Shown: piece after piece, positions 1 through 37,948 of the stretch
Layout of the letters: each line of letters opens with the position of its first letter
Position numbering within the stretch: position 1 is the first letter of the stretch
NCBI GenBank assembly: GCA_026713835.1
Contig: JAPONP010000203.1
Span: 1-37,948, forward strand
Direction: 5' to 3'
Length of the DNA: 37,948 nucleotides
Source: Bacteriovoracales bacterium
GTDB lineage: Bacteria > Bdellovibrionota > Bacteriovoracia > Bacteriovoracales > Bacteriovoracaceae
Position numbers and translations under genes: made by a program
The notes under the pieces: generated by a model
The model's input: the letters and a program-made list of their open reading frames with translations, nothing else
What the model was told of the DNA's origin: nothing
Database searches by the model: none

Positions 1-2
1 GG

Positions 3-704
3 TCAGGGCCGATTTTAGCCTTTCTTTGTAACTGCTCACCCCCCGGCAATCTTGGCAGTCGACTGCCTCGTCGCTTCCTTGCGACATGCAGGAAGCACGC
101 CTCAGTCGCTCCTCGTTGCCTCCTACCAATCTTATCCGGGTGGAGAACAGTTACCTTGCCTTTATTACAGTTTTTGCCAGAGGTGCGAGCAGTTACCTTT
201 CTTTTGAGCCTATTCGTTTTTTTAGCAAGTTGCGGCCATTTTTCGACCAATCAAATAGCACGAAACACCTTTATTCTTAAAGATGGCTATTTTCACGGAA
301 AATTTGTCAAAACCCGGCTTCCGTTTGAGCAGATGAGTTGGTTTAAAGAGGCCACGTTGATCTATGATCTTAGAATGGGGGCCCTTTCCAAAGATTCTCC
401 CTACTTTCTTTGGCTTTCCTCCAAATCTCAAGAAGATGTGAGAAAATGTCCGTATTTTTATGTCGCCCTTTTGTACTCACAATCTTCTCGCTATATCGCA
501 CATGGGCTCGTTCGCAATCAGTTTGAGATTCAAAAGGCTTCCTGGCAAAGCCTTTCCGATTTTGAGCGTTCACTACGGATGCATCCTCAATTTAAGGAAG
601 AATCATTGCAAAAACACCATGTCAGGGGGGTTTGTTTTCAGTCGGCCCCTAGGGGCACCCTGATCAGTTTACCGGGCTACCCTTCCCAAACAATACTGGA
701 CTGA
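3..704 (+). CDS. Putative lipoprotein, signal peptide split by an in-frame mobile element (5' end open)
   Basis: I do not recognise the mature protein (about 155 residues, no known motif). The signal peptide is clear: a hydrophobic run ends in the lipobox LASC, so the protein should be lipid-anchored. The frame is open from base 3 to the stop at 702-704, so the native start probably lies left of the window. Removing the element at 28-196 and one 8-bp duplication restores a continuous h-region, SGPILAFLLSLFVFLASC. The insertion is therefore inside the signal-peptide coding sequence and adds 59 codons in frame without a stop. Translation could also restart in the element, at TTG 156 or GTG 183; the latter gives MRAVTFLLSLFVFLASC, a plausible lipoprotein signal. 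The kinase gene follows 93 nt downstream. The boundary of the real protein is uncertain. Confidence 0.6.
   Translation, partial: SGPILAFLCNCSPPGNLGSRLPRRFLATCRKHASVAPRCLLPILSGWRTVTLPLLQFLPEVRAVTFLLSLFVFLASCGHFSTNQIARNTFILKDGYFHGKFVKTRLPFEQMSWFKEATLIYDLRMGALSKDSPYFLWLSSKSQEDVRKCPYFYVALLYSQSSRYIAHGLVRNQFEIQKASWQSLSDFERSLRMHPQFKEESLQKHHVRGVCFQSAPRGTLISLPGYPSQTILD
28..196 (+). mobile_element. IS66-type MITE, full copy A (169 bp)
   Basis: The ends are perfect 10-bp inverted repeats (GTAACTGCTC at 28-37, GAGCAGTTAC at 187-196), extending imperfectly to about 23 bp. It is flanked by an exact 8-bp direct repeat CTTTCTTT (20-27 and 197-204). GTAA termini plus an 8-bp target duplication are typical of the IS66 family, and no transposase is present, so it is non-autonomous. 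Internal structure: a 14-bp perfect palindrome at 54-67 (GGCAGTCGACTGCC), and a 60-bp segment at 68-127 absent from copy B. That segment holds a hairpin (arms 73-82 and 88-96, one bulge). Element plus duplication is 177 bp, or 59 codons, and the frame is open throughout. Confidence 0.85.
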
Positions 705-797
705 TCTTATTGAGTGGATAATCTTTCACATCCTTCTCAATATTTTGCTCATTATTTTGCTTATTATATCCGAAAAGGTTTTTGCTAAAGGATTGCT

Positions 798-2669
798 ATG
801 AAGACTCATGATGGAAAACTAAAAAGGTTTGGTCGTTATATCTTATTCGACCATCTCGTTGATGGGGGGATGGCCAAAATTTTTAGGGCCAGATTTCTCA
901 GTGAAGATGTTGATCGAATCGTCGCTATCAAGATGATAAGTCCACAATATTCTCGTGACGAAGAATTTAAAAGAATGTTTTTGGATGAGATCAAAGTGGC
1001 CTTTGCCTTGGGCCATCCCAATATCGCTCAGATATTTGAATATGGTTTTCATGAGGATCAACTCTATACGTCCATGGAATTTGTCGATGGCAAAAATCTT
1101 AAGGAATTTCTTACGGCCTTAAAGGCACAAAAATGTATCTTTCCCGTAGATGTTTCCGTTTATATAGCTTCTAAGGTATGTGAGGCCCTTCATTATGCTC
1201 ACAATTTTCGAGATAAACTTTCTGGGAAAAAGCTCAATATCGTCCACAGAGATGTCTCTCCCCACAATATCATGATGGCCTTTGACGGATCGGTTAAGGT
1301 GATTGATTTTGGGATTGCAAAATCCGATATGAATTCAGAGAGTACTCAGATCGGAACGATCAAGGGGAAATTATCTTATCTTGCGCCGGAGTATTTAGAG
1401 GGACATAAACTCGATCATTGTTATGACCAGTTTGCCCTCGGCGTGACATTATGGGAACTCCTTTGTTCCAGGAAGCTTTTTGAGGATACCAACTCGGCGG
1501 CCATCATCAAAAAAATTCAACTCTGTAAGGTTCCTCCACCATCCCATATCAATCCAAATGTTTCTTCCAACTTGGATAAGATCATCATGAAATCTTTGGC
1601 CAGGGATCCAAAGATGAGATATGACGATATGAATCAGTTCAATCGTGAACTCGTTAAATTTCTTTATTCTCATTATCCCGACTTTAACCCTTTGGATTTG
1701 TCATCTTTTTCAAAGGCCCTTTTTAAAAAGCATATTGAAAGGGATCGTGCCAAGCTCTTTGAATTTGGGAAAATAGATATTTCTCCCTATCTTCAAGATT
1801 TAGAAGAGGATTCTAAAAGTGATAAAAAGGATAAAACGAAAAGCGAAATCATTGGAGAAAAATTTTATCTTTGTGATGTCAAAGATATAGGGAACCAAGG
1901 ACAAGATTTCAACTTAGAGTTCAATAAGGATGACGATTTTGAAAAGGGGAATACTGAAGTAGGTTTTAACGAGAGAAGATTTCTTGCCATGAAAAAAGAA
2001 AAGGAGGCCAGAGAAGAAATCGAGAATGAGATTGCCTCTAAGGCCAAACAAAGAAAAAAAATGATTCGCACCGTGGCCGTTTTAATTCTTTTGTGGGGAG
2101 TTTATTCCGAAAGGGAGCGAATACTGGGGCACGAGTTGGTTAAGGAACATCTATCAACGGCCGTTCCTTCTCTTTATCCTTCTGCGAACAAAGGCAAAAG
2201 AACTCCAAGCTCCTCCGTCAGCAAGGACAACGGAAAACTTAAATTCAAAGGGTTTAAATCGAGTTACAAATTATTTATCAATGGGAAGCGTGTCGAACAT
2301 AGCTTTTTTTCTATTCGATTGCCTTTGGGGAAAAAATATAAAATAAAAGTGACCGATCGAGGGAAAAAGCCCTTTATTCGAGAATTTTTCCTCTCTGAAG
2401 AGAACCCCGAAGTGCTTTATGAGATTCCCGAATTACCTCTCGCTTTTTTTGGAGAGATATATTCATCCTCTTCAGAAAACATTCCACCGGGAACGATATT
2501 GAAACTTGAAGCCGAAGGAGAACCCGTTCATATAACGGTTCCCATCACATCCTATTCCCTTCCGAGTGGCTCCTATAGGGCCAAGTTGGTCAACGAGAGA
2601 TTCGGTATTGACAAAGATATCGATTTTATTGTGGAAGAAGGCAAGAGGATAGAGGTTTACCTCGATTAG
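798..2669 (+). CDS. Membrane-anchored Ser/Thr protein kinase
   Basis: Hanks-type kinase of 623 residues. The N-terminal domain (about 11-300) has a degenerate glycine loop (GGMAKIF, typical of myxobacterial and delta-type kinases), the ATP lysine K45 in VAIK, the helix-C glutamate E64, the catalytic loop HRDVSPHN (D152) and DFG at 170-172, so it should be active. A charged linker follows. One membrane span lies near residues 420-438 (TVAVLILLWGV), then an extracytoplasmic tail of about 180 residues with two PEGA-like beta repeats (LFINGKRVE and similar). A kinase inside and a sensor or envelope-binding part outside fits. AAAGGA sits just before the ATG. By eye it is more AT-rich than the minus-strand operon after it. 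Substrates are unknown; the FHA-domain cyclase at 6186-7094 is a candidate partner by inference only. Confidence 0.9.
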   Translation: MKTHDGKLKRFGRYILFDHLVDGGMAKIFRARFLSEDVDRIVAIKMISPQYSRDEEFKRMFLDEIKVAFALGHPNIAQIFEYGFHEDQLYTSMEFVDGKNLKEFLTALKAQKCIFPVDVSVYIASKVCEALHYAHNFRDKLSGKKLNIVHRDVSPHNIMMAFDGSVKVIDFGIAKSDMNSESTQIGTIKGKLSYLAPEYLEGHKLDHCYDQFALGVTLWELLCSRKLFEDTNSAAIIKKIQLCKVPPPSHINPNVSSNLDKIIMKSLARDPKMRYDDMNQFNRELVKFLYSHYPDFNPLDLSSFSKALFKKHIERDRAKLFEFGKIDISPYLQDLEEDSKSDKKDKTKSEIIGEKFYLCDVKDIGNQGQDFNLEFNKDDDFEKGNTEVGFNERRFLAMKKEKEAREEIENEIASKAKQRKKMIRTVAVLILLWGVYSERERILGHELVKEHLSTAVPSLYPSANKGKRTPSSSVSKDNGKLKFKGFKSSYKLFINGKRVEHSFFSIRLPLGKKYKIKVTDRGKKPFIREFFLSEENPEVLYEIPELPLAFFGEIYSSSSENIPPGTILKLEAEGEPVHITVPITSYSLPSGSYRAKLVNERFGIDKDIDFIVEEGKRIEVYLD

Positions 2670-2689
2670 CCCCTAAGACTACGGACCTA

Positions 2690-2714
2690 TTTTGCTAGAG
2701 GTGCGAGCAGTTAC
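2690..2714 (+). mobile_element. Right-end remnant of the MITE
   Basis: These 25 bp match the right end of copy B exactly (TTTTGCTAGAGGTGCGAGC, then AGTTAC). The left part is absent. A short direct repeat ACCTAT (2685-2690 and 2713-2718) brackets it, perhaps a deletion scar. It fills most of the 45-bp gap between the convergent kinase and ppsR genes and abuts the ppsR stop codon. Confidence 0.8.
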
Positions 2715-3557
2715 CTATCCGTTACGGCTCTTAAAGACATTCTTTTTTCTCATCTCCAAAAGATGCATGATTTCCGTGGCCATCTCCTCAAGGGCCTTTC
2801 CCGTGACATTGAAGATGGACCATTTTTTATTTTCGGAAAAAATTTTATTGGCCCATTCGATTTCTTTGATAACCTCTTTCATGGAAGCATAGGAACCCTT
2901 GTTTTGGGTAAGACCCAGGCGTTGCAATCGATTTTTTCTGATATCGTAGAGAAGTTCCGGGTCTATGGTCAGGCCAAAGATTTTTCGTTGATCGATTTGC
3001 TTGATTTCTTTTGGCAAAGGGCTTCCATAGATGAGGGGGATATTGACGGTTTTAAAACCGTGGAGGGAGAGGTAAAGGGAGAGGGGGGTTTTTGATGTTC
3101 GAGAAATTCCTACGAGAACGATGTCGGCCAGGTGAAGGGACTCGGCCTTTTTGCCATCGTCGTGGTTGATGGTAAACTCAATGGCATCGACTCGCTCAAA
3201 GTATTCACTATTCATTTCCCTCAAAAGTCCGGGTTCATTTTGAGGTTCCGCATCGAAGATATTGGAAAACGAGGTGAGGAGAGGCCCTAAAAGATCGAGG
3301 GATCTGATGCGTTTGGCCCGTGAGAGTTTGGCGATATACTCTCGGAGTTCTTTTGTCACAATGGTATAGAGGACGAGGTCATGGGAAGTGGCCGCTTCTT
3401 CAAAAATGGCATCGATTTGTTTTGTCGTTCGAACATCTTTATAACGGGTGAAATAGATATCGTAGTCTTGAAATTGTTTCATGGCGGCCCGGGCCGTTCC
3501 CGTGGCCGTTTCCCCCGTTCCATCGGAGATGATGATCAATTTAAGGCGCTTTGCCAT
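2715..3557 (-). CDS. ppsR: Pyruvate,phosphate dikinase / PEP synthase regulatory protein (DUF299)
   Basis: A bifunctional kinase/pyrophosphorylase of the DUF299 family. It inactivates PPDK or PEP synthase by ADP-dependent phosphorylation of a threonine and reactivates it by Pi-dependent dephosphorylation, setting the pyruvate/PEP switch. Seen here: the N-terminal signature IISDGTGETA (about residues 9-18) and the P-loop-like ADIVLVGISRTSKTPLSLYL near residue 146, both family hallmarks. The length of 280 residues is normal. It is the last gene of the minus-strand operon, 38 nt after miaA. Its target enzyme is not in the window, so PPDK versus PEP synthase cannot be decided. The stop codon (2715-2717) directly touches the MITE remnant. 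Confidence 0.9.
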   Translation of the reverse strand: MAKRLKLIIISDGTGETATGTARAAMKQFQDYDIYFTRYKDVRTTKQIDAIFEEAATSHDLVLYTIVTKELREYIAKLSRAKRIRSLDLLGPLLTSFSNIFDAEPQNEPGLLREMNSEYFERVDAIEFTINHDDGKKAESLHLADIVLVGISRTSKTPLSLYLSLHGFKTVNIPLIYGSPLPKEIKQIDQRKIFGLTIDPELLYDIRKNRLQRLGLTQNKGSYASMKEVIKEIEWANKIFSENKKWSIFNVTGKALEEMATEIMHLLEMRKKNVFKSRNG

Positions 3558-3595
3558 GGGCGATTCTCGGTGGTTTTAGATATGGAGTTGATTAT

Positions 3596-4519
3596 CTAAT
3601 TTGCGGTAAAGTTTGAAAAGCGTTTTTCGATGGAAGAAAGCTCTTTTAAAGGATCGAAGCTTTCCTTGGAGGTAAAGTGGGCAAAGAAGGTCTTTTGGGC
3701 CTTGGCCAATTGTCGGGTGCTGATGCTAAGCCTTTCGATGAGTTGTTCATGGCCCTCAATGGTTCCGGCCAGATACTCGAAGGCCTCCTTCGGGCCGATG
3801 GATTGAAGGGGTTTTTCTCTTCCGGTAAAGCCTTGCCTAAGAAGCCCTCGGACTTCTTCCACAAGACCCTTTTCTACAATTTTTTTTGAACGGGCCTCGA
3901 TCATCTTCCAATGTTGTTCCTTTTCGATGCAAAAGTAGAGATGGCATTCACGCCAGGAAGGGAGGCGATTTCCCTCTCCTTCGTGGGATGAGAAGGGCCT
4001 TCCCCTGCTCCAGTAAAATTCTACGGCCCGGCGGATTCGGTAGTGGTCGTTTGGATGAAGTTTATGGAAGTTTGTGGGGTCTTGCTTTTCAAGAATTTTC
4101 CTAAAGGGATCGATCCCCTCCTTTTCGTAGAGGACTTTTGATCGTTCGATGGATTTCTCCGAGGGAGGCAAGGTGTCGCCCATACCTGCAAGAAGACCCT
4201 TGAGGTAAAAACCGCTCCCTCCTACGAGGATGGGAATGACCCCCTTTTTGTGAAGGGACTCGATGGTGCCCCGGGCGAGTTTTGAAAATTGGGCCGCATT
4301 GATGGGATCTTTGGCACTTTGAAAATCCATCAGGTAGTGATCGACCCCTTCCATTTCTTCCGGCGTGGGTTTGGCCGTGGCGATATTGAGTTCTCGGTAA
4401 AAGAGAAGGGAGTCGAAATTGACGATGGGAAGTCCGTGGCGTTTGGCCAGGGAAAGGGCCGTTTCCGTTTTGCGGGAAGCGGTGGGCCCTGAGATGATGA
4501 CGATTCTATCTTCTCTCAC
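3596..4519 (-). CDS. miaA: tRNA dimethylallyltransferase
   Basis: Adds the dimethylallyl group to N6 of A37 in tRNAs that read UNN codons. I chose the GTG at 4519 because it overlaps the mutL stop in the classic 4-nt GTGA. An upstream TTG at 4573 in the same frame would add 18 residues and overlap mutL more deeply. Seen: IISGPTASRKTE (the Walker A region, residues 9-19), FDSLLFYRELNIATAKP, LVGGSGFYLKGLLAG and HYRIRRAVEFYWSRGRP, which together identify MiaA. Oddity: the P-loop reads GPTASRKT where the family has GPTASGKT, so the glycine before the catalytic Lys-Thr is Arg (R16). Activity may be altered. About 307 residues, a normal length. Confidence 0.92.
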   Translation of the reverse strand: MREDRIVIISGPTASRKTETALSLAKRHGLPIVNFDSLLFYRELNIATAKPTPEEMEGVDHYLMDFQSAKDPINAAQFSKLARGTIESLHKKGVIPILVGGSGFYLKGLLAGMGDTLPPSEKSIERSKVLYEKEGIDPFRKILEKQDPTNFHKLHPNDHYRIRRAVEFYWSRGRPFSSHEGEGNRLPSWRECHLYFCIEKEQHWKMIEARSKKIVEKGLVEEVRGLLRQGFTGREKPLQSIGPKEAFEYLAGTIEGHEQLIERLSISTRQLAKAQKTFFAHFTSKESFDPLKELSSIEKRFSNFTAN

Positions 4520-6189
4520 GGGGTTTGGATCAAACGAAAAAGTTGGGATATGTGGGTGTCTTTTAGAGGACAAAGGATTCGGCTGCCGATCAAATCCTCT
4601 TGGGAGTAGGGGGCCATCAAGGAGGCGATGTTTTTGGCCGAAAGGGGGGCCTTTTTAAGTTCGATCTTGGACCATTCTTCTTCCCCCTCTCCTGCGTGGG
4701 CCAAGAGGGCCGCACAGGCCAATGGGGGAGGGAGGGAGGAAAGGGATTTGGGAAAGGCCTTCAAGATGCTGAGAGTGGGGCCTTCTTTTTGGGGGAAATG
4801 TTTGAACTCAAAACCGTTTTGTTCCCAATGGGGATAGCGTTGTATGGGGCCCACGAGGGGTTCATCTCTAAAGGGAACGGCGACCAAAAGGGGAACTTGT
4901 TCCTCTTGGGAAAGTTTGTCGTAAACGGCTTCCAAGTGGAAGCGAACGAGAGCATGGGTATCCACGATAAAGGGGGGGGCGTCTTCTCGTTCGTTTTTTG
5001 CCGAAAAGATCTTATAGCGGTGGCCCACGGAAATGGAGTCGATCCTTTCGTCTTGGGTAACGTATCTGGTTTCATAGGACTCAAAACTCGATTTTTTGAT
5101 ATCTTTTGGAAGGTCGTCATGGGAAGCGGTGGCGGGGGCGGAGGAATCCGATTCGGTCATCGGAGAAGAGGAGAGGGTTTCTCTTAGAGCGGAATAGAAC
5201 AGGGAGTGGACGATGGAGGGTCTTGAAAATTTGACCGCAATTTTATTGGGATGAACATTTACATCCAGTTCATTTGGGGGCACATCCAATTCAAAAAGAT
5301 AGGGGGCCGATGTTCCCTTGGGCCAGATTCCTTCCAGGGCCTTGGAGATCAGGTGATGGAGGGTTTTGTCTTGAACGATTCTCTTATTGACAAAAAGATA
5401 TTGGTTTTTGCTCTGGCCGGATTTTTTAGGAGACCTTCCGTAGAGACCCGTCAGGCGGTAATCCTCATACCTTTTTTCAACCATAGAAAAATCCTTTTCG
5501 TTCCACCGCCCCCAGGAAAGGGTTTGGGCAAATCGCTCAAATCGATTCTTTGTGGGTCTTAAAACATTTTTTTCTTCCCGGTCCCATTTTAAATGAAATT
5601 CTACATGGGGATGAGAGATAAAAAAGGCGTGAAGAGTGCGGGATAAAAAGTTTTTTTCAATCGTTTGAGACTTGATGAAATTGAGTCGCACAGGCGTGTT
5701 GAAAAAGAGGTCTTTGATAATGAGTTGGGTTCCAAAGGGAAGCCCCTCCCGGCGAATGGGGGGTTGGGCCCGTCCCCCTTCGATATGGATTTGTCCTCCC
5801 TCTTGATCGGGAGGGCGGCTTATGCAAAGGAGTTTGGAGACGCTCGCCATGGAGGCCAAGGCCTCGCCCCTAAAACCAAAGGAGTTTAAGCGGTAGAGGT
5901 CTTGGAATGTTTCTATTTTTGAAGTCGTGTGCCGACAAAAGGCCTGGGCCAGCTCTTCAAAGGGGATTCCCGTTCCGTCATCGCCAATGGTGATTTGTTT
6001 GAGTCCGTTCTCGACGATGTGAATGTGGATTTTTTTGGCCCCGGCATCCAGGGAGTTTTCCAGGGCCTCCTTGATGAGATTGCCGGGCCTTTCGATGATC
6101 TCCCCGGCCTTGATCTGATCCACGAGAAAGTCCGGAAGGGGGCGGATGGGACGGGGAGACGGGCAAATGGGGGATGAGACCATTGTCAT
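4516..6189 (-). CDS. mutL: DNA mismatch repair protein MutL
   Basis: The ATP-dependent matchmaker of methyl-directed or nick-directed mismatch repair. The N-terminal GHKL ATPase is clear: IKAGEIIERPGNLIKEALEN (E41 and N45 as catalytic and Mg ligands), DDGTGI (70-75), RHTTSKI and GFRGEALASMASVS. The C-terminal dimerisation region is present but short, for a total of 557 residues against about 600-650 in many bacteria. The metal-binding endonuclease motif DQHA(x)2E(x)4E is not conserved; the equivalent region near residue 410 reads VDTHALVRF. The protein may thus lack its own nicking activity, and no MutH is visible. It overlaps the upstream GGDEF gene by ATGA and miaA by GTGA, so the three are probably translationally coupled. 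Confidence 0.95.
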   Translation of the reverse strand: MTMVSSPICPSPRPIRPLPDFLVDQIKAGEIIERPGNLIKEALENSLDAGAKKIHIHIVENGLKQITIGDDGTGIPFEELAQAFCRHTTSKIETFQDLYRLNSFGFRGEALASMASVSKLLCISRPPDQEGGQIHIEGGRAQPPIRREGLPFGTQLIIKDLFFNTPVRLNFIKSQTIEKNFLSRTLHAFFISHPHVEFHLKWDREEKNVLRPTKNRFERFAQTLSWGRWNEKDFSMVEKRYEDYRLTGLYGRSPKKSGQSKNQYLFVNKRIVQDKTLHHLISKALEGIWPKGTSAPYLFELDVPPNELDVNVHPNKIAVKFSRPSIVHSLFYSALRETLSSSPMTESDSSAPATASHDDLPKDIKKSSFESYETRYVTQDERIDSISVGHRYKIFSAKNEREDAPPFIVDTHALVRFHLEAVYDKLSQEEQVPLLVAVPFRDEPLVGPIQRYPHWEQNGFEFKHFPQKEGPTLSILKAFPKSLSSLPPPLACAALLAHAGEGEEEWSKIELKKAPLSAKNIASLMAPYSQEDLIGSRILCPLKDTHISQLFRLIQTP

Positions 6190-7094
6190 TGGCGAAAGAA
6201 ATTGACCTGGTTGCGCCCACCGTTTTTTGAGGCATAGACGGCCCGGTCGGCCCTTTTGAACAGATCCACCCCCGTGTTGACCCCGAGGCGGTAATCGGCC
6301 ACGCCTACGGAAACGGTGATGGACAAGGGTTTGTCCTCGTATCGAAAGGGGGTCTCTTCCACGAGGCCTCGAATCCTTTCCGCTATTTCATAGCTTTGCT
6401 TGAGGTTTGTATTGGGCAAGAGAATGACGAACTCCTCTCCACCGTACCGAGCGAACACGTCTCCGTCCCTCACCCCGCCTTTTTTGATGACTTTGGCCAT
6501 CTCCGTAAGAATGTGATCGCCGGCATCGTGGCCGTTTTCGTCGTTGAGCTTTTTAAAATAGTCGATATCAAAGATGATGAGGGAGAGGGGTTTTCCGGTC
6601 ACTTTCGATCTTTTGATGGCCAGATCACAGGCTTGGTTGAAATAGCTTTTGTTATAACACCCGGTCAGACCGTCCGTATTGGCCTCGCGGTTGAGCTTGT
6701 CGTAGGTGAGCCTTTCGGGATCGCCCTTGGGGATGAACTTCAAGGCCACGACTCCCATCTTAATCACATCTCCGCGACTCAAATCCACGGGGCGCTTGAC
6801 GGGTTTGTTGTTGAGAAATGAACCGTTCCTAGAGCCCATATCGAAGAGGGTCACCCCTTCGCCTACTTTAAATTGGAGATGGTGGCGAGAGATGCCGTCA
6901 AATTCCAGGGTGTAGGTGTTGTCCAGGGCCCGGCCCATGGTGACGATTCCTTCGGGAAGTTCAAAGATGGTGCCGTTAAGCTCTCCGCCGATGGCCAAAA
7001 GGCAGGCGTTTTTCTCGTCGGCCTCTTCATCACAGGCCTTGAGAGTTCTGTTGATGTCCGTAAAGACGACGGTCGTGTCCTCATTATTTCCCAT
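6186..7094 (-). CDS. FHA-GGDEF diguanylate cyclase (DgcB-like)
   Basis: Predicted to make cyclic di-GMP. The order is a short Thr-rich N-tail (MGNNEDTTVVFTD), an FHA phosphothreonine-binding domain (GRALDNTYTLEF, then SRHHLQF and DMGSRNGSFLNNK), then a GGDEF domain. The catalytic motif is GGEEF (about residue 217), and the product-inhibition I-site RDGD lies exactly five residues before it, so it should be active and feedback-inhibited. Soluble, no membrane segment. The same architecture, a threonine tail read by the adjoining FHA domain, is known from Bdellovibrio DgcB (Bd0742), which is required for prey invasion. Orthology is my inference. The ATG at 7094 is preferred; a TTG at 7133 in frame would add 13 residues. 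It sits between pgi and mutL, an unusual place for a signalling enzyme. Confidence 0.88.
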   Translation of the reverse strand: MGNNEDTTVVFTDINRTLKACDEEADEKNACLLAIGGELNGTIFELPEGIVTMGRALDNTYTLEFDGISRHHLQFKVGEGVTLFDMGSRNGSFLNNKPVKRPVDLSRGDVIKMGVVALKFIPKGDPERLTYDKLNREANTDGLTGCYNKSYFNQACDLAIKRSKVTGKPLSLIIFDIDYFKKLNDENGHDAGDHILTEMAKVIKKGGVRDGDVFARYGGEEFVILLPNTNLKQSYEIAERIRGLVEETPFRYEDKPLSITVSVGVADYRLGVNTGVDLFKRADRAVYASKNGGRNQVNFFRQ

Positions 7095-7157
7095 ATTCTT
7101 GAAAATCCTAGTCTCCTCGGGACGCTTTTTCAATTCGCACCGGAATGGCTCGGCGCG

Positions 7158-8399
7158 CTACGCCTTGGCCGGAATCGCTTCAAAGAGCTTCGAGGCATAG
7201 CGCTTCCCAAGCTCTACGCCCGGTTGATCGAAGGGATTGAGGCCTAAGGCCTTCCCGACAAAAACCGTAAGAAGGCCAAAGAGGGTCATCAGCCCCCCCA
7301 ACTCCTCTTCTCTCAATCTGTCCAGGGTGATGAGAGCGTAGGGGATTCGGGCCTCATCCATGGCCTTGAGGGTTCCTCTCAGTTGACATGTGATGAGGCC
7401 GGCCAAATCTTTGCCTGCAGCAAAGGCCTTGAGGGAGGGATGATCCGGCGACTCCCCCAAGGGGGCCCGGTAGAGGGGATTTTTGAGGCGAATGAAGATA
7501 AAAAACTTGTCTCGGGGGCCTTCCATAAAGAGTTGCATTTGGGAATGTTCGTGAGCGGCCCCGATCGCAGCGATGGGGGTGAGTCCCTTCCCCTCCTTTC
7601 CGAGAGATTCGGCCCAGAGTTGGACGAACCAATCGTTAAAACTCTCAAGGCGTTTGCAGTAGGGCATAAGAACCGTTTGGCCGTATCCGAGGTCTAAACC
7701 TTGGACGAGGGTTTTCGTGAGACGGGAAAGATCCCTTTGCCCCTTTTCCTCCTCCAAAAATCCCAACCTTTCGGCCCCTCTCAAAAGGTTTTTAAGGTCG
7801 GGCCCTGCAAACCGGGCCGGCAAAAGCCCTACGGGGGTAAGGGCACTAAACCGTCCGCCAACGCCTAAGGGGATGGTAAGGGTTTCCAGATCGAAGTCCT
7901 GCGCCATGGCGTTTAAGGCCCCGGACTTGGGCCCCGTACACAAGACCACGTGATCTCGCCACTTGCTTTGGGGGATGTGATGGGCCTTGAGCTTTTCCAG
8001 GACGACGGAGAGTATGGCCAGGGTCTCGGTGGTTTGGCCGGATTTGGAGACCACATAAAAAAGGGTCTTTTCCGGGGGGCAGGCCATGAGGGTAGGGACC
8101 ACCAAATCCGGGTCCGAGTTGTCCAGAAAGTGAAAGCGTACGGATGTTTGAAGGCCTAAAACGTCCAAGAGCATCCGAGGTCCAATGGAGCTTCCCCCCA
8201 TGCCGATATGGACGAAGATCTTTTTGTGGGAAAAGGTTTGGTAAACCCTTTCCACGTCTTCGAGGACGGCGGCGTTGGAATGGGCGGTGATAAAATTCTC
8301 TTGGGCCAGTCCGTGTTCTTGAAAAATTCTTTGAAGCTTTGAAGGGCCTAAGAGAGGGCCTGGATCCGAGGAGACGTGGGGGGAAAAGGTGATCTCCAT
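7158..8399 (-). CDS. pgi: Glucose-6-phosphate isomerase
   Basis: Interconverts glucose-6-phosphate and fructose-6-phosphate in glycolysis and gluconeogenesis. Both family signatures are present: LGVGGRFSALTPVG, and near the C-terminus GLNPFDQPGVELGK. The sugar-isomerase phosphate loop GMGGSSIGPR and SKSGQTTETL, and the catalytic glutamate region GAAHEHSQMQLFMEGP, are also seen. At 413 residues this is the short bacterial form (E. coli Pgi is about 550). It lies 14 nt after the acyl-CoA dehydrogenase gene and about 60 nt before the FHA-GGDEF ATG on the same strand, so it is in the same operon. Together with ppsR at the operon's end it points to control of glycolytic versus gluconeogenic flux. 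Confidence 0.95.
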   Translation of the reverse strand: MEITFSPHVSSDPGPLLGPSKLQRIFQEHGLAQENFITAHSNAAVLEDVERVYQTFSHKKIFVHIGMGGSSIGPRMLLDVLGLQTSVRFHFLDNSDPDLVVPTLMACPPEKTLFYVVSKSGQTTETLAILSVVLEKLKAHHIPQSKWRDHVVLCTGPKSGALNAMAQDFDLETLTIPLGVGGRFSALTPVGLLPARFAGPDLKNLLRGAERLGFLEEEKGQRDLSRLTKTLVQGLDLGYGQTVLMPYCKRLESFNDWFVQLWAESLGKEGKGLTPIAAIGAAHEHSQMQLFMEGPRDKFFIFIRLKNPLYRAPLGESPDHPSLKAFAAGKDLAGLITCQLRGTLKAMDEARIPYALITLDRLREEELGGLMTLFGLLTVFVGKALGLNPFDQPGVELGKRYASKLFEAIPAKA

Positions 8400-8413
8400 T
8401 CGAAGGGCCTATC

Positions 8414-9550
8414 CTAAGACGGTTTCCGAAGTAATCTTTTGGCGATAATGGCGATCATGATCTCATTGGTGCCGGCCCCGATTTCATTAAGTTTGGCATC
8501 TCTCATATATCTTTCCACGGGAAATTCTCGGCTATAGCCGTAACCTCCGTGGAGTTGAATGGCATCGAGAGCGATCTTGGTGGTCATTTGGGGAAGGGCC
8601 AATTTGACCTGAGCTGCCGTCACCGGGCCTTGAAGGCCTCGGTCATATTCATAGCAGGTGTGGTAGAGAAAAGAGCGCATCATCTTCTCTTGGGTACTCA
8701 TATCGGCGATCATTTTTTGAATGAGTTGAAACTCTCCGATGGGTTTGCCGAATTGTTTTCTCTCACCGGCGTAGCGAAGGCATTGCTCCACGCAGGCCTT
8801 GGCGATGCCCAGGGAGATGCCGGAGATGGTGATCCTTTCCAGATCGAGGTTTCTCATCATGTGATCTACGTCTCCGTCTTGGCTGACCCGGTTTTCGAGG
8901 GGAACCCGGCAGTTGTCGAAGATAAGCTCCCCCGTGGGCGAGGCCCTCATGCCCATCTTTTTGATCTCCTTGCCCACGGAAAAGCCGTCCATGGAGCGAT
9001 CCACGATGAAAGAGGAGAGGCCCTTTTTGCCTTCCCCCGTTCGGGCGTAGATATAGGCCACATGGGCGTAGTGGGCGTTGGTGATCCACATTTTGGAGCC
9101 GTTTATGGCGTAGTGATCCCCCTTCTTGAGGGCCCTGGTCTGCATTCCCAAGGCGTCGGAGCCAAAGTCCGCCTCGCTCATGCCCATACATCCGATCCAT
9201 TCCCCGGAGATCAGTCGGGGGAGGTATTTTTCCTTTTGTTCTGCGGTGGCGTTTTGGTCGATGTTATTGACGCATAGAATACTATGGGCCAAGTAGCTGA
9301 GTGTGGTGGAGGCACAGGCCCGCCCCAATTCCTCCATGACGATGGTGGCCGCCGTGGCCCCCAGCCCGCTCCCCCCGTAGTCGGGAGAGGCCGTGATGCC
9401 CAAGAGTCCCAACTCCCCGAGTTTTTTAAAGCAGTCGAGATGGAAGCTCTCTTCCCGGTCGTGTTTTTCTGCGTGGGGGGCGATCTCCTTTTCGGCAAAT
9501 TGCCGACAGGTTTCTTGGAGTTGCCGTTCCTCTTCGGTAAAAAACCACAT
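8414..9550 (-). CDS. Acyl-CoA dehydrogenase, isovaleryl-CoA dehydrogenase-like
   Basis: An FAD-dependent alpha,beta-dehydrogenase of acyl-CoA thioesters. Seen: MSEADFGSDALGMQTRA and KMWITNAHYA (FAD and substrate-binding beta domain), GERKQFGKPIGEFQLIQ, QLHGGYGYSREFPVERYMRD, and the C-terminal EIGAGTNEIM. Most family members have the catalytic Glu in that last loop, but here it is Gly, while NLDLERITISG carries a Glu at the position used by isovaleryl-CoA dehydrogenase. That points to a branched-chain (leucine catabolism) substrate rather than straight-chain fat oxidation. I chose the ATG at 9550 (MWFFTEEERQLQ), where family similarity starts; a GTG at 9646 in frame would add 32 unlikely residues. 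It is the first gene of the minus-strand operon and divergent from 9686-11407. Confidence 0.9.
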   Translation of the reverse strand: MWFFTEEERQLQETCRQFAEKEIAPHAEKHDREESFHLDCFKKLGELGLLGITASPDYGGSGLGATAATIVMEELGRACASTTLSYLAHSILCVNNIDQNATAEQKEKYLPRLISGEWIGCMGMSEADFGSDALGMQTRALKKGDHYAINGSKMWITNAHYAHVAYIYARTGEGKKGLSSFIVDRSMDGFSVGKEIKKMGMRASPTGELIFDNCRVPLENRVSQDGDVDHMMRNLDLERITISGISLGIAKACVEQCLRYAGERKQFGKPIGEFQLIQKMIADMSTQEKMMRSFLYHTCYEYDRGLQGPVTAAQVKLALPQMTTKIALDAIQLHGGYGYSREFPVERYMRDAKLNEIGAGTNEIMIAIIAKRLLRKPS

Positions 9551-9685
9551 AAGAGGGCCATTTTGCGGTCTTAGGGGGCGATTGTAAAGGGAGGGCCCTT
9601 TTTCGGGGAGGCTTTTTTGGATGACAGAGGGATTTTGCAAGGTCACAATAAAAGGGAGAGGACTTTTATCAAAAGAGGAGGGGAT

Positions 9686-11407
9686 ATGCCTTTGGCCATT
9701 TTCGAGGCTTCCGATAGGCAGGCCTTATTTCCCTCGGAGCAGTGGTTTTACTATTGGAAGAGTTCGGCAGGTCTTTGGGAATCCCAACTCTCCCAAAGCA
9801 CGGATCCCCTAGTGTGTGTTCCCATCCATTGGGCCTTTCATTGCGAAGACGGCGAATTTGCGGATTTCGGATACTCCCCCGAAACGGATTTGGCACGATT
9901 GGCCTCCCTTTGTGAATCCCTCGACAAGGACATCCTTTTCTTCCTCCCCCTGACCCCCCTTCCCATCTTTCCCGCAGGAGGGGCCCCTCCCCTCGTGGCC
10001 AAAGTCCCCGCCATAGATTTAAACGGCATGGCCCACGCCTATATGGACTTGGACGGAAAGGTCAATTGCTTCACTTCCTTCTTCGATCAAAGGGTTTTTG
10101 AGTCCTTTCGCCGCTACGTCTTTGGACTGGAAGACTATTTCCAAAGGGAAAATGTCTCCGCTTCCGTGGTGGGTCTCGTGGGTGGGGGGCTCGAAGATAA
10201 CGGGGAGGAGAGGAGTTTTATGGATTATTGGGAAGACTCCTCCAAGGCCTTTAAGCGAGGGCTTCACCGTTTTATTCGCCAAAACGGGGCCCCGGAATCG
10301 TCCCGCGAACGTGAAGAGGAGACCAAGCATCTTTATGGGCAGATGATTCGAGATCTCTATCTCGAAACGGCCAAAGAGGCCTTGGAGGATCGATTTTTGG
10401 GGCCCCTTGAGTTCTCCTTTCTCGGAGGGGCCCCGGGGGATTTGCTCCTAAGGGCCGATTCGTCCTTTGGGGATTCCGTTTCCCATGCCCGAAACATCAC
10501 CCTTTCTTTGCTCCACGATAGGATTCCTTCTGCGGCCCTTTTGCCGTCCCATTCGAGAAGCCCGGGCCTTATGGGGTTTCTCTCCCTCGTGGTGACGCCG
10601 GATCTCATCAAATCCCGTTTGAGGGAGTTCGTCTCCGAGGATGAATGGGTTTCGGAATACGAGACGTTGGATTTTTTTATTCTTTGTGAACATTGGCCCC
10701 GTTACTCCAAGGGCCGCCCCTCTTGGGACGATATCGGCTTGAAGGAATACCTGAAGAAGTCCTATCCGGGGCAGTATCGCATCGTCCACTCTCCCGATAA
10801 AATGGGGAAGAAGGCCCCCCGGGAATCGGTTCACTATCTCTTTGGGCGAACAATGGATAAGGCCCTTATGAACGAGATGCTGGGGGCCTTCTTGGAAGGC
10901 CTTTCCTTTGTCCTGGACACTTCAGGTATGGATAAAGAGCTTTTGAGAAGGCTTGAGGGATTTATTTTGGAAAATTCCCTGGAGGTGGAGTTCATTCGAT
11001 GCCATACCCAAGTGAGACGGGTGAGTTTGGGAACCGCTATGATGATCCTCTTTGACGGAAACCGCCTTTGCGGGTTGAAGGAAAGTATGTTGGAGACCTT
11101 TTGGGATAAACTCACGTCGGTTTTTGAATGTCCCCGCCAAAACCTTCAAGGAGACGGGGGGGTGGAGGTCGTATGGATGAAGAGGATGCCCGTTCAAACG
11201 GAACTCAACTTTGAAGAGATCAGAAGGATTGTTCTCTACAACCCAAGTCTTCGAGAAAAACGGGTGGCCTTGGCCCCCCACAAGAAGTTTAGATTTCTCA
11301 AATACACGAGGGACTATCAGGCGACGGTCACATCCATTTCCGGCGGAGTGGATATAGAACTGGGTGCGGATGGCCATGTGGCCCTGGACTTTGGGTTTGT
11401 GGGATGA
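9686..11407 (+). CDS. Large protein of unknown function
   Basis: I do not recognise this family. The product is 573 residues with no signal peptide and no evident membrane segment. The ATG at 9686 follows a strong Shine-Dalgarno sequence (AGGAGG at 9676-9681); a GTG-type start at 9617 is unlikely. The first 110 residues (VPIHWAF, then ETDLARLASLCESLDKDILFFLPLTP and PAGGAPPL) have the alternating helix/strand rhythm of a TIM-barrel glycoside hydrolase such as GH42. That is a weak impression, and no catalytic pair can be assigned. The C-terminal 70 residues look beta-rich. It is translationally coupled by a 4-nt ATGA overlap to the small gene that follows, so the two probably act together. Confidence 0.75.
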   Translation: MPLAIFEASDRQALFPSEQWFYYWKSSAGLWESQLSQSTDPLVCVPIHWAFHCEDGEFADFGYSPETDLARLASLCESLDKDILFFLPLTPLPIFPAGGAPPLVAKVPAIDLNGMAHAYMDLDGKVNCFTSFFDQRVFESFRRYVFGLEDYFQRENVSASVVGLVGGGLEDNGEERSFMDYWEDSSKAFKRGLHRFIRQNGAPESSREREEETKHLYGQMIRDLYLETAKEALEDRFLGPLEFSFLGGAPGDLLLRADSSFGDSVSHARNITLSLLHDRIPSAALLPSHSRSPGLMGFLSLVVTPDLIKSRLREFVSEDEWVSEYETLDFFILCEHWPRYSKGRPSWDDIGLKEYLKKSYPGQYRIVHSPDKMGKKAPRESVHYLFGRTMDKALMNEMLGAFLEGLSFVLDTSGMDKELLRRLEGFILENSLEVEFIRCHTQVRRVSLGTAMMILFDGNRLCGLKESMLETFWDKLTSVFECPRQNLQGDGGVEVVWMKRMPVQTELNFEEIRRIVLYNPSLREKRVALAPHKKFRFLKYTRDYQATVTSISGGVDIELGADGHVALDFGFVG

Positions 11408-11793
11408 GCGTTCGCATCCTCTACCACTGCACTCCGGGGGAGCATAGCTCTTTTTCCTATCGTCCCCTGGTTTGTCTGAGTGCAGACGGTGCAATCGCTC
11501 AAGAGGTTTTGGACAAGCTCTACCGTGAGTATTGGCCCGGTTCAAAGAGAACACCCCGTTTTAAAAGTTTTGGGGATTTGGAAAAATTCTCCGTCCTTTT
11601 GATCCAAAAAATGGGGGCCAAGTACGGACATCTCCTCTCCATGGAGGCCTATAACCTGGCCGTTCAAAGGGTCAATGATGTGGAAGAACTCGGAAAGATA
11701 TTTGTTCAATACGGACAACTCATCGGGATGGATCGTTTTCCCAAGGAAGGTCGGAGGGGAAAGAACCTTTTTTTCAAAAGGTTCTTTCAGTAG
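11404..11793 (+). CDS. Small protein of unknown function coupled to the preceding gene
   Basis: Product of 129 residues, not recognised. It starts at an ATG overlapping the upstream stop codon (ATGA), so it is almost certainly co-translated with 9686-11407. It is predicted soluble, with a central helical part (about 50-110) and no signal peptide. The last codons (about 118-128, KNLFFKRFFQ) are written inside a perfect 13-bp inverted repeat (11759-11788), so the extreme C-terminus may be dictated by a terminator hairpin. Its stop abuts the point where the abiEii remnant on the other strand loses homology, so its tail could have been altered when that locus was cut. Confidence 0.65.
   Translation: MSVRILYHCTPGEHSSFSYRPLVCLSADGAIAQEVLDKLYREYWPGSKRTPRFKSFGDLEKFSVLLIQKMGAKYGHLLSMEAYNLAVQRVNDVEELGKIFVQYGQLIGMDRFPKEGRRGKNLFFKRFFQ
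11759..11788. terminator. Strong hairpin between convergent units
   Basis: A perfect 13-bp stem (GAAAGAACCTTTT / AAAAGGTTCTTTC) with the 4-base loop TTTC. It overlaps the last codons of the plus-strand gene and lies just past the abiE remnant on the minus strand, so it could stop both transcripts. There is no classical T-tract after the stem on either strand, so termination is inferred. Confidence 0.55.
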
Positions 11794-11797
11794 GGAG

Positions 11798-11910
11798 GAT
11801 AGTCTTTGTAATCTTTGAATATCCAGGCCATCCGATTTTGCTTTCTGTTTGATTCGTTCCGAAAGTGATGAAAGTAATGCGGCGGGAGTTTGGTATTTTT
11901 TATATTTCAT
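11798..11910 (-). pseudogene. abiEii toxin fragment (N-terminus only)
   Basis: Starting at the ATG at 11910, the product begins MKYKKYQTPAALLSSL and continues to KAKSDGLDIQRLQRL. This is the characteristic N-terminal helix pair of AbiEii-type nucleotidyltransferase toxins, which normally continue for another 200 or more residues with the GSxxxxxxD nucleotidyltransferase core. Here homology stops after about 37 codons, and the open frame then merely runs antisense through the neighbouring gene. It overlaps the end of abiEi by 11 nt, the normal abiE operon arrangement. The toxin is therefore truncated and surely inactive as a nucleotidyltransferase. Confidence 0.7.
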
Positions 11911-12484
11911 TGAAGAACTCACTTATCTTGTTTTCATCATTGGGAGAAAGCAATCCTCTTCTAAGAGCTTCTTTATAAGCCTGTTTGATAAGTGAGCTTT
12001 CGAGATGTTTTGATTTTATGATATCCAATAGGGTTCGTGCAGGGGTTGTCACGGCGAATCCACGAATGAGTTGGATATCCCTTTTGGCAAGATCGGCTTT
12101 GTGCAAAACAAGGATGTTGGGAGTTTTATTGAAACGGTGAAATTTCTTGGGAACAGTCATAGACAGTTTAGAAGGCATGAGGTCGCCGAGTTCATAAATT
12201 CTAAGGGCCGTATCGTGGGAGTAAACCCCTTGAGGGTCTTCGTCTCGATTTCTTGACCAAAGATACCAGAGAATAAGCTGGGCATCCTCATCATTTTGAG
12301 GGAAGTTGGAAAGGCGGTAAATTCCTCTCATTTCCCGAATCCAATGGCCCACTTTGACATGATAGGAGTGGTGGCTGCGGTGGAAACCCGACTGTTCGGC
12401 CAACTTTGTGGTAAAAAAGCCTTGCTGTTTGCTGGCGCAATCGTAGAGTCTTTTTTTGTTTGTGTGGGGGAGCTTCTTATTCAT
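11900..12484 (-). CDS. abiEi: AbiEi-family antitoxin / transcriptional autorepressor
   Basis: Antitoxin of a type IV toxin-antitoxin (abortive infection) system. It represses its own promoter and counters the AbiEii nucleotidyltransferase. The N-terminal winged helix is seen as QQGFFTTKLAEQSGFHRSHH, then GHWIREMRGIYRLSNFP. The C-terminal antitoxin domain has TTPARTLLDIIKSKHLE, then LIKQAYKEALRRGLLS. The ATG at 12484 is preferred over an in-frame GTG at 12493, which would fall inside the operator palindrome. About 194 residues, full length. The gene is clearly more AT-rich than its surroundings, consistent with horizontal acquisition. The partner toxin is only a fragment, so this is an orphan antitoxin whose promoter is still intact. 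Confidence 0.8.
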   Translation of the reverse strand: MNKKLPHTNKKRLYDCASKQQGFFTTKLAEQSGFHRSHHSYHVKVGHWIREMRGIYRLSNFPQNDEDAQLILWYLWSRNRDEDPQGVYSHDTALRIYELGDLMPSKLSMTVPKKFHRFNKTPNILVLHKADLAKRDIQLIRGFAVTTPARTLLDIIKSKHLESSLIKQAYKEALRRGLLSPNDENKISEFFNEI

Positions 12485-12490
12485 AATTAT

Positions 12491-12503
12491 CACAATTTTT
12501 GTG
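12491..12503. promoter_or_regulatory. Probable AbiEi operator 1
   Basis: Perfect dyad CACAATTTTTGTG, preceded by TAT, between the -10 box and the abiEi start codon. A second, closely similar site lies 55 bp upstream. Binding by AbiEi is inferred from position and from known autoregulation in the family. Confidence 0.5.
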
Positions 12504-12506
12504 TTT

Positions 12507-12535
12507 ATTATATACTATTTTATCCGATAATTCAA
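12507..12535 (-). promoter_or_regulatory. Sigma70-type promoter of abiEi
   Basis: On the minus strand, TTGAAT (-35, at 12535-12530) and a perfect TATAAT (-10, at 12512-12507) are separated by 17 bp. The promoter reads towards abiEi and lies exactly between the two palindromes at 12491-12503 and 12546-12558. Confidence 0.7.
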
Positions 12536-12545
12536 TCATAAATAT

Positions 12546-12558
12546 CACATTTATTGTG
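12546..12558. promoter_or_regulatory. Probable AbiEi operator 2
   Basis: Dyad CACATTTATTGTG, again preceded by TAT, just upstream of the -35 box. Its centre is 55 bp (about five helical turns) from operator 1, so repressor on both sites would lie on the same DNA face and bracket the promoter. Confidence 0.5.
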
Positions 12559-12614
12559 TTATTTATGATAAATAGGTTGGGTTCATTCCATTAACAAAGG
12601 AGAGATTTCATGAG

Positions 12615-13682
12615 TCACTGACTATGTGGTCGGCGGACGGAGGTTTTGAGCTGCCCACAGGCGGCCAAGATATCATCTCCTTTGGTTCGGCGAATCGTGC
12701 AGGTCAGACCCTTTCGGCAAAGTTCGTCTTGAAACCAAGCGATACGCTCCCTAGAGGGTCTTCTAAAAGGAGTTCCGGGGTATTCGTTGAAGGGGATCAG
12801 GTTCACCTTGGAACTTTTTCGGGGAAGAAGATCGGCCAGGGCCTCGATATCTTTTCTTCCGTCGTTGAGTTCTTTGATGAGGAGATACTCGTAGGTGATA
12901 TGGCGATGGGCCTTGAGGGGAATGGTACGAACGGCTTTAAAGAGTCTTTGGAGATCGTAACGTCTTCCTATGGGCATGAGTTTGGAGCGTATGTCATCTC
13001 GGGCCCCATGGAGGGAGATGGCGATATTGATGGGAGGAAAGTCGCTCAGTTTTTCGATTTGGGGCACGAGCCCCGAAGTGGAAAGCGTGATCCTCCTTTG
13101 GCCAAGGCCTAGGCCTTTGGCTTCGAGAAAGAGGCCCGTGGCCTTCTTGACGGCTTCAAAGTTATGGAGGGGTTCTCCCATTCCCATATAGACGATATGG
13201 GTGAGGCGGGCCGAATCATCTTGGGCCGATAACTCCCTTTGGACGGCGATAAATTGCCCGACGATCTCGCCGGCCTCCAAGTGACGGGTCAGTCCCTGAG
13301 TGGCCGTGTGGCAAAAGGTACAGCCCATGGCACAGCCGACCTGGGTGGAAAGACAGAGGGTGAGGCGGTGCGGGGCTGCAATGACCACGGCCTCTACGGT
13401 TTGAGCGTCTTTCATCTCAAGCAAAAACTTTTGGGTTCCGTCCCGAGAAACACCCTTCCAAGAGACGGAGGGAAGATCGAGTCGAAAATTTGTCTCCACC
13501 CACTCCCTCACATCTTTGGCGATATTGGCCCACTTGAGAGGGCAAAGAAGATCTTTTTTATAGACCCAATCGAAAATTTGATCGGCCACATAGGGCCTTT
13601 TTCCGTTTTGATTCAAAAGATTGGAAAGCTCTGCCAAGGGCAGGCCCATAAGGAGCGGCCTGGTCTTATCCTTTGTTTTCAT
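12615..13682 (-). CDS. rlmN: 23S rRNA (adenine2503-C2)-methyltransferase (dual-specificity RlmN)
   Basis: A radical-SAM enzyme that methylates C2 of A2503 in 23S rRNA and A37 of some tRNAs. The [4Fe-4S] motif CAMGCTFC (C-x3-C-x2-C) is followed by HTATQGL. The mechanism cysteine near the C-terminus lies in GDDILAACGQL, and the N-terminal helical domain (WVYKKDLLCPLKWANIAKD) is present. GVSRDGTQKFLLEMKD and the SAM-binding YMGMGEPLHNFEAV are also clear. 355 residues, the usual length, with an ATG start at 13682. Transcribed alone on the minus strand, with a small palindrome (13715-13729) in its leader. Confidence 0.96.
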   Translation of the reverse strand: MKTKDKTRPLLMGLPLAELSNLLNQNGKRPYVADQIFDWVYKKDLLCPLKWANIAKDVREWVETNFRLDLPSVSWKGVSRDGTQKFLLEMKDAQTVEAVVIAAPHRLTLCLSTQVGCAMGCTFCHTATQGLTRHLEAGEIVGQFIAVQRELSAQDDSARLTHIVYMGMGEPLHNFEAVKKATGLFLEAKGLGLGQRRITLSTSGLVPQIEKLSDFPPINIAISLHGARDDIRSKLMPIGRRYDLQRLFKAVRTIPLKAHRHITYEYLLIKELNDGRKDIEALADLLPRKSSKVNLIPFNEYPGTPFRRPSRERIAWFQDELCRKGLTCTIRRTKGDDILAACGQLKTSVRRPHSQ

Positions 13683-13714
13683 TTTTATTCCTTTGCATCC
13701 TCGGGGAGGAGCGC

Positions 13715-13729
13715 ATAGGCGCAGCCTAT
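13715..13729. repeat. Perfect hairpin in the rlmN leader
   Basis: ATAGGCGCAGCCTAT forms a 6-bp stem with a 3-base loop, 32 bp upstream of the rlmN start and 97 bp before hepT. It could be an operator or a leader hairpin; nothing more can be said. The rest of the 13683-13826 gap shows no convincing gene. Confidence 0.4.
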
Positions 13730-13826
13730 CAAAACGGAATCGACAAATCCAGTGGTCATAGGGTGTGGTGTTGTTTCTTGGGCCTTTCTTGACGAAATCT
13801 TAAAAACTTAATAGCGTGAAGCTACG

Positions 13827-14264
13827 GTGAAAAAAGACAAAATGCCCCTAGACACCACATTTTTAAAGCGATGTATTGAGTCTCTGGAAGGTTCTTTTAC
13901 CAGGCTTGGGCAGGCGAAAAAAGACGATATTCTTTACGACATTTTTAGGGCGGCCACGATTAAAGAGTTTGAAATTATCCTCGAACAATCGGGAAAGCTC
14001 CTGCGCAAATGTCTAGGGCCTTATTTTCATTCCCCCAAGGAAGTCGCCCAAATGACTTTTAAAGATGTCTTTCGCCATTCGGGTCGTCACGGCTTGATCT
14101 CTCTCAAAGAGGTCGAGCGTTGGCTCGAATACAGAGACAATCGAAACCTGACCAGTCACGACTACGGATTCAAGCTCGCAGAACAAACCCTTCGTCTCAT
14201 CCCCTCATTTATCAAGGATGCCCAAAGACTCGTTTCCGTCATCGAGAGTGCCCATGATTCTTAG
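13827..14264 (+). CDS. hepT: HepT-like HEPN toxin (nucleotidyltransferase substrate-binding family)
   Basis: A HEPN-domain protein of the HI0074 type, probably the RNase toxin of a HepT/MntA pair. The family motif R-x4-6-H-x-Y is present as RNLTSHDY (R106, H111, Y113 when counted from the GTG). R and H are the catalytic residues of HEPN RNases, and the Tyr is the residue AMPylated by the partner antitoxin in characterised systems. The domain is helical throughout, 145 residues. The start is either the GTG at 13827 or the ATG at 13842 (MPLDTTFLKRC); no strong ribosome site decides. It overlaps the nucleotidyltransferase gene by 11 nt, the normal toxin-first order. Confidence 0.85.
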   Translation: MKKDKMPLDTTFLKRCIESLEGSFTRLGQAKKDDILYDIFRAATIKEFEIILEQSGKLLRKCLGPYFHSPKEVAQMTFKDVFRHSGRHGLISLKEVERWLEYRDNRNLTSHDYGFKLAEQTLRLIPSFIKDAQRLVSVIESAHDS

Positions 14265-14583
14265 ACCACAAGATAAGGCCGAAATTATCAAAATAGCCGG
14301 GCGGGTTTTGAGTGCATCCGTAGAGGTCTTGGCCTACGGGAGTCGTGTGGATGGAACGGCCTACGATACGAGTGATCTCGATCTCGCGTTGCGATCAAAA
14401 GGCGGACATTCCATCGATACCAAAGAGTTGGCCGCTTTTAGACAATCTCTCCATGACTCCAATATCCCCATTTTGATCCAAGTGGTTGACTGGAACACTA
14501 TCCCCGAAAATTTTCGTCAAAATATCTTAAAAAACTACGTCGTCCTCTACGAATCGAAGCCCGGCGCTCCGACCACGAGATGA
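14254..14583 (+). CDS. mntA: MntA-like minimal nucleotidyltransferase antitoxin
   Basis: A minimal nucleotidyltransferase that neutralises HepT by transferring AMP to its motif tyrosine. The diagnostic GS-x10-D-x-D is exact: GSRVDGTAYDTSDLD, about 30 residues from the start. I chose the ATG at 14254 (MILRPQDKAEII), which overlaps the hepT stop by 11 nt; an in-frame start at 14218 would lie deep in hepT. 109 residues, full length for the family. The pair sits between rlmN and a convergent DUF2145 gene. It appears intact, unlike the abiE locus 2 kb away. Confidence 0.87.
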   Translation: MILRPQDKAEIIKIAGRVLSASVEVLAYGSRVDGTAYDTSDLDLALRSKGGHSIDTKELAAFRQSLHDSNIPILIQVVDWNTIPENFRQNILKNYVVLYESKPGAPTTR

Positions 14584-14592
14584 TCCCATCTC
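14577..14592. terminator. Short hairpin between convergent stops
   Basis: GAGATG-ATCC-CATCTC (6-bp stem) lies exactly between the mntA stop and the stop of the convergent DUF2145 gene. There is no T-tract; weak evidence for a bidirectional stop. Confidence 0.3.
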
Positions 14593-15474
14593 TCAATCAT
14601 CAAATTTATTGATGACGGTCAAGGGGATGTCGCATCCTTTAGTGTGGCAAATCTCTTGGGTGAGAACGGGCCCTAGTTCTGTCGTTGTCCGGGCCAGGTA
14701 GTCGTGTAGGTTGGCCGCGGAAACAAAATTAAACCACCTGGAGACCTCTTCCTCATCGCTATGGTCTTTCAGGGTGACATTTTTTTTGCCCCCAAGGAGT
14801 TTGGCGAAGAAAAGGCCTGCGGCCTTGAGACTACTTATTTTGACTTGGCTCGAGGGCCTTTTTGTCTCCAAGTAATGGGTCTGGATTTTTTCGAGGGATC
14901 TGAACCCGGTTTGGGCCGAGATGATAACACTCAACACCCATTCGTTGGAGTTTTGGTAGTCGGTGCTATAGGGATTGGAGATTTTGCTATAGCGGGGATT
15001 GTGAAGGGAGAGGGAGAGCTTACTTTCGAGGATCGCGGCGATCTTGTCTTGAAGTTCTTCCGGAGGAACGCTGGCATAAACGTCGTACATATAGGGGGTG
15101 TCGTCAAAAAATTCTCTGAGTTCGTGAACGAGAATTTTCGATGTGGGATCCGCATCCCCACGGTTGATCATGTGCTTGAATCTCCAGGTGCCATCTTCCA
15201 AACTCTTCCAGACGATCCCGGCGTGGGTGAATTTTTGTTTGCTGGGGTGACGAAAGGTTTCTTCGGAAAGATCCGATCCCACTCGGGACACGATAGCGGC
15301 CCTAGAGACATTTCTTTGGAGAAAGTGGCGAAGCTGCGAGGCCATAAGCTCCGTATTGGCCCGGTGTTTTTCAGGATCGTACTCGGGGCCGTCATCTTTG
15401 AAGAGGGCACCGGCTTTGGCCGAAGTGATGAGAAGGCAGAGGACGAGAACCTTTCCAAAAAATTGAGTTTTCAT
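14593..15474 (-). CDS. DUF2145 family exported protein
   Basis: A secreted or periplasmic protein of 293 residues with a Sec signal peptide (MKTQFFGKVLVLCLLITSAK, probable cut after AKA). The DUF2145 signature is recognisable: AAIVSRVGSDLS, then FTHAGIVW, and later HNPRYSKISNPYS followed by DYQNSNEWVL. In the family these conserved His and Asn/Ser blocks suggest a papain-like (NlpC/P60-related) fold, so a cell-wall peptidase or amidase role is possible but unproven. The start ATG at 15474 has GGGAGG about 9 nt upstream. Single minus-strand gene, convergent with mntA and divergent from accA. Confidence 0.75.
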   Translation of the reverse strand: MKTQFFGKVLVLCLLITSAKAGALFKDDGPEYDPEKHRANTELMASQLRHFLQRNVSRAAIVSRVGSDLSEETFRHPSKQKFTHAGIVWKSLEDGTWRFKHMINRGDADPTSKILVHELREFFDDTPYMYDVYASVPPEELQDKIAAILESKLSLSLHNPRYSKISNPYSTDYQNSNEWVLSVIISAQTGFRSLEKIQTHYLETKRPSSQVKISSLKAAGLFFAKLLGGKKNVTLKDHSDEEEVSRWFNFVSAANLHDYLARTTTELGPVLTQEICHTKGCDIPLTVINKFDD

Positions 15475-15621
15475 AGCTTAGAACCTCCCTGAATATCGAA
15501 TATCCACCAGGCTATCTTTGCCCCGGGAAGCAGTCAAGAGACCATGTAAATAATGCAATGCGCGTCAGGTTGTACGAGAAGGCGGTTTTAGGTTAGGCTC
15601 TACTCAAGGAGCGGAGTTTAG

Positions 15622-16590
15622 ATGGATCACATTCTCGATTTTGAAAAACCCGTAAGCGAGATCGAAGACAAGATCTGCGAACTCAAGGCGGCTTCCAAAG
15701 GGCAAGATATCGATATTTCCAAGGAAATCGAGGCCCTTCAAAAGAAGGCCGATAGGATGATTCGAGAGATCTATTCCTCTCTAACCCCCTGGGAGCGGGT
15801 TCAACTTTCCCGCCATCCGGCCCGCCCCCACGCCGTGGACTTTATCAAGGCCTTGATCGGCGACTTTCACGAGGTTCACGGGGATCGAAGGTTTCAAGAC
15901 GATAGGGCCATGATCTGTGGATTCGGTCGAATGGGCGACTTTCCCGTGGCCGTGGTGGCCATCGAAAAGGGACGCAATACCAAGGAGAAAATCACCCATA
16001 ACTTTGGGATGCCCAATCCCGAAGGCTATAGAAAGGCCTTGAGGGTCATGGAACTTGCGGCGAGGTTTTCCATCCCCATTATCTCCTTCGTGGACACCCC
16101 CGGTGCCTATCCGGGGATCGAGGCGGAAAAGAGGGGACAGTCCCAGGCCATCGCAGAGAATTTACAGGAGATGTTTGGCCTTAAGACCCCGATTGTGGCG
16201 GTGATTATCGGGGAGGGGGGCTCCGGCGGGGCCTTGGGGGTGGCGGTGGCCGATCGGGCCTATATGATGGAGTACTCCATCTATTCGGTGATCTCGCCGG
16301 AATCCTGCGCCTCCATCCTCTGGGCCGACCCGAAGAGGGCGAAGGAAGCGGCCAATTCTTTGAAGTTGGGGCCTCTCAAAGCCTATGAATGGGGGGTGAT
16401 CGACGGGATTATCCCGGAGCCCTTGGGAGGGGCCCATAAAAATCCCGAAGAGTCCTTCCGTGTGGTGGAAGAGTATTTGAAAAAGTCTTTGGAATCCCTT
16501 AAGAAGATAGATGGAGAGCTTCTTCTCCAAAAGAGATTTGAGAAGTTTCGGAATATGGGCCGTGCCGCCCTATCCGAGGACACAGACTAG
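15622..16590 (+). CDS. accA: Acetyl-CoA carboxylase carboxyltransferase subunit alpha
   Basis: Carries, with AccD, the transfer of CO2 from carboxybiotin to acetyl-CoA in the first step of fatty-acid synthesis. Seen: the N-terminal coiled region (DFEKPVSEIEDKICELK), PWERVQLSRHPARPHAVDFI, DTPGAYPGIEAEKRGQ, GEGGSGGALGVAVADR and MEYSIYSVISPESCASILW, all AccA hallmarks. 322 residues, the normal length. The ATG at 15622 is preceded by GGAG. accD is not in the window. It is followed at only 11 nt by yicC, so it probably heads the accA-yicC-gmk-rel operon, linking lipid synthesis and the stringent response. Confidence 0.96.
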   Translation: MDHILDFEKPVSEIEDKICELKAASKGQDIDISKEIEALQKKADRMIREIYSSLTPWERVQLSRHPARPHAVDFIKALIGDFHEVHGDRRFQDDRAMICGFGRMGDFPVAVVAIEKGRNTKEKITHNFGMPNPEGYRKALRVMELAARFSIPIISFVDTPGAYPGIEAEKRGQSQAIAENLQEMFGLKTPIVAVIIGEGGSGGALGVAVADRAYMMEYSIYSVISPESCASILWADPKRAKEAANSLKLGPLKAYEWGVIDGIIPEPLGGAHKNPEESFRVVEEYLKKSLESLKKIDGELLLQKRFEKFRNMGRAALSEDTD

Positions 16591-16601
16591 GGCGGTTTTT
16601 G

Positions 16602-17471
16602 ATGGATTCCATGACGGGTTTTGGAAGGGGGGAGGAGCAAGGGCCCAACTTCAAGGCCCTCGTGGAGGTGAAAAGCGTCAACCACCGTTTTCGAGATATT
16701 CGCCTGCGCATTTCCCCCCCCTTGAGTTCCCTGGAAAGGGAGATCCACAAGGCCATCGAGGGCCGATTTAAACGGGGAAGTTTTGATATCTGGGTCTCCC
16801 ACAAGACCCAAGGCCCCTCCTCCCAAGGGGGTATGGACTCTCAAAAGATCAAAGATTATCTCACCCATATCAAGGCCTTGTGCGAAGAAGTGGGCGTTCC
16901 TCTCCACGCCTTTGCCGGGGATTTTTTGGGGGGCCAATTTGCCGTGGAGGTGAGCGGGGAAAAGGAGAAGGAGGTCGCGGCCCTTGTGAGAAAGGCTTTG
17001 GACAAGGCCCTCTCAAGTTTGGGGGAGTCCAGGCGTCGGGAAGGGCTGGCCTTGTGCGAACTTCTTGGCCGACATTTGGAAAACTACGCTTCCCATTTAG
17101 CTCCTATTCGTGCCAAGGCCCAAGATTTTGGGCCCATCATCCGAGAAAAACTCATGGAAAAATGTCGTCGCTTCGGCCAGTCTTTGCCCGGAGAAGAGGA
17201 TGCGGGATTTCACCGGGAGGTGATCTATTATTTGGAGAAGATGGATATCGACGAAGAGATAGGAAGGATTGAAGGGCATTTGGCCACATTGAAAGACCTT
17301 TTAAAAAGACCCGGGCCCAAGGGGCGGGAGATGGATTTTTTGATCCAAGAGCTTGGGCGGGAGACCAACACCATCGGGCAAAAATCCGAGTTGGGCCAAA
17401 TTTCAAAGGCCATCGTCCAGATGAAGGTTCAACTCGAAAAGATGAGGGAGCAGGCCCTCAATATGGAGTAG
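16602..17471 (+). CDS. yicC: YicC/YloC-family endoribonuclease
   Basis: Member of the YicC family, shown in E. coli to be an endoribonuclease acting on RNA such as RyhB. Signature ends are clear: N-terminal MDSMTGFGRGE and VEVKSVNHRFRDIRLR, C-terminal ELGRETNTIGQKSELGQISK followed by MKVQLEKMREQALNME. 289 residues, the usual size. A TTG codon directly before the ATG (16599) could also serve. It stands directly before gmk, its usual neighbour in many proteobacteria, with 7 nt between them. Confidence 0.93.
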   Translation: MDSMTGFGRGEEQGPNFKALVEVKSVNHRFRDIRLRISPPLSSLEREIHKAIEGRFKRGSFDIWVSHKTQGPSSQGGMDSQKIKDYLTHIKALCEEVGVPLHAFAGDFLGGQFAVEVSGEKEKEVAALVRKALDKALSSLGESRRREGLALCELLGRHLENYASHLAPIRAKAQDFGPIIREKLMEKCRRFGQSLPGEEDAGFHREVIYYLEKMDIDEEIGRIEGHLATLKDLLKRPGPKGREMDFLIQELGRETNTIGQKSELGQISKAIVQMKVQLEKMREQALNME

Positions 17472-17478
17472 CCCAACC

Positions 17479-18066
17479 GTGGAGGCCAAGGGTCATCTCA
17501 TCGTCATCGTCGCCCCTTCGGGAACGGGGAAAACCTCTCTTTTGGCGAGATTAAAAGAGGAGATTCCCGAGATCGTAGAATCCGTCTCCTGGACGACTCG
17601 TCCCAAGAGAAAAGGAGAGAGGGAGGGGGTGGACTACGTTTTTGTTTCAGAGGAAAAATTTATCCAAAAAAGGGATGGGGGCGGTTTTTTGGAATGGGCC
17701 TTGGTTCATTCCCATTACTACGGGACTCCGCTGGAAGAGTTGAGACGGGAATACGAAAGGGGAAGAACCGTCCTTTGCGATCTCGATGTCCAGGGGCGCG
17801 ATAGCATGAAAAAGGCCTTTCCCAAGGCCCGCGTGATCTTCATCGAACCTCCAAGCCTTGCGGATCTCGAAAGGAGGCTTCGGGGAAGGGGGACGGACAG
17901 CGAGGAGGTGATCGCCCTTCGTTTGGCCAACGCCAAAAGGGAGCTTGAGTCTAAAGGAAACTGTGATTATTTGATCGTCAACGATAACTTTGAGAGGGCC
18001 TACGGGGAACTCAAAGAGATCGTGGAAAACATGAGAGAGAATCCGGAACCGCCGTGCAAAAATTAG
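17479..18066 (+). CDS. gmk: Guanylate kinase
   Basis: Phosphorylates GMP to GDP. The P-loop APSGTGKTS, the GMP-binding SWTTRPKRKGEREGVDY, and the later LEWALVHSHYYGTP and CDLDVQG blocks are all present. 195 residues, typical. The GTG start follows GGAG at the end of yicC. The last 13 bases overlap the start of the (p)ppGpp synthetase gene. In many proteobacteria rpoZ lies between gmk and spoT; here it is absent. The pairing is meaningful because GMP kinase feeds the substrate pool of (p)ppGpp synthesis and is itself a (p)ppGpp target in many bacteria. Confidence 0.96.
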   Translation: MEAKGHLIVIVAPSGTGKTSLLARLKEEIPEIVESVSWTTRPKRKGEREGVDYVFVSEEKFIQKRDGGGFLEWALVHSHYYGTPLEELRREYERGRTVLCDLDVQGRDSMKKAFPKARVIFIEPPSLADLERRLRGRGTDSEEVIALRLANAKRELESKGNCDYLIVNDNFERAYGELKEIVENMRENPEPPCKN

Positions 18067-20231
18067 ATTTTTCCCACGAGGGACATCTCGATATCGAAAC
18101 ACTTCTCAAGAGGGTGAAGGCCTATTACCCCGATGCGGATTTCATTACCTTGAGAAAGGCCTATCAGTTGGCCGAAAAGGCCCATAGCGGTCAAAAGAGA
18201 AGTTCGGGGGAACCCTATATCATCCATCCTCTCAACGTGGCGGCCATTTTGATCAAGCTCAGAATGGACACGGACACCATCATTGCAGGTATCCTCCACG
18301 ACTCTGTAGAGGACTGCGACGTCAGCCCCCGGGATATCGAGGAGAAGGTCAACCCCACCGTGGCCCAATTGGTGGTGGGATTGACCAAGATCTCTAAAAT
18401 CAAATTCAAGACCCGCCAGGAACACCAAGTGGAAAATTTTAGAAGGATGGTGGTGGCCATGGCCAAGGATATCAGGGTCATCATCATCAAATTGGCCGAT
18501 CGAATGCATAATATGAGAACCCTCCAGTACGTCAACATGGAAAAACAGCAAAGGATTGCCAACGAGACCTTGGAAATATACGTTCCCTTGGCCTCCCGCT
18601 TGGGGATTCACTCGGTCAAGAGCGAACTGGAAGACCTTTGTCTAAGGTTTTCAAGACCTGAAACCTATTATCGTCTTGCGGAAAAAGTGGCCATGAAAAA
18701 GGAAGAGCGGGACGTCTATATCAAGGAAACCATCGAACTCGTTCAGGAAAAACTTTTGGAGTTTTCGGTCAAGGCCGAGGTGAGGGGAAGGCCCAAGCAT
18801 TTTTATTCCATCTATAAGAAGATGAGGAATCGGGGGGTGGACTTTGAACAGATTCAAGACCTTCTGGCCTTTAGGGTTTTGGTGGGCAATATCACGGAAT
18901 GTTATAAGGTTTTGGGGATCATCCACTCCTCCTTTAAGCCGATTCCGGGCCGCTTTAAAGATTATATCGCCATCCCCAAGGTCAATAACTATCAGGCCCT
19001 CCACACCACCGTCATAGGCCCTCGAGGCAATAGGATCGAAATTCAAATCCGAACCCAAGAGATGGAAGAGGTGGCCGAAACGGGAGTGGCCGCCCACTGG
19101 AAGTACAAAGAGGGGATTATGGGGGCCAAGCAAAAGCTCGATTGGGTTCAAGAGCTTTTGGATATTTCTGAACAATTTGGAAATGACGGACAATTTATGA
19201 ATGTGGTCAAAAGTGACCTGGATATCGGAGGGATCTTTATCTTTACCCCCGTAGGGGATGTGAAGGAGTTGCAACACGGCTCAACCCCTTTGGATTTTGC
19301 CTACTCGATCCATACGGAGGTGGGCCACCGCTGCGTAGGGGCCAAGGTTAATGGAAAGATCGTTCCTTTAAGATATAAACTCAAAAGCGGCGATATGGTG
19401 GAGGTCTTGACCTCCAAGACCCAAACCCCCTCAAAGGATTGGCTCAATTTGGTCAAGTCCTCCAAGGCCAAGGCCAAGATCAAACAATGGCTTCTCAAAG
19501 TGGAAAGGGAGAGAAGCCGGGAACTTGGAGAAAAAATTTTGGAAAAGGCCTTTCGGGTGTATGGAACATCCCTGGCCAAGGCCTTAAAGAAGGGTCTCGT
19601 GGATCAGGCCTTGAAACATTTTCGCTATTCCATCCCGGAAGAACTCTACGTCCATACGGGAGTCGGCAAATTGTCGGCCAAGGATGTGATCGATGCCATC
19701 CCGGAACTCATCCCCAAGGTGGAAGAGGAAAAGAGCCAGGAATTGGATAAGTTTTCGAGCCGTTTGACCTCCATGGCCCAAAAAACGTCCCGAAAAAACA
19801 ACGCCGTTATCGTGGATGGAATGGATGATCTCATGGTTCGCATGGGCAAGTGCTGCAACCCCATTCCCGGCGATATCATTAGCGGTCATATCACTCGTGG
19901 ACGAGGGATTACGGTTCACAGAGAGGATTGCCAACGGTTGGGACAAGCGGAAAGTACCCGCATCATCACCGTGAGTTGGAATTCCGAGTATTTTTTCAAG
20001 CATCCCGTAGGCATTAGGGTTATGACCAACGATCGTCCGGGAGTACTCTCCACCATCTCCAAGGCCATCAATGAAACCGGAATCAATATCCGCTCGGCCA
20101 TCGCCACCTCTCTTCCCGATGCCAAAGGATCGTTTATCTTTCAAATCGAGGTTCGAGATTATTCCGAATTTCTCAAGGCCATCTCGGCCATTGAAAGCGT
20201 TTCAGAGGTCATTTCCGTCAATAGGGTTTAG
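18054..20231 (+). CDS. rel: Bifunctional (p)ppGpp synthetase/hydrolase (Rel/SpoT-type RSH)
   Basis: Makes and degrades the stringent-response alarmone. Domains in order: HD hydrolase (HPLNVAAILIKL, then GILHDSVEDC near residue 80, with the intact HDxxED metal site), synthetase (GRPKHFYSIYKKM, QDLLAFRVLV, NYQALHTTVIGP, EIQIRT), TGS (near 385-445, GSTPLDFAYSIHTEVG), a zinc-finger-like region (MGKCCNPIPGDII) and a C-terminal ACT domain (RPGVLSTISKAI). The synthetase loop reads RFKD (about 299), the RxKD type found in bifunctional enzymes rather than the ExDD of RelA, so both activities are expected. 725 residues, full length. The GTG start overlaps gmk by 13 nt. No second RSH is visible here. 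Confidence 0.96.
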   Translation: MQKLDFSHEGHLDIETLLKRVKAYYPDADFITLRKAYQLAEKAHSGQKRSSGEPYIIHPLNVAAILIKLRMDTDTIIAGILHDSVEDCDVSPRDIEEKVNPTVAQLVVGLTKISKIKFKTRQEHQVENFRRMVVAMAKDIRVIIIKLADRMHNMRTLQYVNMEKQQRIANETLEIYVPLASRLGIHSVKSELEDLCLRFSRPETYYRLAEKVAMKKEERDVYIKETIELVQEKLLEFSVKAEVRGRPKHFYSIYKKMRNRGVDFEQIQDLLAFRVLVGNITECYKVLGIIHSSFKPIPGRFKDYIAIPKVNNYQALHTTVIGPRGNRIEIQIRTQEMEEVAETGVAAHWKYKEGIMGAKQKLDWVQELLDISEQFGNDGQFMNVVKSDLDIGGIFIFTPVGDVKELQHGSTPLDFAYSIHTEVGHRCVGAKVNGKIVPLRYKLKSGDMVEVLTSKTQTPSKDWLNLVKSSKAKAKIKQWLLKVERERSRELGEKILEKAFRVYGTSLAKALKKGLVDQALKHFRYSIPEELYVHTGVGKLSAKDVIDAIPELIPKVEEEKSQELDKFSSRLTSMAQKTSRKNNAVIVDGMDDLMVRMGKCCNPIPGDIISGHITRGRGITVHREDCQRLGQAESTRIITVSWNSEYFFKHPVGIRVMTNDRPGVLSTISKAINETGINIRSAIATSLPDAKGSFIFQIEVRDYSEFLKAISAIESVSEVISVNRV

Positions 20232-20245
20232 TAGTAAGGTAAGCT

Positions 20246-20656
20246 ATGGGATGGATTTTTCGCTTTACCCTTCTCTTTATAGGCTCTTTGTCCTTGGGGC
20301 TAGGCTTTCTAGGGGCCTTTCTTCCCCTCCTGCCCACGACCCCCTTCGTTTTGTTGGCGGCCTATTGTTTTTCAAAAACCCATCCCCGTTTTTATCGTTG
20401 GTTGCGCTCTCTTCCGGTGGTGGGGCCCTCCATTGAGGAGTGGAATGACCGCGGAATCATTAGGAGATCGGCCAAGGTCACGGCCACTTTCGCCCTCCTG
20501 TGCATTTCCCTCTTTCTTTGGTTTCGCCCCCTGATCCCCCTCTCCGTCAAGCTCACGGCCTACGGGGTCTTTATGGTCGTCATCACTTTTGTGGTATCGA
20601 GACCCGAGGGGTCTCTTGATCCCCGTCCCAAAGGAGTAAAAAGGCCAAGGCCTTGA
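20246..20656 (+). CDS. YbaN-like DUF454 inner-membrane protein
   Basis: A small membrane protein of 136 residues. The DUF454 signature is clear: GFLGAFLPLLPTTPFVLLAA, YCFSKTHPRFYRWL, and PSIEEWNDRGII. It has a hydrophobic hairpin at the N-terminus and two further spans (about 78-95 and 98-114). Function unknown in the family. It starts 14 nt after the rel gene and probably belongs to the same transcript. Its 3' end overlaps the convergent DUF218 gene by 74 nt, and the overlap contains a perfect hairpin (20599-20615). Confidence 0.85.
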   Translation: MGWIFRFTLLFIGSLSLGLGFLGAFLPLLPTTPFVLLAAYCFSKTHPRFYRWLRSLPVVGPSIEEWNDRGIIRRSAKVTATFALLCISLFLWFRPLIPLSVKLTAYGVFMVVITFVVSRPEGSLDPRPKGVKRPRP

Positions 20657-21260
20657 TGATTTTGGAGGTTTCCTTAAAGATGAGGCGGTAGGATCGCCAG
20701 GCCTTGAGGTCGCTTACGGTGCCTTGATAATGAAACTCCAGTGAATCTTTTGGGCGAGAGAGGGTTTCGGTGATTCGTTTGATTCGGTAGATATGATAGT
20801 CCGATGAAACCAGAAGAACCCTTTTTAACTCCTGATGATTTTTTAGAAATTGTAGGGTGGAGAGGACGTTTTCGACGGTGTTTCTTGCCAGGTAATCGAT
20901 TTCTATTTGGCGGGAGTCCACATGGGGGTCGTCATCTTTTCTCATGGCCCGGAGAAGATGATCCACGGTATTTCGGGCATAGACACCCGTGATAAAAATT
21001 TTAGACGTTTTAAATTTTTTGGACAGTTCGATGGCCAACGGGATTCTTCCCACATCTCCCGTAAAGACGACGATGAGATCGGGAGATTTTTGATAAAAGG
21101 CATCTTGGGCCGATTTCATTTCCTTTCGGCCGAAATAGAGGAGATAGAAGCTAAAGAGGACGTAGAAAACACCTAGGATGAGAAAGGAGTAAACGATATT
21201 GATAAAGTATCGCTTGTATCTCGTCTTTGACGTTTCAAAGATATATTTTTTGCCAAACAT
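20583..21260 (-). CDS. YdcF/SanA-type DUF218 membrane protein
   Basis: An envelope protein of 225 residues with one N-terminal membrane span (about 18-44) and a periplasmic DUF218 domain. Motifs: PDLIVVFTGDVGRIPLAIEL, ARNTVENVLSTLQFL (the conserved R-N-T/E block) and RVLLVSSDYHIYRI. Family members (ElyC, SanA, YdcF) act in envelope integrity and peptidoglycan or lipid-carrier metabolism, but no precise reaction is established. Last gene of the maeB-ridA-DUF218 operon, 15 nt after ridA. Tail-to-tail overlap of 74 nt with the DUF454 gene. Confidence 0.87.
   Translation of the reverse strand: MFGKKYIFETSKTRYKRYFINIVYSFLILGVFYVLFSFYLLYFGRKEMKSAQDAFYQKSPDLIVVFTGDVGRIPLAIELSKKFKTSKIFITGVYARNTVDHLLRAMRKDDDPHVDSRQIEIDYLARNTVENVLSTLQFLKNHQELKRVLLVSSDYHIYRIKRITETLSRPKDSLEFHYQGTVSDLKAWRSYRLIFKETSKIIKALAFLLLWDGDQETPRVSIPQK
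20599..20615. terminator. Hairpin inside the convergent gene overlap
   Basis: GAGACCC-GAG-GGGTCTC, a perfect 7-bp stem within the overlapping 3' ends of two convergent genes. Plausible bidirectional terminator although no T-tract follows; it is coding in both directions. Confidence 0.45.
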
Positions 21261-21275
21261 CTTTTTTCCAAATAT

Positions 21276-21674
21276 CTATTTTGTCGAGGCGATGACTTCG
21301 ATTTCGACTCGGGCCCCTTTGGGAAGGGCCGAAACCTCTACGCAAGACCTGGCCGGGAAGGGTGGGGAAAAATAGTTTTGGTAGGAGTCGTTAATCACCT
21401 CAAAGTCTTTTAAATTCGTGAGAAAAACCGTGGTTTTAATGATATGGCCGCGATCCAAACCGCAGGCCTTCAAGAGAGCATCGATATTGGTTAGAATTTG
21501 CCGGGTCTGTTCTTTGGTTCCTTCTCTCATTTGCCCGCTTTGGGGTTCGAGGCCTATTTGCCCGCTGAAATAGATCACGCCGTTATATTCCACCCCTTGG
21601 GAATAGGTGCCCACGGCGGCGGGGGCGTGGGAGGTGGAGATGATTTTTTGGGGGTCGTCCTTTGATCCTTTCAT
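21276..21674 (-). CDS. ridA: RidA family enamine/imine deaminase
   Basis: Hydrolyses reactive 2-aminoacrylate and related enamines released by PLP enzymes such as threonine/serine dehydratase. Seen: PAAVGTYSQGVEYNGVIYFS, GQIGLEPQSGQM, and near the C-terminus PARSCVEVSALPKGARVEIE with the catalytic Arg. 132 residues, standard size. It overlaps the maeB stop by 4 nt. A candidate source of its substrate, the dehydratase at 28917, lies 7 kb away, not in the same operon. Confidence 0.93.
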   Translation of the reverse strand: MKGSKDDPQKIISTSHAPAAVGTYSQGVEYNGVIYFSGQIGLEPQSGQMREGTKEQTRQILTNIDALLKACGLDRGHIIKTTVFLTNLKDFEVINDSYQNYFSPPFPARSCVEVSALPKGARVEIEVIASTK

Positions 21675-23974
21675 CGAGCGTGATCCTTTTTGAGATGGGT
21701 GAATCTTTGGGCCATAAAGGCCGTGAGAATGGTTTCATGGACGATTTGATCCACCGTGGACGTGCGCTGGACGATATTGATGGGGCTATTGAGGGGAATG
21801 ATGATGGGGCCGATCATATCGATATCTTCGCTCAATTGGCCGGCCAATTTATAGGCGATATTGGCCGCATTGAGATTGGGCATGATGAGGACATCGGCCG
21901 AGTCCTGGAGATCGGAAAAGGGAAAAAGACTCGTGATAAGCCTTGAGTCCACGGCCACGTCGGCCTGCAATTCTCCGTCGCACACGAGATAGGGGGCCAT
22001 CTCCTTGGTCAAGGAAGCGGCCTTGGCCATCTTCTTGGCATCCGGGTGGGGGCTTGAGCCGAAATTGGAAAAGCTCAAAAAGGCCACCTTGGGGTGCTTT
22101 CCCGTAAAGGAATGATAGGCCCCGGCCGTGTCGATGGCGATGTCGGCCAAGGCCTTGGCATCGGGATCGAATTGAAGGGTGCAATCGGCGATAAAATGGA
22201 GCTTATTTTTGGAAACCAAAATGATGATGCCTGCGGCCTTATGTCCTTGGTGGGTCCCCACGATCTCCATGACCGGGCGAAAGGACTCCGGGTAGGTATG
22301 GGCCGCTCCGGTGATCATACCGTCCACATGGGAGTTTTTGACCAACATGGCCCCAAAATAATTGCCTATCCCCATCACTTGCTGAGCGTGGGACAAACTC
22401 ACCCCCTTTCTCTGGCGAGAGCTGTAGTAGAGGTGGGTGAAATCCTTTCTTCTGGGATCTTTTTCCGGGTGGATGATCTCCACGTCGTGGAGGTGGTAGA
22501 GGTGGTGGTTTTCGATCTTGGGATAGATTTTGGCCGGATCGCCGATCAAGATGGGGCAGACGGGGCTTTCGTCTTTAATCCTATTGACGGCGTAGAGAAT
22601 TCGAATATCCTCCCCTTCCGCAAAGGCGATGCGGGGAGGGGACGTGATGTCGATGCGATCCCTGAGCGACTTGATAAAGGCCTGGCCGCTCCCAAGCCGT
22701 GCTTCGAGCTCCAGGGCATAGGCCTCGAAATCCGTGATGGGATGGCGGGCCACGCCGGAACTCACGGCGGCCTTGGCCACGGCCGGGGCCACGCGGGTAA
22801 GAACCCGATGGTCAAAAGGCTTGGGAATGAGATATTGGGGGCCAAAGGAAAAATCCTTATTGTCATAGGCCCTTTTCACTTCGTCCGGAACCTCCTCTTT
22901 GGCCAAATCGGCCAAGGCCTTCACGGCGGCCAATTTCATCTCTTCGTTGATCTTCTTGGCCCTCACGTCCAAGGCCCCCCGAAAGATAAAGGGAAACCCC
23001 AAGACGTTGTTGACCTGGTTGGGATAATCGCTTCTTCCCGTGGCCATGATGGCGTCCTTTCTCACCTTGGCCACCTCTTCCGGGGTGATCTCGGGATCGG
23101 GATTGGCCATGGCGAAGATGATGGGTTTCTTGCCCATAGAGGCCACCATCTCCTTGGATAAGAGGCCTTTGACCGAAAGCCCGATAAAGGCATCGGCCTT
23201 CTTGATGGCCTCCGCAAGGCTTCGATGCTCGGTCTTGGCGGCAAATTCGTCTTTGTATTTATTCATCCCGGAGGTTCGTCCCTCGTAGAGGACTCCTTTG
23301 GAATCGCACATGATGAGATTGTCTTTCTTGGCCCCCATTTGGATGAAGAGCTTGGCACAGGCCATGGAAGCGGCCCCGGCCCCGGAAAAGACGATTTTGA
23401 CCTTATGGATCTTTTTTTTCACCACCTCCAAAGCGTTGATAAAGGCCGCTGCGGCGATGATGGCCGTTCCGTGTTGGTCGTCGTGAAAGACCGGAATGTC
23501 CATTTGTTCCACCAAGGCCTTTTCGATTTCAAAACAATCCGGGGCCTTGATGTCTTCCAAGTTGATTCCCCCAAAGGTGGGCCCCAAGGCCTTGATGATT
23601 CGGATCATTCCCTCCACATCGGGTTCGTCGAGTTCGATATCGAAGACATCGATGTCCGCAAATTTTTTAAACAAAACCCCCTTGCCCTCCATCACCGGCT
23701 TGCTGGCCAAAGGCCCGATCTTTCCAAGACCCAAAACCGCCGTTCCATTGGTGATGACTCCCACCAAATTGCCTTTGGCCGTGTAGCGAAAGACATCGTC
23801 CTCTCTTTTGGCGATCTCCAAGCAAGGAATGGCCACTCCGGGAGAATAGGCCAAGGAGAGTTGGGAGGAGGTGAGGGTGGGCTTGGTGGCCCTGATCTCG
23901 ATTTTTCCGGGCCTTCCTTCTGCGTGGTAGTTGAGGGCCTTTCTGTCTTTGGGGGAGCGTGTATCTTTGGTCAT
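21671..23974 (-). CDS. maeB: NADP-dependent malic enzyme with phosphotransacetylase-like domain
   Basis: Oxidative decarboxylation of malate to pyruvate with NADPH formation. N-terminal malic enzyme (about 1-430): [33 protein letters not shown] (catalytic Lys), [23 protein letters not shown] and DDQHGTA metal sites, and the nucleotide-binding [12 protein letters not shown]. The C-terminal third is a phosphotransacetylase-like domain ([33 protein letters not shown]), regulatory in MaeB of E. coli and rhizobia. 767 residues, as usual for MaeB. It heads the minus-strand operon with ridA and DUF218. With ppsR and pgi elsewhere in the window it belongs to the pyruvate/PEP node. Confidence 0.96.
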
Positions 23975-23991
23975 AGTTGGCCTGCCCTCCC

Positions 23992-24018
23992 GTTTTTCCC
24001 GGAGATACGAGTGGTTAC
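23992..24018 (+). mobile_element. Diverged right-end remnant of the MITE
   Basis: 21 of 27 bases match the right end of copy A (GTTTTTNCC at the left, CGAG in the middle and GTTAC at the end). The rest of the element is missing. It lies in the gap between the divergent maeB and phospholipase D-like genes. It is clearly older than the other copies, suggesting long residence in this genome. Confidence 0.55.
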
Positions 24019-24138
24019 ATTTCCCATTATGATCTTTTCTTTTTTGTAGGGGAAGGGGGAAAAAATGAAAAGGGGCATTTGGACTTAACGCAACACATGT
24101 TTACAGCTGTAGAAATGGGGATAAAACTTTAAGATCGT

Positions 24139-25581
24139 ATGAGAATAGCTCTATTTTTCCTTTTGCTCCTCATCATTCCACTGAAGCCAAGCTTGGCCGA
24201 TTACTTTTTTGAATCCTCTGCCCCCAACGAGGTGCAGATTCTCCATCGGGGGGCGGCCGCTTTGGAAAAGAGACTTCGGATGATCGAGAGGGCCCAAAGG
24301 GAAATCGCCCTTGAGCATTTTTCCATGGCCCAAGATTTTTCGTCGAAGGTCTTGATGAATGTCCTGCTCAAAAAGGCCCAAGAGGGGGTTTCCGTTCGCC
24401 TCCTATTGGACGGGGATTTTTTGGAAAAGAGCTTGAGTCAGGGCCACGCCCATTTGCTTCGCAAGCGAGGGGTGGAACTGCGCTACTACAACCCCTTGTC
24501 CTCTTTCCGGGGCATCTTTCGCAGCGGTCATCGAAGCCATCGCAAGCTTTTGGTGGTTGACGCAGAGGAGATGATAACGGGAGGAAGGGATATTTCCGAT
24601 GCCCATTTTGAGCTAGACCCTCGTTCCAATTTTATAGATCGAGACATTTGGGTGAGATCCCCCGAAGTGGCCCGGGCCGCCTTGAAAACCTTTGAGGCCT
24701 ACTGGGATTCCACCATCACCCGAGCGCCCCGTCCCCTTCACATTCCCCCGGAGGATAGGATGCTCGGGAACCCCAATTATCGAAAATACGTTTTCGATCT
24801 AAGGGAAATGATCCGCAAGGCCCGTGACTTTCTCACCTTGAGCGATGGGGAAAAGGAAACCCTGGAGGATTTGAGAGAGTTTGCGGGGGAGCAATTGGAA
24901 AGAGAGTCCCTTAGGGGGTCTTGCGAAAAGATCACCTTTGCCACGGATGCGCCCTTAGACGGTCCCGTCAGGCCTCGCGAGGTCTTTAAATTGCTCTATA
25001 AAAATATCGTGAGTGGGCAAAACCGCCTCTATGTGGAGATGGCCCGGGTGGCGGTCAAAGGGGCCAAAAAGGATGAGGTTCATAGGGTTTTGGAAAAGTC
25101 CGTGCGAAGGGAGATGGGGGCCTTGATTTTGGCCAATGACTTTTATCCCACCTCTGCCCGCCTTTACGACAAGGCCCTTGAAAAAGTGACGGACAAGATG
25201 GCAAGGGATTGGCTGCGAGCGAAACCGAATACGTTTATCTACAGTGGGGACTCCCCCTATGAGGATTTCTTCTTTCAAGAGACCGGCTCGTCTCGTTTTT
25301 CTTTCAATGCACGAACCGTCGTCTTTGACAACCACAGCTTTTTGATCGGAAACTACGATATGGATTCCCGCACCTCTCTTTCCAGGGATTCCGAGATAGG
25401 GATCTTGTGCCACGATGAGGAGTTGGCCCAAGGTGTTTTGGAGGATATGGAAACCCGTCGGAAAAATTCATTTTCTTTAGAAGACCGCAAGGGCAAGCGT
25501 CCCCTTTTAAAACGTATCCTCTACCCCATCCTCTATCTTCCGGCGTTCCTCCTCGACTCTCTCGTAGGCTCTTTTTTTTAA
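24139..25581 (+). CDS. Exported phospholipase D-like protein with degenerate second HKD motif
   Basis: Phospholipase D superfamily, most like the ClsC/YmdC cardiolipin-synthase branch (ITGGRDISDAHFE corresponds to the ClsC GGRNIGDEYF block). A signal peptide (MRIALFFLLLLIIPLKPSLA) places it in the periplasm or outside. The first catalytic motif is intact: HRKLLVVD (H134, K136, D141). The second reads NARTVVFD (N390, R392, D397), so the His nucleophile or acid and the Lys are replaced, while the following IGNYDMDSRTS is kept. The protein may therefore be inactive, use a half-site, or bind rather than cut phospholipid. 480 residues, close to normal. Divergent from maeB; no clear ribosome site. 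The upstream gap holds a TACAGCTGTA palindrome at 24102-24111. Confidence 0.85.
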   Translation: MRIALFFLLLLIIPLKPSLADYFFESSAPNEVQILHRGAAALEKRLRMIERAQREIALEHFSMAQDFSSKVLMNVLLKKAQEGVSVRLLLDGDFLEKSLSQGHAHLLRKRGVELRYYNPLSSFRGIFRSGHRSHRKLLVVDAEEMITGGRDISDAHFELDPRSNFIDRDIWVRSPEVARAALKTFEAYWDSTITRAPRPLHIPPEDRMLGNPNYRKYVFDLREMIRKARDFLTLSDGEKETLEDLREFAGEQLERESLRGSCEKITFATDAPLDGPVRPREVFKLLYKNIVSGQNRLYVEMARVAVKGAKKDEVHRVLEKSVRREMGALILANDFYPTSARLYDKALEKVTDKMARDWLRAKPNTFIYSGDSPYEDFFFQETGSSRFSFNARTVVFDNHSFLIGNYDMDSRTSLSRDSEIGILCHDEELAQGVLEDMETRRKNSFSLEDRKGKRPLLKRILYPILYLPAFLLDSLVGSFF

Positions 25582-25596
25582 GGGAGTGGAATCACC

Positions 25597-27009
25597 CTAG
25601 GCCTTTTTCCCGGAGAGGAAAAAAGAGGCGGCGATCCCAAAAAGGGTGAAGAGCGAACCCACATACAATTCGTCGAGATTTTGCCAAGGGCCTTCCAGAG
25701 GGAAGAGACGCCACCAGGTGGTCCCCAGGATTCCGAGAGTACAGGAGAGGAAAAATGCCCTATCGGAAAGACGCCCCGGAAAAAGATGCCCCACCACCAC
25801 GGGAAGGAGCAGGCAGGAGGCGCTGTAGGAGCCCAAGGTTTTCCAAACATTTTTGATATGCCCGTCGAAAAGAAGGCCTAGGCCACAGGCCAGGACGGCC
25901 GTTCCCACAATGCCTACGGGATAGAGAGAGGGGCGGCGCCATCTTTTGGGTACCAAATCATAGGTGAGGGAACTTCCCGCAATGAAGAAATAGGAGTCCA
26001 TGGTGGAGAGGATGGTGGCCAAAAGACCCGCAAGGAAAAATCCCCTAAGACCGTCGGGAAGGATTTGGAGGGCGTAGATGAGGTAGGCCCGGTCCGGCTG
26101 GGCGTTGGGGATGGAGGCCTTGGCGTACATGGCCCCAAAGGTGGTGGACAGATCGAAGAGAAGCCAGATCAACGTGCTGATGAAAATTCCCCTCTTGGCC
26201 ACCCGAGAGGAACTTGCGGCCAGGGAGCGTTGGTAGAAATTGGGGTCCACCAAGGTGGAAAGGGCGATGAGCCCCCAGGCCAACACACTCCCCAGGGATT
26301 CTCCTCCGGTGAAACTGAAGTGGAGCGGGGGCAGGTGGGAGCGAAGGTAATCCAGACCCCCAAAGGTGGAGACGGAGAGGAGGGCCACCAAGAAGACGGC
26401 CGAACACATGACAAAAAATTGAATGAGATCGCTATAGACGACGGAGCGAAGCCCGCCGTACATGGAATAGGCTGCGACAAAACCGGTCCCCAAGATCATG
26501 GCCTTGGGGAAGGAGAGGTGGTGAAAGATCATCTGCAAAAAAATGCCCAAGGCGATGGCGTAGGTCACGGGAACCACGTTTAAGAAATTGAACAAGGCCG
26601 CTAGCTTTCTCGACGAGGGCCCAAACATCTCTCCTACGAGATCGGCCAAGGTGGCCGCTTTACGGGCCCGAACCTTATCCACGAGCCAGAGGGCGAAGAG
26701 GATATAGGTGAGGTACCAAAACACCCCCTGGGTGATGAAATTGTAAAGGCCTTGTTCAAAGGCGATGGCCGTGACCCCAAAGATCCCCCCGTACCAGGTG
26801 GCCACCAGGGTGGCCACGAACATGGGAAGTGTTAGGCGGCGTCCCATGAGCAGCAACTCCAAAAATCCCTCTTCCCCGTCCCCCGAGGGGCGAGGCTTTT
26901 TGACGAGATGCCCGTAGGCGATGGAGAGCAGGGTCAAAAGGAGGATGCCGGAAAAGACGATCCAGTCCAAATCCGTGAGGGCCCACGAAACGACGATATG
27001 TGAGTTCAT
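25597..27009 (-). CDS. Sodium:solute symporter (SSS family)
   Basis: An integral membrane Na+-coupled transporter with about 13 predicted spans and 470 residues. Recognisable SSS features: the first span (WIVFSGILLLTLLSIAYG), GRRLTLPMFVATLVATWYGG, YSMYGGLRSVVYSDLIQFFV (the sodium-site helix), LVDPNFYQRSLAASS, and LAGLLATILSTMDSYFFIAG. The substrate cannot be told; proline, pantothenate, sugars and carboxylates all occur in the family. I chose the ATG at 27009 (MNSHIVVSW); an in-frame start at 27063 would add 18 non-hydrophobic residues and reach into the thrS promoter. Divergent from thrS, convergent with the phospholipase D-like gene. Confidence 0.92.
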   Translation of the reverse strand: MNSHIVVSWALTDLDWIVFSGILLLTLLSIAYGHLVKKPRPSGDGEEGFLELLLMGRRLTLPMFVATLVATWYGGIFGVTAIAFEQGLYNFITQGVFWYLTYILFALWLVDKVRARKAATLADLVGEMFGPSSRKLAALFNFLNVVPVTYAIALGIFLQMIFHHLSFPKAMILGTGFVAAYSMYGGLRSVVYSDLIQFFVMCSAVFLVALLSVSTFGGLDYLRSHLPPLHFSFTGGESLGSVLAWGLIALSTLVDPNFYQRSLAASSSRVAKRGIFISTLIWLLFDLSTTFGAMYAKASIPNAQPDRAYLIYALQILPDGLRGFFLAGLLATILSTMDSYFFIAGSSLTYDLVPKRWRRPSLYPVGIVGTAVLACGLGLLFDGHIKNVWKTLGSYSASCLLLPVVVGHLFPGRLSDRAFFLSCTLGILGTTWWRLFPLEGPWQNLDELYVGSLFTLFGIAASFFLSGKKA

Positions 27010-27099
27010 AGGGTTCCCATACCATCCTTGAGCGGGTTTGTGTGGGGTGATGTGTTGAAGCATTTGTCAAAATCTTGCGATGGCGTTAATTTTGTTCCC

Positions 27100-28920
27100 A
27101 TGCCAAAAACCCCCCAAAGAGATGTGGACTCCCCTCTCTATAAAATTCGCCACAGCTTGGCCCACGTCATGGCCCAGGCCGTTTTGCAGATAAGGCCCGG
27201 CTCAAAGCTGGGCTTCGGCCCGCCCGTGGATGACGGCTTCTACTACGACTTCATCCTGAGTTCTCCCATCACCGAAGAGGATTTCAAGGATATCGAAAAG
27301 AGAATGAAAAAGATTTTGGCCCAAAACCAAACCTTTTCCTATCGAGACTTCCCCTTGGAAAAGGCCTTGGAGCATATCGAGCAGATGGGCGAACCCTATA
27401 AGGCCCAGTATGCCGGGGAATTGGCCAAGAGGGAGGGGATAGAGTCCATCCGCTTTTATCAAAACGGCCCCTTTGAGGATATGTGCGAGGGCCCTCACGT
27501 AGAAAACTCCAAGGAGATCCCCAAGGATTGCTTTAAGATCCACTCCGTGGCCGGGGCCTATTGGCGAGGGGATCATCGCCATGTGATGATGACCCGTCTT
27601 TACGCTTGGGCCTTTGAAAGTCGGGCCGACCTCAAGGCCTATATGGACAAAAGGGAAGAGGCCCTCAAAAGGGATCACAAAAAGCTGGGCAAGGACTTAG
27701 ACATCTTCCATATCGACGAGACCGTGGGCAAGGGGCTTCCCCTGTGGCTTCCCAACGGAACCGTGATTCGGGATCAATTGGAAGCGTTTATGAAGGAATT
27801 GGAATTTGCGGACGGCTACCGAAGGGTGGCCACACCCCATATCACCAAAGGGGATCTCTACTATCAAACGGGCCATCTTCCCTATTACAAGGACGCCATT
27901 TTCCCTCCCATGGAACTTATGCGGGAATCCGAATCCGGGGAGCGAATCAAGGAGTCCTATTATTTAAGACCCATGAATTGCCCCCATCACCACAAAATCT
28001 TTTCGTCCCGTCCGAGAAGTTACCGGGAACTTCCCCTGAGATTGGCCGAATACGGTCACGTCTATCGTTATGAGGAGAGTGGGGCCGTGAGCGGGCTTTT
28101 AAGGGTGAGGGGAATGTGCATGAACGATGCCCATATCTATTGCACCAAAGAACAGGTCAAAGATGAGTTTCTGGGAGTCATGCGGATGCACCAAACCCTC
28201 TACGATACCCTGGGGCTCAAGGATTATTATATGCGTTTTTCCACCTGGGATCCGGAAGATAGCAAGGGAAAGGACAAATACATGGACGACCCGGAAGGTT
28301 GGGAGACGGCCCAAAACTTGGTTCGTGAGGCCATGGAGGAATCGGGGCTTCCCTTTGAGGAGCAAAGAGGGGAAGCCGCCTTCTATGGGCCCAAAATCGA
28401 CTTTCAATACCAAACCGTCACCGGACGGGAGGAGACGATTTCCACCAATCAACTGGACTTTGGAGTGGCGGCCAAAGTGGGTCTCGTCTATAAGGCTGCG
28501 AGCGGTGAGGAGGGCCACCCCTATATCATCCATCGCGCTCCGGCCGGAACCCACGAGAGGTTCGTGGCCTTTCTCATCGAACACTTCGGCGGGGCCTTTC
28601 CCCTGTGGTTGGCCCCGGTTCAGGTCAAAATCATTTGCGTAGCCGATAAGTACGAAGAATACGGACGAAAACTCTTGGATGAGATGAGGGCCTGGTTTAT
28701 CAGGGTCGAACTCGACACCACCGAGGCCTCCTTTAACAAAAAAATAAGATTGAATATCAAAAGAAAGATCCCCTGTCTTCTCATCCTAGGGGAGCGGGAG
28801 ATGGAGAAAAAGGAGGTGAGTTTGAGACGATACGGCTCCAAGGATCAAACCTCTCTTTCCTTTTCAACGTTTTTGGATCTCGTCTCGGAAGAGATACGCA
28901 CGAGGGCGTTGGCCCCATGA
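27100..28920 (+). CDS. thrS: Threonine--tRNA ligase lacking the TGS domain
   Basis: Charges tRNA-Thr and edits mischarged Ser-tRNA. The protein (606 residues) begins almost directly with the editing domain: HSLAH (H18 and H22, matching E. coli H73 and H77) and CEGPHV. The catalytic core has the zinc ligands in PMNCPHH, NDAHIYC and IIHRAP, with motif 2 at LRLAEYGHVYRYEESGAV, followed by a normal anticodon-binding domain (APVQVKIICVADKYEEYG). The usual N-terminal TGS domain of about 60 residues is absent. The upstream in-frame extension to 27028 does not look like TGS. No clear ribosome site precedes the ATG at 27100. Overlaps the next gene by ATGA. Confidence 0.95.
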   Translation: MPKTPQRDVDSPLYKIRHSLAHVMAQAVLQIRPGSKLGFGPPVDDGFYYDFILSSPITEEDFKDIEKRMKKILAQNQTFSYRDFPLEKALEHIEQMGEPYKAQYAGELAKREGIESIRFYQNGPFEDMCEGPHVENSKEIPKDCFKIHSVAGAYWRGDHRHVMMTRLYAWAFESRADLKAYMDKREEALKRDHKKLGKDLDIFHIDETVGKGLPLWLPNGTVIRDQLEAFMKELEFADGYRRVATPHITKGDLYYQTGHLPYYKDAIFPPMELMRESESGERIKESYYLRPMNCPHHHKIFSSRPRSYRELPLRLAEYGHVYRYEESGAVSGLLRVRGMCMNDAHIYCTKEQVKDEFLGVMRMHQTLYDTLGLKDYYMRFSTWDPEDSKGKDKYMDDPEGWETAQNLVREAMEESGLPFEEQRGEAAFYGPKIDFQYQTVTGREETISTNQLDFGVAAKVGLVYKAASGEEGHPYIIHRAPAGTHERFVAFLIEHFGGAFPLWLAPVQVKIICVADKYEEYGRKLLDEMRAWFIRVELDTTEASFNKKIRLNIKRKIPCLLILGEREMEKKEVSLRRYGSKDQTSLSFSTFLDLVSEEIRTRALAP

Positions 28921-29903
28921 GTGCTTTGGCCCTTCAAGCGATCAAACGAACCTACCAAAAGTTGCGCCCTCTCGTGAGGGAAACCCCCACCATCGAATGG
29001 GACGGCCCGGTCAAAAGGGATCTTTTCGGCCACCGCAGGGTCTATATCAAGATGGAATTTCTCCAACATTCCGGATCCTTTAAAATTAGAGGGGCCTTTA
29101 GCGTCATGCTGGGGCATCTGGATCAAGTTCGCCAAAAAGGGGTCATCGCCGTGAGCCGGGGAAACCATGCCTGTGCCGTCTCCTTTGCGGCCAAAGAGCT
29201 TGGGGCCAAGGCCAAGGTGGTGATCCCCAAGAGTGCCAGTGCCAAGAGAATAGAGAAGGCCAAGAGCTTAGGCGCCCGGATTTTTCTCACCTCCGATGTG
29301 GACGAGGCCTTTGCTCTGGGAAAAAAAATTCAAAAGGAGGAGGGGTGTCTTTTTGTCCACCCCTATGAGGGGGAACTCACGGCCTTGGGTACGGCTTCCT
29401 TGGGTCTAGAGTTTTTGGATCAGGCCCCACCCATAGGAGAGGGGGATGTGTATGTGGCCTGTGGGGGCGGAGGGCTTTTGGCCGGGGTTTCGGCCTATCT
29501 CAAACAAAAGGCCCCCGGATGTCGCATCATAGGAGTCGAGCCCGAGGGGGCCCCCACCCTCTCCGAAAGTCTAAGGGAGGGAAAGACCCTCTCTTTGAAG
29601 AAGATGGAGACCATCGCCGATAGTTTGGCGGCCCCGGATGCTTTGCCCTTTAGCTTTGGGCTCTGCCGGGAGTTTGTGGATGAGATGATGACGGTGAGCG
29701 ATCTTCAAATCGTCAAGGCCATGGAGGCGATCTTTGAGGATTTGACTTTGGTTCTCGAACCCGCAGGGGTCACGGCCTTGGCCGGGGCCATGAAGACTTG
29801 CTCCGAAAAAAGGCCTTTGGGCATTATTCTTTGTGGGTCAAATATAGAGTTGGGTGAGTATCACAAGTTGCAAAAGGCCTTCCCTTCCAAAAAGAGGGCC
29901 TAA
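28917..29903 (+). CDS. Threonine/serine dehydratase (PLP fold type II)
   Basis: A PLP enzyme deaminating threonine to 2-oxobutyrate (or serine to pyruvate). The PLP lysine is in GSFKIRGA, the substrate loop is SRGNHACAVSFAAKELG, and the phosphate-binding glycine loop is CGGGGLLAG. It ends after the catalytic domain (328 residues) with no C-terminal ACT-like regulatory domain, so it resembles catabolic TdcB or serine racemase more than feedback-regulated IlvA. Its 4-nt overlap with thrS is notable: the operon makes both a consumer of threonine for translation and an enzyme that destroys it. Confidence 0.9.
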   Translation: MSALALQAIKRTYQKLRPLVRETPTIEWDGPVKRDLFGHRRVYIKMEFLQHSGSFKIRGAFSVMLGHLDQVRQKGVIAVSRGNHACAVSFAAKELGAKAKVVIPKSASAKRIEKAKSLGARIFLTSDVDEAFALGKKIQKEEGCLFVHPYEGELTALGTASLGLEFLDQAPPIGEGDVYVACGGGGLLAGVSAYLKQKAPGCRIIGVEPEGAPTLSESLREGKTLSLKKMETIADSLAAPDALPFSFGLCREFVDEMMTVSDLQIVKAMEAIFEDLTLVLEPAGVTALAGAMKTCSEKRPLGIILCGSNIELGEYHKLQKAFPSKKRA

Positions 29904-29976
29904 GGCCCCCCTTCCTCCCAAAAAGTGGGCAAAACGCTCTCTTTCCCTCTGAGCGAGGGCGGGTATACTTTTTGGC

Positions 29977-30960
29977 ATGGGTTTTAAAAGGACACGCCAA
30001 CTCAAAAATCTCTCCCTCGTTTTCCTCTTCGTCGCCTCCTGCTCGGAAGGTATTGGGGATAGGGGTAAAATCATAAGCGCTCAAGAGGAGTTGACGGGAG
30101 GAAATTGTGAGAATGCCGTCCGCATATTGGAAGGCATCGCCGATGGATCGAGAGAGGCCAGATGGTATCAAACCATGGCCTCGGCCGAGGCCTGTTCCGG
30201 CTCCTTTCAAGAACCGAATTTTTTCACCTCCGGCATCAAGGATCTCAACGTGGCCAATCTTGGGCGTTTTTTGCCCGCGATCTCTTCGAGTTCCAACATG
30301 ACGGCACAAGATGATGTGGATTACACCTCTTTGCTCCAGGCCATCAGGACGTTAAAAAACGCAGGCCACACGGATTCCAGCGACGCCGGTTTTACCCTCG
30401 ATCGCCACAGTGAGATTTGGGGGGCCCAAAAGAGTGTGGATATGATTCTTCAGGCGACCTATATGACCGTGGCGGCCTTGGGAATGTATATGAGGTATTA
30501 CGGCAATGGGGATGCCACCGGGGCCAAAGGGGGGGGGAGTGGGAGCAATACTTGCTACTTGGATTACACGGACACCGTGTCCTTGGCGGGCCTGGCCGTC
30601 ACCCCTTCCGTCGCTTCTCCCTGCGTGGGAGGGGGATCGGGGCATTCGGATTTGACCCCGGATTTCGGTACCCTCTCGGGGGAGACTTTGAGGAGGGCCT
30701 GCGAGGGAGTGACCCTTTTCAATATGCTCTTTGCCTTCACGGCCTTTGTGGTCACTCCCGATGATTCCGGAGAGTTGAGTCGGGTGGATGAGACCCTTCA
30801 GGTACGTATCGATGCCTGTAAGGCCCTCGTGGGCACGACGGCCGAGGCCATTTGCTCCACACTCTCTCAAGACCAATGCGAAAGCATTGGGCAAAATAAT
30901 GCGACGGATTTAGAGCGTTATTTTGCCAGCACTTTTGAGCCCTTTCATAGGGGGAATTAG
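29977..30960 (+). CDS. Putative lipoprotein of unknown function
   Basis: I do not recognise the family. 327 residues with a lipoprotein signal peptide: basic n-region (MGFKRTRQLKN), hydrophobic LSLVFLFVA and the lipobox VASC, so the mature protein starts at a lipidated Cys22. The N-terminal mature part (EELTGGNCENAVRILEGIAD, then REARWYQTMASAEACSG) looks like a helical, TPR-like pair. The middle is Gly/Ser-rich and there are about ten cysteines, suggesting disulfides. The next gene, an outer-membrane barrel, starts one base after its stop, so the two probably form an envelope unit. A TATACT lies 8 bp before the ATG; no clear ribosome site. Confidence 0.75.
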   Translation: MGFKRTRQLKNLSLVFLFVASCSEGIGDRGKIISAQEELTGGNCENAVRILEGIADGSREARWYQTMASAEACSGSFQEPNFFTSGIKDLNVANLGRFLPAISSSSNMTAQDDVDYTSLLQAIRTLKNAGHTDSSDAGFTLDRHSEIWGAQKSVDMILQATYMTVAALGMYMRYYGNGDATGAKGGGSGSNTCYLDYTDTVSLAGLAVTPSVASPCVGGGSGHSDLTPDFGTLSGETLRRACEGVTLFNMLFAFTAFVVTPDDSGELSRVDETLQVRIDACKALVGTTAEAICSTLSQDQCESIGQNNATDLERYFASTFEPFHRGN

Positions 30961-30961
30961 G

Positions 30962-32170
30962 GTGAGATGTAACTGCTCACCCCCCGGCAATCTTGGCAGT
31001 CGACTGCCAATCTTATCCGGGTGGAGAACAGTTACCTTGCCTTTATTACAGTTTTTGCTAGAGGTGCGAGCAGTTACGGTGAGATGGGCCCTTCTCTTTT
31101 TCTTTTGCCTAGGGAGCGCAAGTGCCGGGAATAGTGAGTTTCGCTATCTTCATCGCTCGAGCAAAGGACTTATGATGGGAGATGCCTACACCACGTTGGC
31201 CTTGGACTCATCGGCCCTTTTTTATAACCCGGCCTTGGCCGCAAGAAATGATCTTGCGGCCATCTATCCTCTTCCCATGGATATGGGTCTTTTTCATCTT
31301 TTGGATGAAAAAGATCGTTTTGACAATGCGGACACCAATGAAGTTTCCGATTTCGTCGATGCGATCATTGGACTTCCCATTCACTTTCGAGCGGGTCTCG
31401 TTCCCACCATTAAATTTGGGGGCTTCACCTTCTCGTCTTTTGCCGTGGCCGATACTCACTTAATCGTTCGGGATAGGATTCATCCCGTGGGAGATTTTTA
31501 CTACAGGTACGACCGGGGATTTGCCCTTGGCTTTGGGTGGATGCCCTTTGGTTCCTCCAGAAGCGGGGGCCCTAGTTTGGCCCTCGGCGCTTCTTTAAAA
31601 TATATCCATCGGGATGCGATCATCAATCAGTACGATATCTTTAGCAAGACGTTTGCCGATCTCATCAGCTCCGATTCCAGGGGACTGGATGGGATCAAAA
31701 ATTCCTTGGGATTGACGAAGGGAAAGGGTTGGGGGGCCGACTTGGGAGTGGATTGGCGTTACAAATGGGGGCCTTCCACTTTGGCCTTGGGGTTTTCGGC
31801 CATGGATGTCTTGGATACGAAAATCAAAACCTACCGGGGATCGGGGCCTATGCCCGATCAACCCATGGCCTTGAGCTTCGGGTCGAGCTTTTCTCAAGTG
31901 TTGAATTCCTTGGCCGATTGGACCGTTTCATTTGATCTCCATCCCCTGGGGGAGAGGATCAAGCTCAAAGAAAAGGCCCATTTGGGATTTCAAATGGGGA
32001 TTCCCTTGGTGGATTTTTTTGTGGGATATAATAATGATTGTCGTAGCTATGGGGTGGCCTTTGATCTTTTTCCCTTTGAGTTTGCGGTGGGGGTCTATGA
32101 AAGGATGTTTGGAAGGGATAAGAAAAGGAGCTTGACGGCCCATTTTAGTCTTTTTGACACTTCTTTTTAG
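30962..32170 (+). CDS. Outer-membrane beta-barrel protein with in-frame MITE insertion at its N-terminus
   Basis: Probable outer-membrane protein of the PorV/TraF-like barrel type: SSKGLMMGDAYTTLALDSSA, FYNPALAARNDLAAIYP, many alternating beta strands and a C-terminal Phe. The native GTG at 30962 has AGGGGG just upstream and the codons GTG AGA T. The MITE then adds 39 codons in frame (beginning CNCSPPGNLGSRLP), after which the duplicated target restores GTG AGA TGG (31079) and the hydrophobic core ALLFFFCLGSASAG. The product is thus either 402 residues with a long n-region, or about 363-368 residues from an internal start (GTG 31064 or 31079). Which start works is unknown. Confidence 0.75.
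   Translation: MRCNCSPPGNLGSRLPILSGWRTVTLPLLQFLLEVRAVTVRWALLFFFCLGSASAGNSEFRYLHRSSKGLMMGDAYTTLALDSSALFYNPALAARNDLAAIYPLPMDMGLFHLLDEKDRFDNADTNEVSDFVDAIIGLPIHFRAGLVPTIKFGGFTFSSFAVADTHLIVRDRIHPVGDFYYRYDRGFALGFGWMPFGSSRSGGPSLALGASLKYIHRDAIINQYDIFSKTFADLISSDSRGLDGIKNSLGLTKGKGWGADLGVDWRYKWGPSTLALGFSAMDVLDTKIKTYRGSGPMPDQPMALSFGSSFSQVLNSLADWTVSFDLHPLGERIKLKEKAHLGFQMGIPLVDFFVGYNNDCRSYGVAFDLFPFEFAVGVYERMFGRDKKRSLTAHFSLFDTSF
30969..31077 (+). mobile_element. IS66-type MITE, full copy B (109 bp)
   Basis: Same 10-bp perfect inverted ends as copy A (30969-30978 and 31068-31077). It is flanked by an exact 8-bp duplication GGTGAGAT (30961-30968 and 31078-31085; the next base also matches). The palindrome GGCAGTCGACTGCC is at 30995-31008. 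It lacks the 60-bp inner segment of copy A; otherwise the two are nearly identical, differing at one base near the right end (CTAGAG against CCAGAG). Element plus duplication is 117 bp, or 39 codons, inserted in the same codon phase as copy A. Confidence 0.88.
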
Positions 32171-32212
32171 ATATCCATGGAAAAATGTCTCTTCTATAGG
32201 TAGGATAAGATT

Positions 32213-33544
32213 GTGGTGAAGACTTTTGTCCTCGATACGAGTGTTTTACTTTACGACCCCCATTCCATTTTTAAGTTTGGTCGGAATATCGTTCAGATTC
32301 CGTTGGTCGTCATTGAAGAGGTGGATCGTTTTAAAAGAGACCCCAATGAAAACGGCCGAAACGCCCGTACTTTTTCCAGACACGTGGATCGATTGAGAAA
32401 GGAAGGCCCCATCGCCCGGGGGGTGGATTTGGAAAACGGGGGAAAGTTTCTCATTTCCGTCAAAAATCAAGGCCAAGACCAAAATCAAAACGGAAAACTT
32501 TTTTCTCACTTGAACCTCGACCAAAACGACAATGTGATTTTGGGAAATGCTCTCGAAATCAAAGACCGGGGGGAGGATGTGGTTTTGATAAGCAAGGACA
32601 TCAATCTCAGGGTGAAAGCGGATGTCTTGGGAATCAAAAGCGATGACTACGGCACTCGAAACGTGAGTTTAGATGACCTTTACACCGGTGTTAAAACGTG
32701 GGAGATGGCCCCTCAGCGTCTCGGTGAATTTGACTCGGATCGCTTTCTCCCTTTGGAGGAAGAAGAGCGAGGGGACATCAACGCCAATGAATATGTCGTT
32801 TTGTTTGAGAAAAACAATTCCAGTCGCCGTATGTTGGGGCGGTTTTGTGAAAGGAAGGGGGGGATCGTCCCTCTTATCAAGGTCAGGGAAGGGGTCTGGG
32901 GAATCTATCCCAAAAATATAGAACAACAATTTGCCATGGATGCCCTTCTCAATAACGAGATCAAGTTGGTTTCTTTAGTGGGGAAGGCCGGAACCGGAAA
33001 AACCCTCTTGGCCATTGCCGCAGGCCTTGAGCAGACTTTAAATAAGCAGGACTACTCAAGGGTTTTACTCTCCCGTCCGGTCATTCCTATGGGAAGGGAT
33101 TTGGGGTTTCTTCCCGGAGACGTCAACGACAAATTGGCCCCCTGGATGAGACCCATCTTCGACGGCCTCGATTTTCTCTTCGATAAAAAAATGGGGTCCC
33201 CTAACTCTTCCTCTTGGGAGGAGTTGATCGACCGAGGCATCCTGCACGTGGAGCCTTTGACCTACACTCGGGGACGATCCATTCCCCATCAGTATTTTAT
33301 CATCGACGAATCCCAAAACCTCTCTCCCCACGAAATCAAAACCCTGATTACCCGGGCCGGGGAGGGAACGAAGGTGGTTTTGACGGGAGATTGCGAACAG
33401 ATCGACGGCCCCTACCTGGATTCCATCAATAATGGTCTCACCTATTGTGTGGAAAAATTTAAAGAGGAAGCGATCATGGGGCACGTTCTTCTCAAGGTTG
33501 GGGAGCGCTCAGCTCTGTCGGAAGTGGCCGCCAAGATTTTATAA
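32213..33544 (+). CDS. PIN-PhoH ATPase (PhoH2/YlaK-like)
   Basis: A two-domain protein of 443 residues. An N-terminal PIN nuclease domain (FVLDTSVLLYDP with the first acidic residue, VVIEEVDRFKRD, and DNVILGNALEIK, then VLISKDINLRVKA) is joined to a PhoH P-loop ATPase. The latter has the Walker A loop VGKAGTGKTLLA near residue 258, SRPVIPMGRDLGFLPGD, and Walker B FIIDESQNLSPHE. PIN-PhoH proteins are thought to be RNA helicase/RNases. Start GTG at 32213 (GTG GTG AAG); the second GTG is an alternative. Convergent with the mscS gene, only 3 nt apart. Confidence 0.92.
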   Translation: MVKTFVLDTSVLLYDPHSIFKFGRNIVQIPLVVIEEVDRFKRDPNENGRNARTFSRHVDRLRKEGPIARGVDLENGGKFLISVKNQGQDQNQNGKLFSHLNLDQNDNVILGNALEIKDRGEDVVLISKDINLRVKADVLGIKSDDYGTRNVSLDDLYTGVKTWEMAPQRLGEFDSDRFLPLEEEERGDINANEYVVLFEKNNSSRRMLGRFCERKGGIVPLIKVREGVWGIYPKNIEQQFAMDALLNNEIKLVSLVGKAGTGKTLLAIAAGLEQTLNKQDYSRVLLSRPVIPMGRDLGFLPGDVNDKLAPWMRPIFDGLDFLFDKKMGSPNSSSWEELIDRGILHVEPLTYTRGRSIPHQYFIIDESQNLSPHEIKTLITRAGEGTKVVLTGDCEQIDGPYLDSINNGLTYCVEKFKEEAIMGHVLLKVGERSALSEVAAKIL

Positions 33545-33548
33545 TCTT
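33533..33548. terminator. AT-rich hairpin between phoH and mscS
   Basis: AAGATT-TTAT-AATCTT, a 6-bp stem spanning both stop codons of the convergent genes. Weak stem without a T-tract; the role is only suggested by position. Confidence 0.3.
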
Positions 33549-34759
33549 CAGTCCAAAGGGGGTTTTTTGGCCTCATCCAAAGAACTTCTCGATGTCAGAG
33601 GAGAAATGCGCCTTTTGGTGATATCTTGGGCCAATTTTTGGCCGGTTTCGTGAAAATTATTTGGGATGGTCTCCATTTGACGGGATGTCTTTTCCTCGTT
33701 GAATAGATGGAGGGTTTGGGTGGGGAAGGCAAATTCTATTCCCATGCTTTTGGCCAGGCGAAGGACGTCGATCAAGAAGCGATGCCTTTCCGTCAACTCC
33801 TGAGACCAATCCTTAACCTCCCAAAAGATATAGACCAGAATTTTTAAATCACTGTCTCCCATCTCATTGAGATAGACGTGGAAATAATCTTTTCTGGAAT
33901 GGGGGCATTGGAGAATCAAGTTTCTGATCCCCTCACAAAAGGCCTCGATCTTTTCCGGCGGGGTATCGTATTGAACCCCAATCTTGGTGGAAAAGCGTCG
34001 GTATTTTCTCCTCCCGTAATTGTCGCAATGGAGATTGCCCAATTGGCTATTGGGGATGGAAATTTCCGAATCATAGAACGTCTTGATTCGGGTCGAACGA
34101 AAACCCACTCGCAAAACGGTTCCCTCCACTCCACTCTCCAAGGCCACCCAATCGCCAATTTCAAAGGGGCGATCGAGAATGACCGTGATGGAGGCAAAGA
34201 AATTGGAAAGGGTGTCCTTGGCCGCCAAGGCCAAGGCGATTCCTCCGATACCAAGCCCTGCGATGAGACCGGTGATATCGACGGCCAAAGATTGTCCGAT
34301 GAGGACGACCCCAATGGAAATGACCAGGATCTTGCCGGAGGTTCTAAGAAGGGGAACCAAAACGTCGTCGAATTTGTTTTTCGTGCTACGGGCCTTTTTT
34401 TCGAGATACAGGGAGAGGACATCCACGAGTCCGATCAAGGCCCAGGTAACAGCGACGGTGAGTCCGATTTGGGAAAAGCGGGCCACGACGGACGACCATG
34501 TTCCAAAGGCCAAGGGCAGGGGATGGGCCCCATAGATCAAGGTAAAAAAGGCGCTTACGGCCAGGGGAGTGGTCACGATTTTGAGATCGTTTTTATCGCC
34601 CATGGGGAGTCCATATCGCTTCAAAAGGCGCACCAAAAGGGCCGAGAGATAGGCCCGGGTGATAAAGAAGGCCAACACGGCCAAAACCACGACGGCGGCG
34701 GAGACGAAGGGGGTATTGGCCAACCAGGGGGGCAAAAAAGAGGGAATGGACAATGTCAT
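33548..34759 (-). CDS. MscS-type mechanosensitive ion channel
   Basis: A small-conductance channel that releases solutes on hypo-osmotic shock. Four or so N-terminal spans (VSAAVVVLAVLAFFITRAYL first), then the pore helix ITGLIAGLGIGGIALALAAK followed by DTLSNFFAS, and the soluble cage (FEIGDWVALESGVEGTVLRV, then STRIKTFYDSEISIPNSQL). 403 residues, longer than E. coli MscS (286) because of an extra N-terminal span pair and a C-terminal charged tail. ATG at 34759. Single gene, convergent with phoH and divergent from hldD; the 159-bp gap to hldD contains a TTGACA but no clear -10. Confidence 0.93.
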   Translation of the reverse strand: MTLSIPSFLPPWLANTPFVSAAVVVLAVLAFFITRAYLSALLVRLLKRYGLPMGDKNDLKIVTTPLAVSAFFTLIYGAHPLPLAFGTWSSVVARFSQIGLTVAVTWALIGLVDVLSLYLEKKARSTKNKFDDVLVPLLRTSGKILVISIGVVLIGQSLAVDITGLIAGLGIGGIALALAAKDTLSNFFASITVILDRPFEIGDWVALESGVEGTVLRVGFRSTRIKTFYDSEISIPNSQLGNLHCDNYGRRKYRRFSTKIGVQYDTPPEKIEAFCEGIRNLILQCPHSRKDYFHVYLNEMGDSDLKILVYIFWEVKDWSQELTERHRFLIDVLRLAKSMGIEFAFPTQTLHLFNEEKTSRQMETIPNNFHETGQKLAQDITKRRISPLTSRSSLDEAKKPPLD

Positions 34760-34918
34760 AAATTTTTATGGCCCGTTTTCTCTAGCTTGACAACGATAAA
34801 ATTCATCCCAGCTTAAACGAGAGGATAGGTCGATCAAAGGGATGGTTTGACGGAAGGGGCCCTGGTGGCCTATGACAGGGGAGGAAAGGTGGTCTTTGAA
34901 AGGGAGTAGGGGTTTCGG

Positions 34919-35917
34919 ATGATTCTCGTCACGGGTGGAGCCGGCTTTATCGGAAGTGTGTTGGTCAAGGCCTTAAACGATCTTGGAATCGATCGCATCG
35001 TCGTCGTGGATCGAATGGGCCGAGACGGAAAGTGGCGGAATCTATCGGGCCTTCGCTATGCGGATTTTATCCATGCGGATGATTTATGGAATCCCGAACA
35101 TGAGACCCTACTCAATCGAATCCAAGAAATTTATCACTTGGGGGCCTGTTCGAGTACCGTCGAGCAAGACATGGATTATTTGATGAAAAATAATTGGGAG
35201 TACTCGAAAAAATTATTTGCCTTGGCCGTGCAGTCTTCGTGCAAATTTTGTTACGCTTCCAGTGCCGCAACCTACGGAAGGGGGGAGCGGGGCCATGAGG
35301 ACAAGGAGAGCGACGTTTATAACCTTAGGCCTTTAAATGCCTACGGCTATTCCAAACAATACTTTGATGAGTGGGTGCTCATGCAAAAAAAGCTTCCCAA
35401 GTCTTGGTACGGGATCAAGTTTTTCAATGTTTTCGGCCCAAACGAATACCATAAAGGTTCCATGAGTTCCGTGGTTTTCCACGCCTTTCATCAAATCAAA
35501 AAAGAGGGTGCGGTCAAACTCTTTAAGTCCTATCGCAAAGGCGTTGAAGATGGGGAGCAAAAAAGAGATTTTGTCTATGTGAAAGATGTCGCCCGGGCCG
35601 TGATCGCCCTTATGGGTTCCGGCCCCGATGAGGGAAGTCCTTCAGGCCTTTACAATATGGGAACGGGAAAGGCCCGAAGTTTTCTCGATCTCGCCCACGC
35701 CACCTTTTCTTCTCTTGGCCTTTCTCCAAACATCACATTTATCCCTATGCCGGATGACGTAAGGGAGCAGTACCAATACTATACCCAAGCGGATATGACC
35801 AAGTTTTCAAACGCTGTACGGGACTTTGAGTTCACTTCCCTCGAAGAGGGGATCGATGATTATGTGAAATCCTATCTCGACACACAAGACCCCTATGTGG
35901 CCAAACCGAGGGCCTAG
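34919..35917 (+). CDS. hldD: ADP-glyceromanno-heptose 6-epimerase
   Basis: Converts ADP-D,D-heptose to ADP-L,D-heptose for the LPS inner core. Short-chain dehydrogenase-like epimerase: NADP loop TGGAGFIGS (5-13), YHLGACSSTVEQDMDYLMKN, the catalytic YASSAATYG and YGYSKQYFD (YxxxK), NVFGPNEYHKG, and RDFVYVKDVA. 332 residues, the expected size. The presence of the gene supports a Gram-negative envelope with heptose LPS. No other LPS genes are near. The start ATG at 34919 has GTAGGGG upstream. Confidence 0.95.
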   Translation: MILVTGGAGFIGSVLVKALNDLGIDRIVVVDRMGRDGKWRNLSGLRYADFIHADDLWNPEHETLLNRIQEIYHLGACSSTVEQDMDYLMKNNWEYSKKLFALAVQSSCKFCYASSAATYGRGERGHEDKESDVYNLRPLNAYGYSKQYFDEWVLMQKKLPKSWYGIKFFNVFGPNEYHKGSMSSVVFHAFHQIKKEGAVKLFKSYRKGVEDGEQKRDFVYVKDVARAVIALMGSGPDEGSPSGLYNMGTGKARSFLDLAHATFSSLGLSPNITFIPMPDDVREQYQYYTQADMTKFSNAVRDFEFTSLEEGIDDYVKSYLDTQDPYVAKPRA

Positions 35918-35939
35918 AGGGCCCTTATGGGGCGGCTTA

Positions 35940-36986
35940 TCATTGCTCAAATCGGCAGCATCGTCCCGTGACCTCTCCAACCGCCGCGCGGATCTCTGTG
36001 ATAGGTCTCCAAACCTCACCTTCCTCGCAATAGGCGTTCCCTGTCCCGGCGTCGGATGCCACATTTTTTGTTTGAACCTCACCGCAGAGGAGTCCTAGGG
36101 TCCCGTCGTAGATATCTCCAATTTGTAGCTTTGAATGATTATTATTATTGCTGACGACTCTAAGGTCTAAAGGAATGCTTAAAATCTCTTTCGTGCAATT
36201 GTTATTGGCATTGCAATCGAGTCCCGGACGGTCTATAAGATTGGTAAATTTCCAAACGGAGATTTTCATCTCGGCCGATCCCCTTTCAAACTCAATATTT
36301 CTTGGAGGATTGGGTGTATCAACGACCTCCATGCTGAAACTGTGGTAGGGCTCAAAATCTTCCACCCACATCGTTCGGATATAGACTTGTCCATTCTCAT
36401 CGAGAGAGCGAATACTGCCACCTTGGGGAGGGCCGATCAGGGTGACATTGCTTCCGGAAGGTGTTCCGGATATTAGGACGCTTGTATCGAGGAGGGAGGG
36501 GGTATTGCGGCAGTTATTGCTATTGGGAGCGCAGGGTTTATTGTCGGGGTTTTGGCCGGGGGTAGTGCCGGGGAGGGAAAGGACGATCCTTTTAATGGCG
36601 CAGGGATCCGCTACGATCGGATTCCTGGGATCCGGATTCCCTACGACCGCATTGCTATCCCGGTTGGTTGTGGCGCAGGTAACTCCGTTGTTGTAGCCTA
36701 CGAGTTGGGCCCTTTGGGTTCTATCGGTACTGGTAGGATCGGTAACGCCAAAGGACTTTTCGATGGTTTCCCTATGGCGAAGCCATTTTTTGATGATAGA
36801 GCGTTGGGTACCGGCGGTTTCCGAGGCCAATGTTCTATTGGTGGCGATTTGGGAGTTTTTTTGCCTTTTCAAATCCATGAGGAGAAAGCCCGAGGTAAGA
36901 CCCATGGCGAGCATCATCTCAAGGATACTAAGCCCGAAGGACTCAAGTTTTAAGGGGGGGGATTTTTTTATTGGACAAATCGACAA
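35940..36986 (-). CDS. Prepilin-like protein, tandem paralogue 2
   Basis: Type IV pilin-like (minor pilin or pseudopilin). The prepilin peptidase site and N-methylated helix are seen in ESFG|LSILEMMLAMGLTSGF, with Glu at position 5. The mature part is about 330 residues and closely parallels the preceding gene (SGTPSGSNVTLIGPP, RSLDENGQVYIRTMWVEDF, ERGSAEMKISVWKFTN, GRCCRF at the end). There is no ATG near the site. The best start is TTG at 36986, 7 nt after GGAGG, inside the end of the upstream gene, giving the leader MSICPIKKSPPLKLESFG; GTG at 36989 is the alternative. The leader crosses runs of seven A and eight C (36954-36968), so frame shifts are possible. The frame extends upstream to 37058. 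Confidence 0.75.
   Translation of the reverse strand: MSICPIKKSPPLKLESFGLSILEMMLAMGLTSGFLLMDLKRQKNSQIATNRTLASETAGTQRSIIKKWLRHRETIEKSFGVTDPTSTDRTQRAQLVGYNNGVTCATTNRDSNAVVGNPDPRNPIVADPCAIKRIVLSLPGTTPGQNPDNKPCAPNSNNCRNTPSLLDTSVLISGTPSGSNVTLIGPPQGGSIRSLDENGQVYIRTMWVEDFEPYHSFSMEVVDTPNPPRNIEFERGSAEMKISVWKFTNLIDRPGLDCNANNNCTKEILSIPLDLRVVSNNNNHSKLQIGDIYDGTLGLLCGEVQTKNVASDAGTGNAYCEEGEVWRPITEIRAAVGEVTGRCCRFEQ
36430..36480 (-). repeat. Near-identical block shared by the tandem prepilin genes
   Basis: 51 bases here match 37479-37529 at 49 positions (by hand), coding SGTPSGSNVTLIGPP. The flanks are much less alike, so this block may have been homogenised by gene conversion. Confidence 0.7.
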
Positions 36987-37864
36987 CACCGTCCCTCCAA
37001 TCTTCCAACGCTTGAATTTGCTCCTGTCGCCGTATTGATCGTTCTTTCCGTATTCCAAAACTCATTGGGGTCCTCGCATAACTGCTCATGAATTTCCTTT
37101 ATATCTCGTTCCCCGCATTGGAGTCCAAATGAGCCGTCTTGAATATGACCCGCCTCAATCGCCGGCGCCAGCGTTCCCCGCTGAGGAATACTTTTGATTC
37201 TTTTTAAATTCAAAGGAAGGGTGATGGTCTCCTTGATGCAGTTATTAGAGCAGTCGAGTTGTGCATTGTCGATGCGGTTGGTGAATTTCCAAATGATAAT
37301 CTTCATATCGGCAGACCCTCGTTCCAACTCAAGTGTGGAGCCGGTGCTTTGATCTTGAAGCCGGAGACTATCCTCATCGCGGCGAAAATTTTCGATCCAC
37401 ATGGCCCTGATATAGGTCCAGCCCGATTGATCCAGGGAGCGAATGAGGTTTCCTTGGGGAGGGGGAGGGCCGACGGGAGGGCCGATCAGGGTGACATTGC
37501 TTCCGGAGGGTGTTCCGGATCTTAGGACGACCTCACCGTTGGGAAGGGCAATTCTTCTGATGGCGCAGGCATCCGCTATGTTCGTAGTGCTATCCCGGTT
37601 GGTTGTGGCGCAAGTGGGATCGGAGCCCACGATTTTAATTCTAGTGGGCGAATCCATACCAAAGGAGTTTTTGATGGCCTCATCTTGGCGAAGCCAATCC
37701 CTTAAGGTGTTTCTAAGACCTGAGACGGACTCTTGGGACACCTTTCTCTTTGAAGTGATTTCGACGTTTTTTTGTCTTTGCAAATCCATGATGACAAGTC
37801 CAGAACTTAGACCTATGCCGATCATGATTTCCAAGAGGCTGATACCCGAAGATTGGAGTCTCAT
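36968..37864 (-). CDS. Prepilin-like protein, tandem paralogue 1
   Basis: Type IV pilin-like protein of 298 residues with the very short leader MRLQSSG followed by the cleavage site and helix G|ISLLEIMIGIGLSSGLVI (Glu at position 5). The rest is a predicted globular, Cys-containing domain (TCATTNRDS, ADACAIRRIALP, NNCIKET, FGLQCGE, GRCCRF) with a proline-rich loop (GPPVGPPPPQG) absent from the paralogue. Probably a minor pilin or pseudopilin of a type IV pilus or type II secretion machine. The ATG at 37864 has AAGGAAAG 5 nt before it. It is followed directly by its paralogue, so the pair is a tandem duplication. Further pilus genes may lie beyond the right edge. Confidence 0.8.
   Translation of the reverse strand: MRLQSSGISLLEIMIGIGLSSGLVIMDLQRQKNVEITSKRKVSQESVSGLRNTLRDWLRQDEAIKNSFGMDSPTRIKIVGSDPTCATTNRDSTTNIADACAIRRIALPNGEVVLRSGTPSGSNVTLIGPPVGPPPPQGNLIRSLDQSGWTYIRAMWIENFRRDEDSLRLQDQSTGSTLELERGSADMKIIIWKFTNRIDNAQLDCSNNCIKETITLPLNLKRIKSIPQRGTLAPAIEAGHIQDGSFGLQCGERDIKEIHEQLCEDPNEFWNTERTINTATGANSSVGRLEGRCCRFVQ
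37479..37529 (-). repeat. Second copy of the prepilin block
   Basis: Partner of 36430-36480, 49 of 51 bases identical. Just beyond it, this copy has an extra G-rich stretch coding the proline loop. Confidence 0.7.
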
Positions 37865-37948
37865 AGACTTTCCTTTGCTTTAGACCCTATCCCGTACTTA
37901 TCGTCATTTTGGCCTAAAAACTTGAGTGAGAGTCTCTATGGGGGCGTA

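Follow-up and report, generated by a model that had tools for sequence, protein, structure and literature searches.

A mini-transposon at the start codon of a barrel-type gene and its in-frame relatives in a Bacteriovoracales genome

The duplicated start of the barrel gene

In the window (the whole 37,948-nucleotide stretch of contig JAPONP010000203.1 that was analysed), a gene for a lipoprotein-like protein is followed by a gene for an outer-membrane barrel-type protein, and a short element, copy B, lies at their junction (Table 1). No Pfam family was matched by the upstream protein. The barrel protein scored E 3.4e-5 against NCBIfam NF033709, which is under that family's curated cut-off.

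Table 1. Features of the junction and other copies of the element in the window
Feature	Position	Strand	Remarks
Copy A, 169-bp form	28..196	+	duplication CTTTCTTT at 20-27 and 197-204
Solitary element right end TTTTGCTAGAGGTGCGAGCAGTTAC, without left end	2690..2714	+	25 bp, exact
Upstream gene, 327-aa lipoprotein-like protein	29977..30960	+	FVASC lipobox-like motif; TAG one base before GTG1
Native Shine-Dalgarno-like AGGGGG	30949..30954	+	7 nt 5' of GTG1; direct reading
Target duplication GGTGAGAT, left	30961..30968	+	contains GTG1, 30962-30964
Extended frame, GTG1 through copy B into barrel gene	30962..32170	+	ORF; 402 aa (+39 residues)
Copy B, MITE, GTAACTGCTC...GAGCAGTTAC	30969..31077	+	109 bp; frame +2 open
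Left terminal inverted repeat GTAACTGCTC	30969..30978	+	sequence
Candidate internal start: GGAG, 10 nt, TTG 31037-31039	31023..31039	+	in frame; direct reading
Candidate element-borne ribosome site AGAGGTG, 31060-31066	31060..31081	+	12 nt 5' of GTG2; direct reading
Right terminal inverted repeat GAGCAGTTAC	31068..31077	+	sequence
Target duplication GGTGAGAT, right	31078..31085	+	contains GTG2, 31079-31081
Outer-membrane barrel-type gene, 363 aa from GTG2	31079..32170	+	signal peptide MRWALLFFFCLGSASA; weak PorV/PorQ-family similarity

Copy B has terminal inverted repeats of 10 bp each, and its two GGTGAGAT flanks are a perfect 8-bp match. This match also argues for correct joining of the flanks by the assembler. 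The duplication is also beyond chance, since the element recurs at 28-196 in the window and about 100 times in the genome.

The upstream stop codon (TAG, 30958-30960) is followed by a single G and then by GTG1. A sequence-only reading of this stretch had proposed that the target held the GTG start of the barrel gene one base past that stop, that the native AGGGGG and GTG were kept on the left, and that a second GTG AGA TGG was restored on the right; all of this is borne out, the second copy standing at 31079. The region given for it, 30961-31086, runs one base too far, as the duplication stops at 31085. The two GTG codons are 117 nt apart, which makes 39 codons in the same frame without a stop, as had also been claimed. 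This is the length of copy B plus one duplication; being a multiple of three, with frame +2 of the element free of stops, it can be passed by translation. The further claim that the gene was neither disrupted nor simply cut off from its ribosome site is consistent with the sequence, and so is the proposal that its product may be longer at the N-terminus or be initiated within the element. Folded alone, copy B forms a hairpin of -41 kcal/mol (z = -3.64).

As for the native start, barrel orthologues were found in other genera of the same family at 30-40% identity. Of 19 same-family relatives, 18 carry an orthologue of the upstream gene (27-32% identity) directly 5' of their barrel gene; in most of the 19 the barrel start either overlaps the upstream stop or is no more than about a dozen bases away (ATGA, TAATG). 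When aligned with 15 orthologues, the window GTG sits in a shared start column, followed by the signal peptide and then by a shared motif around RSPxALLMGDAYT. The frame is intact across 363 codons, with invariant residues conserved. An orthologue starting elsewhere had been named as a finding that would speak against the earlier reading, and the sister-genus orthologues instead share both the column and the stop-start junction. On this comparison with sister genera, the element's target was very probably the original start of a gene translationally coupled to its upstream neighbour. This start, as given by the orthologues, joins the anatomy, the duplication, the frame and the recurrence of the element among the parts of the case that are shown. 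A scan of a set of genome contigs with the barrel protein found no relative, and one with ThrRS placed the organism no more closely than near Bacteriovoracaceae.

The element family and similar known elements

Genome-wide there are about 100 copies, most with 8-bp duplications, in length classes of 169, 116, 89 and 109 bp. The draft assembly breaks at many copies, and many of the 169-bp form are split by contig ends. Among copies with both flanks, 57 of 68 have an identical 8-bp duplication, a count in which 24 copies were paired across contigs by duplication identity and thus give no independent support for the duplication; nearly all of these 24 also overlap in element sequence. The contig-internal copies, scored independently (n=40), include 31 with an identical 8-bp duplication and 4 with one mismatch. 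Target duplications are A+T-rich, GGTGAGAT having more G+C than most.

The 169-bp and 109-bp forms, together with their duplication, are 3n long, and either orientation offers a frame without stops. Open frames are exactly +2 and -0 in 42 of the 43 copies of 169 bp and in both copies of 109 bp; the one remaining 169-bp copy has an additional second forward frame open. Both 109-bp copies correspond to the 116-bp form minus 7 nt. The L099 copy has one base in common with a 116-bp copy, a hint that the 109-bp form may have originated twice independently. C215, which also matches the 109-bp junction, turned out to be a rearranged copy and was rejected as a third 109-bp element. None of the twelve 116-bp copies lies inside a gene, except near a 3' end.

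Some further observations concern the family as a whole. A second 169-bp subfamily (L034, L024, L060, L095, L096) is about 29% different and carries compensating shifts; it is still 169 bp long, and frames +2 and -0 are still open. In about sixteen copies (e.g. L060, L083, L095, L100) the duplication coincides with a native stop codon or lies no more than a few codons from one, and the GTAAC element ends supply an immediate TAA in one phase. The solitary right end in the window adjoins the 3' end of a kinase gene and is a remnant or a partial copy. The full element is absent from all others among 129 same-family genomes, where a few short matches to its middle were found.

In terms of class, the element has the features of a MITE: it is 89-169 bp long, occurs in about 100 copies, and has 10-bp terminal repeats and an 8-bp target duplication but no transposase gene. 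The GTAA terminus and the 8-bp duplication are common to the element and the IS66 family, and three IS66 elements of same-family genomes likewise have GTAA ends and 8-bp duplications. Mobilisation of IS66 type is therefore likely, going by these ends. The element differs from IS66 in having no transposase, and beyond GTAA its repeat is unlike those of the three same-family IS66. The search of its own genome for IS66 returned only decayed or contig-end-cut fragments with no matching repeat nearby, and a full IS66 with a matching inverted repeat was found neither there nor among the three same-family elements.

The best-known examples of mini-transposons that code in frame come from Rickettsia and Wolbachia. 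The RPE are palindromic repeats of about 105-150 bp, present in many copies with a stop-free frame; they and similar Wolbachia elements occur as in-frame fusions within protein genes of the host, where gene function is tolerated (PMC2229807, PMC10969869). The RPE target duplication is listed as unknown, and the cases described lie in metabolic and other conserved genes (PMC2229807). The element shares with RPE its short palindromic form, high copy number, stop-free frame and in-frame position in host genes. It differs in host phylum, in its clear 8-bp duplication and GTAA ends, and in that its intragenic cases are mostly in signal peptides, with one or two on a start codon. By analogy the element is one that works like RPE, a separate element likened by way of working and not by sequence.

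The enterobacterial RU-1 and RU-2 (ERIC, YPAL) are likewise mini-elements whose open frames have been joined to those of the host. These supply hydrophobic signal-peptide sequence and have been proposed to create new proteins; in Yersinia, part of a predicted signal peptide comes from RU-2. In contrast, the element described here sits ahead of the hydrophobic region in a signal peptide that already existed; it preserves the frame and has an 8-bp duplication.

Insertions inside genes

Empty sites were reconstructed by joining the flanks of each copy by script. Reading frames were then rated by a codon score whose training set was the long ORFs of the window. The census was blind to phase and counted an insertion if it lay inside a gene, leaving out the last 12 codons. 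It returned 11 intragenic insertions, 10 of which have a stop-free frame through the element, against an expectation of 0.22 per insertion (67% of copies are 3n long, and one of the three phases is usable). With length class and phase taken together the binomial p is about 3e-6, and with phase alone 1.3e-4; both values treat the insertions as independent and depend on heuristic gene calls based on ORF length and codon score. In-frame insertion in genes is thus above chance, and with the strictest coding score tried all insertions keep the frame (9/9). The single out-of-frame case, L179, has 74 aa and a weak score, and may not be a gene. Start positions are ambiguous for some gene calls (L067, L072); L067 was scored in frame, although its real start may fall downstream of the insertion. 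The conclusion that the barrel gene was left readable extends in this way to about ten other copies in other genes of the genome.

Most in-frame insertions lie among the opening codons of genes whose products begin with a signal-peptide-like sequence. Besides copy B, the census holds L066 (subtilase), L072, L102, L174|L069 (trypsin-like), L099 and L101, the last two in reverse orientation; L088 and L145|L058 lie outside it. L058, L088 and L102 were first spotted in a phase-biased listing: L058 and L088 stand outside the census, and L102 enters it at lower thresholds only. Within their first 35 residues, 9 of 9 N-terminal targets have a 10-residue stretch that reaches 2.0 or more on the Kyte-Doolittle scale, a hydrophobicity of signal-peptide strength, compared with 7 of 23 window genes. 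L089 resembles another signal-peptide fusion; its left flank was not identified.

L145|L058 probably represents another duplicated start codon. Its flanks, GATGCAAG and GATGCTAG, were joined across contigs with one duplication mismatch and both hold the ATG start, which lies two bases past the upstream stop; the extension is 59 codons.

Two in-frame insertions are mid-gene, so that whole products require read-through. One gives a 59-residue in-frame insertion in the middle-domain region of a Mur ligase (Mpl-like, L140|L125), which is single copy in the genome. The other, L034, lies between the CtaA and UbiA matches of a protein with COX15/CtaA and UbiA domains in one frame.

Probable translation through the element

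We consider it probable that copy B is read through from the native ribosome site and GTG1, producing the same exported protein with an n-region 39 residues longer. A non-autonomous MITE with IS66-type ends would have landed at the start codon of a barrel gene of PorV/FadL-like type, its 8-bp duplication leaving one start codon on either side. Initiation at the native site and GTG1 would then lead ribosomes through copy B into the barrel gene. The predicted precursor has 402 residues, with the basic n-region of its signal peptide extended by 39; net charge is +4 across the 43 residues preceding the hydrophobic core. Signal peptidase would remove the extension, leaving the mature protein unchanged, and read-through from GTG1 would give peptides from CNCSPPGNLGSRLPILSGWR. 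Both GTG2, with the AGAGGTG of the element, and the in-frame TTG inside it may serve as second starts. The survival of the insertion would match the other intragenic copies, almost all frame-keeping and most often in signal peptides, and the feature common to in-frame cases would be that translation from the native start can traverse the element. We infer translation through the element, export and cleavage, and selection over insertion preference. The 39-residue n-region contains a weak hydrophobic stretch, VTLPLLQFLL, which could impair export, and the strong RNA fold of the element could lower translation.

It is also conceivable, though rather unlikely, that the start has shifted to the right, with GTG2 used together with AGAGGTG, perhaps by ribosomes arriving from the upstream gene; the protein would be unchanged and the open frame a matter of chance. 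GTG2 and the complete native signal peptide do stand intact to the right, preceded by AGAGGTG at 31060-31066, and a start is duplicated here and probably in L145|L058. However, the 12-nt spacing between AGAGGTG and GTG2 is longer than usual, and most other signal-peptide cases have no native start remaining at the right and nevertheless keep the frame. The start might instead come from the element, at TTG 31037 (GGAG 10 nt upstream) or GTG 31064, providing a short new n-region and a portable start for secreted proteins. The same TTG (-41) and GTG (-14) are in frame in the forward signal-peptide cases, but this reading is improbable, as it misfits the reverse-orientation (L099, L101) and mid-gene insertions. 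It is weakly opposed by the signal-peptide cases all being 3n forms (169 or 109 bp), although the 116- and 89-bp copies share the same right end.

Silencing or decay of the gene, in which the element hairpin would block translation of the second gene of the coupled pair and the frame would be open by coincidence, would draw on the stability of the fold of the element alone and on its position, now parting a tightly coupled stop-start pair. The intact 363-codon barrel frame with its conserved invariant residues argues against this, and 10 of 11 in-frame insertions are left unexplained by one coincidence, which makes it very improbable.

Returning to read-through from GTG1, we tentatively extend it to the family: n-regions may be a safe harbour, translated and then discarded with the mature protein unaffected, and the 109-bp copies could be frame-restoring deletions that arose after insertion. 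Both 109-bp copies are placed in frame within signal-peptide genes, which would agree either with a frame restored once the element had inserted or with a small subfamily. If they are frame-restoring deletions, read-through would be shown to be under selection.

Compared with the open-licence literature, this bdellovibrio-like lineage seems to provide an independent case, one that bears a clean signature of transposition. It would allow one to ask whether selection keeps such elements readable and at which places proteins tolerate them. Their bias towards signal peptides offers a simple, testable reason for element survival, and the start-codon case is a natural experiment on which start is chosen when two genes are translationally coupled.

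Lastly, direct repeats of 45-55 bp at 36426-37615 of the window are common to two adjacent minus-strand genes (35940-37058 and 36968-37864) and probably represent a local duplication.
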